Of a DNA stretch of 56,422 nt, positions 1-56,422 are shown piece after piece. The notes below the pieces were generated by a model. It was not told the origin of the DNA and did no database searches. It saw only the letters and a list, made by a program, of their open reading frames with translations. The translations under genes and the position numbers were made by a program. The first letter of the stretch is position 1. Every line of letters starts with the position of its first letter. Source of the DNA: an uncultured Pelagibacteraceae bacterium (GTDB taxonomy: Bacteria; Pseudomonadota; Alphaproteobacteria; Pelagibacterales; Pelagibacteraceae); the NCBI GenBank assembly GCA_902553555.1, contig CACDLE010000001.1, forward strand, positions 160,965-217,386. Reading direction: 5' to 3'.

Positions 1-1221
1 GATCAGTCTTTAGAAAAAACCGTTAATTGTACATTTGCTAAAGCAAAGTTAAACAATAGACCTGCTGTTTTTATTTATTTTTCAGATCACGGAGAGTCAC
101 CTGCCTCTGGTAGAGGCCACGACTCAGCAAGACTTACTTATGAAATGCTACACGTTCCTTTTATAATTATATTTAATGAAAAAGCATATAATCTTTACAA
201 AGACAAAATCGAATTTTTAAATAAGATTAAAAATGATAATGCATCACTTAATATATTGACTGATATAGTTTTGTACTTATTGGAAATTGATCTTATTTCA
301 AATAGTGATAAAAAATTAAATTATAATCATCAAGAGTTTTTATCATTAAAAACAAAAAGCCTTCTTAAAAGAGAACTTCTAAATAATGAGAAAAAGGAGA
401 CCGTTACCTTTTGGAATTCCAGATCACTAGCCAAAAATTTAAGCAATGATGATCTAAAAAATCAAGATACAAGTATTTCTTTATGGCAAATTAATAATTA
501 TTTAAAATCAAAAAAATTGTCAGATACCAAGAAAATCCAAAATTTACTATGCCAACACCGAGCTAATTCATTTGTATTGCAATTTAAAGCATCTATATCG
601 ATAGGCTGTTTTGAGACTGATATCTATTATCTTAAAGATAAGACGTTATCTACTCATGGTTTAAAAATTGATACAAATTTAATTTTTGATGATTTTTTAA
701 AGTCTAATTATGGAAAAAATACAGTTTGGATGGACTCAAAAAATCTAAATAAAGTCAATAATTGCGGCTATGCAAAAAATTGGCTTAATAAATATTCTAA
801 TAAATTTGAAAGTTTATTAATAGAAATACCAACTAGTTCTTTAGACAGTGTTAATGATATGGATTGGGTAAACTGTATTAAATCAATTGACTCAATGACA
901 AACATTGAAGTTGGATATTATATGAATACAACTTTATTAAAAAAATGCTCTAATGATAGAAAAAAAAAATTAGCCGACTCTTTAAATTGTAAAAAACTTA
1001 ATAACGATACAATGAAAGTTTTAAATACTACAAATATAAATTCTATTACGTTTGACTATAAAGCTGGCCATATAGCTGTAGAAAATGATCAAGATTTTAA
1101 TAATTTAAAATGGCATACCTGGCACGTTGACTCTGTAAATGATATCGAAAAACTAATTAAAAGAAAAAGTACCGGTATAATTCTTCTAAAAAACAATAAA
1201 CATCTAGATAATTTAAATTAA
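1..1221 (+). CDS. Sulfatase/phosphoethanolamine-transferase-fold protein fused to a GDPD-like domain (C-terminal part)
   Basis: The reading frame is open from base 1, so the N-terminus lies outside the window; 406 residues are visible. Near residue 29 is FSDHGES, followed by GHD and HVPF: the metal-binding end of the alkaline-phosphatase/sulfatase fold as found in EptA/CptA-type phosphoethanolamine transferases. From about residue 184 a second domain begins with CQHRANS, then FETDI about 20 residues later and STHG about 12 after that. This spacing matches the His, Glu-x-Asp and second His of glycerophosphodiester phosphodiesterase TIM barrels; menorin/FAM151-like barrels are an alternative. 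I infer an envelope enzyme acting on phospholipid head groups or their diesters, consistent with the phosphate-starvation genes nearby. The substrate and the N-terminal membrane part cannot be seen. Confidence 0.6.
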   Translation, partial: DQSLEKTVNCTFAKAKLNNRPAVFIYFSDHGESPASGRGHDSARLTYEMLHVPFIIIFNEKAYNLYKDKIEFLNKIKNDNASLNILTDIVLYLLEIDLISNSDKKLNYNHQEFLSLKTKSLLKRELLNNEKKETVTFWNSRSLAKNLSNDDLKNQDTSISLWQINNYLKSKKLSDTKKIQNLLCQHRANSFVLQFKASISIGCFETDIYYLKDKTLSTHGLKIDTNLIFDDFLKSNYGKNTVWMDSKNLNKVNNCGYAKNWLNKYSNKFESLLIEIPTSSLDSVNDMDWVNCIKSIDSMTNIEVGYYMNTTLLKKCSNDRKKKLADSLNCKKLNNDTMKVLNTTNINSITFDYKAGHIAVENDQDFNNLKWHTWHVDSVNDIEKLIKRKSTGIILLKNNKHLDNLN

Positions 1222-1237
1222 TAATTAAGGTATTAAT

Positions 1238-1363
1238 AAATTTAAAAACTTTTACTTCGTGGTCGCTTTTTAGAAGTTTAATAACTTCATTAATTAAACT
1301 CAAATTTTTACCGCCAGAGGCATTTAAATTTACTATAACTGAAAATTTTAAATTTTTTTTCAT
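1238..1363 (-). pseudogene. Truncated diacylglycerol kinase remnant
   Basis: Reading leftwards from the ATG at 1363, the first 42 residues (MKKNLKFSVIVNLNASGGK...) match the N-terminus of the intact diacylglycerol kinase at 2131-3027 almost position by position: the same ASGGK/AAGGR turn, then a LINxVIxLL helix and a VxxFK strand. After residue 42 the similarity stops and the frame runs on to about 68 residues of unrelated sequence overlapping the end of the upstream fusion gene. The GGDGS catalytic motif is absent, so it cannot be an active kinase. It is best read as the stump of a duplicated gene cut by a deletion. No Pho-box-like sequence precedes it, unlike the intact copy. Confidence 0.7.
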
Positions 1364-1436
1364 AAATTTTTATTTTAGATCAAAAATCTTTTAAATAAAA
1401 CTTACACTTAGTTTGAAAATTCAGTATATTAAATAT

Positions 1437-1781
1437 ATGAAAGATATAAGTTTATTTTCAGGATATATTTATTTAACTCTTGCAATCATTACAGGTATTG
1501 CCACTAACGGTTTTTTAAAAACTACAGAAAGTTTTACTAAGCTTACACCTACACTTTTTTGTATTTCAAGTATTGTTGTTTGTATTTTTTGTTTATCTAG
1601 AGCAATGACAATAATTCCAGTTGGATTTACTTATGCGACCTACGGAGCATTAACGATAACCGCAGTTACATTATTTGGAATATTTAAATATAATCAAACC
1701 CCAAACCTTTATGGAACTGTTGGATTAATCTTAATTGTTTCAGGAGTAATACTTTTAAACCTTTTTGGTGAATTAAAATAA
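1437..1781 (+). CDS. SMR-family small membrane transporter-like protein lacking the key Glu
   Basis: A protein of 114 residues with four hydrophobic helices, the length and layout of EmrE/SugE-type small multidrug resistance proteins. Alignable features include an FxKLxPT turn after helix 1, an IPVGFTYAT stretch in place of IPTGIAYAI, and a C-terminal GLILIVSGVILLNLF helix. In helix 1 the family's essential proton/substrate glutamate (Glu14 of EmrE) falls on glycine, within AIITGIATNG, and the conserved helix-3 Trp is replaced in TYATYGAL. Classic drug/proton antiport is therefore unlikely; it could be a partner subunit or a lipid/metabolite carrier. I chose the ATG at 1437 over an in-frame TTG at 1413 because the family starts close to helix 1. 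A strong hairpin follows the stop. Confidence 0.7.
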   Translation: MKDISLFSGYIYLTLAIITGIATNGFLKTTESFTKLTPTLFCISSIVVCIFCLSRAMTIIPVGFTYATYGALTITAVTLFGIFKYNQTPNLYGTVGLILIVSGVILLNLFGELK

Positions 1782-1782
1782 A

Positions 1783-1805
1783 CCCCTGATTTTTAGGATC
1801 AGGGG
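1783..1805. terminator. Bidirectional intrinsic terminator
   Basis: Perfect 8-bp inverted repeat CCCCTGAT...ATCAGGGG with a 7-base loop, lying between the convergent SMR gene and the Lys-rich small gene. It is far richer in GC than its surroundings and can serve both strands. Confidence 0.8.
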
Positions 1806-1824
1806 CATTTAATTTCTATATAAA

Positions 1825-2025
1825 CTAATTATTTAAAGATGCTGCGATAGGCTCTTTATTATTTTTGCTAGCTTTTTTTTCAGCAATTTTTTTCTCGAGA
1901 CTAGCTATCTTTAGTTCAACCTTTGATAGTTTTTTTTGTTTAGTGCTTATTTTATTTTTAAGCTTATCGATTGATTTTAGTATTTTCTTTTTCTTTTTTT
2001 CGTTTTTTTTCAATTTTTTTTTCAT
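1825..2025 (-). CDS. Lys-rich coiled-coil small protein, function unknown
   Basis: A protein of 66 residues, 25 of them lysine, with a poly-Lys start (MKKKLKKNEKKKKK) followed by a heptad-like amphipathic helix (IDKLKNKIS...KVELKIASLEKKI) and a short neutral tail ending SLNN. There is no signal peptide or membrane segment. A strong ribosome-binding site, GGAGGA, lies 6 bases before the ATG, which is unusual in this window and argues for real translation over the open frame on the opposite strand. A shared terminator follows. Basic small coiled coils can bind nucleic acid or ribosomes, but nothing here proves that. It sits between the broken and the intact diacylglycerol kinase copies. Confidence 0.65.
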   Translation of the reverse strand: MKKKLKKNEKKKKKILKSIDKLKNKISTKQKKLSKVELKIASLEKKIAEKKASKNNKEPIAASLNN

Positions 2026-2130
2026 ATTGTTCCTCCAAAACTTAAAAATCTTAGAACAGTTTTAAAAAGTTTTCAAATGAAATTTAGAAAAACCTTTTAA
2101 ACTAAAAGTTGAAAAAAAATTTAGAAAATT

Positions 2131-3027
2131 TTACGGAACTAATAAATTGATAAACCTGTCTGTTTTTTGAATTTCAAGACTGTTTACGTAACCACAATTT
2201 TCACCGTCAACCTGAGATAGAACTTTATTGTTAACACCATTTATTTTTAATCTGTCCAGTTCTTTTTTGATCACACTTTTTGCTGAACCTAAGTCACCCT
2301 TAGTCAATATTAACCAAACATAGTAAAGCAATTTTATTCTGGTTAGGTCTTTAAATATGTAAGCCACTATCTTGTTTTCAAATATATTTGTATCGTTTGT
2401 AATAGAATGGGGACCAGCATAGTATTTTGAATTAGTACATAAAATCCAATCAGCCATTATTTTTTCATTTTCTAACTCAACCTCCATTTTATTATTCTTT
2501 AAAAATAAAAAATGCTGAAAACCTTTAAAAGCAAAAATTACTTTTCCGAGATACTTTTTAATATTTGTATTTATGGACTCAACAATTCTAGAGTCAAAAC
2601 CTACACCAGCCATTAAGAAAAAATACTTATCATTTATTTTTGCTAATGAAATTTTCTTATGATTATCTGATACGAGGACATTGTAAATCTCCTCAGCCTT
2701 TTTCTTAATTTGAGTTTCTATTTGCAGAATATTTGCAGTACCTGCAGGTATGTATCCAACTAATTTGTCTTTTAAATTGTCACTTTTAAACATTTCATTG
2801 ATACCAAAGCAAACACTTCCGTCACCTCCAGCAAATACTAATCGATCAAATTGTTTATTAGACAATTCTTTAAACACTTTTCTCGCATGTTCTTCACTTT
2901 GAGTTTTAAAAAGTTCTACAGTGTGATTTTTCTCTAGAAGATAAATGACCTTATTAATTAACTTAAGTTTTCTACCGCCTGCTGCATTGGCGTTGAATAT
3001 AACTGCAAAATTTAGTTTCTTAATCAT
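2131..3027 (-). CDS. Diacylglycerol kinase family lipid kinase
   Basis: A protein of 298 residues of the DAGK catalytic / YegS-BmrU family, which phosphorylates diacylglycerol or a related lipid with ATP to give phosphatidic acid. Visible marks are the N-terminal NANAAGGR strand-loop, the nucleotide-binding GGDGS at residues 67-71, PAGTAN at 94-99 and a C-terminal region with QVDGE, all as expected for an intact enzyme. It is divergent from plcP, and its start codon touches the Pho-box-like element at 3027-3047. In phosphate-starved SAR11 cells diacylglycerol released by PlcP is the acceptor for glycosylation; this kinase would run the return path to phosphatidic acid. No clear Shine-Dalgarno sequence precedes the ATG. 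Family assignment is strong; the exact lipid is inferred. Confidence 0.85.
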   Translation of the reverse strand: MIKKLNFAVIFNANAAGGRKLKLINKVIYLLEKNHTVELFKTQSEEHARKVFKELSNKQFDRLVFAGGDGSVCFGINEMFKSDNLKDKLVGYIPAGTANILQIETQIKKKAEEIYNVLVSDNHKKISLAKINDKYFFLMAGVGFDSRIVESINTNIKKYLGKVIFAFKGFQHFLFLKNNKMEVELENEKIMADWILCTNSKYYAGPHSITNDTNIFENKIVAYIFKDLTRIKLLYYVWLILTKGDLGSAKSVIKKELDRLKINGVNNKVLSQVDGENCGYVNSLEIQKTDRFINLLVP

Positions 3028-3047
3028 TTTTTAACAATTCTGTAACA
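3027..3047 (+). promoter_or_regulatory. Pho-box-like PhoB site shared by plcP and the lipid kinase
   Basis: TTTTTTAACA, two bases, then TCTGTAACA. The two AACA half-sites lie exactly 11 bases apart (3033 and 3044), the spacing of PhoB direct repeats. The element matches 19 of 21 bases of the one before pstS (6910-6930) in the same orientation. It abuts the lipid kinase start codon and ends 44 bases before the plcP start. Confidence 0.65.
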
Positions 3048-3091
3048 TTTATATGATTCAACTGTTACTAGAGATTCGTTTTATTAAATTT

Positions 3092-3907
3092 ATGGAAACA
3101 ATTCAAACAAAATCTAAAGGAAAAATTTTAAATTATAAAAGCATTTTTATAAGTGATGTTCATTTAGGACACAGAAAAAGTTCTGCAAATAAGCTACTTG
3201 AATTTTATAAGCATTCAAAATCAGAAAATTTATATCTCGTAGGTGACATTATTGATATATGGGCTTTGAAAAATAATTTTTATTGGCCTCAGGAACATAA
3301 TGACGTTATTCAAAAAACCTTAAGAAAAGCAAGACACGGAACAAAAGTAAAATATATAATTGGTAATCATGATGACGTTTTTAGAAAATTTTTACCACTT
3401 CATTTTGGTGGTATCGAAGTTATAAACCGCTGCTTACATGTTTCAAGTGATAATAAAAAATATATAGTAGTACACGGCGATGCATGGGACGGTGTAATGA
3501 AATATGCACCTTGGTTATCAAAAGTTGGAGCAGTAGCATACAGCTTTCTGTTAGAATTTAATGTAGTAATAAATTTCATCAGAAGATTATTCAAAAAGCC
3601 AAATTGGTCTTTAGCAAAATATCTAAAACATAAAGTTAAAAATGCAGTTAAGTATATTGGTGACTATGAAAAGACCTTAGCAAATTACGCAAAGAAGAAA
3701 AAAGCTGATGGTATTATATGTGGTCATATACATCATGCTGCAAACCAAAATCTTGATGGAATAAATTACCTAAACTGTGGCGACTGGGTTGAGGGAGCAA
3801 CACTTTTAGTTGAGCATTTTGATGGTAGAATGGAAGTTATAGATTGGGACAAAATAAGAGAAGAAGTTGTAAATTACGAACCATATTTAAAAATCGTTAA
3901 TAAATAA
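3092..3907 (+). CDS. plcP: PlcP-type metallophosphoesterase (phospholipase C)
   Basis: A calcineurin-like metallophosphoesterase of 271 residues from the LpxH-related family (COG2908). The five metal-binding blocks are intact: DVH at 22-24, GD at 50-51, GNHDD at 90-94, HGD at 127-129 and GHIHH at 210-214. Such proteins are often labelled UDP-2,3-diacylglucosamine hydrolase. Followed three bases later by a glycosyltransferase, and placed with the pho/pst genes, this one fits PlcP, which cleaves phospholipids to diacylglycerol during phosphate starvation in marine bacteria. The ATG at 3092 is preferred over an in-frame ATG at 3053, which would put the N-terminus within six bases of the Pho-box-like site. 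A true LpxH role cannot be excluded from sequence alone. Confidence 0.8.
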   Translation: METIQTKSKGKILNYKSIFISDVHLGHRKSSANKLLEFYKHSKSENLYLVGDIIDIWALKNNFYWPQEHNDVIQKTLRKARHGTKVKYIIGNHDDVFRKFLPLHFGGIEVINRCLHVSSDNKKYIVVHGDAWDGVMKYAPWLSKVGAVAYSFLLEFNVVINFIRRLFKKPNWSLAKYLKHKVKNAVKYIGDYEKTLANYAKKKKADGIICGHIHHAANQNLDGINYLNCGDWVEGATLLVEHFDGRMEVIDWDKIREEVVNYEPYLKIVNK

Positions 3908-3910
3908 TCC

Positions 3911-4942
3911 ATGAGAATATTAATAGTCACAGGAGCTTGCAAAGAACAGGTAATAAATGGTGTAGTGAGAACCCTTGAACAATTAAAAGAAGAATTAAAA
4001 AAACTTGGGCATACTGTTAACTTTATAACTCCAGTAAATTTTTTGACTGTTCCGTTGCCTAAATATAATGATATTAAAATTGCTTTAAATGTATGGCCTA
4101 AAGTTGGAAGAATGATTCAAAAAGAGTTAGAATTTGCTAAAAAAAATAAAGAAAAGTTAGTTATCCATATAGCCACAGAAGATACGCTGGGTTACTTTGC
4201 AAGAAGATATTGTTTAAAAAATAATTTAAAATTTACAACCAGTTACCACACGTCTTTCGATAAATATATTAAACTTTACGCACCTTTTATACCTATTAAA
4301 ATACCTCAAAAATTTCTCAAAAACTTTCACTCAGCCGCTTACAAAACTTTAGTAACTACAAAATCAATGAAAGAGGATTTAAAAAAAATTGGTTTTGATC
4401 CAGAAAAACTCACTGTTTGGACACGAGGGGCCAATCATGGAGCATTTAAAAACCCCAGGCGCATTAATTTAGAATATAAAAGACCTATTTGGCTATATGT
4501 AGGTAGAGTTTCCATTGAGAAAAATATTAGAGCTTTTCTTAATCTTGATCTAGAAGGAACTAAAATTGTAGTAGGAAAGGGGCCAGATTTAAAAAAATTA
4601 AAACAAGAATTTCCTAATGTCATTTTTAAAGGCGAGAAAACAAATGGTGAGTTAGCATCTTACTTTGCATCAGCAGATGTTTTTGTTATGCCGAGCTTAA
4701 CAGATACTTTTGGTATAGTTATTATTGAAGGTTTACAATGCGGAACACCTGTTGCAGCCTATCCAGTTACAGGTCCAAAAGATATTTTAGAGGGAACGAA
4801 TGGTGGTGTTTTAAATAAAGATTTAAAAGTAGCCGCTCTAGAAGCTTTAAAATTAAATAGAGACGATTGTAAAGAAATAGCTAAAAAATATACTTGGGAG
4901 AACTGTGCTAAAATATTTTTAGCTAACACTGCACCTAATTGA
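3911..4942 (+). CDS. agt: GT4-family glycosyltransferase, likely Agt diacylglycerol glycosyltransferase
   Basis: A protein of 343 residues with a two-Rossmann-domain GT-B fold, family GT4. Visible are the N-terminal loop NGVVRTLEQL, the central hinge PIWLYVGRVSIEKNI, and the donor-binding ESDTFG-type motif (here LTDTFGIVIIEGLQCGTP) near residues 258-275. It starts three bases after plcP and is surely co-transcribed. The known plcP-agt pair makes mono- or diglycosyl-diacylglycerols that replace phospholipids under phosphate limitation; the sugar (glucose or glucuronate) cannot be read from the sequence. It resembles GDP-mannose-dependent alpha-mannosyltransferases as well. No terminator is evident before phoR, which starts 89 bases on. 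Confidence 0.8.
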   Translation: MRILIVTGACKEQVINGVVRTLEQLKEELKKLGHTVNFITPVNFLTVPLPKYNDIKIALNVWPKVGRMIQKELEFAKKNKEKLVIHIATEDTLGYFARRYCLKNNLKFTTSYHTSFDKYIKLYAPFIPIKIPQKFLKNFHSAAYKTLVTTKSMKEDLKKIGFDPEKLTVWTRGANHGAFKNPRRINLEYKRPIWLYVGRVSIEKNIRAFLNLDLEGTKIVVGKGPDLKKLKQEFPNVIFKGEKTNGELASYFASADVFVMPSLTDTFGIVIIEGLQCGTPVAAYPVTGPKDILEGTNGGVLNKDLKVAALEALKLNRDDCKEIAKKYTWENCAKIFLANTAPN

Positions 4943-5031
4943 CCTCTATATTTTGCATAATTTAAAGTTTAAGTTATAATTTCATATTTATATGAAGCAA
5001 TTCTTATAAATGTTTTAGGAAAACTTAAACA

Positions 5032-6231
5032 ATGATGACATTATTATTTTTATCGCTAGCTGCAATTATTTCAATCGTTGTTATTCTAGTTTCTGCAAAA
5101 TTCATCAAGGCCGGATTTGATGCCAGAAGTGAAGTTAGAGATCAAAAACAAACTGAAAATTTATATCAAGAAGTTCAAGATATTACCAACGAAGATATTG
5201 AGGACGACCCTCAGAAAGGAGCAATATTAAATCAATTAGATGATTATTTAATAATTTTAGATAAATATAAAAATATAAAGTATTTAAATCCAAGCGCTAA
5301 AAATAAATTTGGCAAAGAAAGTCTTGGTAAACATATTGCTACAATATTAAGAGTTCCTGATCTGCTACAAAATATTGATTTAGTTGTAAATAAAAGAAAA
5401 ACTATTAATATGGATTTAGAGTTGAGTCAGCCTTCCTTTCAATTTTTTAAAGTTTATATCATGATCGGCGAAAGTATTTTTTCTGATGATCCAGATACCA
5501 TAAATCTTTTTTTAAAAGATTATACTGAAATTGTAAAAGCACAAAAATTCAAATCAGATTTTGTAGCAAATGTTAGTCATGAATTAAAAACTCCATTAGT
5601 ATCGATCAAAGGGTTTTTAGAAACCATAAATGGGCATGCAAAAAATGATCCTGAAGCTCAAAAAAAGTTTATACCAATAATGTTAGAACAAGCTGACAGA
5701 ATGGAAAATTTGATAAAAGATTTATTGTCATTAAGCAAAATTGAACTTGAAGAACATATTCAACCACAGGATAAAGTTAATTTAAAAGAAATTTTTAATT
5801 CTGTAGAAGATATTCATCAAAATAAATTACTCAACTTTAAATTCACCAATAAGATACAATCTGATTTTTTTGTTAAAGGAAACTTTGAAGCTTTGGTAGA
5901 TATTTTTTCTAATTTAATAGACAACAGCATTAAGTATTCAGAAAATAAAAAATCTATAGAAATTAAAATTGAAAAAGGTGATGGAAAGTTATTAAATAAT
6001 TCTTATAAAATTTCTATTTCTGACCAAGGAATTGGAATACCGGCAGAACATATTTCTAGAATAACAGAAAGATTTTATAGAGTTGATGCCAAAAAAAGTA
6101 GAGAGGTAGGAGGCACAGGACTTGGCCTTGCGATTTGTCGTCATAGAATCATTCAACATAGAGGAGAATTGGAAATTAAAAGTAAAGTTGGTGAAGGGAC
6201 ACAAATATCAGTACATTTACCAGTTTTTTAG
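5032..6231 (+). CDS. phoR: Phosphate regulon sensor histidine kinase PhoR
   Basis: A protein of 399 residues: one N-terminal membrane helix (about 4-24), a PAS-like region (about 65-165), then the dimerisation/phosphotransfer helix with His183 in NVSHELKTP, and the ATPase domain with the N-box Asn298 (NLIDNSIKYS), DQGIGIP at 331-337 and GGTGLGL at 360-366. All catalytic boxes are intact. The single membrane segment with no sizeable periplasmic loop is typical of PhoR, which senses phosphate through the Pst-PhoU complex and phosphorylates PhoB. Pst, PhoU and PhoB are encoded just downstream. The 89-base leader is AT-rich and shows no copy of the Pho-box-like element. Confidence 0.92.
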   Translation: MMTLLFLSLAAIISIVVILVSAKFIKAGFDARSEVRDQKQTENLYQEVQDITNEDIEDDPQKGAILNQLDDYLIILDKYKNIKYLNPSAKNKFGKESLGKHIATILRVPDLLQNIDLVVNKRKTINMDLELSQPSFQFFKVYIMIGESIFSDDPDTINLFLKDYTEIVKAQKFKSDFVANVSHELKTPLVSIKGFLETINGHAKNDPEAQKKFIPIMLEQADRMENLIKDLLSLSKIELEEHIQPQDKVNLKEIFNSVEDIHQNKLLNFKFTNKIQSDFFVKGNFEALVDIFSNLIDNSIKYSENKKSIEIKIEKGDGKLLNNSYKISISDQGIGIPAEHISRITERFYRVDAKKSREVGGTGLGLAICRHRIIQHRGELEIKSKVGEGTQISVHLPVF

Positions 6232-6271
6232 TATTCAATTAAAACGTGTAATTTGGTATAATAATCAAATT

Positions 6272-6886
6272 ATGATCAATAAAATAAAACAATTATTTTT
6301 TATATTTTTGATTTTATTATCTTTAAATTCATTTGTAAAAGCTGAACAACAGATTGAAAAAATTTTAAAAAATCAAACTTTAACAGTATTTGATTTAGGA
6401 TTGTTAAGACTAAAAGATGATCTTAAAGCAGTTGTCCCATTTATAGACATAAGAGAATTTAAATATTTGCCAGCAAATATTTATACTGAGGCTCTTTATT
6501 CCTCAACAGCTGACCAAATTTTATTAATTGTATCAGTGCCAATGGAGAGAAATTTAAATAAAAAATCTTACATGGCTGATTCGATCACATGTAGAAAAAT
6601 ATACACGTCTGTTAAGGAAAACTTGTTAAATAGTGAAGGATATTCAAACACAACTTACCGTAGAGCCGTATCATATTTAACTAATATTTTTACACCTCCA
6701 AGCAAATGGGCGAGCTGGAGAAATGATGAAAGATTAAGTAAACAGCTCGTGGAGTTCGTAAAGCTAGAAATTACTTTGAAACCTACTAGTAAATATGCAG
6801 TGTTAAATAAAGTAAGACCCTTTACTTGCGAAGGTAACCTAGCTTCATCTTATGAGGACGTGAAAATAACAAGAAGATTCAACTAA
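6272..6886 (+). CDS. Secreted protein of unknown function in the pho/pst cluster
   Basis: A protein of 204 residues starting with a clear signal peptide (MINKIKQLFFIFLILLSLNS, cleavage near FVKA-EQ). The mature part has two cysteines (SITCRKI and FTCEG) that could form a disulfide, and no motif I recognise. The frame is open further upstream into phoR, but the signal peptide fixes the start at 6272. A TATAAT at 6257-6262 would place the transcript start only a few bases before the ATG, and there is no Shine-Dalgarno sequence, so a leaderless mRNA is possible. It lies between phoR and pstS, with a Pho-box-like site just after it, so a periplasmic role in phosphate acquisition is a reasonable guess only. 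Confidence 0.75.
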   Translation: MINKIKQLFFIFLILLSLNSFVKAEQQIEKILKNQTLTVFDLGLLRLKDDLKAVVPFIDIREFKYLPANIYTEALYSSTADQILLIVSVPMERNLNKKSYMADSITCRKIYTSVKENLLNSEGYSNTTYRRAVSYLTNIFTPPSKWASWRNDERLSKQLVEFVKLEITLKPTSKYAVLNKVRPFTCEGNLASSYEDVKITRRFN

Positions 6887-6909
6887 TACGGAATCAACTA
6901 AAAAGTTAC

Positions 6910-6930
6910 TTTTTTAACATATCTGTAACA
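6910..6930 (+). promoter_or_regulatory. Pho-box-like PhoB site before pstS
   Basis: TTTTTTAACA, two bases, then TCTGTAACA, with AACA at 6916 and 6927, exactly 11 bases apart; a weaker third repeat (CTTAATA) follows at 6935. It lies 82 bases before pstS and matches 19 of 21 bases of the element before plcP. Confidence 0.7.
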
Positions 6931-7012
6931 AATTCTTAATACAAACGAGTCCTATCAAGTCTAAAAAATTATCGTTTGTTAATTAATTAATAAATATAAC
7001 AGAGAGGAAAAT

Positions 7013-8017
7013 ATGAAAAAACTAACAATCGCTTTAGCTTCATTATTAACGATGTTAATCGTTACTTCTGCTCAAGCTAGAGATCAAATTAAAATAGTTG
7101 GTTCTTCAACAGTATTCCCATATGCAACAATTGTTGCAGAAAGATTTGGTTCATCTGGAAAATTTAAGACTCCAGTAATTGAATCTACAGGAACTGGTGG
7201 TGGAGCAAAACTATTCTGCGCAGGAGTTGGTGCAGAACATCCAGATATAACTAATGCTTCTAGAGCTATGAAAGCTAAAGAGTATGCGCTATGTCAAAAA
7301 AATGGTGTTAACGAAATTGTGGAGATTACAGTAGGTAACGATGGTATCACTCTTGCATTTTCTAAAGATCAAAAACCAGTAAACTTTACAAAAAAACAAT
7401 TATGGGCAGCATTAGCAAAAGAAGTTGCTAAAGATGGTAAACTTGTACCAAACCCATATAAAAAGTGGAGCGACATCGATCCTTCATTACCAAATTATGA
7501 TATCAAAATCATGGTTCCACCAGGAACATCTGGAACTAGGGATGCTTGGAACTCATTAGTAATGAAAAAAGGTATTGATGATGCATCAAAAGCTGCTGGT
7601 GCAAAATATAAAGCATTAAGAGAAGACGGTGCTGCAATTGAAGTAGGTGAAAATGACTCACTTATTATTCAAAAATTAGCTGCGGACAAAGAAATGTTTG
7701 GTTTCTTTGGGTTCAGTTATTTCTTAGCTGCAAAAGATAAATTGCAAGCTGCAAGTATCGAAGGTGGTCAACCAAGCTTAAGCTCTATTCAAGACTATAG
7801 CTACGCTGTTGCTAGACCTTTATTCTTCTACGTTAAAAAGGCTCACGTAGGCGTAATTCCTGGTTTACACGAATTCGTAAAAGAATTCACAGGTAAAAAG
7901 TCTATTGGTAAAAAAGGCTACTTAACTGATATCGGTTTAGTTCCATTAGATGGTAAGTTATACAAGACATCTAGAACTAATGCTGTTAAATTAGTAAATA
8001 TGCCGCCTAAAAAGTAA
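7013..8017 (+). CDS. pstS: Periplasmic phosphate-binding protein PstS
   Basis: A protein of 334 residues. A signal peptide (MKKLTIALASLLTMLIVTSA, cleavage after QA at about 22) is followed by the phosphate-binding N-terminal GSSTVFPY at 30-37 and STGTGGG at 59-65, then PPGTSGTRDAW in the middle: all ligand-contact loops of the PstS family. It delivers phosphate to the PstCA channel. The ribosome site AGAGAGGAAA before the ATG is good. A hairpin-plus-T-run just after the stop probably lets pstS be made in excess over the membrane subunits, as expected for a binding protein. PstS also binds arsenate weakly, which is relevant to the arsenic genes at 17-18.5 kb. Confidence 0.96.
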   Translation: MKKLTIALASLLTMLIVTSAQARDQIKIVGSSTVFPYATIVAERFGSSGKFKTPVIESTGTGGGAKLFCAGVGAEHPDITNASRAMKAKEYALCQKNGVNEIVEITVGNDGITLAFSKDQKPVNFTKKQLWAALAKEVAKDGKLVPNPYKKWSDIDPSLPNYDIKIMVPPGTSGTRDAWNSLVMKKGIDDASKAAGAKYKALREDGAAIEVGENDSLIIQKLAADKEMFGFFGFSYFLAAKDKLQAASIEGGQPSLSSIQDYSYAVARPLFFYVKKAHVGVIPGLHEFVKEFTGKKSIGKKGYLTDIGLVPLDGKLYKTSRTNAVKLVNMPPKK

Positions 8018-8040
8018 TTTTACTTTTTAAAAAATTAAAA

Positions 8041-8063
8041 GGGGGTTTCGGCCCCCTTTTTTT
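8041..8063 (+). terminator. Intrinsic terminator/attenuator after pstS
   Basis: GGGGG, loop TTTCGG, CCCCC, then seven T, with an AAAA run before it that extends the stem. It lies between pstS and pstC and is likely a partial stop within the operon, giving more pstS than pstCAB message. Confidence 0.85.
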
Positions 8064-8079
8064 AACTGGAGCTTGAAAA

Positions 8080-9456
8080 ATGAATTTAGTTCTTATAAGT
8101 CTTATTCTACTTTTAGGTTTCTCCAGCTATTATTTTGGTAGAAAAAAAGCAACAATTATTCAATCTTCACAAAGACTAACAGCACTTCCAAAATTTTATG
8201 GTTATTATCTTGCGATTTGGTGCGCAGCACCGGCACTTATAATTTTTTCTTTATGGTCAGTGTTTGAACCAACAATAGTAAAAAATTTTATTTTAGCAGA
8301 TTATTTGGATCAAAATTTAACTAAGAATGAGCTTCAACTTATTTATACAAAAGTAAAGGCTTTAGCATTAGGAACGTATACAGGAGATATTAATAATTTT
8401 TTAGATAATTCTGCAGGTAAATACATCCAAATTAAAAATATGGCTAATAACGCTAAGATCGTAATTGTCTTAGCAGCTTTAATTTTATCATTAAGCTATG
8501 CTTATCAATCTATTAAAAAGAATAACAGAATGAGGGAACCAGTAGAAATATTTTTAAAATGGGTTTTATTTACAGCTTCTTTGGCAGCAGTTCTTGTAAC
8601 AATAGGAATTGTATTTTCACTTTTGTTTGAAGCCATAAGATTTTTTCAATCCGTCAGGATATTTGATTTCATTTTTGGAACACATTGGTATCCGGCAAAA
8701 ACATTTGTGAGAGATGGTCAACCAGATCCTGAATTAATGAAAGATGCATTTGGAGCGGTACCATTATTTGCTGGAACTTTTTTCATTGCATTTATAGCAA
8801 TGTGTGTAGCAATCCCAGTTGGGTTGTTAAGCGGAATTTATCTCGCAGAGTATGCAACAAGAAAAGTTAGAAAATATGCTAAGCCTATAATTGAAATTTT
8901 AGCAGGTATCCCAACCGTAGTATATGGATTTTTTGCTGCCCTCACTGTAGGTCCCTTCGTAAAAGAAATTGGAAATTCTTTAGGATTAGAAGTTTCATCA
9001 GAAAGTGCACTTGCAGCAGGAGCTGTTATGGGGGTTATGATAATCCCTTTTATATCAAGTTTAAGCGATGACGTTATATCAGCAGTTCCACAAAATTTAA
9101 GGGATGGAAGTTATGCGATGGGTGCTACGAAATCAGAGACTATTAAGAAAGTTATATTTCCTGCAGCATTACCGGGGATAGTCGGATCTATTTTACTTGC
9201 TGTTTCCAGAGCAGTCGGTGAGACTATGATCGTAGTGATGGCATCTGGATTAGCTGCAAATTTAACAGCCAACCCTTTAGAGTCCACGTCTACTATTACA
9301 GCTCAAATAGTAGTTATACTTATTGGCGACCAACAATTTGGAGATCCAAAAACTCAGGCAGCTTTTGCCTTAGGAATATCTTTATTTGTAGTAACACTTT
9401 TTTTAAATGTTATTGCTTTAACAGTTGTGAAAAAATATAGGGAAAAATATGAATGA
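8080..9456 (+). CDS. pstC: Phosphate ABC transporter permease PstC (long form)
   Basis: A protein of 458 residues, longer than the roughly 320 of E. coli PstC. Extra N-terminal membrane segments (about 1-22, 43-62 and 125-145) precede the usual permease core, which starts near residue 155. The core carries the EAA-type coupling loop (RDGSYAMGATKSETIKKVIF) near 345 and GETMIVVMASG near 385. It forms the phosphate channel with PstA. Long PstC forms with an extra N-terminal domain are common in Alphaproteobacteria. It overlaps pstA by eight bases, so the two are translationally coupled. Confidence 0.93.
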   Translation: MNLVLISLILLLGFSSYYFGRKKATIIQSSQRLTALPKFYGYYLAIWCAAPALIIFSLWSVFEPTIVKNFILADYLDQNLTKNELQLIYTKVKALALGTYTGDINNFLDNSAGKYIQIKNMANNAKIVIVLAALILSLSYAYQSIKKNNRMREPVEIFLKWVLFTASLAAVLVTIGIVFSLLFEAIRFFQSVRIFDFIFGTHWYPAKTFVRDGQPDPELMKDAFGAVPLFAGTFFIAFIAMCVAIPVGLLSGIYLAEYATRKVRKYAKPIIEILAGIPTVVYGFFAALTVGPFVKEIGNSLGLEVSSESALAAGAVMGVMIIPFISSLSDDVISAVPQNLRDGSYAMGATKSETIKKVIFPAALPGIVGSILLAVSRAVGETMIVVMASGLAANLTANPLESTSTITAQIVVILIGDQQFGDPKTQAAFALGISLFVVTLFLNVIALTVVKKYREKYE

Positions 9457-10720
9457 GGCTAAGAGAAAACTCTTAAATAAACGTTACAGGGCAGAAGCAA
9501 ATTTTAAATTATTTGGACAAATTGCAATAGGTTTAGCTCTGCTATTTTTAGCTGTTTTTATGTATAAAATTTTTTCAAAAGGTTACACAGCTTTCCAAAA
9601 AACATGGATTGTTACGGAAGTTCATTACGATAAAGAATTAATGTTAATTGAGACAGATAATCCGAGCTTAGAAGATTTGGAGAACGCCGATTATTATGAC
9701 ATAGCCTACAAATCAATGACTCGTTTAGATCCCTCTCTTCCTGAGGAAGACGATCGTCAACTTATTCAAATGGTGGCATTTACCTATGAACAAGAAGTTA
9801 AAAATCATCTTTTAAAAAATCCAAGTCTTCTAGGAAAAATAGTTCCTATAAGATTAACGGCTTCAGATGATTTAGACCAAGTCCATAAAGGAAATTATCC
9901 TCGTGATATTCCAGAGGAAGATAGAAGAGTTAATGATTATCAATTGAAAATATATGACATGTTGAATGAGAGAGGTGATATTTTATCAAAATTCAATTTA
10001 AGCTTTTTCACTAATCCAGACTCTAGAGAAGCCGAACTAGCTGGTATAGCAAGTTCGTTTATGGGAACAGTATTTAGTATTTTAGTATGTTTAGCTTTTT
10101 CTTTTCCCATTGCAGTTTTAGCAGCAATATATTTAGAGGAATTTGCCCCTAAAAATAAGTTTACTGATTTTATCGAGGTTAATATAAACAACTTAGCTGC
10201 TGTACCATCAATAGTTTTTGGTCTTTTAGGTTTAGGGGTTTTATTAGCAGTATTTAATTTGCCAAGATCAACACCTTTAGTTGGAGGAATAACCTTATCC
10301 TTAATGACACTTCCCACAATTATTATTGCTGCGCGGGCTTCTTTAAAAGCAGTTCCCCCAAGTATAAGAGAGGCTGCTTTAGCGATGGGAGCAAGTAACA
10401 TGCAGACAACGATGCATCACACTGTACCTCTTTCAATGCCCGGTACTCTTTCAGGCACTATTATTGGATTGGCACAAGCTCTTGGAGAAACAGCACCGCT
10501 TATACTTATAGGTATGGTTGCTTTTGTAAACACTATCCCAGGCACTCCTGTAGACCCAGCTGCAAGTTTGCCCGTTCAAATTTACATTTGGAGTGAATCA
10601 GCAGAAAGAGGGTTTGTTGAAAAAGTAAGTGCTTGTATAATGGTTTTACTTGGATTTTTAATATTGATGAATTTAGCGGCTCAGATTATAAGACATAAAT
10701 TTGAGAGGAAATGGAACTAA
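9449..10720 (+). CDS. pstA: Phosphate ABC transporter permease PstA (long form)
   Basis: A protein of 423 residues. One membrane helix near 24-44 is followed by a soluble, probably periplasmic insert of about 130 residues rich in acidic residues, then the permease core from about residue 195 with the coupling motif [15 protein letters not shown] near 310 and [12 protein letters not shown] near 350. It is the second channel subunit of Pst. Like PstC it is a long form, with an acidic periplasmic loop that the E. coli protein lacks. The start codon lies inside the end of pstC, and pstB begins one base after its stop. Confidence 0.93.
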
Positions 10721-10721
10721 C

Positions 10722-11477
10722 ATGACAAAGATAAGCGCAAAAAATGTAAATGTTTTTTATGGCTCTAAGCAGGCTTTGTTCGATGTTTCACTAGATATAA
10801 TGGATAAAGAAGTGACTGCTTTAATCGGTCCATCAGGATGTGGAAAGTCAACTTTTCTAAGATGTTTAAATAGAATGAATGATGTAATAGATATTTGTAA
10901 AGTTGAAGGAAGCATTAAAATGGATGAATTGGAACTCAATTCGAGAAAACTGGACGTTGTAAGACTAAGAGAGAATGTAGGTATGGTGTTTCAAAAACCA
11001 AATCCATTTCCAAAAACAATTTATGAAAACGTCTCTTATGGACCTACAATTCATGGTATGGCTCAATCTAAAAGTGAATTAGATCAGATTGTTGAGATGA
11101 GTTTAAAAAAAGCCGCTCTTTGGGAAGAGGTAAAAGACAGATTAGATGAAATTGGCACTGGTTTATCAGGAGGTCAACAACAAAGATTATGTATAGCTAG
11201 GGCTATTTCAGTTAGTCCGGAAGTGATTTTAATGGACGAACCTTGCTCAGCTCTAGATCCTATAGCTACTGCTCAAATTGAAGAATTAATTGATGATTTA
11301 AAAAAAGAACACACAATAGTGATAGTTACCCACTCGATGTCTCAAGCAGCAAGGGTATCTCAAAAAACAGGTTTCTTCCACCTCGGAAAACTTATAGAAT
11401 TTGGCGATACAGAAAAAATATTTAAAAATCCTGACAACCAACAAACTCAGGATTATATTACAGGAAGGTTTGGTTAA
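10722..11477 (+). CDS. pstB: Phosphate ABC transporter ATPase PstB
   Basis: A protein of 251 residues and the ATPase of the Pst transporter. Walker [10 protein letters not shown] is at 36-44, the Q-loop in [10 protein letters not shown] near 88-97, the ABC signature LSGGQQQR at 148-155, and Walker B with catalytic Glu in [10 protein letters not shown] near 170-179. FQKPNPFP is diagnostic for PstB. The ATG at 10722, one base after the pstA stop and preceded by GAGAGGAA, is preferred over an earlier non-ATG start inside pstA. Its last base is shared with the phoU start. Confidence 0.97.
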
Positions 11478-12157
11478 TGAGTGAAAAACCACATATAGTA
11501 AAATCTTACGAAGAACAGCTGCAACTCTTGAAGGATACTATAGTCAAAATGGGAGCAAGTGTTGAAAAACAGCTTGAACAAACAATTCAATCATTAGTAA
11601 AAAAAGATACTTCTTTAGCAGACAAGTCTATAAAAGATGATGAAAAAACAGATAAATACGAACTCCATATCGAAGAACAAGTCGTAAATTTAATTGCCTT
11701 AAGACAGCCGATGGCGATAGATTTAAGAGAGACAGTTGTTGCTTTAAAAGTTTCATCTGATTTAGAAAGAATAGGCGATCTAGCAAAAAATATTTCTAAA
11801 AGAACTCTAAAAGTTGGAACCGATTTACCAAGTGATATTATTAAAAATTTGGAGATAGCCGGTCTTAAAGCGGCCAAGCAAGTAAATTCTGTCCTTAATG
11901 CTTATCTACATAGAGCAAAAGATACCGCTGAAAATGTTTGGAATTCAGATGAGGAGATAGACCAATTGACCAATACAAATATGGAGGCCGCTATAAAACA
12001 TTTAGAAAAAAAGAAAGAGGATATAAATAAAATAACGCAATTACTTTTCATGTTAAAAAATATTGAGAGAATTGGTGATCATGCCACTAATATCGCTGAA
12101 CAAGTTTACTTTTTAATTACCGGCGACTATCTCGAAGGAGAAAGACCGAAAGGTTAG
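11477..12157 (+). CDS. phoU: Phosphate signalling protein PhoU
   Basis: A protein of 226 residues, all helical, with the two PhoU three-helix repeats; each carries the metal-binding E/DxxxD signature (SSDLERIGDLAKNI near 93-106 and LKNIERIGDHATNI near 193-206). PhoU links the occupancy of the Pst transporter to PhoR, damping the Pho response in high phosphate. It begins on the last base of pstB and ends two bases before phoB, so the whole signalling chain is in one transcription unit. Confidence 0.96.
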   Translation: MSEKPHIVKSYEEQLQLLKDTIVKMGASVEKQLEQTIQSLVKKDTSLADKSIKDDEKTDKYELHIEEQVVNLIALRQPMAIDLRETVVALKVSSDLERIGDLAKNISKRTLKVGTDLPSDIIKNLEIAGLKAAKQVNSVLNAYLHRAKDTAENVWNSDEEIDQLTNTNMEAAIKHLEKKKEDINKITQLLFMLKNIERIGDHATNIAEQVYFLITGDYLEGERPKG

Positions 12158-12158
12158 A

Positions 12159-12842
12159 ATGAAGGCAAATCTATTCATAGTAGAAGATGAAATGCCAATA
12201 GTAACTTTATTAAAGTACAATCTAGAAAAAGAAGGACACAAAGTAAATTATGCTTTAAATGGAGAAGATGCCATTCGAAGTATTAAAGATCAAAATCCGG
12301 ACCTAATATTATTAGATTGGATGCTTCCAGACATTTCAGGAATAGAAGTTTGTAGAAATTTGAAGAGAATTAATTTACTTAAAAATATTCCAATAATTAT
12401 GCTTACGGCTAAGGGAGAAGAAGAAGATAAATTGAAGGGTTTTAAAACAGGCGCTGATGATTATGTTACAAAACCATTTAGTCAGAAAGAATTAATTGCT
12501 AGAGTAAACGCATTATTGAAACGTGCTAAACCAAATGCGGTTGAGGACGTGGTTATTTTTGAAGACTTAAAAGTTGATCGAGCGCAAAAAAGAGTTTTTA
12601 GAGGAGAAAAAGAAGTTGAGCTAGGTCCTACGGAGTTTAAGCTTATAGATTTCTTAATTAAAAATCCTAAAAGAGTTTACTCCAGAGAACAACTTTTAAA
12701 TAATGTTTGGGGTGATAATGTTTATGTGGAGTCCAGAACAATTGATGTCCATATTAGAAGAGTAAGAAAAGCAATAAATATTGACGGAAAAAAAGATTTA
12801 ATTAGAACCGTAAGGTCTTCAGGATATTCTTTAGATGGTTAA
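12159..12842 (+). CDS. phoB: Phosphate regulon response regulator PhoB
   Basis: A protein of 227 residues. The receiver domain has the acidic pair in VEDE (8-11), the phosphoacceptor Asp53 in LLDWMLPD and Lys105 in VTKPF. The C-terminal OmpR/PhoB winged helix follows, with a recognition helix in SRTIDVHIRRVRKAI and the wing RTVRSSGYSL. It is the partner of PhoR and the predicted reader of the Pho-box-like sites at 3027 and 6910. Its 3' end overlaps the convergent sixA gene by four bases. Confidence 0.96.
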   Translation: MKANLFIVEDEMPIVTLLKYNLEKEGHKVNYALNGEDAIRSIKDQNPDLILLDWMLPDISGIEVCRNLKRINLLKNIPIIMLTAKGEEEDKLKGFKTGADDYVTKPFSQKELIARVNALLKRAKPNAVEDVVIFEDLKVDRAQKRVFRGEKEVELGPTEFKLIDFLIKNPKRVYSREQLLNNVWGDNVYVESRTIDVHIRRVRKAINIDGKKDLIRTVRSSGYSLDG

Positions 12843-13345
12843 ATGTCTTTAGGGCGAATAAAATTTGTAATTTTCCCGCCTAAATCTAAATCTTTCCAAG
12901 ATTTAAATTTAAACTCAAACTCCGCAACAGCAGCTGTAGAAAATTTATGACACATGTCTTTATAAAAATTTGAATTTTGGTTTAGACAAATTTTGCTACA
13001 GAAATCCTTAATTGATGGCATATGGTTGATTAACAGTAAACTTTTATATTTATCATCTACTTTTTTTATTATCTTTAAAATCTCGATTTCTGAAGTATTA
13101 TACAATTCTTTTAACTTTAAAATTTTTGCTTTTTCTGCTGGCCCATTTAGATAACTAAGTGTTTCCAATGTTCTTTTAGAAGATGAAGTTAAAATTAAAT
13201 CAAAAAATATTTTATTTTTAACAAATCTTTCACAAATCTTTTTTGAACTTTCAATACCTCTTTTGTTTAAAGGTCTTTCAAAATCTACTAAATCCGGGAA
13301 ATCCCAACTAGATTTAGCGTGTCTCATAGCATATAATTTAAACAT
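12839..13345 (-). CDS. sixA: SixA-like phosphohistidine phosphatase
   Basis: A protein of 168 residues of the histidine phosphatase superfamily. The catalytic RHAK signature comes right at the N-terminus (MFKLYAMRHAKSSWD), with FERPLNKRG just after, as in SixA; a second His lies in LLINHMPSI. SixA removes phosphate from phosphohistidine in phosphorelay proteins. I place the start at 13345 because the catalytic strand must be N-terminal; an in-frame ATG at 13411 would run into ppk. It is divergent from ppk with only 13 bases between them and convergent with phoB. The role with PPK or PhoR is inference. Confidence 0.85.
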   Translation of the reverse strand: MFKLYAMRHAKSSWDFPDLVDFERPLNKRGIESSKKICERFVKNKIFFDLILTSSSKRTLETLSYLNGPAEKAKILKLKELYNTSEIEILKIIKKVDDKYKSLLLINHMPSIKDFCSKICLNQNSNFYKDMCHKFSTAAVAEFEFKFKSWKDLDLGGKITNFIRPKDI

Positions 13346-13358
13346 ATTTTTTAATTTT

Positions 13359-15491
13359 ATGTCAAAAATAGATTTAACAAAAGCATTGTCTTCAGAGCAG
13401 CAGCTAATCAATAGAGAAATTTCTTGGCTACAATTTAATGACCGAGTTTTGGAAGAGTCTAAAAATGTTAAAAACCCTCTTTTTGAGAGAGTTAAATTTT
13501 TATCAATTGCTGGAACTAATCTTGACGAATTTTTTATGGTAAGAGTTGCAGGATTATATAATCAAATAAAAGACGATTTTGATCAATTAAGCGCAGATGG
13601 TTTAACTTCAGAAGAACAATTATCTAGAGTAGTTTTAAAAACTAAAGATTTATTAATAAAACAAAACGACTCATTTAAACAACTTTTAAATGAACTAAAA
13701 AAAGAGAAAATCTATTTAAAAAAAATAAAAGATTTGGATAAAAAATCCATAGATTTTTTAAGAGATTATTTTAATGAAACCGTCTATCCAGTGATTACAC
13801 CTACAGCGATCGACCCCTCTCATCCCTTTCCCTTTATTGCCAATAAAGGACAAGCAATTTTGATGAAACTAGAAAAAGTAAAAAACAAAAGAAATTTAAA
13901 TGTGATTATTGTTATACCTAGGGCTCTTCCAAAGTTTATAGATATAGATGGACAATCTGATCAATTCATCACGATAGAAGATTTAATAAGTTACTTTTCT
14001 GAAAGTATATTTCCTGAGCACGAACTTGTATCATTTCTTCCTTTTAAAATTATTAGAGATAGCGACATAGAGATAGATGACGAAGCTGAAGATCTTGTAA
14101 GGTACTTTGAAAAGGCGATTAAAAAAAGAAGAAGAGGTAGTATCGTTAAATTAGAAATTCTTAAAGGATCAAGCAATAATTTAAAAGATTTTCTCAGTAA
14201 AAAATTAGATGTGTCAGACGAACACGTCTATGAAGTAGAGGGAATAGTTGGAATTCAAGATATAGATGAAATCTGTAAGAAAAAATCTCCACACTTAAGA
14301 TTTAAAAAATTTAACCCAAGACCTGTAGAAAGATTAGAAGAATTTAATCATAAATTTTTTTCAGCAATCAAATCCAAAGATTTTGTTGTTCATCATCCAT
14401 TTGAAACATTTGATGTTGTTATTCAATTTTTAGAGACTGCAGCTAAGGATGAAAAAGTAATTGCTATTAAACAAACTCTTTATAGAACAACTCCTGACTC
14501 TCCGATAGTGAAAGCTTTAATTGCGGCTGCTGAAAATGGAAAAGCAGTTACAGCAGTTGTTGAAATCAAAGCTAGATTTGATGAAGAAAAAAATATTGAA
14601 TTATCCCGTAAACTAGAAAAAGCAGGTGTTCAGATTGTTTATGGATTTGCAAAATATAAAACGCATGCAAAAGCTAGTTTAGTTTTAAGAAAAGAAAAAG
14701 GAAAAACTAAAACCTACGTTCATCTAGGAACAGGAAATTATCATCCTATTAACGCAAAAATCTATACAGATTTATCTCTATTTTCTTCTGATCCACTAAT
14801 AGCGAAGGATGTTGAAAAATTCTTTACTTTTGTTACTGGTTACGCAAAGCCTAGCAAGCTAAATAAAATTATATTATCTCCAATTAATTCAAGACTATTC
14901 CTAGAGAAACAAATAGATAACGAAATTAGCAATTCTTTAAAAGGAAAAGATGCTGAAATATGGGCTAAAATGAATTCATTGGTAGATCCACAAATAATTA
15001 AAAAATTTTATGAGGCATCTTGTAAAGGAGTGAAAATAAAATTATCTGTTAGGGGCGTTTGTTGTTTAAGGCCTGGAGTTAAAGGTTTATCTGAAAATAT
15101 CGAGGTTAAAAGTATTATTGGAAGGTTTTTGGAGCACTCTAGAATATATTGTTTTGCTAATGGTTCTCCTATGCCAAGTAGGCAAAATTTAGTATATATT
15201 GGATCAGCTGATTTGATGCCTAGAAATTTAGATAGAAGAGTAGAAATTTTGGTCCCAATAGAAAACAATACTGTTCATGAACAGATTTTAGATCAAATTA
15301 TGGTTGCTAATTTTCTTGATAACTCTCAAAGCTGGCATTTAGATAGCTTAGGGAATTATCATAAGGGAAAACCACTTTTAATGAAAAAAGCCTTTTCAGC
15401 TCATAATTATTTTATGAGTTATCCAAGCTTATCAGGTCGAGGAAAATCTATAATGAAAATGAAACCTGAAATATTAAGAATTATTAAATGA
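13359..15491 (+). CDS. ppk1: Polyphosphate kinase PPK1
   Basis: A protein of 710 residues and full length for PPK1, which reversibly makes polyphosphate from ATP. The N-terminal domain has REISWLQFNDRVL and the AGTNLDEFFMVR motif. The two catalytic histidines fall at His436 (KYKTHAKAS) and His593 (LEHSRIYCF), close to 435 and 592 of the E. coli enzyme. The phospholipase-D-like ATP loop (ARFDEEKNIELSRKLE) is also present. The ATG at 13359 fits the family N-terminus; upstream in-frame sequence is antisense to sixA. The stop overlaps the ppx start by four bases. Confidence 0.96.
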   Translation: MSKIDLTKALSSEQQLINREISWLQFNDRVLEESKNVKNPLFERVKFLSIAGTNLDEFFMVRVAGLYNQIKDDFDQLSADGLTSEEQLSRVVLKTKDLLIKQNDSFKQLLNELKKEKIYLKKIKDLDKKSIDFLRDYFNETVYPVITPTAIDPSHPFPFIANKGQAILMKLEKVKNKRNLNVIIVIPRALPKFIDIDGQSDQFITIEDLISYFSESIFPEHELVSFLPFKIIRDSDIEIDDEAEDLVRYFEKAIKKRRRGSIVKLEILKGSSNNLKDFLSKKLDVSDEHVYEVEGIVGIQDIDEICKKKSPHLRFKKFNPRPVERLEEFNHKFFSAIKSKDFVVHHPFETFDVVIQFLETAAKDEKVIAIKQTLYRTTPDSPIVKALIAAAENGKAVTAVVEIKARFDEEKNIELSRKLEKAGVQIVYGFAKYKTHAKASLVLRKEKGKTKTYVHLGTGNYHPINAKIYTDLSLFSSDPLIAKDVEKFFTFVTGYAKPSKLNKIILSPINSRLFLEKQIDNEISNSLKGKDAEIWAKMNSLVDPQIIKKFYEASCKGVKIKLSVRGVCCLRPGVKGLSENIEVKSIIGRFLEHSRIYCFANGSPMPSRQNLVYIGSADLMPRNLDRRVEILVPIENNTVHEQILDQIMVANFLDNSQSWHLDSLGNYHKGKPLLMKKAFSAHNYFMSYPSLSGRGKSIMKMKPEILRIIK

Positions 15492-16993
15492 AATCAGAAT
15501 TTAAAAATCTTTTTAAAATTCAGTCTAGTAAAAAGTCTAAACAAGCCATAATAGATCTTGGATCAAATTCAGTAAGAATGCTCATATATGACGATTTTAA
15601 AATTTCTCCAATTCCAGTATTTAATGAAAAAGCAGTCTGCAAACTTGGAAAGAATTTAGATAAATCAAAAAAATTAAACCCAGATGGAATTAAAAGCTCT
15701 TTAAAAGTTTTAAATAGATTTAAAGAAATTTTAGATATCTCAGGAGTTCTAGATTTAGAAATTATTGCAACTGCAGCTTTTAGAGAGGCTACTGATGCAA
15801 GTGAATTTTTAGAAGAAATTAAAAGAATATTTGATAAAAAGCCACTAGTATTATCTGGTGAGGAAGAAGCAAGAACATCAGCTAATGGTGTAATGGTAGG
15901 ATTTGATGAAGTAGATGGACTAGTTGCAGATTTAGGAGGTGGAAGTTTAGAACTTGCCAGAGTTTCTAAAAATCAAATTTTTGAAACAACTTCTTTACCT
16001 CTTGGAGTATTAAGACTTGAAAATAATCCTATTATAAAAAAGAGAAATTTAGGAAAATATGTTAAAAAACTTTTAAAAGATGAAAAATGGCTTTTTAAAA
16101 AGAAATTTAAAAATATTTATTTAGTAGGAGGGACTTGGAGGTCATTATTTAAATATCATCTTTTTAAAGAACAACATCCATTACATATTTTGCATCAATA
16201 TAAGTTAACTAAAGACTCAGCGGTTAAATACTTAAACAAAATTTCAAAATTTAACAAATCTTCTCTGAAATCAATGGAATATATTACTAAATCTAGAACT
16301 CCCTACTTACCTTTTAGTTCCATAATTCTCAACGAAATAATTGAAGCAGCAAGTCCTTCAAAAGTTATTTGTTCGATAAGTGGATTAAGGGAAGGACATA
16401 TGAATACAATTATAAATCATGGAATGAGTGAGGATGAAATTTTTAAATTAAAAACTGATGGTATATCTTTTAAAAAAGGGGACTATGGAAAAAGTTTTGA
16501 GAAATATTTTAATTTTATTTCACCATTATTTGAAGACAATGAATATTTTAATCGAAGATTACTAACCTTAGCTTGTATCCTAAGTAAAATGGATTGGGGT
16601 TTGGGCGCTTTTCAAAAAGCAGAGCTAGTTTTTATGGAAGTGTTAAACACTCCACTGCTAAAACTAGAACATAGAGATAGAGTAAAAGTTGCATCAGCAA
16701 GCTTTTGGAGACATTGTGGTTTAAAATACAATCCGAATTATCAGTTTCTAAGCATCTTAAATAACAACGAAATTTTATCCTCAAAGCAAGTAGGATCTGC
16801 TTTACGGTTAGCTGAGTCACTTACAAGTATGTCTTCTTTGTTATTAGATGAATTTAAAATTTATAAAAGAAATAAGACTATTTTTTTGAAAATACCCAAC
16901 AATCACAGCGATATAGTCTCAAAACAAGTAACAAAAAGACTTAAAAATCTAGCAAGCGAGATGAATGTCGATTCTAATATTATTTATTCTTAA
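15488..16993 (+). CDS. ppx: Exopolyphosphatase/guanosine pentaphosphatase (Ppx/GppA)
   Basis: A protein of 501 residues with an actin/Hsp70-like phosphatase fold. It shows the phosphate-1 loop DLGSNSVRMLIY near 23-34, ATAAFREATDASEF near 96-109, SGEEEARTSANG near 120, and the phosphate-2 loop DLGGGSLEL near 147-155. The C-terminal 180 residues form the HD-like helical extension typical of long Ppx proteins. It degrades polyphosphate or pppGpp, opposing PPK encoded immediately upstream with an ATGA overlap. Activity on one substrate rather than the other cannot be told from sequence. Confidence 0.92.
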   Translation: MKSEFKNLFKIQSSKKSKQAIIDLGSNSVRMLIYDDFKISPIPVFNEKAVCKLGKNLDKSKKLNPDGIKSSLKVLNRFKEILDISGVLDLEIIATAAFREATDASEFLEEIKRIFDKKPLVLSGEEEARTSANGVMVGFDEVDGLVADLGGGSLELARVSKNQIFETTSLPLGVLRLENNPIIKKRNLGKYVKKLLKDEKWLFKKKFKNIYLVGGTWRSLFKYHLFKEQHPLHILHQYKLTKDSAVKYLNKISKFNKSSLKSMEYITKSRTPYLPFSSIILNEIIEAASPSKVICSISGLREGHMNTIINHGMSEDEIFKLKTDGISFKKGDYGKSFEKYFNFISPLFEDNEYFNRRLLTLACILSKMDWGLGAFQKAELVFMEVLNTPLLKLEHRDRVKVASASFWRHCGLKYNPNYQFLSILNNNEILSSKQVGSALRLAESLTSMSSLLLDEFKIYKRNKTIFLKIPNNHSDIVSKQVTKRLKNLASEMNVDSNIIYS

Positions 16994-17087
16994 AAATTAA
17001 TAAATATTTAACTTAATTTAAATATTTTTTTAGCAATCCTATATTAATGATTGTTTAACAGTCTCCCAACTGTGTTTGTTAATTAAT

Positions 17088-17118
17088 TAGCCCAAGGTAT
17101 CTTTATTGCCTTGGGCTA
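17088..17118. terminator. Long perfect hairpin between convergent ppx and aquaporin genes
   Basis: Ten-base perfect inverted repeat TAGCCCAAGG...CCTTGGGCTA with an 11-base loop. There is no long T-run on either side, so it may act as a weak bidirectional terminator or protect the 3' ends of both messages. The rest of 16994-17152 is plain AT-rich sequence. Confidence 0.6.
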
Positions 17119-17152
17119 CCCTCAAACTATAAAATATCTTTTTCTGAGTGAT

Positions 17153-17806
17153 TTATCTTTTGTTAAGAAATAAAATTCTGACGATCTTGTAAGCAATATA
17201 TCCGCCTAAAACTTCAGCTAAAATGTAACTCGGTGTATTGATAAAGTTTATCCCAGTAAACGTGTCTGTAAAGGTTCTGGCTATAGCAACTGCGGGATTA
17301 GCAAAAGAAGTAGAAGACGTAAACCAATATCCAGCCGAAATAAATGCCCCAACAGATGATGCGACTACAATTTTTCCACTTTTAATTGTTCCAAAAATAA
17401 TAAAAATTAATCCAAAAGTCGCAATTATTTCAGCAGTAAAAATATTTATGCCGGGCCTCATTTTTCTGGAAAGTTCAATTATACTTTGATCAAACATAAA
17501 GTTTGCAAGCATTACTCCCAACATACAACCTAAAATCTGTGCTGTATAATAATTTATTAAATCTTTTCTTTTCGTTTTGCCCGCAAAAAACATACATGTT
17601 GTAACGACTGGATTGAAATGTGCTCCAGAAACATCCGCAAGACTTGCAATAAGAACAAATAAACCGGCACCTGTTGCCAATGTATTTGCAATTAACATTA
17701 AAGCAGTATCATTAGTTAAATTTTCAGCCATAATCCCTGAGCCTACGATGATCATCACTAAGAAAGCACAACCTATAAATTCAGCTAAAAAAATTTTATT
17801 ACGCAT
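17153..17806 (-). CDS. aqpS: Aquaglyceroporin, probable arsenite channel (AqpS type)
   Basis: A protein of 217 residues with six membrane helices and two half-helices of the MIP family. The first selectivity box reads NPV (residues 65-67, SGAHFNPVV) in place of NPA; the second is the standard NPA (170-172, FANPAVAIAR). It overlaps arsC by eight bases. Alphaproteobacterial ars operons that pair arsC with an aquaglyceroporin detoxify arsenate by reducing it and letting arsenite leave through the channel without a pump; this operon fits that design. Water or glycerol transport is the alternative. Confidence 0.85.
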   Translation of the reverse strand: MRNKIFLAEFIGCAFLVMIIVGSGIMAENLTNDTALMLIANTLATGAGLFVLIASLADVSGAHFNPVVTTCMFFAGKTKRKDLINYYTAQILGCMLGVMLANFMFDQSIIELSRKMRPGINIFTAEIIATFGLIFIIFGTIKSGKIVVASSVGAFISAGYWFTSSTSFANPAVAIARTFTDTFTGINFINTPSYILAEVLGGYIAYKIVRILFLNKR

Positions 17807-18230
17807 CTTTAATCCAATCTTCTATTTTTTTTTCAATTATGTTGTAAGTGTTAGCAATTATTGAATTTATTTCATCATCGCTTTTAGCTTTTTGAATTTT
17901 TACAACGGGATCATCCAAATCCCAGTGGATTATTTTATCTTTTTCAGGCCATACAGGACAAACCTCATTATTTGCATTCGAACAAACTGTAAATACCTGG
18001 TAAAATTTTATATCGTTTTTTAAAAAATCATTAAAATTTTTTGAATAATAACCAGATAGATCAAAGTTTCTGTTTTCAAGAAATTTCTTTACATGTTCAT
18101 TTATTTTTCCAGATGGTTTGCTACCAGCACTAAAAGCTTTAAATTTTTTTTTATATTTATTGTCCATAATTGTTTCTGCAATAATACTTCTTGCTGAGTT
18201 TCCAGTACAAACAAAAAGTATATTTTTCAT
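17799..18230 (-). CDS. arsC: Arsenate reductase ArsC (low-molecular-weight phosphatase type)
   Basis: A protein of 143 residues with the phosphatase-like anion loop C8-TGNSA-R14 and the redox cysteine pair Cys83 and Cys91 (TVCSNANNEVCP), the arrangement of thioredoxin-linked ArsC of the Staphylococcus type. The conserved Asp loop is in WDLDDP near 103-108. It reduces arsenate to arsenite. It overlaps the downstream channel gene and directly follows a small membrane-protein gene, forming one three-gene transcript. Arsenate enters cells by phosphate carriers such as the Pst system at 7-11.5 kb, which gives a sensible reason for this placement. Confidence 0.9.
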   Translation of the reverse strand: MKNILFVCTGNSARSIIAETIMDNKYKKKFKAFSAGSKPSGKINEHVKKFLENRNFDLSGYYSKNFNDFLKNDIKFYQVFTVCSNANNEVCPVWPEKDKIIHWDLDDPVVKIQKAKSDDEINSIIANTYNIIEKKIEDWIKDA

Positions 18231-18470
18231 TTAAAAAATACCCTGGCTATAAGAATATTTTATTATTCCAGCAATCATTATAGGTATTTGTAGTGAAAAA
18301 TTCATTAGCAATGGATTGTCCTTAGTTATCTTACCGACAATTGTCCATCCAATAATTCCTAAACCGTGTGGCACCATACTGTAAGGATAATAATCTAAAT
18401 AAAAAGTTAATATTCCAAACAATGTTAAAACTGTGCTTATCCACTTCAAATATTTGATTGATATGACCAT
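18231..18470 (-). CDS. Small membrane protein heading the arsenic operon
   Basis: A protein of 79 residues with about three hydrophobic stretches (SIKYLKWISTVLTLFGILTF, a middle GLGIIGWTIVG and a C-terminal IPIMIAGIIKYSY). I recognise no family. Translation is well supported by AAGGAGGT before the ATG, the best ribosome site in the window. It ends one base before arsC starts, so it is the first gene of the arsenic operon. It has no cysteines and so is unlikely to bind arsenite by thiols; a helper of the channel or an unrelated membrane protein are both possible. Confidence 0.75.
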   Translation of the reverse strand: MVISIKYLKWISTVLTLFGILTFYLDYYPYSMVPHGLGIIGWTIVGKITKDNPLLMNFSLQIPIMIAGIIKYSYSQGIF

Positions 18471-18490
18471 TTTTTACCTCCTTTCAAGTT

Positions 18491-18511
18491 TATTATAGAA
18501 TTGTTAAGATT
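18491..18511 (-). promoter_or_regulatory. Likely promoter of the arsenic operon with degenerate Pho-box match
   Basis: On the minus strand a TATAAT -10 box (18492-18497) lies about 20 bases before the start of the small membrane-protein gene. The overlapping 21 bases match the plcP Pho-box-like site at 16 of 21 positions, including TTAACAATTCT, with AACA/AATA spaced 11 bases. In so AT-rich a genome a chance match is possible. Confidence 0.4.
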
Positions 18512-18518
18512 TTATGAA

Positions 18519-19025
18519 TTAGGCCGAAGATTTAACTTTTTTCTCAATAAATTCTGGTACTTCATCATCCTTATCCAGAACATCCTCTTTTTGACCCTTA
18601 GGTTGAAACGCATATAAAATGTGTAATTTACAATATGGAAATTCTTCTTCGGGTTTTCTACCGCAAAAATAAAAACTTTCTTCATTTGGATGACCTATTG
18701 GCCATTTACACGTATCTTCAGATAATTCTTCTAAAGATTTAGGGTTTTCAGGTTCAAAGTTTTTATCAAGTAATATTGATTGAAATTTTTGTTTTCTCGT
18801 TAGCGGTTGTTGAGAAGGTCTTCTCTGGATTTTATTTTGACCTGAACTAGTTCCTGAAGTATGTGAACTTTTAGAAGGAGCTCTAGCTTCTAAATTTAAT
18901 CTATGGGCTTTTCCAATTACCGCATTCCTTGTTGTGTCTCCAAGCATCTCAGCAATTTGACTAGCGGTATGACCTTTTTTCCAAAGTTCCTTTAATTTTT
19001 GTACTTTTTCGTCAGTCCAGCTCAT
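18519..19025 (-). CDS. gcrA: Cell-cycle regulator GcrA
   Basis: A protein of 168 residues. The N-terminal helix-turn-helix MSWTDEKVQKLKELWKKGHT...AEMLGDTTRNAVIGKAHRLNL is the diagnostic GcrA DNA-binding domain. A low-complexity Ser/Gln linker (about 45-75) leads to a C-terminal domain with Cys residues (DTCKWPIGHP, FCGRK, YCKLH) that resembles the RNA-polymerase-binding part. In other alphaproteobacteria GcrA recruits sigma-70 polymerase to promoters methylated at GANTC by CcrM. A 14-base palindrome lies just before its start. It is a lone gene, divergent from the ABC permease. Confidence 0.93.
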   Translation of the reverse strand: MSWTDEKVQKLKELWKKGHTASQIAEMLGDTTRNAVIGKAHRLNLEARAPSKSSHTSGTSSGQNKIQRRPSQQPLTRKQKFQSILLDKNFEPENPKSLEELSEDTCKWPIGHPNEESFYFCGRKPEEEFPYCKLHILYAFQPKGQKEDVLDKDDEVPEFIEKKVKSSA

Positions 19026-19036
19026 AATTCAACTTA

Positions 19037-19050
19037 TACTATATATAGTA
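19037..19050. promoter_or_regulatory. Perfect 14-base palindrome before gcrA
   Basis: TACTATATATAGTA, centred 18 bases before the gcrA start codon. It could be an operator, or simply an AT-rich -10 region that happens to be symmetric. Confidence 0.3.
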
Positions 19051-19088
19051 GATTAGTAAAATATATTTACAGTATTTAGTGTTTGTAG

Positions 19089-19111
19089 GGCTTTTTCAAA
19101 CATAAAAAGCC
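19089..19111. other. Hairpin in the gcrA/ABC-permease divergent gap
   Basis: GGCTTTTT...AAAAAGCC with a 7-base loop, in the leader of the ABC permease gene. The stem is mostly A-T pairs. It may be a leader hairpin or a weak stop; the remaining bases of 19026-19175 hold nothing else I can name. Confidence 0.3.
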
Positions 19112-19175
19112 TATAGTCTGAGGGTAACTAGAGTTTTACACAGTTTTTTCATAATTTAAAGTTATAAGACTATTG

Positions 19176-19988
19176 ATGGTTGAAATATCTGGAAAATATA
19201 AAATTGGAACAAGAAGATTTGGTCTAGTAAATTGGATAGGTGCTTGGACGCTTTATAAAAAAGAAGTGTTAAGATTTCTTATTGTTTGGATACAAACACT
19301 ATTTTCTCCACTCATCACATCTCTTTTATTTCTATCGGTATTATCTTTAGCAATAGGTAATGATAGAGGAGATGTTTTAGGCGTACCGTTTATTGTTTTT
19401 CTTGCGCCAGGTTTAATAGCAATGCAAATCATTCAACAAGCTTTTTCCCATTCATCATCTTCATTTATGATAGGAAAAATTCAAGGGAATATTGTAGATT
19501 TAGTTTATGCTCCTTTATCTGCTGGTGAGGTTACTTTAGCTGTAACACTTGCTTCTGTCACAAGAAGTGTATTTATTGCGTTTATTTCAATTTGTGTATT
19601 TTATTTATTTATTGATTTTGAAATTAAGAATTTTTTTACTTTGATAGCCTTTACTTTTTTATCTGCTTTTTCTCTTGGAGCTTTAGGAATAATCGCAGGA
19701 CTTTGGGCAGAAAAATTTGATCACATGGCTACAGTCACTAACTTTGTTATAATTCCTTTATCTTTTTTATCGGGTACTTTTTACTCAATAGAAAGACTGC
19801 CAGAGACATTACAAATCATAAGTAAAGCAAATCCTTTTTTCTATATGATAGATGGTTTCAGATATAGTTTTTTAGGGCAATCAGATGGCTCTATTTTTTT
19901 TGGACTAATTTATTTATCGATCTCAAGTTTATTAATTTGGTTTATTGCTTATATGTTGTATAAAAAAGGATACAAAATTAAATCTTAA
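19176..19988 (+). CDS. ABC-2 type transporter permease
   Basis: A protein of 270 residues with six predicted membrane helices. The ABC-2 family signature is seen in the C-terminal half: PLSFLSGTFYSIERLPETLQ followed by NPFFYMIDGFRYSFLG. Such permeases export lipids, polysaccharides or drugs with a partner ATPase. No ATPase gene is adjacent, so it must be elsewhere. The ATG at 19176 is preferred to the TTG directly before it. It ends two bases before argD, so it is probably co-transcribed with the arginine genes without a functional link. The substrate is unknown. Confidence 0.85.
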   Translation: MVEISGKYKIGTRRFGLVNWIGAWTLYKKEVLRFLIVWIQTLFSPLITSLLFLSVLSLAIGNDRGDVLGVPFIVFLAPGLIAMQIIQQAFSHSSSSFMIGKIQGNIVDLVYAPLSAGEVTLAVTLASVTRSVFIAFISICVFYLFIDFEIKNFFTLIAFTFLSAFSLGALGIIAGLWAEKFDHMATVTNFVIIPLSFLSGTFYSIERLPETLQIISKANPFFYMIDGFRYSFLGQSDGSIFFGLIYLSISSLLIWFIAYMLYKKGYKIKS

Positions 19989-19990
19989 AA

Positions 19991-21157
19991 ATGAGTGCTA
20001 TTTTAAAAACATACAACAGAAAAAAAATATCTTTTAAGAGAGGTAAGGGCTCTTTTCTTTACTCACATAATGGAAAAAAATATTTAGATTTCGTTCAAGG
20101 TATTGCTGTAAATAGTTTAGGACATAGCCATCCTCATTTGATTAAAGCTGTCAATTCACAAGTAAAAAAACTTTGGCATGTATCTAATGCCTTTAATATT
20201 CCTGAGCAGGAAAAACTTGCAAAAAGATTAACTCAGAAAACCTTTGCAAACTTTGTTGCGTTTCAAAATTCAGGAGCAGAAGCGACTGAACTAGCAATAA
20301 AAATAGCAAGGAAATATTTTCACTCTAAAGGAAAGCCTAATAAAAATAGAATTCTTTGTATAAATAATAGTTTTCACGGAAGAACTTTGGCAACAATCTT
20401 TGCAAGTAATAGCAAAAAAATGACCGAGGGTTTTGGTCCAAAAGTGACAGGTTTTGATCATTTTACATTTGGAAATCATAAAGATTTAGAAAAAAAAATT
20501 ACAAAAAAAACTGCAGCTATAATGGTTGAAACAATAATGGGTGAGGGCGGAATAAAAGTTATTCCAGATTTTTGCCTAAAGGGTCTTAGAAAACTTTGTA
20601 ATAAGAAAAAAATACTTTTAATTTTAGATGAAGTTCAATGTGGAGTAGGAAGATCAGGTAAATTTTTTGCTTTTGAGTACGCAAACATAAAGCCAGATAT
20701 AGTACCAATTGCTAAGGGTATAGGCGGTGGATTTCCAATTGGTGCGTGTTTAGTAAACAAAAAAGTTGCATCTACAATGAAACCAGGCTCTCATGGCACA
20801 ACATTCGGGGGAAATCCTCTTGCTATGAGTGTTGGAAATGCTGTTTTAGACGTAATTTTTAAAAAGAACTTTTTAAAAAATGTCAGAAGTATTAGTAAAT
20901 ATTTTAAAACAAAATTAAATATTATTCACATTCAAAATCAAAAAGTAATAAAAGAAGTAAGAGGAACTGGTTTATTACTAGGATTACAGCTTAAAGTAAA
21001 TCAAGCAAAATTTATAGAAAAATTAATGAAAGAAAAATTACTGACGATAAGAGCTGCTGAAAACGTAGTGAGAATATTGCCTCCATTGAACGTCTCAAAA
21101 AAAGAAATTGATCAAGCAGTGACAATTATAAATAAAGTATGTAAAAGTTATAAATGA
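19991..21157 (+). CDS. argD: Acetylornithine aminotransferase ArgD
   Basis: A protein of 388 residues, PLP-dependent class III aminotransferase. Visible are QNSGAEATELAIKIAR near 91-106, NSFHGRT near 131, LILDEVQCGVGRSGKFFAFE near 211-230 (the Asp that binds the PLP nitrogen) and the Lys of IAKGIGGGFPIGA near 241. It converts N-acetylglutamate semialdehyde to N-acetylornithine. It is followed by argF with a four-base overlap, so two arginine steps are coupled. Succinyldiaminopimelate activity, common in ArgD, is possible as well. Confidence 0.93.
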   Translation: MSAILKTYNRKKISFKRGKGSFLYSHNGKKYLDFVQGIAVNSLGHSHPHLIKAVNSQVKKLWHVSNAFNIPEQEKLAKRLTQKTFANFVAFQNSGAEATELAIKIARKYFHSKGKPNKNRILCINNSFHGRTLATIFASNSKKMTEGFGPKVTGFDHFTFGNHKDLEKKITKKTAAIMVETIMGEGGIKVIPDFCLKGLRKLCNKKKILLILDEVQCGVGRSGKFFAFEYANIKPDIVPIAKGIGGGFPIGACLVNKKVASTMKPGSHGTTFGGNPLAMSVGNAVLDVIFKKNFLKNVRSISKYFKTKLNIIHIQNQKVIKEVRGTGLLLGLQLKVNQAKFIEKLMKEKLLTIRAAENVVRILPPLNVSKKEIDQAVTIINKVCKSYK

Positions 21158-22080
21158 AAAACTTTTTAAATATTGCTGATCATTCTTCTTCTCTACTCAG
21201 AAATATAATCGAGGAGGCAAAAGAAAGAAAACTCAAAAGAGAAGTTCAGAATAAATCTTCTACAGACGCAGATAAACCTTTAGATGGAAAATCAATGATA
21301 ATGATTTTTGAAAAACCGTCGACAAGAACAAGAATATCCTTTGATTTGGCAATAAAACAATTAGGCGGTTCTTCTACGATTTTAAATCCTGATGGAATAC
21401 ATTATGGCAAAGGAGATGAAAGCTTAAAAGATACTGCCAGAGTTTTATCTGAATATGCAGACATACTAATGATAAGAACTTCTTCTCATAAAAATCTTGA
21501 GGAATTTTCTAAGTATTCAAAGATACCTGTGATAAATGGATTATCGGATCAAAGTCACCCATGTCAGGTTATGTCAGATATTTTAACTTTTGAGGAAAAT
21601 AATGGAAATATAGAGGGAAAAACTATCTCATGGATAGGTGATGGCAATAATAATATGTCTAATTCCTACATAGAGGCATCAGTGAAATTTAAATTTAACT
21701 TAAAAATTGGATGCCCAAAAAAATACAGTCCAAATTTAAAATTGTTAAAGTGGGCAAAAAAAAATAATGCAAAGATTCTTGTAACAAAAGATCCAAGAGA
21801 AGCGGCGAAAGATGCAGATTGTATTATGACTGACAAGTGGGTTTCTATGAATGATAAAGTAAATAAAAAAGCTAAAAAAAAATCATTGAAAGATTATCAA
21901 GTCAATAAAAAAATAATGAAATTGGCAAAAGGTGAGTGTATATTTATGCATTGTCTTCCTGTTGGTAGAGGCGAGGAAGTTACAGATGATATTATTGATG
22001 GAAAAAAATCAGTGGTATGGGAACAAGCTTCAAATAGAGTTCACGCTCAAAAAAGTATTATTAAGTGGTGTTTGAATTAA
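21154..22080 (+). CDS. argF: Ornithine carbamoyltransferase ArgF
   Basis: A protein of 308 residues. The carbamoyl-phosphate loop KPSTRTRISFDLA is at about 53-65, HPCQ at about 134-137 and the ornithine-binding HCLPVGRGEEV near 268-278; the last reads VGRG where many enzymes have AHRG. It condenses ornithine with carbamoyl phosphate to give citrulline. It is translationally coupled to argD. The 3' end overlaps the convergent cycM gene by four bases. Confidence 0.94.
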   Translation: MKNFLNIADHSSSLLRNIIEEAKERKLKREVQNKSSTDADKPLDGKSMIMIFEKPSTRTRISFDLAIKQLGGSSTILNPDGIHYGKGDESLKDTARVLSEYADILMIRTSSHKNLEEFSKYSKIPVINGLSDQSHPCQVMSDILTFEENNGNIEGKTISWIGDGNNNMSNSYIEASVKFKFNLKIGCPKKYSPNLKLLKWAKKNNAKILVTKDPREAAKDADCIMTDKWVSMNDKVNKKAKKKSLKDYQVNKKIMKLAKGECIFMHCLPVGRGEEVTDDIIDGKKSVVWEQASNRVHAQKSIIKWCLN

Positions 22081-22625
22081 GGTAGAGCTTTCGGGCTTGA
22101 ACTTTTTGAGTTCATATAAAGAATTACTGAAGCTCGATCTTTTTCTTTTCTTAACCCTGCAAAAGCCATTTTAGTTCCTTTAATATAGGCTTGAGGTTTG
22201 ATTAGGTATAAATTCATTTCTTCAAATGACCAATTTTTAGCGTAAGCAACCATAGCTTTGGAATAATTGTAATCAGAAACTGATCCAGCTTTTCTTCCTA
22301 TGACTCCCCAAAGATTAGGACCTATTTTATTTTTGCCATCCACAGCGATCATGTGGCATGCTGTACATTTTTTAAAAACTTTTTCACCATGGGCTAAGTC
22401 CCCCATAGCTAAAAGGGCTTTTATATCGACGGCTTCAACAACTTTTTGGACTTCTGTTGATTTGCCCTCTTTATCATCGCTAGCTTCGATTCCTTCTACT
22501 TTGTAAGCAGAAACTTTTGGCTTTTCGTTATAAAAAAGTACATCTGCAAGTTTTCCAATCCCAATTATGATAAGGGCTGTAAGTAATATTGAGGCAATAA
22601 TTTTATTTATTTCAAAACTATCCAT
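22077..22625 (-). CDS. cycM: Membrane-anchored cytochrome c (CycM/c552 type)
   Basis: A protein of 182 residues. An uncleaved N-terminal membrane helix (IIASILLTALIIIGIGKLAD, about 9-28) is followed by a charged linker and a class I cytochrome c domain with the haem site CTACH and the axial Met in KGTKMAFAG. The anchored form passes electrons from the bc1 complex to cytochrome oxidase, as CycM does in other alphaproteobacteria. The ATG at 22625 is chosen because MDSFEINKI is the usual CycM-type start; an in-frame ATG lies ten codons upstream. Confidence 0.9.
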   Translation of the reverse strand: MDSFEINKIIASILLTALIIIGIGKLADVLFYNEKPKVSAYKVEGIEASDDKEGKSTEVQKVVEAVDIKALLAMGDLAHGEKVFKKCTACHMIAVDGKNKIGPNLWGVIGRKAGSVSDYNYSKAMVAYAKNWSFEEMNLYLIKPQAYIKGTKMAFAGLRKEKDRASVILYMNSKSSSPKALP

Positions 22626-22717
22626 ATCTTGATAAGTATTTAAAACATATAACATGACTTTAAATAAAAAACTCTAAATTAAAATGTTTTTTTGCGTCTT
22701 TTTAGCCGCATAAATAT

Positions 22718-23449
22718 ATGACTGACAACGCTATTATCATCCCAACTAGACTTGAAGCTACGAGACTCCCAAACAAGCCTCTTAAAAAAATAAACGGCAA
22801 AGAAATGATACTACATGTTTATGATGCTGCAAAAAAAGCAAATTGCGGCGAGGTCATTGTCGCCACTCCAAATGATCAGATACACGATTTAATTATTTCA
22901 AACCAAGGCATTTGTATTAAAACAAAACCTGATCATAAAACAGGCACCGACAGAATTTTTGAAGTTTTTGATAAATTCCTGAAAAGAAAACCAAAAATTA
23001 TAACAAATTTACAAGGAGATATGCCTAATATTAAACCTGAAAATATAAAGACTCTCACAGACTATATGACTAAAAATTTATGTGATATAGCAACTCTATC
23101 TAGTAAATTTAAAGATCAAGCGGAAATAAATGACATTAATAATGTAAAAGTTCTAACAAATAAGAGTTTACAAGATAATAAATTCAATGAGGCAATTGAT
23201 TTTTTTAGAAGTGGCCAGATTAAAAAAGATAAATATATTTACCATCATATTGGAATTTATGCCTTTACTAAAGAAGCTTTAGTGAGGTATGTAAGTCTAG
23301 AGCAAACAAAAAAAGAATTAAATAGAAACTTAGAACAACTTAGGGCTCTCGATGCTAATATGAAAATCCATGTTGGATATACTTCTTCAGCACCATTAAG
23401 CGTTGATACAGAGGAGGATTTAGAAAACATTCAAAAGATAATGAAATAA
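22718..23449 (+). CDS. kdsB: CMP-KDO synthetase KdsB
   Basis: A protein of 243 residues. The N-terminal nucleotide loop reads IIIPTRLEATRLPNKPL, with NLQGDMPNI at about 96-104, IYAFTKEALVRY near 185-196 and the C-terminal SVDTEEDL: all KdsB marks. It activates KDO with CTP for transfer to lipid A; the transferase waaA and other lipid A genes lie at 47-52 kb. It starts 92 bases from the divergent cycM and ends one base before pheA. Confidence 0.94.
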   Translation: MTDNAIIIPTRLEATRLPNKPLKKINGKEMILHVYDAAKKANCGEVIVATPNDQIHDLIISNQGICIKTKPDHKTGTDRIFEVFDKFLKRKPKIITNLQGDMPNIKPENIKTLTDYMTKNLCDIATLSSKFKDQAEINDINNVKVLTNKSLQDNKFNEAIDFFRSGQIKKDKYIYHHIGIYAFTKEALVRYVSLEQTKKELNRNLEQLRALDANMKIHVGYTSSAPLSVDTEEDLENIQKIMK

Positions 23450-23450
23450 T

Positions 23451-24293
23451 ATGAAAAAAACAAAAATAGCATTCCAAGGTGAATTAGGCGCATATTCTCA
23501 TATCGCTGTTCAAGAGGTATTTAAAGACTGCGAAATAAAAACTTGTGCTACTTTCGAAGAGACTTTTAAAGTTGCACACGACCATGAAGATTATAAGATC
23601 ATTATCCCGCTTGAAAATTCTCTAGCAGGACGAGTAGCCGATATACATTATTTATTACCAAAATATAAACTTCAAATTCATGCAGAACATTTTCAAAAAG
23701 TAGAACATAATCTTCTTGGCAAGAAAAACGCTAGTTTAAATGATATTAAATATGTAAGAAGTCATGCACAAGCTATAGGTCAATGCCAAAAAATAATTTT
23801 GAAAAATAAATATAAAACAGTTATTTCAGCTGATACCGCAGGTTCCGCTAAAGATTTAGCCGATGGTAAAGATAAATCTATTGCTGCTATAGCATCAAAA
23901 CTTTCTGCTGAAATTTATAAATTAAAAATTTTAAAAGAAAATATAGAAGATGAGAAAGGAAATGTTACAAGATTTTTGATAATGGGTAAAAATGTGGAAC
24001 AACCTGAACTAATTAAAGGTAATAAATATATTACAACATGCATCTTCAGATTAAAAAGTGAACCAGCCGCATTGTACAAATCGCTCGGAGGATTTGCTAC
24101 GAATCAAGTTAATATGACCAAACTAGAAAGTTTTTCAGTGAAAAATACTTTTGCTCAAACAAACTTCTATCTAGACTTTGAGGGCCATCTTGATGAAAAA
24201 CCTGTTCAAAACGCTATGGAGGAACTTGGTTTTCATACAGAGAGTTTAGATATTTTAGGGGTATATAAAGCCTCCAAATTTAGGGAAAATTAG
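23451..24293 (+). CDS. pheA: Prephenate dehydratase PheA
   Basis: A protein of 280 residues, monofunctional. The N-terminal FQGELGAYSHIAV, the loop VIIPLENSLAGRV-like segment (IIPLENSLAGRVAD near 50-63) and GNVTRFL near 168-174 mark the catalytic domain; the last 90 residues are an ACT domain (KSEPAALYKSLGGF...) that normally binds phenylalanine for feedback control. It makes phenylpyruvate from prephenate. No chorismate mutase part is present, as in most alphaproteobacterial forms. Confidence 0.94.
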   Translation: MKKTKIAFQGELGAYSHIAVQEVFKDCEIKTCATFEETFKVAHDHEDYKIIIPLENSLAGRVADIHYLLPKYKLQIHAEHFQKVEHNLLGKKNASLNDIKYVRSHAQAIGQCQKIILKNKYKTVISADTAGSAKDLADGKDKSIAAIASKLSAEIYKLKILKENIEDEKGNVTRFLIMGKNVEQPELIKGNKYITTCIFRLKSEPAALYKSLGGFATNQVNMTKLESFSVKNTFAQTNFYLDFEGHLDEKPVQNAMEELGFHTESLDILGVYKASKFREN

Positions 24294-24315
24294 TCCACAA
24301 AAATTAATTCAACAC

Positions 24316-24345
24316 TTGTAGTATTCAAAACTATCTTGGTATAAT
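24316..24345 (+). promoter_or_regulatory. Promoter of the SRP RNA gene
   Basis: TTGTAG (24316-24321) and TATAAT (24340-24345) with an 18-base spacer, six bases before the predicted 5' end of the SRP RNA. Confidence 0.65.
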
Positions 24346-24351
24346 CATATT

Positions 24352-24441
24352 GAGGTTGGCATCAGGTGGATGTTTCATTAACCCGGTCAGGTCTGAAAAG
24401 AAGCAGCCGTCGTGAAAATTATTCAGGTTGTTGCCTGCCTC
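24352..24441 (+). ncRNA. ffs: Signal recognition particle RNA (4.5S, small bacterial type)
   Basis: The conserved apical core reads GGTCAGGTCTGAAAAGAAGC then AGCCG, matching the Ffh-binding tetraloop and asymmetric loop of 4.5S RNA with a few changes (TGAAAA where E. coli has CGGAAG). The ends pair as a long hairpin (GAGGTTGGCA with TGCCTGCCTC). About 90 bases long. It ends only six bases before the dnaX ATG. Confidence 0.9.
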
Positions 24442-24447
24442 TTTGAA

Positions 24448-26118
24448 ATGGATAGAAATAAAATATTAGCTTTAAAATATAGACCTCAAGAATTTGGTGA
24501 TCTCATTGGTCAAGAAGTTATGGCAAGAACGATTACAAATGCCATTAAAATAGGCAAGACCCCAAACGCATATTTATTAACTGGAATAAGAGGTGTTGGC
24601 AAAACAACTACGGCAAGATTAATAGCAAAAGCACTTAACTGTGAAAAAAATACATCAAAAGTAAAATGTTCTAAAGAAAGCCCGTGTAGCATATGTAAAG
24701 AAATTTCCAATTCAAATAATATTGATGTTCTTGAAATGGATGCAGCTTCTAAAACAGGTATTGATGATGTTAGGGAATTAATAGAAAATTCAAAATATAG
24801 CCCATCAGTGGCAAAGTATAAAATTTTTATAATAGATGAAGTTCATATGCTTTCAAAACAAGCTTTTAATGGATTACTTAAGACTTTAGAGGAGCCGCCT
24901 CCGAGCTTAAAATTTGTTTTAGCAACCACTGAAGTAAGAAAAATTCCTGTAACCATTATTTCAAGATGCCAAAGATTTGATCTAAAAAGGGTAAGTTTAA
25001 AAGAAATATTTGATCATTTGAAAAAGATTGCCACAAGCGAAAAAGGAAAAATTTCAGACGAGGCTATTAAGATTATCTCCCAAGTTTCTGAGGGATCAGT
25101 AAGAGATGCCATATCATTATTAGATAGATCTTTGATCTTTCAAGGCATCAATCAGAAAGATCAAATAGAGGACTCAGATGTAAGAGAAATGTTAGGATTA
25201 GCAGATAAAGGCGAAATTATTAGTTTATTGAATGAGATATTTAAAGCAAATAAAAAAAATGCTTTCAGTAAAATTACTCAATTAATTAATAAAGGCATAG
25301 ACCCTAAAAATTTTCTTAATGACATTCTTGATATCTTAAACTTAGTTTCAAGACAAATAAGCTTGGGCAATATTGAAAATGATAAGTTATTACCTGAGAG
25401 CCAAATTAAATCTATTTTTGAAATGTCCAAAAATTTAGAAATAGAAGACATAGGTCTTTTTTGGCAATTTACTCTAAAAACCTTGGACGACTTAAAAATA
25501 ATTGGAGATGAAAATATTGCTTTAGAAATGTATGTTTTACAGTTAATTCACTTAAAAGAGATCAAACCATCTCAAGATAATACTGGTAATTTAAATGAAA
25601 ATATAAATGGAAGAGTTGATGGCCCAAATGAAAAAAGTATAAATGATTTAATCGATAATTCTAAAACAAAAATTAAAAGTCAGTTAAAAAATACTGATCA
25701 AGTAAAAACTAAATCAGTAAGTGAACCGATTAATGAAAGTTCATACGGTAAATTAAAGATTAATACCTATAAAGATCTAGTCGATTTAGCAAATAAAGAA
25801 AACGAGATAGAATTAAAGTATGATCTCGAAAGAAATGTTAATTTAGTAAGTTTTAGGAATGGAAAAATAGATATAAGTTTCAATGAAAAACTAAATAAGA
25901 ATTTCACAAAAAATTTGACAACTAAATTAATGCAATGGACTGGTGAACGATGGATTATTTCACTTAGTCAGAATGATGGAGAAAAGACTTTGTACCAAAA
26001 AAAATCTGAGGAAAAAATTGATAAAATCAATAAAGCTTTAGAAATGAAAGAAGTTAAATCATTATTAAATCAATTTGATGATGCAAAACTAGTTGATATC
26101 GAAAAAGATGAGGCCTAA
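24448..26118 (+). CDS. dnaX: DNA polymerase III tau/gamma subunit DnaX
   Basis: A protein of 556 residues and the clamp-loader ATPase. It begins MDRNKILALKYRPQEFGDLIGQE, followed by Walker A GIRGVGKTTTAR near 46-57, a zinc module (CSKESPCSICKE near 75-90), Walker B IIDEVHMLSK near 128-137 and the SRC arginine-finger motif near 178-180. The C-terminal 180 residues are a variable, charged tau-like tail. The ATG at 24448 follows the SRP RNA directly; starting earlier would place the N-terminus inside that RNA. The stop joins the ybaB ATG directly, and recR follows: a conserved bacterial cluster. Confidence 0.95.
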   Translation: MDRNKILALKYRPQEFGDLIGQEVMARTITNAIKIGKTPNAYLLTGIRGVGKTTTARLIAKALNCEKNTSKVKCSKESPCSICKEISNSNNIDVLEMDAASKTGIDDVRELIENSKYSPSVAKYKIFIIDEVHMLSKQAFNGLLKTLEEPPPSLKFVLATTEVRKIPVTIISRCQRFDLKRVSLKEIFDHLKKIATSEKGKISDEAIKIISQVSEGSVRDAISLLDRSLIFQGINQKDQIEDSDVREMLGLADKGEIISLLNEIFKANKKNAFSKITQLINKGIDPKNFLNDILDILNLVSRQISLGNIENDKLLPESQIKSIFEMSKNLEIEDIGLFWQFTLKTLDDLKIIGDENIALEMYVLQLIHLKEIKPSQDNTGNLNENINGRVDGPNEKSINDLIDNSKTKIKSQLKNTDQVKTKSVSEPINESSYGKLKINTYKDLVDLANKENEIELKYDLERNVNLVSFRNGKIDISFNEKLNKNFTKNLTTKLMQWTGERWIISLSQNDGEKTLYQKKSEEKIDKINKALEMKEVKSLLNQFDDAKLVDIEKDEA

Positions 26119-26439
26119 ATGACTAATTTTAATGACATGCTTCAAAAAGCAAAAGAAATGCAAACAAAAATGAAAAAAATTCAAGATGATCTTAAAAAAA
26201 TTGAAGTCGAAGGTGTTTCAGGCGGCAATCTAGTTAAAGTTGTTTTGTCAGGTGATTATGAAATAAAATCTATTAATGTCAGTGATGAAGCAAAAAATGA
26301 GTCACAAAATATAATAAATGATTTAATTATAGCTGCTTATAATAATGCAAAAAGTAATCTCAAAAAGAAATCATCTGAAGAAATATCCAAAGTTACCGGC
26401 GGTATTGGCTTACCTTTTGATATGAAATTCCCTTTTTAA
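26119..26439 (+). CDS. ybaB: YbaB/EbfC nucleoid-associated protein
   Basis: A protein of 106 residues of the YbaB family: an N-terminal helix rich in Lys (MLQKAKEMQTKMKKIQDDL), then the central GVSGGNLVKVVLSGDYEIKS strands and a C-terminal Lys-rich helix ending with GGIGLPF. Dimers bind DNA as tweezers. It is almost always found between dnaX and recR, as here; the start abuts the dnaX stop and the last base is shared with recR. Confidence 0.94.
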   Translation: MTNFNDMLQKAKEMQTKMKKIQDDLKKIEVEGVSGGNLVKVVLSGDYEIKSINVSDEAKNESQNIINDLIIAAYNNAKSNLKKKSSEEISKVTGGIGLPFDMKFPF

Positions 26440-27044
26440 TGGATAATAATATTTTAGAAATTGAAGAACTAATTAAGCAATTTTCAAAGTTGCCAGGCTT
26501 AGGCCCCAAATCTGCTAAAAGGATAATCTTAAAATTAATTGATAATAAAGACGCTATGGTAAAACCTTTGGCAAAGTCACTGGCTAATGTTTATAAAAGT
26601 GTGGTTAGATGCAACAGCTGTGGTAATTTGAAAACAATAAGCAATAAATGTATTTGTGAAACAGATAAAAATTACGATAAAATTTGTGTAGTTGAAAATT
26701 TAGCTGATATGTGGGTTATAGACTCGGCAAATATTTATAAAGGCCATTATCATATTTTAGGTGGCACTATCAGTTCTGGTGGAAGCTTAAATCAAAAAAA
26801 TTTGCTAATAGATTCGTTAGTTCAGAGAGTCAAAAAAAATAACTTAAAAGAGGTAATAATTGCAACAAGTGCCACAGTTGAGGGTCAGACAACAGCTCAT
26901 TACATTGAAGACATGATAAAAAATAATAAAATTAAGATTACTAAACTTGCCCAAGGTCTTCCAGTTGGTGGAGAAATCGAACAACTTGATGATGGAACTT
27001 TATTTTCAGCTTTTAGGAATCGTACTCCGGTAAATTCTAAATAG
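26439..27044 (+). CDS. recR: Recombination mediator RecR
   Basis: A protein of 201 residues. The helix-hairpin-helix [13 protein letters not shown] near 17-29 is followed by a zinc finger ([17 protein letters not shown] near 57-73) and a Toprim domain ([14 protein letters not shown] near 82-95; [18 protein letters not shown] near 142). It loads RecA at gaps with RecO. The finger CxxC-x8-CxC is slightly shortened at its second half but plausible. The 3' end overlaps the convergent glcB by eight bases. Confidence 0.95.
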
Positions 27045-29157
27045 ATTTGTTTTCTAACCTTTTTTTATGAAGAAGGGGCTCCGTATAGCCTGAAGGTTGA
27101 TCTTTGCCATCAAATACTAAGCTACATGCTGCTGAGAAAGCTATAGAATTATCAAAATCTGGTGACATCGGTTTATAGTTTTTGTCAGCTTTATTTTGTT
27201 GGTCAACAATTTTAGCCATTTTTTTCATAACATCCATAACTTGGTCTTTCGTGCAAATGTCGTGATGTAACCAATTAGCCATATGTTGTGATGAGATTCT
27301 AAGAGTGGCCCTATCTTCCATAAGCCCTATATTATTTATATCAGGAACTTTGGAACAACCAACACCTTGATCAATCCATCGCACTACGTAACCCAAAATT
27401 CCTTGTGCATTGTTTTCTAGCTCTTTATTAATATCGTCTTTTGACCAATTGGGTCTATCAGCCAGAGGAATTGTTAAAATATCAGCAATATTTGCTTGAG
27501 ATCTATCTTTAATTTTTGACTGAATTTTAAAGACATCAACTTTGTGGTAATGCATTGAGTGTAACGTCGCTGCTGTTGGTGAGGGCACCCAAGCACAATT
27601 AGCACCCGATTTAGGATGATTTATTTTTTGAGACATCATATTGCTCATTTGATCTGGCATCGCCCACATTCCTTTTCCTATTTGTGCTTTTCCTGACAAT
27701 CCACATTTTAATCCAATATCTACATTCCAGTCTTCATATGCGTTTAACCATTTAGATTTTTTCATTTCACCTTTTAAAATCATCGGTCCTATTTCAAAAG
27801 AGGTGTGTATTTCATCGCCAGTTCTATCTAAAAAACCTGTATTAATAAAAACAATTCTTTCCTTAACTTGCCTTATACACTCTTTTAAATTAATCGTTGT
27901 TCTTCTTTCTTCATCCATAATTCCAACTTTAAGTGTATTTTTTTTCAAATTAAGCGCCTCTTCAACATTTTCAAAAAGAGTATTAGTAAAAGCGACTTCT
28001 TTTGGCCCATGCATCTTTGGTTTAACTATGTAAATAGAACTTGTTCTTGAATTTTTTTTATTTTTTAAATCATGCATTGCACATAACACGCTTATAAAAC
28101 AATCCATGATCCCTTCAGGAATTTCAGTGCCATCTTTTAATAATATTGAAGGGTTAGTCATTAAATGACCAACGTTTCTGGTTAATAATAAAGCTCTACC
28201 ATGTAATTTGAAATTTTTACCTTTAACATCAATATAATTTCTATCCTCATTTAATTTTCTTATAAATTCTTTTCCATTCTTTTTCATTTTTATTTGTAAA
28301 TTGCCCTTCATTATTCCAAGCCAATTACTGTAACATTTAATTTTATCTTGAGAGTCTACAGCTGCAACGGAATCTTCATTATCAACTATTGTAGAAATAG
28401 CAGACTCCATTATGACGTCACTTATATTAGCCTTATCAGCTTTCCCAATCTCACTCTTTGGATCAATCATAATTTCAACATGGAGATTATTGTTTTTTAG
28501 CAGTACAGAGTTAGGAGAATTTTTCTGCCCCGTGTATCCCACGAGTTGACTAGCGTTTTTCAATGAAAGATTACTGATAGAAATATTTTCTAGTGTGTTC
28601 CAAGTTCCATTGGTCAAGGGAAAAACTTCGTCTAAGAATTGCCTGACATATTTAATAACTTTTAATCCTCTTTTTGGATTATAAGTTTTTGATTTCTCTG
28701 CTTCTCCATCGTCTGAAATAACATCTGTCCCATACAAACAATCGTATAAGCTGCCCCACCTCGCATTTGCAGCGTTTAAAGCATATCTAGCGTTATCAAC
28801 TGGAACCACTAATTGCGGCCCAGCAATGGAGGCGATCTCGTCATCAACATTTTTTGTCATGACTTTAAAATCCTCTTTTTCTTCAACTATATAGTTTATT
28901 GATCTCAAGAACTCTTTATATTCTTTATTGTCAAAACTTTTGCCTTTATTTTTTTTATGCCATTCATCTATTTTTTTTTGAATTATATCTCTTTCATTTA
29001 GTAATGATTTATTTATTGGCGCTAATTTGTTAGCAACCCTGCTAAAATTTTTCCAAAAGTTTTCACTGGTAATTCCAATTCCGGGAATCACCTCTTTATT
29101 GATAAAATTAACTAAATTCTCATCAACACTTAAATTTTCTATTTTAATTTTTTTCAT
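27037..29157 (-). CDS. glcB: Malate synthase G
   Basis: A protein of 706 residues, the single-chain G isoform. Visible are the central [20 protein letters not shown] block with the catalytic Arg region, [34 protein letters not shown] and GCSKVPDI near the C-terminus. It condenses glyoxylate and acetyl-CoA to malate. The ATG at 29157 is chosen because the in-frame codons upstream (to 29241) are the second aptamer of a glycine riboswitch. The probable ribosome site AAGGGG (29169-29174) is the 3' end of that aptamer. Known SAR11 biology links this switch to glycine use as a carbon source. Confidence 0.95.
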
Positions 29158-29167
29158 AGCACCAAAA

Positions 29168-29312
29168 ACCCCTTCTGTATTGGCACCTGAGAGATTTACT
29201 CCTTCGGTGAGAAACATTCTCTTTCCAGAATATATTAACACACGGTCCTTTTGCCTGAGAGTTTCCGGGGTGGTTGCTCCTTCGGCGCTGTACTATTACA
29301 GTCTCTCCCGTA
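29168..29312 (-). promoter_or_regulatory. Tandem glycine riboswitch before glcB
   Basis: Read on the minus strand, aptamer 1 (about 29310 to 29243) has CGGGAGAGAC, GCGCCGAAGGAGCAA and CTCTCAGGCAAAAGGACCG. Aptamer 2 (about 29230 to 29169) has TCTGGAAAGAGAA, CACCGAAGGAGTAAA and CTCTCAGG, ending in CAGAAGGGG. These are the conserved gcvT-motif blocks in the tandem order. The last block is also the likely Shine-Dalgarno of glcB, 11 bases from its ATG. A TTGACA (29346-29351) sits upstream as a possible -35. Confidence 0.93.
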
Positions 29313-29421
29313 AATTTAACCTATCTTGGACGACTATAAAATTAATGTCAATTAGTATATTAAACGCTCAAAAATTATTTAAATTCTAATAAAGCGCGAA
29401 TTATGATAATATCAAACGTCT

Positions 29422-30528
29422 ATGAAAAATTACTTAGAATTTGAGAAAGAAATTAAAAACCTAGAAACTGAAATGGATAAATTAAAGAGTCCATTTGGGA
29501 AAGATGGTATCACTGAAGTAGATACAAATAAAATCAAAGTTACAGAAGAAGAAATTAATTCTAAATTAAAATCTATCTATTCAAACCTAAATAGCTGGCA
29601 AAAGACTTTGGTAGCAAGGCATGAAGATAGACCAAGAGCAAATTTTTACATTAAAAATATATTTTCTAGTTTTACTCCATTATCTGGAGATAGATATTTT
29701 GGAGATGATAAATCAGTAACCGCTGGATTTGGATTAATTGGTAAAAAGTCAGTTTTAATTATAGGCCAAGAAAAAGGCGAAGATTTAAATAGCAGAATTG
29801 AGAAAAATTTTGGAATGATGAGTCCTGAAGGTTATAGAAAATGTATTAGGTTAATGATGTTGGCAAATAGATTCAAAATTCCAATTATTACTTTTGTTGA
29901 TACTCCTGGTGCGTATCCAGGAATAGGCGCTGAACAAAGAGGACAAGCATCAGCGATTGCTCATTCTATTGAGTGCGGTATGTCACTGACAGTCCCAACA
30001 ATATCAATTATCATAGGAGAAGGTGGTTCAGGCGGAGCTATAGCTTTAGCATCTTCGAATAAAGTTATTATGCTTGAAAATTCAATTTACTCTGTAATTT
30101 CTCCAGAAGGATGCGCGTCTATTTTGTGGAGAGACCCTGGAAAATCATTGGAAGCAGCTGAAGCGATGAAATTATCCGCACAAGACTTATTAAAATTAGG
30201 TGTAATCGACGAAATAGTTGAAGAACCAGTGGGGGGCGCGCATAGAAATTACGATCAAATTGCAATTAATGTAAAAGAGTCAATTTTGAGAAATCTAGAT
30301 TTTTTTGAAAAAATGTCGAAAGATCAGATTTACGAACACAGAAAAAATAAATTTCTAAAAATAGGTAGAGAAAAAGGTTTTATTACTTCATCGTCGTCTA
30401 ATGACAAAGGGCTGGTTTACAATCAATCACTTTTAGAAAAAGTCAGAATACTTTTATCTGAGAAAAAGTATTTATTAGGCTCATTTATAATTATCATAAT
30501 TGTCTCATTATTGGTTCTGACACAATAA
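29422..30528 (+). CDS. accA: Acetyl-CoA carboxylase carboxyltransferase alpha subunit with hydrophobic C-terminal tail
   Basis: A protein of 368 residues; the usual AccA is about 320. The standard domain is complete: YLEFEKEIKNLE at the N-terminus, RPRANFYI, the oxyanion region GGSGGAIALAS near 208-218 and SVISPEGCASILW near 233-245. The AccA-like part ends near residue 320; a linker follows, and residues 349-368 are almost wholly hydrophobic (LLGSFIIIIIVSLLVLTQ), predicting one membrane anchor at the extreme C-terminus. The frame is clean, so this is not a frameshift artefact I can see. It forms the carboxyltransferase with AccD. The tail suggests membrane association of the first step of fatty-acid synthesis. 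Confidence 0.93.
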   Translation: MKNYLEFEKEIKNLETEMDKLKSPFGKDGITEVDTNKIKVTEEEINSKLKSIYSNLNSWQKTLVARHEDRPRANFYIKNIFSSFTPLSGDRYFGDDKSVTAGFGLIGKKSVLIIGQEKGEDLNSRIEKNFGMMSPEGYRKCIRLMMLANRFKIPIITFVDTPGAYPGIGAEQRGQASAIAHSIECGMSLTVPTISIIIGEGGSGGAIALASSNKVIMLENSIYSVISPEGCASILWRDPGKSLEAAEAMKLSAQDLLKLGVIDEIVEEPVGGAHRNYDQIAINVKESILRNLDFFEKMSKDQIYEHRKNKFLKIGREKGFITSSSSNDKGLVYNQSLLEKVRILLSEKKYLLGSFIIIIIVSLLVLTQ

Positions 30529-30585
30529 TTATTGTTGCAAAAATGCTATTTTGGTCTCTTTTGGTGAAAATTCTTTAAACTAATC

Positions 30586-30614
30586 TTGACAATTATCTTA
30601 CAAATCTGTTTAAG
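30586..30614 (+). promoter_or_regulatory. Possible promoter of the cold-shock gene
   Basis: TTGACA at 30586-30591 and TTTAAG at 30609-30614, spacer 17. The -10 box is weak. If correct, transcription starts near 30620 and the leader is about 50 bases. Confidence 0.4.
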
Positions 30615-30630
30615 GAGGTTAAATTAGCTT

Positions 30631-30666
30631 ATGCTAATAAATGTTAAACAAAGTGAGGAAAAGTAA
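30631..30666 (+). CDS. Possible 11-codon leader ORF before the cold-shock gene
   Basis: ATG followed by codons for LINVKQSEEK and a TAA, ending three bases before the cold-shock start codon. AAGGAGG lies 12 bases before this ATG, which would be a strong if slightly distant ribosome site. If the promoter at 30586 is right, that AAGGAGG is not transcribed. The ORF also carries the GAGG used by the cold-shock gene. Existence as a translated peptide is uncertain. Confidence 0.25.
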   Translation: MLINVKQSEEK

Positions 30667-30669
30667 ATA

Positions 30670-30882
30670 ATGAGTACACTAAAAGGTAAAGTAAAGTGGT
30701 TCAATGGCACTAAAGGTTATGGTTTCATTGAAAGAGAAGACAAAGAGAAAGACGTGTTCGTTCACTCTTCAGCTGTAAGAGAAGCTGGTTTAAAATATTT
30801 AAACGAAGGTGATGAATTAACGTTTGAAGTGGAGAGCACGGAAAAAGGTCCTGCTGCAGTTAAATTGCAGAAAACATCTTAA
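30670..30882 (+). CDS. cspA: Cold-shock protein CspA family
   Basis: A protein of 70 residues, a single cold-shock domain. RNP1 (KGYGFIER, 15-22) and RNP2 (DVFVHSSAV, 28-36) are intact, in the five-stranded OB fold that binds single-stranded RNA and DNA. The codon choice is cleaner than its neighbours, in line with strong expression. A hairpin terminator follows. It may act as a general RNA chaperone; cold induction cannot be read from sequence. Confidence 0.96.
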
Positions 30883-30909
30883 TTCTAAATTTTCCAAATC
30901 GTAAATTAG

Positions 30910-30939
30910 CGGGACTAAGGCTATAATGTTGAAGTCCCG
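30910..30939 (+). terminator. Terminator-like hairpin after the cold-shock gene
   Basis: CGGGACT...AGTCCCG with a 16-base loop, followed by TTAATTAA. It is the only GC-rich inverted repeat after this gene. Confidence 0.6.
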
Positions 30940-31037
30940 TTAATTAACCCTTGAAATTGACACAATTATTTCTTAAATAGACAGCAATGAATAAGAAAAA
31001 CACATTTCAATTTTACTCACATTCTCACAGAATGCAC

Positions 31038-31055
31038 GCTAGGCTATTGCTTAGC
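31038..31055 (+). other. Compact hairpin in the csp to tRNA-His gap
   Basis: GCTAGGC, loop TATT, GCTTAGC (one G-T pair), followed by TAATAATC. A TTGACA lies 76 bases upstream (30957). It may be the end of a small RNA or a chance fold. The rest of 30883-31109 holds only the csp terminator and AT-rich sequence before the tRNA. Confidence 0.3.
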
Positions 31056-31109
31056 TAATAATCAAAAATATATAAATTTAATTAAAATTAAGATAAAAAT
31101 AATAGGGAT

Positions 31110-31186
31110 GCAGCAGTAGCTCAGTTGGTTAGAGCACTAGTTTGTGGAACTAGGGGTCGGTGGTTCGAATCCACCCTGCTGTACCA
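31110..31186 (+). tRNA. tRNA-His (anticodon GTG)
   Basis: A full cloverleaf: acceptor GCAGCAG with CTGCTGT, D arm GCTC...GAGC, anticodon stem CTAGT/ACTAG with loop TTGTGGA (anticodon 31144-31146), T arm GGTGG TTCGAAT CCACC, discriminator A and encoded CCA. The base before G1 is T, so the G-1 that marks tRNA-His in most organisms is not encoded. G1-U72 and A73 are the alphaproteobacterial form. It ends four bases before hisS. Confidence 0.95.
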
Positions 31187-31190
31187 AACA

Positions 31191-32525
31191 ATGACAAAAG
31201 ATAAAAACTACAAACCTTCTAAAGAACTTCCATTGGGTTTTGTAGACAGGCAAGAAAAAGAATTATTAGTACGTGATTTTATAATTTCTAATATTAAAGA
31301 AGTTATGATCAAGTATGGTTTTCAATACCTTGAAACTCCAAGCTTTGAGTATTCAGATAGTATTGGAAAATTTTTACCAGATAAGGATAGACCAGATGAA
31401 GGTGTTTTTTCATTTAAAGATGAAAATAAATGGTTGTCTTTGAGATATGATCTTACAGCACCACTAGCAAGGTATGTTGCAAAAAATTACTTAGAAATTT
31501 CCAAACCATTTAAAAGATATCAGCTAGGAACTGTTTGGAGAAATGAAAAACCTGGTCCTGGGAGATTTAGAGAATTTTTACAATTTGATGCTGACTTTGT
31601 AGGCACTAAAAGTTTACAAGCAGATGCTGAATTATGTGTGATGATTTCAGAAATTCTTGAAAAGTGCGGCCTAGCTAAATCAGATTATATTATAAAAATT
31701 TCATCAAGAAAAATTACTGAAGAATTATTTAAAAAGATAAACGTAAAAGATAATCAGCAAAAGCTTACTGCTTTAAGAGCTTTGGATAAAATTGATAGAC
31801 TTGGCTGGAATGGAGTAAAAGAACTATTAGGCAAAGGTAGAAAAGATAAATCTGGAGATTTCACAAAAGGTGCAAATTTAAAAATCAAGGAAATTGAATT
31901 AATAGAAGAAACGCTCAAAAATAATTCACCTGAAACAGAAGATCTTGTTGAGATATTAAATATTTTTAAAGATTACAATTTCAAAAATTTTCAATTTGAT
32001 CCATCAATTATTAGAGGGCTAGAATATTATACTGGTGCAATTTTTGAGGTAAATTTAAAATTTGATGTAACAAACAATAAAGGGCAAGTAATTCAATTTG
32101 GTTCTATAGGAGGTGGGGGGAGATATGATAATTTAGTAAACAATTTTGGTAAATATGATGCGCCTGCTACAGGTATATCAATCGGGTTAGATCGATTAGT
32201 TTATGCCTTGATGCAGAAGAAAGAATTTAAAGTAAAACAATCTAAACCTATAGTGATTTGTTTTTTTGATAAAAGTTCAATGAAAGAATACATAAACGTA
32301 CTTACAATATTAAGAAGAGCTGGGATTAGTGCGGAAATTTATCCTGGAGAAAGTAAATTAAAAAAACAAATGGAGTATGCAAATAAAATTAAATCTCCAG
32401 CAGTCATTCTATATGGTGAGAATGAAATAAAATCAGGAAAACCGACCTTGAGAAATCTGGGCACAGGTGATGAAAAATCAATTGAAACTAAAGAATTAGC
32501 TAATGAAATCAAAAAAATTATCTGA
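31191..32525 (+). CDS. hisS: Histidyl-tRNA synthetase
   Basis: A class II synthetase of 444 residues. Motif 2 is in LGTVWRNEKPGPGRFREF near 103-120; the histidine-binding RGLEYYTGAIFEV is near 273-285; motif 3 (ATGISIGLDRLVYAL) is near 325; the anticodon-binding domain follows, with TILRRAGISAEI. The ATG at 31191, just after the tRNA, is the start; an upstream in-frame start would lie within the tRNA. The gene for its own substrate tRNA sits directly upstream. The 3' end overlaps hisZ by 23 bases. Confidence 0.95.
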   Translation: MTKDKNYKPSKELPLGFVDRQEKELLVRDFIISNIKEVMIKYGFQYLETPSFEYSDSIGKFLPDKDRPDEGVFSFKDENKWLSLRYDLTAPLARYVAKNYLEISKPFKRYQLGTVWRNEKPGPGRFREFLQFDADFVGTKSLQADAELCVMISEILEKCGLAKSDYIIKISSRKITEELFKKINVKDNQQKLTALRALDKIDRLGWNGVKELLGKGRKDKSGDFTKGANLKIKEIELIEETLKNNSPETEDLVEILNIFKDYNFKNFQFDPSIIRGLEYYTGAIFEVNLKFDVTNNKGQVIQFGSIGGGGRYDNLVNNFGKYDAPATGISIGLDRLVYALMQKKEFKVKQSKPIVICFFDKSSMKEYINVLTILRRAGISAEIYPGESKLKKQMEYANKIKSPAVILYGENEIKSGKPTLRNLGTGDEKSIETKELANEIKKII

Positions 32526-33540
32526 AATTATAATAAAAATTTTTAAGAATAATGGTTTTGTTTTAACTGAACCTGATGTTCTATTAGACTCAGATTACAT
32601 TATTGAAAGGTCTGGAGAAAAATTTAGAAGTTCAATGCTTACTTTTGATAGAGAAGATGGAAAAACTATGTGCTTAAGACCAGATTTAACAGTAGCTTCA
32701 TGCATAAGTTACCTACAAAAAAGAACTTCCTCAAAAATTTGTTACTCTGGTCAAGCTTATAGAAGATCAGGAATTAAAGGCTCTGACTTTATCAATAACC
32801 AATTAGGAATAGAAATTTTAGGTTCAAAAAATCAAACTCAAGACGATTTTAAGGTTATAAGTACAATTTTGAGTTCAGCAAAAAAGATAAAAAGAAAAAA
32901 AATTCAAATTAAAGTCGGAGACGTAAATTTATTTAAGAGTTTAATTAATGCTCTAGATATGCCTGAAAGATGGAAACTAAGACTAATCAGACATTTTTGG
33001 AGACCAAGTTATTTTGAAGAGCTTTTAAAAAGATTGGAAAAAAATACAGATATTGATGCAGTAACTTTTGACGCAGACAAAAAAAAATTTTATGAGATGA
33101 AAAAATTAGATCAAGATAAAGTAATTGCTGGAAGATCAATTTCGGAAATTTTAAAAAGATTCGATAAAAAGATAAAAGATCCAAGATCTTTTGTTGATGG
33201 AAAAAAAATTGTAAAAATTATTAAATCTTTTTTAAAAATTAATTGTAAACTTTCAAAAATTGATGAAGAGTTATTAGATTTTGCAAAAAAAAATAATCTT
33301 AAAAAAAATATATTTAGAAATTTTAAATCTATTCTTAATCTAAAAAAACTTAATCAAAATATTGTTTTTATTGCCAATTTTGGCAGAGATGTAGAATATT
33401 ATACTGGAATTGTATTTGAAGTATTCTCAGGTAAAAAGGAAATCGCTAGAGGCGGCCGTTACGATGATTTACTTAAAAGTTTGGGTGCTAAAAAGAATAT
33501 CCCTGCTGTTGGAGCAGCCATTAATTTAAAAAATATATGA
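32503..33540 (+). CDS. hisZ: ATP phosphoribosyltransferase regulatory subunit HisZ
   Basis: A protein of 345 residues, a histidyl-tRNA-synthetase paralogue without the anticodon domain. It has CLRPDLTVASCISYL near 64-78, CYSGQAYRRSG near 86-96, and near the C-terminus GRDVEYYTGIVFEVF and ARGGRYDDLLKSLG. HisZ is the activating and feedback-sensing partner of the short HisG encoded next. It overlaps both hisS (23 bases) and hisG (four bases), so expression of the three is coupled. Pairing with a short HisG confirms the role. Confidence 0.92.
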   Translation: MKSKKLSEIIIKIFKNNGFVLTEPDVLLDSDYIIERSGEKFRSSMLTFDREDGKTMCLRPDLTVASCISYLQKRTSSKICYSGQAYRRSGIKGSDFINNQLGIEILGSKNQTQDDFKVISTILSSAKKIKRKKIQIKVGDVNLFKSLINALDMPERWKLRLIRHFWRPSYFEELLKRLEKNTDIDAVTFDADKKKFYEMKKLDQDKVIAGRSISEILKRFDKKIKDPRSFVDGKKIVKIIKSFLKINCKLSKIDEELLDFAKKNNLKKNIFRNFKSILNLKKLNQNIVFIANFGRDVEYYTGIVFEVFSGKKEIARGGRYDDLLKSLGAKKNIPAVGAAINLKNI

Positions 33541-34217
33541 AAGATTTAATTACCATAGGTCTACCAAGTAAAGGTCGATTAAAAGACAAAGCAATATCAT
33601 TTTTTAATAATAGAGGACTTAAGATTTTACAAAGTGAAAAAGCAAGAAATTATTTTGGGACTATTGAAAATACACCCAACATTAAGATTATATTTCTCCA
33701 CGCTAAGGAAATTATTCAAAGATTAGGAGATGGAACTTTAGACATAGGTGTATCCGGGTTAGATCTGCTAAAAGAGTCTGATAAAAATTTACAGAATAAA
33801 ATAAATGTTCAAAAAAAACTTGATTTTGGTAATGCTAACCTGGTAATTGCAGTACCGGACGACTGGATAGACGTACAGACAATTGCTGATCTTGAAGAGG
33901 TATCATTTGATATTAGATCTAAAAGAAATGCCAGATTAAGAGTAGCAACGAAATATCCAAATTTAACTAATGATTTTTTAATTTCCAAAGGCGTTACTCA
34001 ATATAGATTGATACCTAGTCTTGGTGCTACAGAAACTTATCCATTTATAGGTTCATCAGAAATAATTACTGATATTACTTCTACAGGTAAAACTTTAGCT
34101 GATAATAATTTAAGAGTTCTTAAAGATGGATTGATACTTAATTCAAGAGCATGTTTGTTTATTGCAAAAAAAAAGGCTACTAAATTGCAGCCTTTTTTAA
34201 AATCTTTGGGTAGGTGA
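33537..34217 (+). CDS. hisG: ATP phosphoribosyltransferase HisG (short form)
   Basis: A protein of 226 residues, the short HisG that needs HisZ. Visible are GLPSKGRLKDKAI at the N-terminus, DGTLDIGVSGLDLL near 63-76 and the PRPP loop TDITSTGKTLADNNL near 181-195. It performs the first step of histidine synthesis. The regulatory C-terminal domain of the long form is absent, as expected. It ends the tRNA-His/hisS/hisZ/hisG group. The next 138 bases hold short repeats and no gene. Confidence 0.94.
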   Translation: MKDLITIGLPSKGRLKDKAISFFNNRGLKILQSEKARNYFGTIENTPNIKIIFLHAKEIIQRLGDGTLDIGVSGLDLLKESDKNLQNKINVQKKLDFGNANLVIAVPDDWIDVQTIADLEEVSFDIRSKRNARLRVATKYPNLTNDFLISKGVTQYRLIPSLGATETYPFIGSSEIITDITSTGKTLADNNLRVLKDGLILNSRACLFIAKKKATKLQPFLKSLGR

Positions 34218-34221
34218 AATT

Positions 34222-34338
34222 ACATTCGCCTACATTCGCATTCCTAGTGCGCCGATACTCGCTTATTTAAGAACTTCATTGAAAACTTCATTGTGAAAAC
34301 CCTCTAATTTAAAAGCAAGTTAAAAGATGACTTCATTG
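34222..34338 (+). repeat. Cluster of short direct repeats at the left edge of the accessory cassette
   Basis: Two tandem copies of TACATTCGC (34221 and 34231, period 10), then three copies of ACTTCATTG (34273, 34285 and 34330), the first two 12 bases apart. They fill the gap between hisG and the first cassette gene and could be leftovers of an insertion or regulator sites. Confidence 0.55.
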
Positions 34339-34355
34339 AAAGGAGGGGTTAGGTT

Positions 34356-35063
34356 TTGTTTATGGATATAGATATTAATTTTAATTTTTATTCTGACACG
34401 CCTAAAGGAAAGGATCCTGATTCATATAGCGAAACTCTAAGAAAATATCACCAGTTTCTTTGGAGTAAATCTTTGCCAAATGGATCAATTTTTAAATTAG
34501 ATATTAAAACACCTAAAATTTTACATCATAAATCAAATTTAGGAGAGTTTTTTTTGTCAAGCGATTCACTTGCCCACGATTATAGTAAATGGAAAAGAAC
34601 AGAAAATATTATTAAACAAATTCCTAAAAAGGAAATAGAATCTTTCTATAATCTTGGTTGTACTATTGGAGGATACATAATTTTTCCTTCTAATAGAGTT
34701 GATGATAAAATGACAATTAATGGTTCTCGTGGAATAAATAGTAAGATTAAAGATCGATTTGATTTAACACTTGAATGTATAAAAAGATTTTATCTAAATG
34801 AAAATAGTCCATTAACTGAAACTTTAAATAGATATAGGTCTTTTTTTGAACTATTTAACAATTTTGAAGGATATGTAGATTTTTTTCTTCTTCAAGATTT
34901 GGTTAAAGAAAAATACTCTAAAATTAGTTATTTTTTACCATTTAATAATTTTCAAAATTCACCTATTCCAAATGATATAGTAGATTACAAATTGTATAGA
35001 AAAAATATGATTGAATTTATTAATAAAAGAAATCAAAGAATCAAAAAATTTAGAATTATTTGA
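34356..35063 (+). CDS. Protein of unknown function, possibly DUF6994 family
   Basis: A protein of 235 residues with no signal peptide or membrane helix. Striking segments are SDTPKGKDPDSYSETLRKYH, LWSKSLPNG and LGEFFLSSDSLAHDYSKW in the N-terminal half, then GCTIGGYIIFPS and NGSRGIN...RFDLTLECIKRFY. I recall these from a widespread uncharacterised family, probably DUF6994, but cannot verify the name. Start: AGGAGG at 34341-34346 fits the TTG at 34356 (spacer 9) better than the ATG at 34362 (spacer 15). First of three genes placed between hisG and groEL, where they have no obvious metabolic fit. Confidence 0.7.
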   Translation: MFMDIDINFNFYSDTPKGKDPDSYSETLRKYHQFLWSKSLPNGSIFKLDIKTPKILHHKSNLGEFFLSSDSLAHDYSKWKRTENIIKQIPKKEIESFYNLGCTIGGYIIFPSNRVDDKMTINGSRGINSKIKDRFDLTLECIKRFYLNENSPLTETLNRYRSFFELFNNFEGYVDFFLLQDLVKEKYSKISYFLPFNNFQNSPIPNDIVDYKLYRKNMIEFINKRNQRIKKFRII

Positions 35064-35108
35064 AAAAAATTTGAAAGTTAATTTCAGTGAGAAGTGTTAA
35101 GATCAAAT

Positions 35109-35675
35109 ATGGAAAATGGTAAAAAAATTTCAGAAAAAGTTTTAAAGATTAAAGGAATTATTGAAACTAAAGAATACAAAATAAAAGAATTACAAAACTT
35201 TTATAACAATATTAACAATTCAAAAGAAATTTCTGAATATGAAAAGGAATTTTTAACAGAGATAGTTGAAAAAAAAATTAGAGTTGAATTTCCTAGTAAA
35301 GCAAAAAAAATACTTGGTGGTAAAAGTGAAAAAGCAAAAGAATTACTCGGGGAAGTAATGGTTGATTTACTTAAAGAATTTAATTGGTCAAACAATGAGG
35401 TTAAAACAAAGGTTAAAGCAGGCGGAAGCATGATTAGTGGCAAAGAGTTCGTATGTCATTATATTTCTTATAAAAATGACAAGGGTTATTCTACTGCTAT
35501 AGCGTATATTCAAAAAACTCCGGAAGAAGACCCATACTTAGAAGTTCATTATAGAAAAGTAGGAAAAGATTTCGAGCAAGATAAAGAAGAAAAGATATTT
35601 CCAATTCAGTTAAGAGAGGAAGCGGTAACTCTTTATAAAACCTACCTTTCAAAAACTATATTATCAAATGTATGA
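35109..35675 (+). CDS. Protein of unknown function, middle gene of the cassette
   Basis: A soluble protein of 188 residues. The N-terminal half is charged and helical (KIKGIIETKEYKIKELQNFY; YEKEFLTEIVEKKIRVEF), and the C-terminal half looks like mixed strands (FVCHYISYKNDKGYSTAIAY; YLEVHYRKVG). I recognise no family or catalytic motif. The ATG at 35109 is preferred to a GTG at 35094. Its stop overlaps the next gene's start by four bases, so the pair is translationally coupled and probably works together. A substrate-recognition or regulatory partner to the nuclease-like protein is a guess. Confidence 0.65.
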   Translation: MENGKKISEKVLKIKGIIETKEYKIKELQNFYNNINNSKEISEYEKEFLTEIVEKKIRVEFPSKAKKILGGKSEKAKELLGEVMVDLLKEFNWSNNEVKTKVKAGGSMISGKEFVCHYISYKNDKGYSTAIAYIQKTPEEDPYLEVHYRKVGKDFEQDKEEKIFPIQLREEAVTLYKTYLSKTILSNV

Positions 35676-36196
35676 ATGAAACAGACTATAAATCATTGTC
35701 AATTAATGAATTGGTCAAAAAAATTTCTCCATCTTCTCCAGTTATAGAGGAACTAATTAAAAGGGGAGTAATTAGGAACAGGAATTACACAGGTAACATC
35801 GGAGAATATTTTGCTATAGATTTTTTCAACAATTTTAATTCTGAAATTTATACAAAAACAAAAGATTTACCAAAACTTTTAAGATCAGATGAGAATTCTC
35901 AGGATATTGACGCAAAAGATGAAAATGGAAAAGGTTATAGTATTAAAACTATTACTAAACCAACTGGGACTACAGGATCATTTTGGAATCCAGAGTCTAT
36001 TGAAAATAATGAGGAAAAATTTTCTTATTTATTAATTGTAATTTTAGATAAAAGTTTTCAAGTTGATAAAATTTTAGAATTAGATTGGGAAAATTTTATG
36101 AGAAATAAAAGATATAATAAAAGAATGAGAAACTACAATATTTCTGTTACCAATAAATTAAGAGAAGAATTCAAAATTATTTACAAAAAAATTTAG
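35672..36196 (+). CDS. PD-(D/E)XK nuclease-like protein
   Basis: A protein of 174 residues. RNRNYTGNIGEYFAIDFFN near 35-53 gives the Glu of the core first helix. DENSQDIDAKDENGKGYSIKTI near 73-94 gives the acidic residue (IDAKD) and, after a Gly turn, the strand ending in x-I-K. This E...D...xIK pattern is that of restriction-endonuclease-fold proteins in which the ExK glutamate is replaced (here Ser, elsewhere often Gln). A nuclease or DNA-binding role is inferred; loss of the acidic residue may mean weakened activity or a migrated residue. It is coupled to the preceding gene and followed by a terminator shared with groEL. Confidence 0.6.
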   Translation: MNETDYKSLSINELVKKISPSSPVIEELIKRGVIRNRNYTGNIGEYFAIDFFNNFNSEIYTKTKDLPKLLRSDENSQDIDAKDENGKGYSIKTITKPTGTTGSFWNPESIENNEEKFSYLLIVILDKSFQVDKILELDWENFMRNKRYNKRMRNYNISVTNKLREEFKIIYKKI

Positions 36197-36204
36197 TTAA
36201 AAAA

Positions 36205-36232
36205 AACCCCCGAAATTTTCATTCCGAGGGTT
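36205..36232. terminator. Bidirectional terminator between the cassette and groEL
   Basis: ACCCCCGAA...TTCCGAGGG hairpin with one mismatch and a bulge, flanked by an A-run on the left that reads as a T-run for the minus-strand groEL transcript. Confidence 0.7.
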
Positions 36233-36281
36233 CTAATTTTGTTTAGTGTATGTTTTTAGAGTGTTCTAAACGGGAATCGTA

Positions 36282-37952
<1,671 letters not shown>

Positions 37953-37959
37953 CTATAAT

Positions 37960-38256
37960 TTATTTTTTGCTTTTAGAAACTCCCATAATGTCAGACTCTT
38001 TCATTATGCTATATTCTTTACCATCAATTTTAACTTCGGTTCCTGACCATTTACCAAATAAGACAATATCACCAACTTTTACGTCCATAGGATTGGTTTT
38101 TCCATTTTCATTTTTAGAACCTGGACCTACAGCAATAACTTCACCTTCTTGTGGTTTTTCCTTTGCCGTGTCAGGAATAATTATTCCTCCAGCAGTTTTT
38201 TCCTCACTATCGAGGACTTTTATAAGCACTCTGTCATGTAATGGTCTGAATTTCAT
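37960..38256 (-). CDS. groS: Co-chaperonin GroES
   Basis: A protein of 98 residues starting [20 protein letters not shown], with the mobile loop [19 protein letters not shown] near 20-38 and the C-terminal [14 protein letters not shown]. It caps the GroEL ring. The ATG at 38256 is preferred over one 18 codons upstream because it has AGGAGA at the right distance and matches the family start exactly. Confidence 0.97.
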
Positions 38257-38281
38257 ATAATCTCCTATTTGTATATGATCT

Positions 38282-38311
38282 TGATATGGTATGTTTTGAT
38301 TAAATTTCAAG
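38282..38311 (-). promoter_or_regulatory. Sigma-32-like heat-shock promoter of groES-groEL
   Basis: On the minus strand CTTGAAA (38305-38311), 15 bases, then CCATATCA (38282-38289). This matches the RpoH consensus CTTGAAA...CCCCATNT closely. It lies 26 bases before the groES ATG. No CIRCE inverted repeat is seen. Confidence 0.65.
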
Positions 38312-38396
38312 AGATTAAATCTATATTTTCGAAAAAGTCTTGATATTGCTATATTTTATGAACTTTCCTATAAGGTATTTAGAGGACAATTAGAAA

Positions 38397-39206
38397 TTGA
38401 AAAAACTGGAAAATGTAAGAAAAATAATTCAAAATTATGACAACTTCATAATAGACTTATGGGGAGTTGTTCATAATGGGGTCAATACAAATCCTGGAGC
38501 GTTAAAAGTTATAGATGAACTTTATAAAAAAAGGAAAAAATTTACCTTTTTATCAAATGCCCCTAGACCAGTCAGTGATGTAAGAGAATTTTTAATAAAA
38601 AAAATGAAAATTAAGAGCAAATTTCTTTCGAATATATTGACGTCAGGGGAGGCTGCAATTTTATCTTTAAAAAAATTTGAATATGGAAAATTTTTTTTTC
38701 ACTTAGGGCCAGATAGAGATCACAAAATTTATCAAGGTTATGAAAAGTATAAAACTAGCATTTTAAAATGTGACTATATTTTATGCACTGGGCTATATGA
38801 TCATGAAATGAAAAATTTGAGTTATTATGAAAAATTGCTTTTAGGCAGCGAAAAAAAAACTATGATATGCACTAATCCAGATTTAATAGTAGATAGAGGA
38901 AATGAACAAGAATATTGTGCAGGAACTATTGCAAAAATTTTTGAAAAAATTGGTGGAAAGGTCATTTACTTTGGAAAACCTTATAAAGAAATTTATGATT
39001 TATTAATTAGTAAAACAGAAAAAGTTTTAATAATTGGAGACAATCTTAGGACAGATATAAAAGGGGCTAATTATTTAAAAAAAGACTCACTTTTTATTAT
39101 GAATGGTGTACACAAGAATGAAATAAAAAAATTTAAGAATTTAGAGACGTTTTTTGAAAAATATAATATCAAACCTAACTTTATACAAAACGATTTAAAC
39201 TGGTAG
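38397..39206 (+). CDS. HAD-superfamily class IIA hydrolase
   Basis: A protein of 269 residues. Motif I is DLWGVVHNG near 20-28, altered from DxD to DxW; FLSNAPRP near 50-57 is motif II; KPYKEIYDLL with Lys near 195 is motif III; GDNLRTDIKGANYL near 216-229 is motif IV. The class IIA cap lies between. Related proteins (TIGR01459 type, near NagD) are uncharacterised sugar-phosphate phosphatases. The start is a TTG with AGAGGA at good distance. It precedes ribF by one base, so a role in flavin-phosphate chemistry is possible but unproven. Confidence 0.85.
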   Translation: MKKLENVRKIIQNYDNFIIDLWGVVHNGVNTNPGALKVIDELYKKRKKFTFLSNAPRPVSDVREFLIKKMKIKSKFLSNILTSGEAAILSLKKFEYGKFFFHLGPDRDHKIYQGYEKYKTSILKCDYILCTGLYDHEMKNLSYYEKLLLGSEKKTMICTNPDLIVDRGNEQEYCAGTIAKIFEKIGGKVIYFGKPYKEIYDLLISKTEKVLIIGDNLRTDIKGANYLKKDSLFIMNGVHKNEIKKFKNLETFFEKYNIKPNFIQNDLNW

Positions 39207-39207
39207 C

Positions 39208-40122
39208 ATGAAGGTTTTTAATAATATTAATATAACAAAGAAATTTAAAAACGCAGTAATAGCGGTTGGTAATTTTGATGGTGTTCACCTTGGTCATAAA
39301 AAAGTTTTAAAAGAAGCTTTCAAAAAAGCAAAGCAAACTAAAAGAAAACTTGGTTTATTAACTTTTGAACCAATACCCGTAATGTTTTTTAACAAACAAA
39401 TTAAAAATCATAGATTATGTTTGATTAATCAAAAAAAAATTCTATTAAAAAAAGAAAAACTTGATTTTGTAATAATTCAAAAATTTGATCGGAAATTTTC
39501 AAAATTAAATTATCAGAAATTTATAAAGAAAATTTTATTTAGAAAAATAAATTGTAGCTATTTGTATGTGAGTAAAAATTTTAAATTTGGTAATAAAAGA
39601 GGAGGAGATGTAAGAAAACTAATAAAATACGAAAAAAAATATAATTATAAAACAATAATTACAAAACCATTTAAAAAAGATAACAAGATTATATCTTCAA
39701 CAATGATAAGAAATATGCTGAGCAAGGGACAAATACAAAAGGCTAATAAACTTCTAGGTAGAGATTGGGAAATTGAGGGGAAGGTTGTTAGAGGAGACAA
39801 AAGAGGTAGAAAAATTGGTTTTCCAACTTGCAATTTGAATTTAGCAAATTACAAAATCCCACGATTTGGTGTCTACTCAGTCAAAGTGAGAATTAACAAA
39901 AGTATTAAAAAAGGCATAGCAAATGTAGGATATCGACCAACTTTTAATGGTAACAAACTTTTATTAGAGGTTAATATTTTTGGTTTAAAAAAAAATCTAT
40001 ATAATAAAAATATTAATGTGATATTTAGTAATTTTATAAGACCAGAAAAAAAATTTAAAAATTTGTTGGAACTGAAAAGTCAAATAAAAAAAGATATAAT
40101 AAAAGCAAAAAAAAATGTCTAA
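39208..40122 (+). CDS. ribF: Bifunctional riboflavin kinase/FAD synthetase RibF
   Basis: A protein of 304 residues. The adenylyltransferase part has VGNFDGVHLGHKKVL near 19-33 (HxGH nucleotide site) and SSTMIRNML near 157-165; the C-terminal kinase part has GKVVRGDKRGRKIGFPTCNL near 191-210. It makes FMN and FAD from riboflavin. The AT content is extreme even for this window, and Lys is very frequent. It overlaps ileS by eight bases; ribF-ileS-lspA is a common bacterial order. Confidence 0.95.
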   Translation: MKVFNNINITKKFKNAVIAVGNFDGVHLGHKKVLKEAFKKAKQTKRKLGLLTFEPIPVMFFNKQIKNHRLCLINQKKILLKKEKLDFVIIQKFDRKFSKLNYQKFIKKILFRKINCSYLYVSKNFKFGNKRGGDVRKLIKYEKKYNYKTIITKPFKKDNKIISSTMIRNMLSKGQIQKANKLLGRDWEIEGKVVRGDKRGRKIGFPTCNLNLANYKIPRFGVYSVKVRINKSIKKGIANVGYRPTFNGNKLLLEVNIFGLKKNLYNKNINVIFSNFIRPEKKFKNLLELKSQIKKDIIKAKKNV

Positions 40123-42853
40123 AGAAAGTTTACAATTACCCAAAACTGCTTTCTCGATGAAAGCAAATTTACCCCAAAAAGAACCCGAGATTATAAACAA
40201 ATGGGAAAAAAATAAGCTTTATGAAAAGTTAAGAAAAAGTTCAAAAGGTAAAAAAAAATTCGTGTTACATGACGGACCACCTTATGCAAATGGACATATT
40301 CATATGGGTACTGCTCTTAATAAAATTTTAAAGGATATGATTACTCGATTTCATCAAATGGATGGAAAAGACTCAATTTATGTGCCTGGCTGGGATTGTC
40401 ATGGTTTACCTATCGAGTGGAAAATTGAAGAAGAGTACAAAAAGAAAAAGAAAAACAAAGACGACGTACCTATAAAAGATTTTAGAAGTGAGTGTAGAGA
40501 ATTTGCAAAAAAATGGATCAATATTCACATAAAAGAATTCAAGAGACTTGGTGTAGTTGGAGATTTTAAAAATTATTACTCAACGATGAGCAATAGTGCT
40601 GAAGCTCAAATTGTAAGGGAATTAGGAAAATTTTTAATTGATAAAAGTTTGTACCAAGGATTTAAACCCGTTTTATGGTCAACTGTTGAAAAAACTGCTT
40701 TAGCTGATGCAGAAGTTGAATATCTTGATCATACCTCAAGTACGATATTTGTGGCTTTTAAAGTAAAAAAAACTAATAAATCTTTTTTAAAAGATTCAAG
40801 TATAGTTATTTGGACTACAACACCATGGACTATACCTGCAAATAAGGCTCTAGCTTACAATAATCAAATTGAATATGCTTTGGTAAATGTTAAAGGATTA
40901 CCGAATTTTAACTCGGACAAAATTATAGTTGCGTCAAATCTTTTAAAAGACATCGTCAAGTCTTGCGAGATTAAAGAATATCAAATTGTAAAAACTTTTA
41001 AGGGAACAGAATTAAAAGACACTATTTGTTCCCATCCATTTTTAAATATTGGTTATGATCATGAAATACCTTTGTTGGAAGCAAATTTCGTTAATTTAGA
41101 GCAAGGGACGGGCATAGTTCATTGTGCGCCAAGTCACGGGCCTGATGATTTTAACTTATGCTTAAAAAATAATATTCCAACAAGCTATACAGTTGACGAT
41201 GGTGGAAAATATACAGATCAAATCCCTGTTTTTGAAAAAACCCATATATTTAAAGCCGATCCAATAATAATAGAAAAATTAAAAAACGAAAAAATGTTAT
41301 TATTTGAAGATAAGCTTCAACACAGCTATCCACATTCTTGGCGGTCTAAAGCGCCACTTGTTTATAGGGCCACACCTCAGTGGTTTATATCAATGGAAAC
41401 AAAATCACTTCGAGATAAAGCAATAAAATCTATTAACGAAACTGTTTTTTATCCTCCCAAAGGAAAAGAGAGATTGCTTTCTATGATTGAAGGTAGACCA
41501 GACTGGTGTGTTTCTAGACAAAGGGTTTGGGGTGTGCCTTTACCAATTTTTGTTAACAAGAAAACAAAAGAACCATTAAGAGATAAAAAAGTAATTGATA
41601 GAATTGCTGAAATTTATGAAAAAGAAGGCTCAGATTGTTGGTTCACAGATGATCCTCAAAGATTTTTAGGAACAGATTATAATGCGAAAGAATATGATCA
41701 ACTTAAGGATATCGTTGAAGTTTGGTTTGATAGCGGTTCAACGCATAGTTTTGTTTTGGAGTCCAGAAAAGATCTTAAATGGCCAGCTGATATGTATTTA
41801 GAAGGATCAGATCAACATAGAGGATGGTTTCACTCATCTCTATTAGAATCTTGTGGAACAAGGGGCAAAGCTCCGTTTGAAACTATCTTGTCTCACGGAT
41901 TTGTTGTTGACGGCAAAGGTATGAAAATGTCGAAATCATCTGGTAACGTTATTTCTCCAGAAGACATTCTTAAAAAATATGGAGCCGATATATTAAGAGT
42001 TTGGGTTGCAGCTTCAGATTATGCAGAAGATTTGAGAATTGATAATACTATTTTAACTCAGCATGCTGAGTCTTATAGAAAGATAAGAAATACTTTTAGA
42101 TTTATCTTAGGTAACATAAAAGATAATTTTGAACCTCAAATACTTGATGACATAAAAGTAAATGAATTACCAGAATTAGAGAGATTTATTTTAAATAAAA
42201 TTTATAATGTAAATAAATCATATAATGAAAATTTAAAAAAATATAACTTTCATAAGCTATATAAAGAATTATTAAATTTTTGCACTTTAGATCTTTCATC
42301 TTTTTATTTTGATATAAGAAAAGATGTTCTTTATTGTGAGGGCCAAAAATCCAAAAAAAGAAAAGATTGTATTTTAGTTTTAAATGTAATTCTGGATTGT
42401 TTATTGAAATGGTTTGCACCAATTTTAGTTTTTACTACTGAAGAAATTTTTACTTTGGTGAGCAAAACTTCAAAAAGTATTCACGAATTAGATTTACCCA
42501 AAATTAATGAAAGTTTTAAAAATTCAGAAATTGAAAATAAGTGGACTAAACTTTTCAAATTAAAACAAGAGGCTAACATTGCAATTGAGCAAAAAAGAGC
42601 AAACAAAGAAATAGGATCGAGTCTGGAGGCAGAAATAGAAATTAAAACATCTTCAAAAAATATCAAACTTTTAGAGGGTTTAGACTTATCAGAATATTTT
42701 ATTACCTCAGCCGCCAAAGCAACGGAAACATCAAATGACAAAGGCGAAAATGAAATTATAGTTAAAAGGGCTGAGGGTAATAAATGCCCAAGATGTTGGA
42801 AGATTGTGGTGAATAAGTGCTTAAGATGCGAAAAAGTTTTAAGTGAAAGTTAA
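40115..42853 (+). CDS. ileS: Isoleucyl-tRNA synthetase
   Basis: A class I synthetase of 912 residues. HIGH-type motif GPPYANGHIHMG near 54-65, editing-domain WTTTPWTIPAN near 232-242, KMSKS loop GMKMSKSSGN near 608-617, tryptophan-rich anticodon region and a C-terminal zinc site with CPRCWK and CLRCEKVL. The bacterial-type zinc finger suggests sensitivity to mupirocin rather than the eukaryotic-like resistant form. It is framed by ribF (eight-base overlap) and lspA (six bases). Confidence 0.97.
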   Translation: MSKESLQLPKTAFSMKANLPQKEPEIINKWEKNKLYEKLRKSSKGKKKFVLHDGPPYANGHIHMGTALNKILKDMITRFHQMDGKDSIYVPGWDCHGLPIEWKIEEEYKKKKKNKDDVPIKDFRSECREFAKKWINIHIKEFKRLGVVGDFKNYYSTMSNSAEAQIVRELGKFLIDKSLYQGFKPVLWSTVEKTALADAEVEYLDHTSSTIFVAFKVKKTNKSFLKDSSIVIWTTTPWTIPANKALAYNNQIEYALVNVKGLPNFNSDKIIVASNLLKDIVKSCEIKEYQIVKTFKGTELKDTICSHPFLNIGYDHEIPLLEANFVNLEQGTGIVHCAPSHGPDDFNLCLKNNIPTSYTVDDGGKYTDQIPVFEKTHIFKADPIIIEKLKNEKMLLFEDKLQHSYPHSWRSKAPLVYRATPQWFISMETKSLRDKAIKSINETVFYPPKGKERLLSMIEGRPDWCVSRQRVWGVPLPIFVNKKTKEPLRDKKVIDRIAEIYEKEGSDCWFTDDPQRFLGTDYNAKEYDQLKDIVEVWFDSGSTHSFVLESRKDLKWPADMYLEGSDQHRGWFHSSLLESCGTRGKAPFETILSHGFVVDGKGMKMSKSSGNVISPEDILKKYGADILRVWVAASDYAEDLRIDNTILTQHAESYRKIRNTFRFILGNIKDNFEPQILDDIKVNELPELERFILNKIYNVNKSYNENLKKYNFHKLYKELLNFCTLDLSSFYFDIRKDVLYCEGQKSKKRKDCILVLNVILDCLLKWFAPILVFTTEEIFTLVSKTSKSIHELDLPKINESFKNSEIENKWTKLFKLKQEANIAIEQKRANKEIGSSLEAEIEIKTSSKNIKLLEGLDLSEYFITSAAKATETSNDKGENEIIVKRAEGNKCPRCWKIVVNKCLRCEKVLSES

Positions 42854-42859
42854 CTATAT

Positions 42860-43345
42860 ATGAATTATCTTAATTCAATTAAAAAATTTTTTTTGAGCTT
42901 TTTTTTAATATTTATAATTTTTATCTCTGACAGAATAAGTAAAAACAAAATTATCCAAATTTCTGAAAATAAGAACAGCATTTACATAAATGATTTTCTT
43001 AATTTTGATTTAGTTTTTAACACTGGAATAGCGTTTGGTATTTTCAGCTCTCAAAACGACTTAGTATATAACGCAATTACATTTTTAATCTCTATAATTA
43101 TTGTGTTTATTGTATATTTAATTTTGACATCACATAATATAGACAAAATTTTGTATTCATGTATTGCTGGAGGAGCTTTAGGAAACTTATATGACAGAAT
43201 ATTTTTTAGAGCTGTGCCAGATTTTATTGATTTTCATATAAATGATTATCATTGGTTTAGTTTCAATTTGGCCGATATATTTATAAGTTTAGGAATAATA
43301 ATGATTTTAATTAAGGAACTTTTCAATAAGAACAATGAAATTTAG
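42860..43345 (+). CDS. lspA: Lipoprotein signal peptidase LspA
   Basis: A protein of 161 residues with four membrane helices. Conserved boxes are NTGIAFGIF near 54-62, GGALGNLYDRI near 109-119 (first catalytic Asp) and FNLADIFISLG near 135-145 (second catalytic Asp). It cuts prolipoprotein signal peptides after lipidation. The next gene, overlapping by 11 bases, encodes a lipoprotein that would be its substrate. Confidence 0.95.
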   Translation: MNYLNSIKKFFLSFFLIFIIFISDRISKNKIIQISENKNSIYINDFLNFDLVFNTGIAFGIFSSQNDLVYNAITFLISIIIVFIVYLILTSHNIDKILYSCIAGGALGNLYDRIFFRAVPDFIDFHINDYHWFSFNLADIFISLGIIMILIKELFNKNNEI

Positions 43346-43652
43346 CAAAATTATACTTTCATTAAGTTATATAATTTTTTTGACCTCTTGTGGATCATTT
43401 GGCGAAGTTGGTGATGCTTTGAGAAATGAAAAAACAAATACTACTGATGAATTTTTAATAGAAAAAAGAGATCCATTGACTTTACCACCAAACATGAATG
43501 AGCTACCAAAACCAAACAAATCCTCTAACAGAATTAATAAAACAAATTCATTTGAAAAATCTTTGAAAGGCAATGAAGACAAAATTAATGATAATCAAAA
43601 CAAATCTAAATCTAACATAGAAAAACTAATACTTGATGAAATGAAAAAATGA
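43335..43652 (+). CDS. DUF3035-type lipoprotein
   Basis: A protein of 105 residues. The signal peptide ends in a lipobox (IIFLTSCGSF, Cys near residue 19). The mature chain is polar, with FLIEKRDPLTLPPNMNELPKP, the hallmark of DUF3035 lipoproteins that sit by lspA in alphaproteobacteria, and ends in a Lys/Asn-rich helix. The function is unknown; a link to outer-membrane assembly has been guessed for the family. It overlaps lspA by 11 bases and pgi by four. Confidence 0.85.
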   Translation: MKFSKIILSLSYIIFLTSCGSFGEVGDALRNEKTNTTDEFLIEKRDPLTLPPNMNELPKPNKSSNRINKTNSFEKSLKGNEDKINDNQNKSKSNIEKLILDEMKK

Positions 43653-44866
43653 AAAAAAGAAATAATAATATTATTAGATTTAAACATTACAGCAACATAA
43701 AAACTAAAATTAATAAAAAAAAATCTTTTGAAAAAGTAATTGAAAATAACCTTAACTTAATCACTCATGAATTAAATTTAAAAAAAAATGCAATATTTAC
43801 TCTCGGCAAAAAATTTAAAATTAACTTTTCTATAAAAGATTTAAAATCGTACAAAAAATTTAGTAAAATTGTTATTATAGGGATGGGAGGATCTATTTTG
43901 GGTGCTCAGGCTGTATACGACTTCTTCAAAACGAAAATAAAAAAGCAAATTTTTTTTGTGAATAATCTGGAGGCAAGTTTATTAAAAGAAATTAATACAA
44001 ACTGTAGTAAAAAAAATACCTTATTTGTTTTGATATCGAAATCTGGAAATACAATAGAGACACTTTCATCAATTAACACTCTAAATAAAGATATAATAGA
44101 TAAAAAAAATGCAATAGTTATTACAACGAACGAAACTAATCAACTTTTAAACTTTGCAAAAAGAAAAAAAATAAAAGTAATAAACCATAGGAGTTATGTG
44201 TCTGGAAGATATTCCATTTTTTCCGAAACAAGCCTTGTTCCTTTATATTTTATGGACATTCAAATTTCTCAGTTTAGAAAAGATATTTTAGATTTTTTGA
44301 ATAAGGAGAAAAAAATTTTAAAAAAAAATTTACTCAATATGTTCAAAATATATGAGAGTAAAAAAATTAATTCTATTATTCTTATGAGTTATTTCAAAGA
44401 AAGTGATCATTTTTTGCAATGGCTACAACAATTGATAGCAGAGAGTTTAGGTAAAAATAATAAAGGTATTTTACCCGTGACATCACTAGGCCCAAAAGAT
44501 CATCACAGTCTACTTCAGCTTTATTTAGATGGTCCGAAAGATAAATTTTTTTATATTTTTTCTCAAAAGGATAAAAATAAAAATAGAAATAATCTAAAAT
44601 TATTCAGCAAAGTTCTAAATAATAAAGATATAAATCAAATATTATTTTCTCAAAAAGAAGCTTTTTTGAAAACCTTAAAGACAAAGAAAATATCATATGT
44701 TGAAATCACGATAAATAATCTAAATAGCTCAACACTGGGAAAATTGTTTTCATATTTTATATTGGAGACGATAATAATTGGAAGAAAACTAAATCTAAAT
44801 CCATTTAATCAGCCTGCTGTCGAATCTGTTAAAAAAAATACAAAAAGAATTTTATTCAATCAATAA
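43649..44866 (+). CDS. pgi: Glucose-6-phosphate isomerase
   Basis: A protein of 405 residues, shorter than the 550 of E. coli but typical for streamlined marine forms. SIS-domain loop GMGGSILGAQAVYDFF near 73-88, LISKSGNTIETL near 130-141, catalytic-region AESLGKNNKGILPVT near 265-279 and DHHSLLQLYLDGPKD near 285-299. It interconverts glucose-6-phosphate and fructose-6-phosphate. The 3' end overlaps the convergent rsmD by 15 bases. Confidence 0.9.
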   Translation: MKKRNNNIIRFKHYSNIKTKINKKKSFEKVIENNLNLITHELNLKKNAIFTLGKKFKINFSIKDLKSYKKFSKIVIIGMGGSILGAQAVYDFFKTKIKKQIFFVNNLEASLLKEINTNCSKKNTLFVLISKSGNTIETLSSINTLNKDIIDKKNAIVITTNETNQLLNFAKRKKIKVINHRSYVSGRYSIFSETSLVPLYFMDIQISQFRKDILDFLNKEKKILKKNLLNMFKIYESKKINSIILMSYFKESDHFLQWLQQLIAESLGKNNKGILPVTSLGPKDHHSLLQLYLDGPKDKFFYIFSQKDKNKNRNNLKLFSKVLNNKDINQILFSQKEAFLKTLKTKKISYVEITINNLNSSTLGKLFSYFILETIIIGRKLNLNPFNQPAVESVKKNTKRILFNQ

Positions 44867-45418
44867 ACCAAAAATAATTTTTGATCTTCCATATTTCTTC
44901 GTCTCAAGTATACGAAAATTGTCATTTAAAAATTCTCTTGTTTTATTTTCTCTATGTATAATAAGTAAATTATTCTTATTGTAAATTTTTGCCTTAATTA
45001 TTAAAGATAGAATTTTTTGAAAATTATCCTCTGCGTAAGGTGGATCTAAAAAAATTATATTATATTTGTAATCAATTTTTAATATTTGAAAAAATCTTTC
45101 AACGTCAATAGGATACACTTCAGTTTTATCTTGTAGTGACAACCTTTTAATATTTTTTTTCAAAATTTTTAATGTATCAGAATTTTTTTCAACGAAATCG
45201 ACTTTTTTTGCACCCCTAGAAAGAGTTTCCAAACCAAAAGAACCAACACCAGAAAATAAATCTAAAACAATACATTGTTGTAAATCAACCGAAATTTTAT
45301 TTGAATGACTAATTAAATTAAAAATATTCTCTCTAACTATATCCCTTAAAGGTCGAGTATGAGAAGAATTAATGAATGAGATTTTTCTTTTTTTAAGACT
45401 ACCACCAATAATTCTCAT
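44852..45418 (-). CDS. rsmD: 16S rRNA (guanine-966-N2) methyltransferase RsmD
   Basis: A protein of 188 residues. It starts MRIIGGSLKKRKI, shows RPLRDIVRENIFNLI, the SAM loop LDLFSGVGSFGLE near 51-63 and the catalytic FLDPPYAED near 123-131, as in RsmD. It methylates one base of the small-subunit rRNA. It overlaps purD by four bases and is read after it. Confidence 0.93.
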   Translation of the reverse strand: MRIIGGSLKKRKISFINSSHTRPLRDIVRENIFNLISHSNKISVDLQQCIVLDLFSGVGSFGLETLSRGAKKVDFVEKNSDTLKILKKNIKRLSLQDKTEVYPIDVERFFQILKIDYKYNIIFLDPPYAEDNFQKILSLIIKAKIYNKNNLLIIHRENKTREFLNDNFRILETKKYGRSKIIFGLLIE

Positions 45419-46677
45419 TTAATGACTCTCCATCCAATATCTTTTCGATAAAAACTATTCTTCAAGTTTATTATTTTAAGACAATCGTGTATTTTTTTTC
45501 TAATAACTTTAAAATTATTTCCCAGGATAGTAATGTTAAGTATTCGTCCACCTGAAGATTTAATTTCACCATCTATTATTTTAGTTCCTGCGTGAAAAAT
45601 AAATCGATTTTTCTCATTTTTAATTTTTGATAAATTATTTAAATTCAAATTCTTTTTATATTTTTTTGGGTAGCCTTTTGAACACAAAACAACTGTCATG
45701 CATTTTTTCTTTTTCCATTCAATTTTGATTTTGTTTAATTTGTTTTTTAAGGAAAAGTTTATAATTTTTAACAAATCAGTTTTCAATCTAGGTAAGATTA
45801 CCTGACATTCTGGGTCTCCCATGCGAACATTGTATTCAATCAAAAATGGTTCACCATTCTTAATCATTAAACCTACGTATAGAAATCCCCTATAATATTC
45901 CCCTCTCTTTTTTAAAGCTTGTAAAGTTGGTTTAACAATTTTTGTGATAATTTTTTTTTCAATTTTAGTATTAAATATTTTGATAGGAGAATATGCCCCC
46001 ATTCCACCAGTGTTTAAACCTTTCTCATTTTCTCCAACTTTTTTATGATCTTGAGCAACACCGAAAAATTTAAAATTATTCTTATCCACAATCAAAAAAT
46101 AACTTGCTTCCTCTCCTTGTAGAAATTCCTCTAAAACAGCCTTTTTTGAGGTCTTAAATTTTCCTAAAAAAATTTCATTTGTTGTTTTGCGAACATGATT
46201 GAGAGATTTACAAATTGTTACTCCTTTACCGGCAGCCAAACCATCAGCTTTAACCACCACTGGTAATGAGCAAGTTTTTAAAAAATTTATTACGTCTTTT
46301 GAATTGTGACAAATTTTAAACTTAGCTGTTGGTATATTGTATTTTTTACATAAAGATTTCATGAATGCTTTAGAGCCTTCTAGTTGAGAAGCATATTTAT
46401 TGGGGCCAAAAACTTTGATTTTATTTTTTTCTAAAAAATCGACTATACCATTGACCAAAGGCTCTTCAGGACCAACGATTACTAAAGAAATTTTAAGTAT
46501 TTTTAAAACTTTTAGGAGAAGCTTAAAATCGAGAAAGTCTATATCTATGTTAGTAGCAAATTTGCTAGTACCCGCATTTCCAGGAATACAATAAATATTA
46601 TTATTTATATTAGATTGATATAATTTATGGCTAAGAGCATGCTCCCTTCCTCCACTTCCAATTAAAGCAATATTCAT
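45415..46677 (-). CDS. purD: Phosphoribosylamine-glycine ligase PurD
   Basis: A protein of 420 residues with an ATP-grasp fold. N-terminal MNIALIGSGGREHALSHKL, ATP loop VVKADGLAAGKGV near 139-151, GGMGAYSP near 221-228 and metal-site EYNVRMGDPECQ near 281-292. It performs the second step of purine synthesis. It is divergent from the DUF2093 gene with 31 bases between, which must hold both promoters. Confidence 0.96.
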   Translation of the reverse strand: MNIALIGSGGREHALSHKLYQSNINNNIYCIPGNAGTSKFATNIDIDFLDFKLLLKVLKILKISLVIVGPEEPLVNGIVDFLEKNKIKVFGPNKYASQLEGSKAFMKSLCKKYNIPTAKFKICHNSKDVINFLKTCSLPVVVKADGLAAGKGVTICKSLNHVRKTTNEIFLGKFKTSKKAVLEEFLQGEEASYFLIVDKNNFKFFGVAQDHKKVGENEKGLNTGGMGAYSPIKIFNTKIEKKIITKIVKPTLQALKKRGEYYRGFLYVGLMIKNGEPFLIEYNVRMGDPECQVILPRLKTDLLKIINFSLKNKLNKIKIEWKKKKCMTVVLCSKGYPKKYKKNLNLNNLSKIKNEKNRFIFHAGTKIIDGEIKSSGGRILNITILGNNFKVIRKKIHDCLKIINLKNSFYRKDIGWRVIK

Positions 46678-46708
46678 ATGAAAAAAATTATTATATAATG
46701 TTTAAAGT

Positions 46709-46900
46709 ATGGGAGAAGTAAAAGCAAAAATAAAATATTTACCAAATACATATGAAATTTTGGAAAAGGGAGATTACGTTGAATGCGCTGTTTCAAATAA
46801 AAAAATACCCTTAGAAAAACTTTGTTATTGGAATGTTGAACTTCAAGAGGCCTATTTTTCTCCAAAAGAAGTAAGTGAAAGATATAAAAAAATTAAATAA
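46709..46900 (+). CDS. DUF2093 family protein
   Basis: A protein of 63 residues with a Tyr-Leu-rich start (YLPNTYEILEKGDYVECAV) and IPLEKLCYWNVELQEAY, the DUF2093 signature found in alphaproteobacteria next to purD or lipid A genes. Two cysteines (ECAV and LCYW) are conserved features that could bind a metal. Function unknown. It is convergent with lpxL, with no bases between. Confidence 0.85.
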   Translation: MGEVKAKIKYLPNTYEILEKGDYVECAVSNKKIPLEKLCYWNVELQEAYFSPKEVSERYKKIK

Positions 46901-47770
46901 CTATTTCCATCTGTTGTGAGTAAGTATCCATTGAGAAGGATCTTGAGCTACCATTTTCTCCAATACTGTATTGATCTCGTTAGTAATCTCAACTTTATCT
47001 TTATCTATATTATTAGGATGTTTACAGCTAATAGGCTTTAATATCTCAACTTCAAATTTATCATCAAAAGTCCTGTTGATGTAAATAGGTATTATTTGAC
47101 ATTTAAATTTGAGGGCAAGTTGGGCAGGCAGAAAAGTTGTGTGAGCGGGTGTTCCAAAAAAATTGACCCTAGCACCTTCGCTAACACGTTGATCTACCAT
47201 TAACGCAATACTATTTTTATTACTAAGATAATTTATTGCTTCCTTAACTCCCTTTATGCCTTTTTTTATTTGATTTTTGCATACATATTTTTTTCTCAAG
47301 TACTCCATGAAGGGGTTAAGAAAAAAATTATTCAAAGGTCGATATATTGTTGCTAACTTTATATTCATCTTAGTCAATTCCATTGACATAAGTTCAAAGT
47401 TTGCAAAATGTCCAGAAATAAAAATAACAGGTTCATTTTTAAGAAGAGTTGTTTCTAAATAATTTTTATTTTTAATTTTAATGTGGTTATTGCTTTGTTT
47501 AAAATTTTTTAAAAAAATATATTCAATAAAAGTTTTTCCATAATTAGACCACATTTTTTTTATTGTATTTTTTTTTAGATTTTCATCCATTGAAGAATTA
47601 ATTTTATCTAAATTTTTGATAATTAATTTTTCGGATCTGAAGTAAAACCCAATTTTTTGAAATAGATATGAAAAAAAAATCCGACTATATTTTAATCCAA
47701 TAAAAAAAGATATAATATACAGAAAATATACTATTAGCGCTTCAAAAAAATATCTTATAGTTTTAATCAT
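46901..47770 (-). CDS. lpxL: Lipid A biosynthesis acyltransferase LpxL/HtrB type
   Basis: A protein of 289 residues. An N-terminal membrane helix is followed by the HX4D/E-type catalytic box SGHFANFELM near 119-128, RPLNN near 144 and VDQRVSEGARVNFFGTPAHT near 192-211. It adds a secondary acyl chain to KDO-lipid A. Last gene of the msbA-waaA-lpxK-lpxL run, overlapping lpxK by four bases. Only one such acyltransferase is seen here, so acyl number is unknown. Confidence 0.9.
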   Translation of the reverse strand: MIKTIRYFFEALIVYFLYIISFFIGLKYSRIFFSYLFQKIGFYFRSEKLIIKNLDKINSSMDENLKKNTIKKMWSNYGKTFIEYIFLKNFKQSNNHIKIKNKNYLETTLLKNEPVIFISGHFANFELMSMELTKMNIKLATIYRPLNNFFLNPFMEYLRKKYVCKNQIKKGIKGVKEAINYLSNKNSIALMVDQRVSEGARVNFFGTPAHTTFLPAQLALKFKCQIIPIYINRTFDDKFEVEILKPISCKHPNNIDKDKVEITNEINTVLEKMVAQDPSQWILTHNRWK

Positions 47771-48696
47771 ATTTTTTTTGAAAGTTCTTTAAAAAACTCC
47801 TTCTCCTTTTTTATTTTAAGATTGATTTTTAAGAAATCTATATTTCTTTTAAATAAATATTTAATTCTATGAAAATCTTTTTCCGTTGTTAATAATCGAA
47901 GATTATTTTTTTTGGCTTTATCAATTAATTTTCTTAAATCTTTGTCTTTGTACATATAATGATCTGGAAATTCTAATTTTTCAACAACATTAAATTTATT
48001 TTTTTTTAAAAGACTAAAAAAGCTTTGTGGATTACCTATGCCAGAAAATGCTAATATTTTTCTTTTTTTTATAGCTGATTTAATTTTGCTAAACTCGTAA
48101 TAAGAATAAAAAATTTTAATTTCTTTTGAAATTGAGCTTATCTTTTTTTCCAAAATTTTACTTCTATTACCATTGATAACTACAATATCTTTTCCTTCAA
48201 TAGAATTTATCTTTTCTCTTAATGGGCCAGCAGGAAAAAGAAATCCATTTCCTATCAAATCATCAGAATTAAAACATATAATTTTTAAATCCTTATTGAT
48301 TGATGCGTCTTGTAAACCATCATCAAAAATTAATAATCGATGTCCTTTTCTTATTGCCTCTTCAGATAAATCAACCCTATTTTTGCCAGTAAATAAAGAA
48401 TTAACCTTTTGTCTTATTAAATTTACTTCGTCGATATGATTTTTGTAGAATTTTTTTATAATTGCTGGTTTCCAACCTTTTTTCTTTAATAATTTAAAAA
48501 TGTGAATTGATAATGGAGTTTTTCCTGTTCCGCCGACGTAAATATTGCCAATAAAAATTGTAGGAACTTTGAGAAAATATTTCTTTTTTAAAGAATTATT
48601 TAAAGAACTTAAGCATAAGAAAATAAATGTGAAAGGAAATAACAAAATTGATATTATATTTATATCCGACCAAAAAACTGGTTTTTTAATTTGCAT
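47767..48696 (-). CDS. lpxK: Tetraacyldisaccharide 4'-kinase LpxK
   Basis: A protein of 309 residues. An N-terminal membrane-binding segment leads to the Walker A IFIGNIYVGGTGKTPLS near 47-63, LIFDDGLQDASI near 123-134 with the catalytic Asp-Asp, and TTEKDFHRI near 274. It phosphorylates the lipid A disaccharide. It begins four bases after waaA ends. The lpxH step upstream in the pathway is not evident in this window if 3092-3907 is plcP. Confidence 0.92.
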   Translation of the reverse strand: MQIKKPVFWSDINIISILLFPFTFIFLCLSSLNNSLKKKYFLKVPTIFIGNIYVGGTGKTPLSIHIFKLLKKKGWKPAIIKKFYKNHIDEVNLIRQKVNSLFTGKNRVDLSEEAIRKGHRLLIFDDGLQDASINKDLKIICFNSDDLIGNGFLFPAGPLREKINSIEGKDIVVINGNRSKILEKKISSISKEIKIFYSYYEFSKIKSAIKKRKILAFSGIGNPQSFFSLLKKNKFNVVEKLEFPDHYMYKDKDLRKLIDKAKKNNLRLLTTEKDFHRIKYLFKRNIDFLKINLKIKKEKEFFKELSKKI

Positions 48697-48700
48697 TTAT

Positions 48701-49960
48701 TTAAAAGTTTTGTATTTCATTGATAGTTTTATCAAGTATTTTATTTCCATATTCATTGAGCTCTTTAGCTCCAAATTCTATTTTTTTTTCAGAACTGAAA
48801 TCGTGATCTAGATTTTTAATCAAATCTTTCTCATTTTTTATTTCAAAGGCAATATTCATATTTTCAAGATATTTATAAATTTCTTTAAAATTTGAGACAT
48901 GAGGTCCATGATAAATTTTGCACCCAAATTTAGCAGGTTCAATTGGATTTTGTCCGCCAAAACCACTAAATTTTTCTGGTAACGACTTTCCAATAAATAC
49001 ACTTTTACAATAATGAAAATACTTAGCGATATCTCCAAAAGAATTTATAATTATAATATCTGGAATTTCATTAATTTTGTCAAAATTATTTGTAAGTTGT
49101 ACTTTTAAATTATGATCTTTTGATAATGAAAATAATTCTTGTACTCTGTTTATGTGCCTTGGAATAATGATTGTAATTAATTCATATTTTTTTTTTAATT
49201 CCAAGTGAGTTTTGATACAAATAATTTCCTCTCCTGAATGCGTACTAGCCGCACACCAAACTTTTCTATTTTTGAGAATGTCAGGATATTTTTGATTTTT
49301 TGGCAAAGCAAAATTTACACAGAATTTAATATTGCCAAAAAATTTTACATTTTTGGATCCTAAATCTTTAAGGTTTTCAAGTGACTCATTGCTTGATGCT
49401 AAACATAAATCAAAAAAGCTAAAAATTTTTTTTGAAAAACTTCCAATCATTTTCCATCTTTTTAAAGTTTTATTGGAAATCCTTGCATTCAATAATATTA
49501 ATGGAATTTTTTTAGATTTAATAATTCTTAATGTGTTAGGCCATATTTCTGAGTCTACGAATATGACTTTTTCAGGTTTTAGGTAGTTCAAAAATTTTTC
49601 AATTAAAAAACTTACGTCTAAGGGTAGAAAATGATGATATACATTTTTATTATCTCTAAAGTTTTTTTCAAAGATTTGACTAGAGCTTAAAGTAATTGAA
49701 GTTATTAGTATAAATATTTCTTTATTATTTTCGGTCAATTTATTTACAATAGGAGTTATACTGTTCATCTCACCAATGCTTGCTGTATGAATCCAAATTA
49801 TTTTTTTATTTTCTAATTTGAATCGGCCAAGTTGACCCGAGATTACAAATTTTTCTTTATATCTTTTTTTATGTTCTTTATTTAAAAATTTTCTAAAAAA
49901 AATTACCAAAATAAAAATTGGGAAAAAAATATTAGTAAAAATCTTATAAAAAAATATCAT
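48701..49960 (-). CDS. waaA: KDO transferase WaaA/KdtA
   Basis: A protein of 419 residues. A short N-terminal membrane anchor is followed by the family motif IWIHTASIGEMNSITPIV near 55-72 with the catalytic Glu, DSEIWPNTLRI near 135 and, in the C-terminal domain, FGGQNPIEPAKFG near 344-356. It moves KDO from CMP-KDO (made by KdsB) onto lipid A precursor. It is read after msbA with a five-base gap. Confidence 0.93.
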   Translation of the reverse strand: MIFFYKIFTNIFFPIFILVIFFRKFLNKEHKKRYKEKFVISGQLGRFKLENKKIIWIHTASIGEMNSITPIVNKLTENNKEIFILITSITLSSSQIFEKNFRDNKNVYHHFLPLDVSFLIEKFLNYLKPEKVIFVDSEIWPNTLRIIKSKKIPLILLNARISNKTLKRWKMIGSFSKKIFSFFDLCLASSNESLENLKDLGSKNVKFFGNIKFCVNFALPKNQKYPDILKNRKVWCAASTHSGEEIICIKTHLELKKKYELITIIIPRHINRVQELFSLSKDHNLKVQLTNNFDKINEIPDIIIINSFGDIAKYFHYCKSVFIGKSLPEKFSGFGGQNPIEPAKFGCKIYHGPHVSNFKEIYKYLENMNIAFEIKNEKDLIKNLDHDFSSEKKIEFGAKELNEYGNKILDKTINEIQNF

Positions 49961-49965
49961 GAAAT

Positions 49966-51708
49966 TTATCTTAGTTGCTTATTATATAAAGTCTTATAAT
50001 ACTCACAATTTTTAATAAGCTCTTCATGAGTACCAGAGTCGATAAGCTTACCTTGTTTTATCACAAAGATTATATCTGCATTATGAATAGTCGATAGTCT
50101 ATGTGCTATAACTAACGTAGTCTTATTTTTAGTTAAATTTTTGATAGCATTTTGTACAATTTCTTCTGACTCAGCGTCTAAAGACGAAGTTGCTTCATCC
50201 AACAAGATTATTGGTGATCTTTTAAGAATTGCCCGAGCTATTGAAAGCCTCTGTTTTTGTCCACCTGAAAGCCTAACACCGTTTTCCCCGATCATGGTAT
50301 CGTACTTATTAGGTAACTTAATTATAAATTCTTCCGCAGCAGCAAATTTACATGATTCTAAAAATTCTTCCTCAGTAGCTTCAGGATTTGCATAAAGTAT
50401 ATTTTCTTTTACAGAATTATCAAACAAGATGACATCTTGACTTACTAAAGATATATTTTTCCTTAAAGATTTTAAATTGACTGAATTAGTATTTAATCCA
50501 TCAATAAAAATCTTTCCTTTTTGAGGGTCATAAAATCTTGGTAAAAGATTAATAATCGTACTTTTTCCTGCACCACTATGACCAACGAATGCTGCCATTG
50601 ATCCTCCAGAAATTTCAAAATTAATATCATTAACAGCTTTATCCTCAGAGTTTTCGTATTTAAAACTTACATTGGAAAACTTGATATCACCTTTGACATC
50701 TTTTAAGTTAGGTAGACTAGCGTCATTACTTATCTTGATTGGTTGATCTATAACATCAAAAATTCTTTTTGCACCTGCTGCACCAGAGAATACTAGCATG
50801 TTTATAGTAGCTAAAGAACGTATAGGTTGATACGCTAACATCATTGCAGCTAGAAAAGAGAAAAATTGGTTTACTTGCAGTTCTCCAGATGTAATTAATG
50901 CTCCAGAAAAATAAATAAATCCTGCAATCATAAAACCAGTTAAGATTTCCATTAATGGTGTGGCCCTAATAATAATGGCCGAAATTTTTGCAGATTTATT
51001 TACCATTTCTGTAATTATACTTTTTGACTTTAGATATTCGCTTTCTTCTTTTTGATAAATTCTTATCATCTTCGATGCTTTTAAAATCTCAGAAAGATGT
51101 GAGGTTAATCTACCAGAAATTTCTCCAGCTTCTGTAACTGCTTTTCCAATTCTTTTACCTAAAGATTTAGCAAGCCCAGCGGCTAATGGCATCATTATTA
51201 GAGCAAAAAGTGTAAGTTTCCAATTTTGGTAAATCATTACCCCAATAAGCGCAATTAAGGTCAAACTATCTTTCATAATATTTAAAGCACCAGTGCTAAC
51301 CATAGAGTTAACTTGGCCAGCATCGAAATTTATATTTGATATAAATTTTCCTGAGTGTCTTCTGTCTATTGAAGCCACATCGGTATTTAGAATGTAATGA
51401 GCTACCTTATGTTGAAGTTCACCCGTTATTTCTTGACCTGTTTTTATTAACTGTAATCTTGCTAAGTAAAGACAAATACCCTTTGCTGAAAATGCAAAAA
51501 TTATAGCTAGAGGGATTACCCAAGCTAAGGTTTGATTTTTTTCGATGAATATTTTTTTTACTGCTGGATCAAGTAGCCATGCAATTGCTGAAGTACTGGC
51601 TGAAACAATTAATGATAAAAACAATGAGAAAAAAATTCTATTCAAGTACCTTACAAGATGCTCTCTATAAAGTCTTTTTAAGATTTTTTTAAGTTCAATA
51701 AATTTCAT
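49966..51708 (-). CDS. msbA: Lipid A export ABC transporter MsbA
   Basis: A half-transporter of 580 residues. Six membrane helices occupy about 20-310. The ATPase has Walker A FVGHSGAGKSTIINLLPRFY near 375-394, the Q-loop SLVSQDVILFD, signature VRLSGGQKQRLSIARAIL near 479-496, and ILLDEATSSLD near 500-510. It flips lipid A or phospholipids across the inner membrane. Its place at the head of waaA-lpxK-lpxL supports lipid A. The start overlaps the end of ubiA by one base. Confidence 0.92.
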   Translation of the reverse strand: MKFIELKKILKRLYREHLVRYLNRIFFSLFLSLIVSASTSAIAWLLDPAVKKIFIEKNQTLAWVIPLAIIFAFSAKGICLYLARLQLIKTGQEITGELQHKVAHYILNTDVASIDRRHSGKFISNINFDAGQVNSMVSTGALNIMKDSLTLIALIGVMIYQNWKLTLFALIMMPLAAGLAKSLGKRIGKAVTEAGEISGRLTSHLSEILKASKMIRIYQKEESEYLKSKSIITEMVNKSAKISAIIIRATPLMEILTGFMIAGFIYFSGALITSGELQVNQFFSFLAAMMLAYQPIRSLATINMLVFSGAAGAKRIFDVIDQPIKISNDASLPNLKDVKGDIKFSNVSFKYENSEDKAVNDINFEISGGSMAAFVGHSGAGKSTIINLLPRFYDPQKGKIFIDGLNTNSVNLKSLRKNISLVSQDVILFDNSVKENILYANPEATEEEFLESCKFAAAEEFIIKLPNKYDTMIGENGVRLSGGQKQRLSIARAILKRSPIILLDEATSSLDAESEEIVQNAIKNLTKNKTTLVIAHRLSTIHNADIIFVIKQGKLIDSGTHEELIKNCEYYKTLYNKQLR

Positions 51709-52568
51709 TATAAGGATAAACCCATCATAGCCAAGAATAAGAATAAACCAGAAAAATTATTTATTCTAAAAGCATTTAAACACGTGAGAGGTTTTTTTCT
51801 ATTAAAATGAATTACTTGAAATATTAAAGAAGTAGCAAAGGCTAAAAATGGGATAATCAAAATCAAATTTTGCATATTTTTATAGAAAAAAAATAATAAA
51901 ATTAAAAAACTTATTAAATAACATGTTAATACAAACCTTTTTAAAGTGGACTTAAATTTAATAGAAGTTGACTTTAATCCAATAACCTCATCATCTATTA
52001 TGTCCTGAGCTCCATAAATCGTGTCATATCCCAATGTCCAAAATATGGCCGCAATATAAATTATCAATATTTCAATTGGAATACTGTTGTTAACAGATGT
52101 CCAAGCCATTATAATTCCCCAATTAAAGGTGAGTCCCAAAAATAATTGAGGCCAATAAGTTATCCTTTTCATAAATGGATAAGAAAATGCTAATATCATC
52201 GAGGACATTCCCAAAAAAATAGTTAAAAAATTAAATTGTATAAGGATAAAAAAAGCTAACATACAAAGTATCAATGTGTAAAAAGATGCTTGAATTACTG
52301 TTACTTGATTTGATGCTAGCGGTCTAAACTTTGTTCTAGAAACTTTTTTATCAATTTTTCTATCTACAATATCGTTAACGATACAGCCTGCACTTCTCAT
52401 TAAAACTGCCCCCAAAAAAAATAATACCATATGTAATAAAAATTTTTCTACTTCATTATTATATGAATAAGCGTATGCTAGGCCCCAGCTACATGGCCAG
52501 AACAACAACATGTATCCTATAGGCCTATTTAATCTAGTTAAATTGACGAATAATTTTAATTGTTTCAT
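51708..52568 (-). CDS. ubiA: 4-hydroxybenzoate polyprenyltransferase UbiA
   Basis: A protein of 286 residues with eight to nine membrane helices. Both aspartate motifs are intact: NDIVDRKIDKKVSRTKFRPL near 65-84 and DTIYGAQDIIDDEVIGLKST near 178-197. It attaches the isoprenoid chain in ubiquinone synthesis. It is the first gene of the leftward run into msbA, divergent from the DUF2721 gene with 54 bases between. Confidence 0.93.
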   Translation of the reverse strand: MKQLKLFVNLTRLNRPIGYMLLFWPCSWGLAYAYSYNNEVEKFLLHMVLFFLGAVLMRSAGCIVNDIVDRKIDKKVSRTKFRPLASNQVTVIQASFYTLILCMLAFFILIQFNFLTIFLGMSSMILAFSYPFMKRITYWPQLFLGLTFNWGIIMAWTSVNNSIPIEILIIYIAAIFWTLGYDTIYGAQDIIDDEVIGLKSTSIKFKSTLKRFVLTCYLISFLILLFFFYKNMQNLILIIPFLAFATSLIFQVIHFNRKKPLTCLNAFRINNFSGLFLFLAMMGLSL

Positions 52569-52622
52569 TTAAATATGACTTGTAAATACCAAACGTAATC
52601 TACATAATCAATTTGATTCGTT

Positions 52623-53033
52623 ATGGATATTGATTACACAGTAGCAGCTTTAATGTTTCCAGCAATTCCTTTGATGATGACTATGTATAGTAATCGATTT
52701 CATACTTTAAGCGCTTTAATCAGGAAAATTCATGATCAATATACTTTTGAAAAAAAAGTACCCCCAGAGTGGGAAAATCAATTACATGTATTAAACAAAA
52801 GAACAAATTATTTAAAATATGTCATGGGTTTCGCAGCCTTTGGCTTTCTTTTTAACATGCTAACAGTTTTATTGCTTTACTTAGATCTTTTATTTTACGC
52901 TAGATTAAGTTTTGCATTCTGTTGTCTTTGTATGATCTTTTCAATTTTTTTATTTTTACAAGAAATAAGACTGTCTAACGAAGCTTTAAAATTTCATCTG
53001 AGTGATATGGCATCTATGAAAAAAGACTTATAA
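52623..53033 (+). CDS. DUF2721 family membrane protein
   Basis: A protein of 136 residues with three membrane helices. The N-terminal helix contains ALMFPAIPLMMTMYSNRF, then the cytoplasmic stretch FHTLSALIRKI...KRTNYLKYVM, typical of DUF2721. Function unknown. The last bases overlap the convergent DUF1289 gene by six. Confidence 0.85.
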   Translation: MDIDYTVAALMFPAIPLMMTMYSNRFHTLSALIRKIHDQYTFEKKVPPEWENQLHVLNKRTNYLKYVMGFAAFGFLFNMLTVLLLYLDLLFYARLSFAFCCLCMIFSIFLFLQEIRLSNEALKFHLSDMASMKKDL

Positions 53034-53294
53034 TTTTTTATTTAGTAAATTTTTTTTAAATAAAGAAATCCCATTTTTAACTTTGTGATTATAGGACTCT
53101 TTGAAGGTATCTAGTTGCCATCCTTTCATTCTAGAGACAATTTCTTCTAGATTTTTTGATTTCCACTGATTAGTTGTTTTCTCATCTTTCCATATATTTT
53201 TTTCTTCTTCGGTTCTAGCACAACCATAACAATATCCTGTCAGTGGATCAATTTTGCATATACTAATACATGGAGAAACTATCTTTTCACTCAT
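53028..53294 (-). CDS. DUF1289 small Cys-rich protein
   Basis: A protein of 88 residues. The N-terminus carries SPCISICKIDPLTGYCYGCARTEEE, the four-Cys DUF1289 motif (C-x3-C-x8-C-x2-C), which probably binds zinc or iron-sulfur, followed by a W...W region. Function unknown; often near redox enzymes. It overlaps the quinone oxidoreductase gene by one base, so they are co-expressed. Confidence 0.9.
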   Translation of the reverse strand: MSEKIVSPCISICKIDPLTGYCYGCARTEEEKNIWKDEKTTNQWKSKNLEEIVSRMKGWQLDTFKESYNHKVKNGISLFKKNLLNKKL

Positions 53295-54268
53295 TATGGA
53301 ATTAAAATTGCTGGTCCGACTAATTTTCTTGCTTCTAAGTCAGCATGCGCCTGCTTAGCTTCAGCTAATTTATATTTTTTTGATATTCTAATTTTTATTT
53401 TTCCATATTTTACTTTTTCAAAAACTGAATCTGCCCCATCTTGAAGTTCTTTTCTATTTGTAAAATATTGTGCTATTGAGGGTCTAGTCAAATAAAGTCC
53501 TTTTGGCTGTATATCTTTTGGAACATTTATAGGATCTAATGGTCCAGACGCATTACCAAAACTTATCATCATGCCCCTAGTTCTTAGACAAGCTAAAGAC
53601 CCGTAAAATGTTTTCTTACCAACTCCATCAAAAACCGCTGGCACACCTTTGTTATTTGTAATTTTTAAAACTTCCTTTGCAAAATCACTTTTAGTGTAAT
53701 TTATAACGTGTGAATATCCATTTTCTTCAGCAACTTTAATTTTATTATCTGATCCTACTGTTCCAATAACTTTTGCTCCAATGCTGTTAGCCCATTGGGC
53801 GAAGATTTGTCCTACACCGCCAGCTGCCGCATGAAACAAAACTGTCTCGCCAGCTTTCAGTTGGTAAGTTTTAGTTAATAAGTAATTTGTAGTTAAACCT
53901 TTTGTTATTAAGGTTGCTGCTATCTCATGAGAGATACCATCTGGAACTTTTATTGCAATATTTGATGGTATAATTCTTTGACTGGAATACGCTCCAAGTG
54001 GAACAGACGCGTATGCTATGTTATCTCCTTTATTAAATTCCGTTACACTTGAACCAACTTCATCAATTTTTCCAGCCGCTTCTAAACCAATACCACTTGG
54101 TAATTTAATAGGATACAAGCCTGATCTATGATAAGTATCAATATAATTTAATCCGATAGCATAGTTTGTAACCTTAATTTCGTTTGGCCCAGGCGACCCA
54201 ATATCTATTTCTTGAAGTTCCAAGACTTCAGGACTTCCATTTTTTTTAATAATTATTGATTTTGGCAT
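53294..54268 (-). CDS. qor: NADPH:quinone oxidoreductase (zinc-independent MDR family)
   Basis: A protein of 324 residues. GroES-like N-terminal domain with NYAIGLNYIDTYHRSGLYP near 35-53 and GLEAAGKIDEVG near 62; Rossmann domain with AAAGGVGQIFAQWANSIGAK near 147-166. The zinc-binding residues of alcohol dehydrogenases are absent, as in Qor. It reduces quinones with NADPH. It is read between pirin and DUF1289 genes. Confidence 0.9.
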   Translation of the reverse strand: MPKSIIIKKNGSPEVLELQEIDIGSPGPNEIKVTNYAIGLNYIDTYHRSGLYPIKLPSGIGLEAAGKIDEVGSSVTEFNKGDNIAYASVPLGAYSSQRIIPSNIAIKVPDGISHEIAATLITKGLTTNYLLTKTYQLKAGETVLFHAAAGGVGQIFAQWANSIGAKVIGTVGSDNKIKVAEENGYSHVINYTKSDFAKEVLKITNNKGVPAVFDGVGKKTFYGSLACLRTRGMMISFGNASGPLDPINVPKDIQPKGLYLTRPSIAQYFTNRKELQDGADSVFEKVKYGKIKIRISKKYKLAEAKQAHADLEARKLVGPAILIP

Positions 54269-54293
54269 TTTTTACAGGAACGTACTTTAACTT

Positions 54294-55136
54294 TTAATAT
54301 TTAGCAAACGTTCCGTTGTTATAATCTTGAATAGCTTCTAGTATCTCAGCTTTTGTATTCATTACAAATGGACCACCTCTTGCTATAGGCTCTCCAATTG
54401 GCTTACCTGCTATAAATAAAAATTCTGTTTCTTTTTTAGCTCTAATTTTAAGTTCACTTCCTCGTTCTAATAAAATTAAGCTTGAGTCTCCAGCCCTGTC
54501 ATGATTTCTCTCTCCAATTTTCAAATCTCCTTTAAGAATATAAACAAAAGAATTATGACCAAATGGCACTTCATATTTAAATTCTTTATCCTCTTTTAAT
54601 ATTACATGAAAATAAATTGGCTCGACATTGTGATTTTTTTCTGGCCCTTCAAGTTTTAAATATTTTCCAGCAATCACTTTTATAGTTTTTTCTTTATCTG
54701 AGTGAACCCCAAGCTCTTTACTTTTAATGTAAATGTATTCTGGTTTATTTTTTTTTAATTTAGCGGGCATATTAATCCAAAGTTGAAAACCCAATAATTT
54801 TCCTCCAGACATTGCTGGCATTTCTGAATGAATAATACCTCTTCCGGTTTTCATCCATTGCACATCTCCTGGAGCCATAGTTCCTTTAGCACCCGTGCTA
54901 TCTTGATGTTCGAATTCTCCGTTTAACATGTAAGTTACAGTTTCTATCCCTCTGTGTGGATGTGGAGGAAATCCAGCTATATAATCGTCTTTATTTTCTG
55001 ATCCAAATTCATCTAGCATTAAAAATGGATCAACATAATCAGCTTCAGGTGTACCAATACTTCTTTTTAATTTAACACCAGCTCCATCCGAAGCATTTAA
55101 TGCTTTTATTATTTTTCTTACTTCAATTTGAGACAT
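54294..55136 (-). CDS. Pirin family protein
   Basis: A protein of 280 residues with a double cupin. The N-terminal cupin has the metal-binding FPPHPHRGIETVTYML near 54-69 with two His, then HQDSTG and RGIIHSEMP; these four metal sites are complete. The C-terminal cupin has FVYILKGDLKIG. Pirins bind iron; some degrade flavonoids (quercetinase), and others regulate metabolic enzymes. The specific role is unknown. Confidence 0.92.
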   Translation of the reverse strand: MSQIEVRKIIKALNASDGAGVKLKRSIGTPEADYVDPFLMLDEFGSENKDDYIAGFPPHPHRGIETVTYMLNGEFEHQDSTGAKGTMAPGDVQWMKTGRGIIHSEMPAMSGGKLLGFQLWINMPAKLKKNKPEYIYIKSKELGVHSDKEKTIKVIAGKYLKLEGPEKNHNVEPIYFHVILKEDKEFKYEVPFGHNSFVYILKGDLKIGERNHDRAGDSSLILLERGSELKIRAKKETEFLFIAGKPIGEPIARGGPFVMNTKAEILEAIQDYNNGTFAKY

Positions 55137-55156
55137 TTAATATTTATAACTAAAGT

Positions 55157-55816
55157 TTATAAGATATCAAGTAGCTGCGTTAAGTTGCCAATTTCATTTT
55201 TAGGTAGATAATCAAGATTATCAAAATGTGCTTTATTTCTATTTACCCAGACAGAATTATACCCATAGTTGCCACCTCCTGATACGTCCCAGGTGTTAGA
55301 ACTTAAAAAAATTATTTCCTCTGGTCTTATTTTGTACTTTTTAATCGGAATATCATAAACTTTAGAATCGGGCTTATAAATTTTTACTTTTTCTATAGAA
55401 AAAAGATCGTCAAACAAATTATTTAAATTATTACTTTTTACAAGTTCTCGTAGAAGATCTGGTGTTCCATTAGAAAGAATTGCTAGTTTAAATTCTTTTT
55501 CTTTCAGAACTTTTAAAACTTTTTTTACTTCAGGATATGGTGATAAAATTTTATAAAGATTTAATAATTCATTTTTCAATTTATTGTCGATGTTAAAAAC
55601 TTTCATTGACTTGTCCAAACTATCCTCTGTGATTTGCCAAAAATCTTTATGTTTTTTCATTAAACTTCTTAGCCAAGTATATTCAAGTTGAGTAGTTCTC
55701 CAGAAATCTGCAAAACTTTCCCATTTATTACCTATTTTATTCTTACATTTCTCAGCTGCTGAATTGACATCGAACAGAGTACCATATGCATCAAACACAA
55801 TAGCTTTTGGCTTCAT
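55157..55816 (-). CDS. HAD-type haloacid dehalogenase (type II)
   Basis: A protein of 219 residues. Nucleophile Asp9 in VFDAYGTLFDVNSA; TWLRSLM near 47-53; SNGTPDLLR near 115-123; Lys in KIYKPDSKVYD near 143-153; and FLSSNTWDVSGGGNYGYNSVWVNR near 172, all as in (S)-2-haloacid dehalogenases. In SAR11 it may instead hydrolyse glycolate-type phosphates. It is read after the CDGSH gene and before pirin. Confidence 0.85.
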   Translation of the reverse strand: MKPKAIVFDAYGTLFDVNSAAEKCKNKIGNKWESFADFWRTTQLEYTWLRSLMKKHKDFWQITEDSLDKSMKVFNIDNKLKNELLNLYKILSPYPEVKKVLKVLKEKEFKLAILSNGTPDLLRELVKSNNLNNLFDDLFSIEKVKIYKPDSKVYDIPIKKYKIRPEEIIFLSSNTWDVSGGGNYGYNSVWVNRNKAHFDNLDYLPKNEIGNLTQLLDIL

Positions 55817-55819
55817 AAA

Positions 55820-56059
55820 TTATTTTAAGTTGTGAGATCCATCACAGAGTGGTTGATCTTTTGTTCTTTTACAAGTACAGAAAAAAACTTTTTGAGACTG
55901 CTTTGCTTTAAACAACATGGGTAAAAATTTCGTGCCTTTGTGAGATCCATCACAAAACGGTTGCTTGGAACTTTTTCCGCAGGTACACCAGAAATATGAT
56001 TTTCCTTCTACAACGTCAACTCCTATTGGAGTGTTAGCTGCTCTTTGTGGAATAGTCAT
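55820..56059 (-). CDS. Two-motif CDGSH iron-sulfur protein
   Basis: A protein of 79 residues with two CDGSH zinc-finger-like motifs, CTCGKSSKQPFCDGSH near 25-40 and CTCKRTKDQPLCDGSH near 61-76. Each C-x-C-x9-C-x2-GSH unit holds one [2Fe-2S] cluster with three Cys and one His. It is soluble and has no membrane anchor. Likely a redox or cluster-transfer protein. It is three bases from the dehalogenase, suggesting one transcript. Confidence 0.92.
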   Translation of the reverse strand: MTIPQRAANTPIGVDVVEGKSYFWCTCGKSSKQPFCDGSHKGTKFLPMLFKAKQSQKVFFCTCKRTKDQPLCDGSHNLK

Positions 56060-56109
56060 AAAATTATCCTTTAATTAATTTAATTTTATTTTTAGTATAT
56101 AAATTATTT

Positions 56110-56422
56110 ATGAATATTAGATTATATCATCCTGATAGTATAGTTGAAAACTCTACAAATTTATTATCAAAAGAGCACACCCACTATGTTACTAACGTTA
56201 TGAGACTAAAAAGAGGGTCTATTGTAAATTTTTTTAATAATGAGGGTGAGTGGGAAAGTGAAATAGTTTTCTTGGACAAAGACAGAGTAGAAGTAAAATT
56301 TTTAAAACAAGTAAAAGAATCTCTAAATAAAAATGAAAATAAAATTGAACTTGCCATCTGTTTAGTAAAAAAAAATCCCATGGAAATAATTTTGCAAAAA
56401 GCAACAGAGCTTGGTGTAAGTA
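56110..56422 (+). CDS. rsmE: 16S rRNA (uracil-1498-N3) methyltransferase RsmE (N-terminal part)
   Basis: The gene runs off the right edge; 104 residues are visible. The N-terminal domain has RLYHPDSIVENS, then HYVTNVMRLKRG near 37-48 and FNNEGEWESEIV; next IELAICLVKKNPMEIILQKA and TELGVS, the start of the SPOUT-fold catalytic domain. This is the RsmE family order. It is divergent from the CDGSH gene with 50 bases between. The open frame on the opposite strand here is a shadow. Confidence 0.93.
   Translation, partial: MNIRLYHPDSIVENSTNLLSKEHTHYVTNVMRLKRGSIVNFFNNEGEWESEIVFLDKDRVEVKFLKQVKESLNKNENKIELAICLVKKNPMEIILQKATELGVS

Follow-up and report, generated by a model that had tools for sequence, protein, structure and literature searches.

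A probable swappable anti-phage restriction cargo, from other SAR11 cells, between hisG and groEL of a SAR11 genome

The three genes of the cassette

The window is the whole stretch of 56,422 nucleotides that was analyzed. Its source genome (G000) belongs to SAR11 and comprises 0.72 Mb in 19 contigs at 63% completeness. The cassette consists of three ORFs on the + strand, in a slot of about two kilobases beside groEL. It is flanked by hisG (+ strand), which ends at 34217, and by groEL (- strand, 36282-37940). With improved start choices, gene 1 spans 34362-35063 (233 aa), gene 2 spans 35109-35675 (188 aa), and gene 3 spans 35672-36196 (174 aa). All three start with ATG, and genes 2 and 3 overlap at ATGA. 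Each has homologs elsewhere and is thus a genuine gene rather than a chance ORF. These results confirm the preliminary description, which had reported three same-strand ORFs between the his genes and groEL, with the last two coupled by ATGA, and had taken them to be accessory genes without a functional tie to their neighbors. No promoter was evident for the cassette, and promoter-like matches were at the level of the shuffled expectation. With no signal above chance, the cassette may be transcribed by read-through from the his genes. Six-frame translation of 34218-34361 gave no clear lost gene.

Gene 1 encodes a DUF6994 protein. It matches PF22507 over positions 1-226 of 226 with 315 bits (gathering cut-off of 27) in a Pfam profile search, which settles what had been listed as a possible member. 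The Pfam authors liken the predicted structure of DUF6994 to type IV restriction enzymes and the HNH superfamily and describe two invariant aspartates and a replaced catalytic histidine in the family (PMC11701544). No departure from the family is evident in the gene 1 sequence; the family's own function is a prediction. Six aligned homologs share the core N..RG....I.DR.DLTLE.I. The DUF6994 gene in the SAR11 genome G059 comes after two nuclease-like ORFs, the second of which has a weak, sub-cut-off Mrr_cat match. Plasmid DUF6994 genes stand near HNH, TIR/caspase, or phosphatase/macro genes, and six viral contigs also carry the family. Gene 1 probably encodes a second, independent nuclease of the HNH/type-IV-like kind. 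It lends partial support to a role in defense, more loosely than gene 3 does.

Gene 2 is a rare orphan whose homologs are also carried by phages. Family searches assigned it to no family. Its homologs were found in SAR11 (97% and 41% identical), SAR116, Ruegeria, Litoreibacter, Nitrosomonadales, and four viral contigs; the hosts include Rhodobacterales. An AlphaFold2 model from 11 sequences was confident (pLDDT of 89.8). It contains helices at residues 9-90, followed by a four-stranded sheet and a C-terminal helix, which form an alpha-beta4-alpha C-terminal domain. Fold searches with the model against PDB and BFVD returned no confident match. VIA Z values of up to 8.8 (Mediator) and 7.3 (CapZ) lie in the range that the tool calls a common arrangement, and both candidates were rejected. 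No constant partner gene was present in the loci examined. One homolog adjoins a GmrSD_N gene in Ruegeria (L041), and another lies near a weak PDDEXK_4 match (L047). Gene 2 encodes an accessory protein that recurs beside nuclease genes and in phages.

In three phage-like IMG/VR contigs (L048-L050), gene 2 homologs stand beside a dCMP-deaminase-like gene. This context suggests that the fold is used by phages.

Gene 3 has no significant match in Pfam, PHROGs, or NCBIfam. It matches PADLOC models for a "type II methyl-directed restriction enzyme" (mREase_II), namely, PDLC03205 (3.6e-35), PDLC03204 (3.1e-25), and PDLC03212 (6.1e-09); the PDLC03205 and PDLC03212 matches cover the protein nearly full length. 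Its earlier label as a PD-(D/E)XK-like protein was thus borne out, with a restriction/defense match added. A plasmid protein with the Eco15I N-terminal fragment matches PDLC03212 at 3.5e-70 and PDLC03205 at 5.9e-12. This Eco15I-like protein falls on the same models as gene 3 and thereby links these models to BisI. A profile was built from gene 3, its relative in G043 (70% identical), and its Exiguobacterium relative (32-34%). The best PDB matches of this profile were Eco15I, at a weak E value of 0.0032, and NhoI, at 0.12; no others fell below an E value of 0.2. Eco15I and NhoI are the two crystallized BisI-family enzymes (PMC11347163). Single-sequence structure prediction gave no usable model of gene 3 (pLDDT of 34.5). 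A scan of viral contigs found no gene 3 relatives.

Gene 3 resembles the BisI family (BisI, Eco15I, and NhoI; 5mC-dependent, type IIM) in its length (150-190 aa in the family), in being solitary, and in having the E/D/K of a PD-(D/E)XK site. Residues E45, D80, and K92 are kept in three sequences of the gene 3 branch. The D and K are common to gene 3 and the Eco15I-like protein, and the E of the latter lies a few alignment columns away. The BisI family has a methyl-pocket dipeptide motif, (H/R)(V/I/T/M), near the C terminus (PMC11347163). It is present in gene 3 as R151-M152, which is invariant in the three sequences and aligns with the His-Val pair of Eco15I. The N-terminal RGVIR motif of Eco15I is also found in gene 3. 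Gene 3 differs from the family in that it is only 23% identical to the Eco15I-like protein. Its branch has S/T-x-K (SIK in gene 3 and TVK in the Exiguobacterium relative) in place of the BisI Q-x-K, and Trp or Tyr at the position of the pocket residue Arg98 of Eco15I. Because this Q and the pocket arginine are lost, we term gene 3 a divergent, BisI-like restriction endonuclease rather than a proven member, and it may recognize something other than 5mC in GCNGC. Modification-dependent restriction is its likely role, as predicted from these motifs and profile matches.

No cytosine-5 methyltransferase (PF00145) was found in G043 or in G000, where one could be missed because the assembly is only 63% complete. 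G000 contains one N6/N4 methyltransferase. It probably corresponds to the GANTC enzyme described in Pelagibacter (PMC9516812). Gene 3 relatives lie near a Dcm-type gene and Vsr on an Exiguobacterium plasmid (L037) and in G282 (L193), and with these neighbors the branch may include conventional restriction enzymes.

The gene 3 homolog in G043 (region L111:7002-8189) is beside tRNA-Ser, inside a glycosyltransferase region. Another possible nuclease-like ORF comes after it (7002-7592).

The hisG-groEL junction and the ends of the insert

The junction between hisG and groEL is a small gene-exchange hotspot. We surveyed 128 other genomes of the genus in which hisG and groEL were both in hand, with duplicates removed. 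The preliminary description had proposed comparing this site among relatives for presence or absence. It is empty in 84 of the 128 genomes (spacing of ≤76 bp), has a spacing of 196 bp in 1, and holds other cargo in 43 (761-4500 bp). None of these 43 occupied sites contains a homolog of gene 1, 2, or 3. The other cargoes include sulfotransferase-, FkbM-, glycosyltransferase-, APS-kinase-, and dehydrogenase-like genes, as read from the sequence without family searches. The site resembles the hypervariable regions of SAR11 in that conserved genes flank a variable cargo, most of it surface-modifying and some of it restriction-like. It differs in being much smaller (0.8-4.5 kb) and in its location; HVR2 lies between the 23S and 5S rRNA genes (PMC2217521).

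In G188 (L085, G188:C1:232000-236500), the hisG-groEL site holds a gene for a D12 adenine methyltransferase along with another methyltransferase-like gene and one more ORF, which lacks a Pfam match and is possibly a restriction enzyme. This cargo is a candidate restriction-modification system in SAR11. In G059 (L127, G059:C12:3500-8200), two DNA-methyltransferase-like genes and further ORFs, read from the sequence only, stand beside groEL as a second cargo of the restriction type. In L055 (G005:C1:140500-147000), the cargo consists of two modules split by a groEL-like terminator and a groEL-end remnant. The second module is an ORF of 1121 aa with the appearance of a fusion between a RecB-type nuclease and a helicase.

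The only terminator-like stem at the cassette lies at 36203-36234. The preliminary description had the cassette end at its own terminator, and this did not hold. The stem has its T-run on the - strand and is homologous to groEL-proximal terminators in L079, L081, L064, L055, and L060, and so it serves groEL as its intrinsic terminator.

The short repeats noted upstream of the cassette are real, with ACTTCATTGAAA present in two copies at 34273 and 34330. Their setting needed correction, as they lie in a noncoding stretch that opens with a remnant resembling the groEL 3' end. This remnant (34220..34244, - strand) follows directly after the hisG stop and marks the 5' junction of the insert. The hisG side of the window matches empty sites and then diverges inside the would-be groEL end. 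Its GGTGAAATTACATTC matches the empty-site allele L013 exactly. In L013 the sequence runs on into groEL; the copy in the window stops once these bases end. A conserved block of 35 bp (34306..34340, + strand) lies in the cassette's 5' leader. It recurs at L039:4626-4660 (91% identical) and at L055:2035-2068 (82%), where it precedes different genes. The 3' end of the shared insert (36191..36290) comprises the groEL terminator and the groEL 3' end. It is 94% identical to L039 over 93 bp, and in L039 it ends in a detached copy of the groEL 3' end with its terminator. Similar remnants are found in L055 and G188. A search for the remnant pattern in viral contigs found none.

Movement of the genes and rival explanations

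The three genes are not inherited together. The preliminary description had regarded them as a candidate undescribed three-gene system and had proposed searching for co-occurring homologs. In that search the homologs did not travel together. A set of 150 relatives includes a single further carrier of each gene, a different genome in every case: G059 for gene 1, G103 for gene 2, and G043 for gene 3. This also rules out core SAR11 genes. In phylum-wide samples of other genomes, 12 of 397 contained gene 3 relatives, 1 of 397 contained gene 2, and 1 of 343 contained DUF6994; apart from G000, no carrier is shared between any two of these lists.

Genes 1 and 2 are found together beside groEL in the single cell AG-325-K07 (L039). 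The window at 34362-35670, from the gene 1 start almost to the gene 2 stop, is 94.3% identical to L039 at the DNA level without gaps, whereas the groEL flanks are only 71.3% identical. The pair therefore moved recently between divergent SAR11 lineages. The third gene in L039 differs from gene 3 and, like it, overlaps the gene 2 end. The cassette is thus horizontally mobile, and its three genes do not stay together. The earlier suggestion of a small defense or DNA-processing module is partly supported, through the gene 3 match and, more loosely, through gene 1; a single three-gene system is not supported.

It is quite unlikely that genes 1 to 3, or 2 and 3, form one obligate multisubunit defense system. 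Their shared strand, the ATGA coupling, the persistence of genes 1 and 2 in L039, and the gene 2 homologs near GmrSD_N and PDDEXK_4 matches would fit such a system. Against it, no second locus with all three genes was found, gene 2 overlaps a different partner in L039, gene 3 is not accompanied by gene 2 in G043, G282, and the Exiguobacterium plasmid, and none of the other gene 2 loci examined includes gene 3. Gene 3 might instead be a conventional type II enzyme of a PvuII-like branch, a restriction-modification relic with its methyltransferase elsewhere or lost. PvuII is the canonical enzyme closest to BisI enzymes (PMC11347163), and the Dcm and Vsr genes near gene 3 relatives in two loci also favor a relic. 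We nevertheless consider it unlikely. No methyltransferase adjoins gene 3, none of the C5 type is in assembled G000 or in G043, an active enzyme without protection would kill the host, and the R-M dipeptide fits a methyl-pocket motif that PvuII lacks.

Alternatively, the cassette could be a small integrative element, bounded by att-like ends, for which the groEL 3' end is the target and mobilization occurs in trans. The groEL 3'-end-like remnants at the distal insert end in the window, L039, L055, and G188 point that way, as does the leader block common to three loci. In addition, mismatch-free copies of TTACATTCTCATACTGGTT are confined to three genomes of the genus, and all of them lie either at most about 1.2 kb from groEL or at the hisG-groEL site. 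These traces are ambiguous across the genus. The remnant is absent from most cargo at the site, and homologous recombination with a donor groEL end plus one old insertion explains the same traces. None of these inserts contains a recombinase, so a site-specific element is possible but unproven, and we judge it distinctly improbable.

The explanation that we favor, with moderate confidence, is that the insert is a horizontally acquired allele of a site at the groEL 3' end where genes are swapped, with gene 3 as a solitary modification-dependent restriction endonuclease, gene 1 as a second nuclease, and gene 2 as an accessory. The insert arrived by transfer between SAR11 (Pelagibacter) lineages, most likely through homologous recombination in the flanking host genes. 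Recombination that carries the donor's groEL end, together with descent from an older insertion, is the simplest account. Gene 3 would be a small PD-(D/E)XK enzyme that cuts incoming DNA with methylated or hydroxymethylated cytosine. The host would be spared; no cytosine-5 methyltransferase was found in its assembled part. A bolder version is very unlikely: that gene 2 founds a new accessory family of bacteria and phages serving interchangeable modification-dependent nucleases (BisI-like here and GmrSD in Ruegeria), and that the groEL 3' end is a dedicated SAR11 docking site for exchanging such restriction modules.

Implications for SAR11

The cassette is probably a swappable restriction cargo, acquired from other SAR11 cells, that would act against phages. 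A 2022 study of marine methylomes described restriction-modification systems as unreported in SAR11 apart from a few common defense systems (PMC9516812). SAR11 DNA is reported to be methylated on adenine at GANTC, and an enzyme that attacks modified cytosine would therefore be harmless to the host. Such an enzyme, if real, predicts the existence of cytosine-modified pelagiphages. SAR11 are the most abundant bacteria in the ocean, and BisI-like and DUF6994 genes in an often-exchanged slot beside groEL mark a place to look for the turnover of their phage defense.
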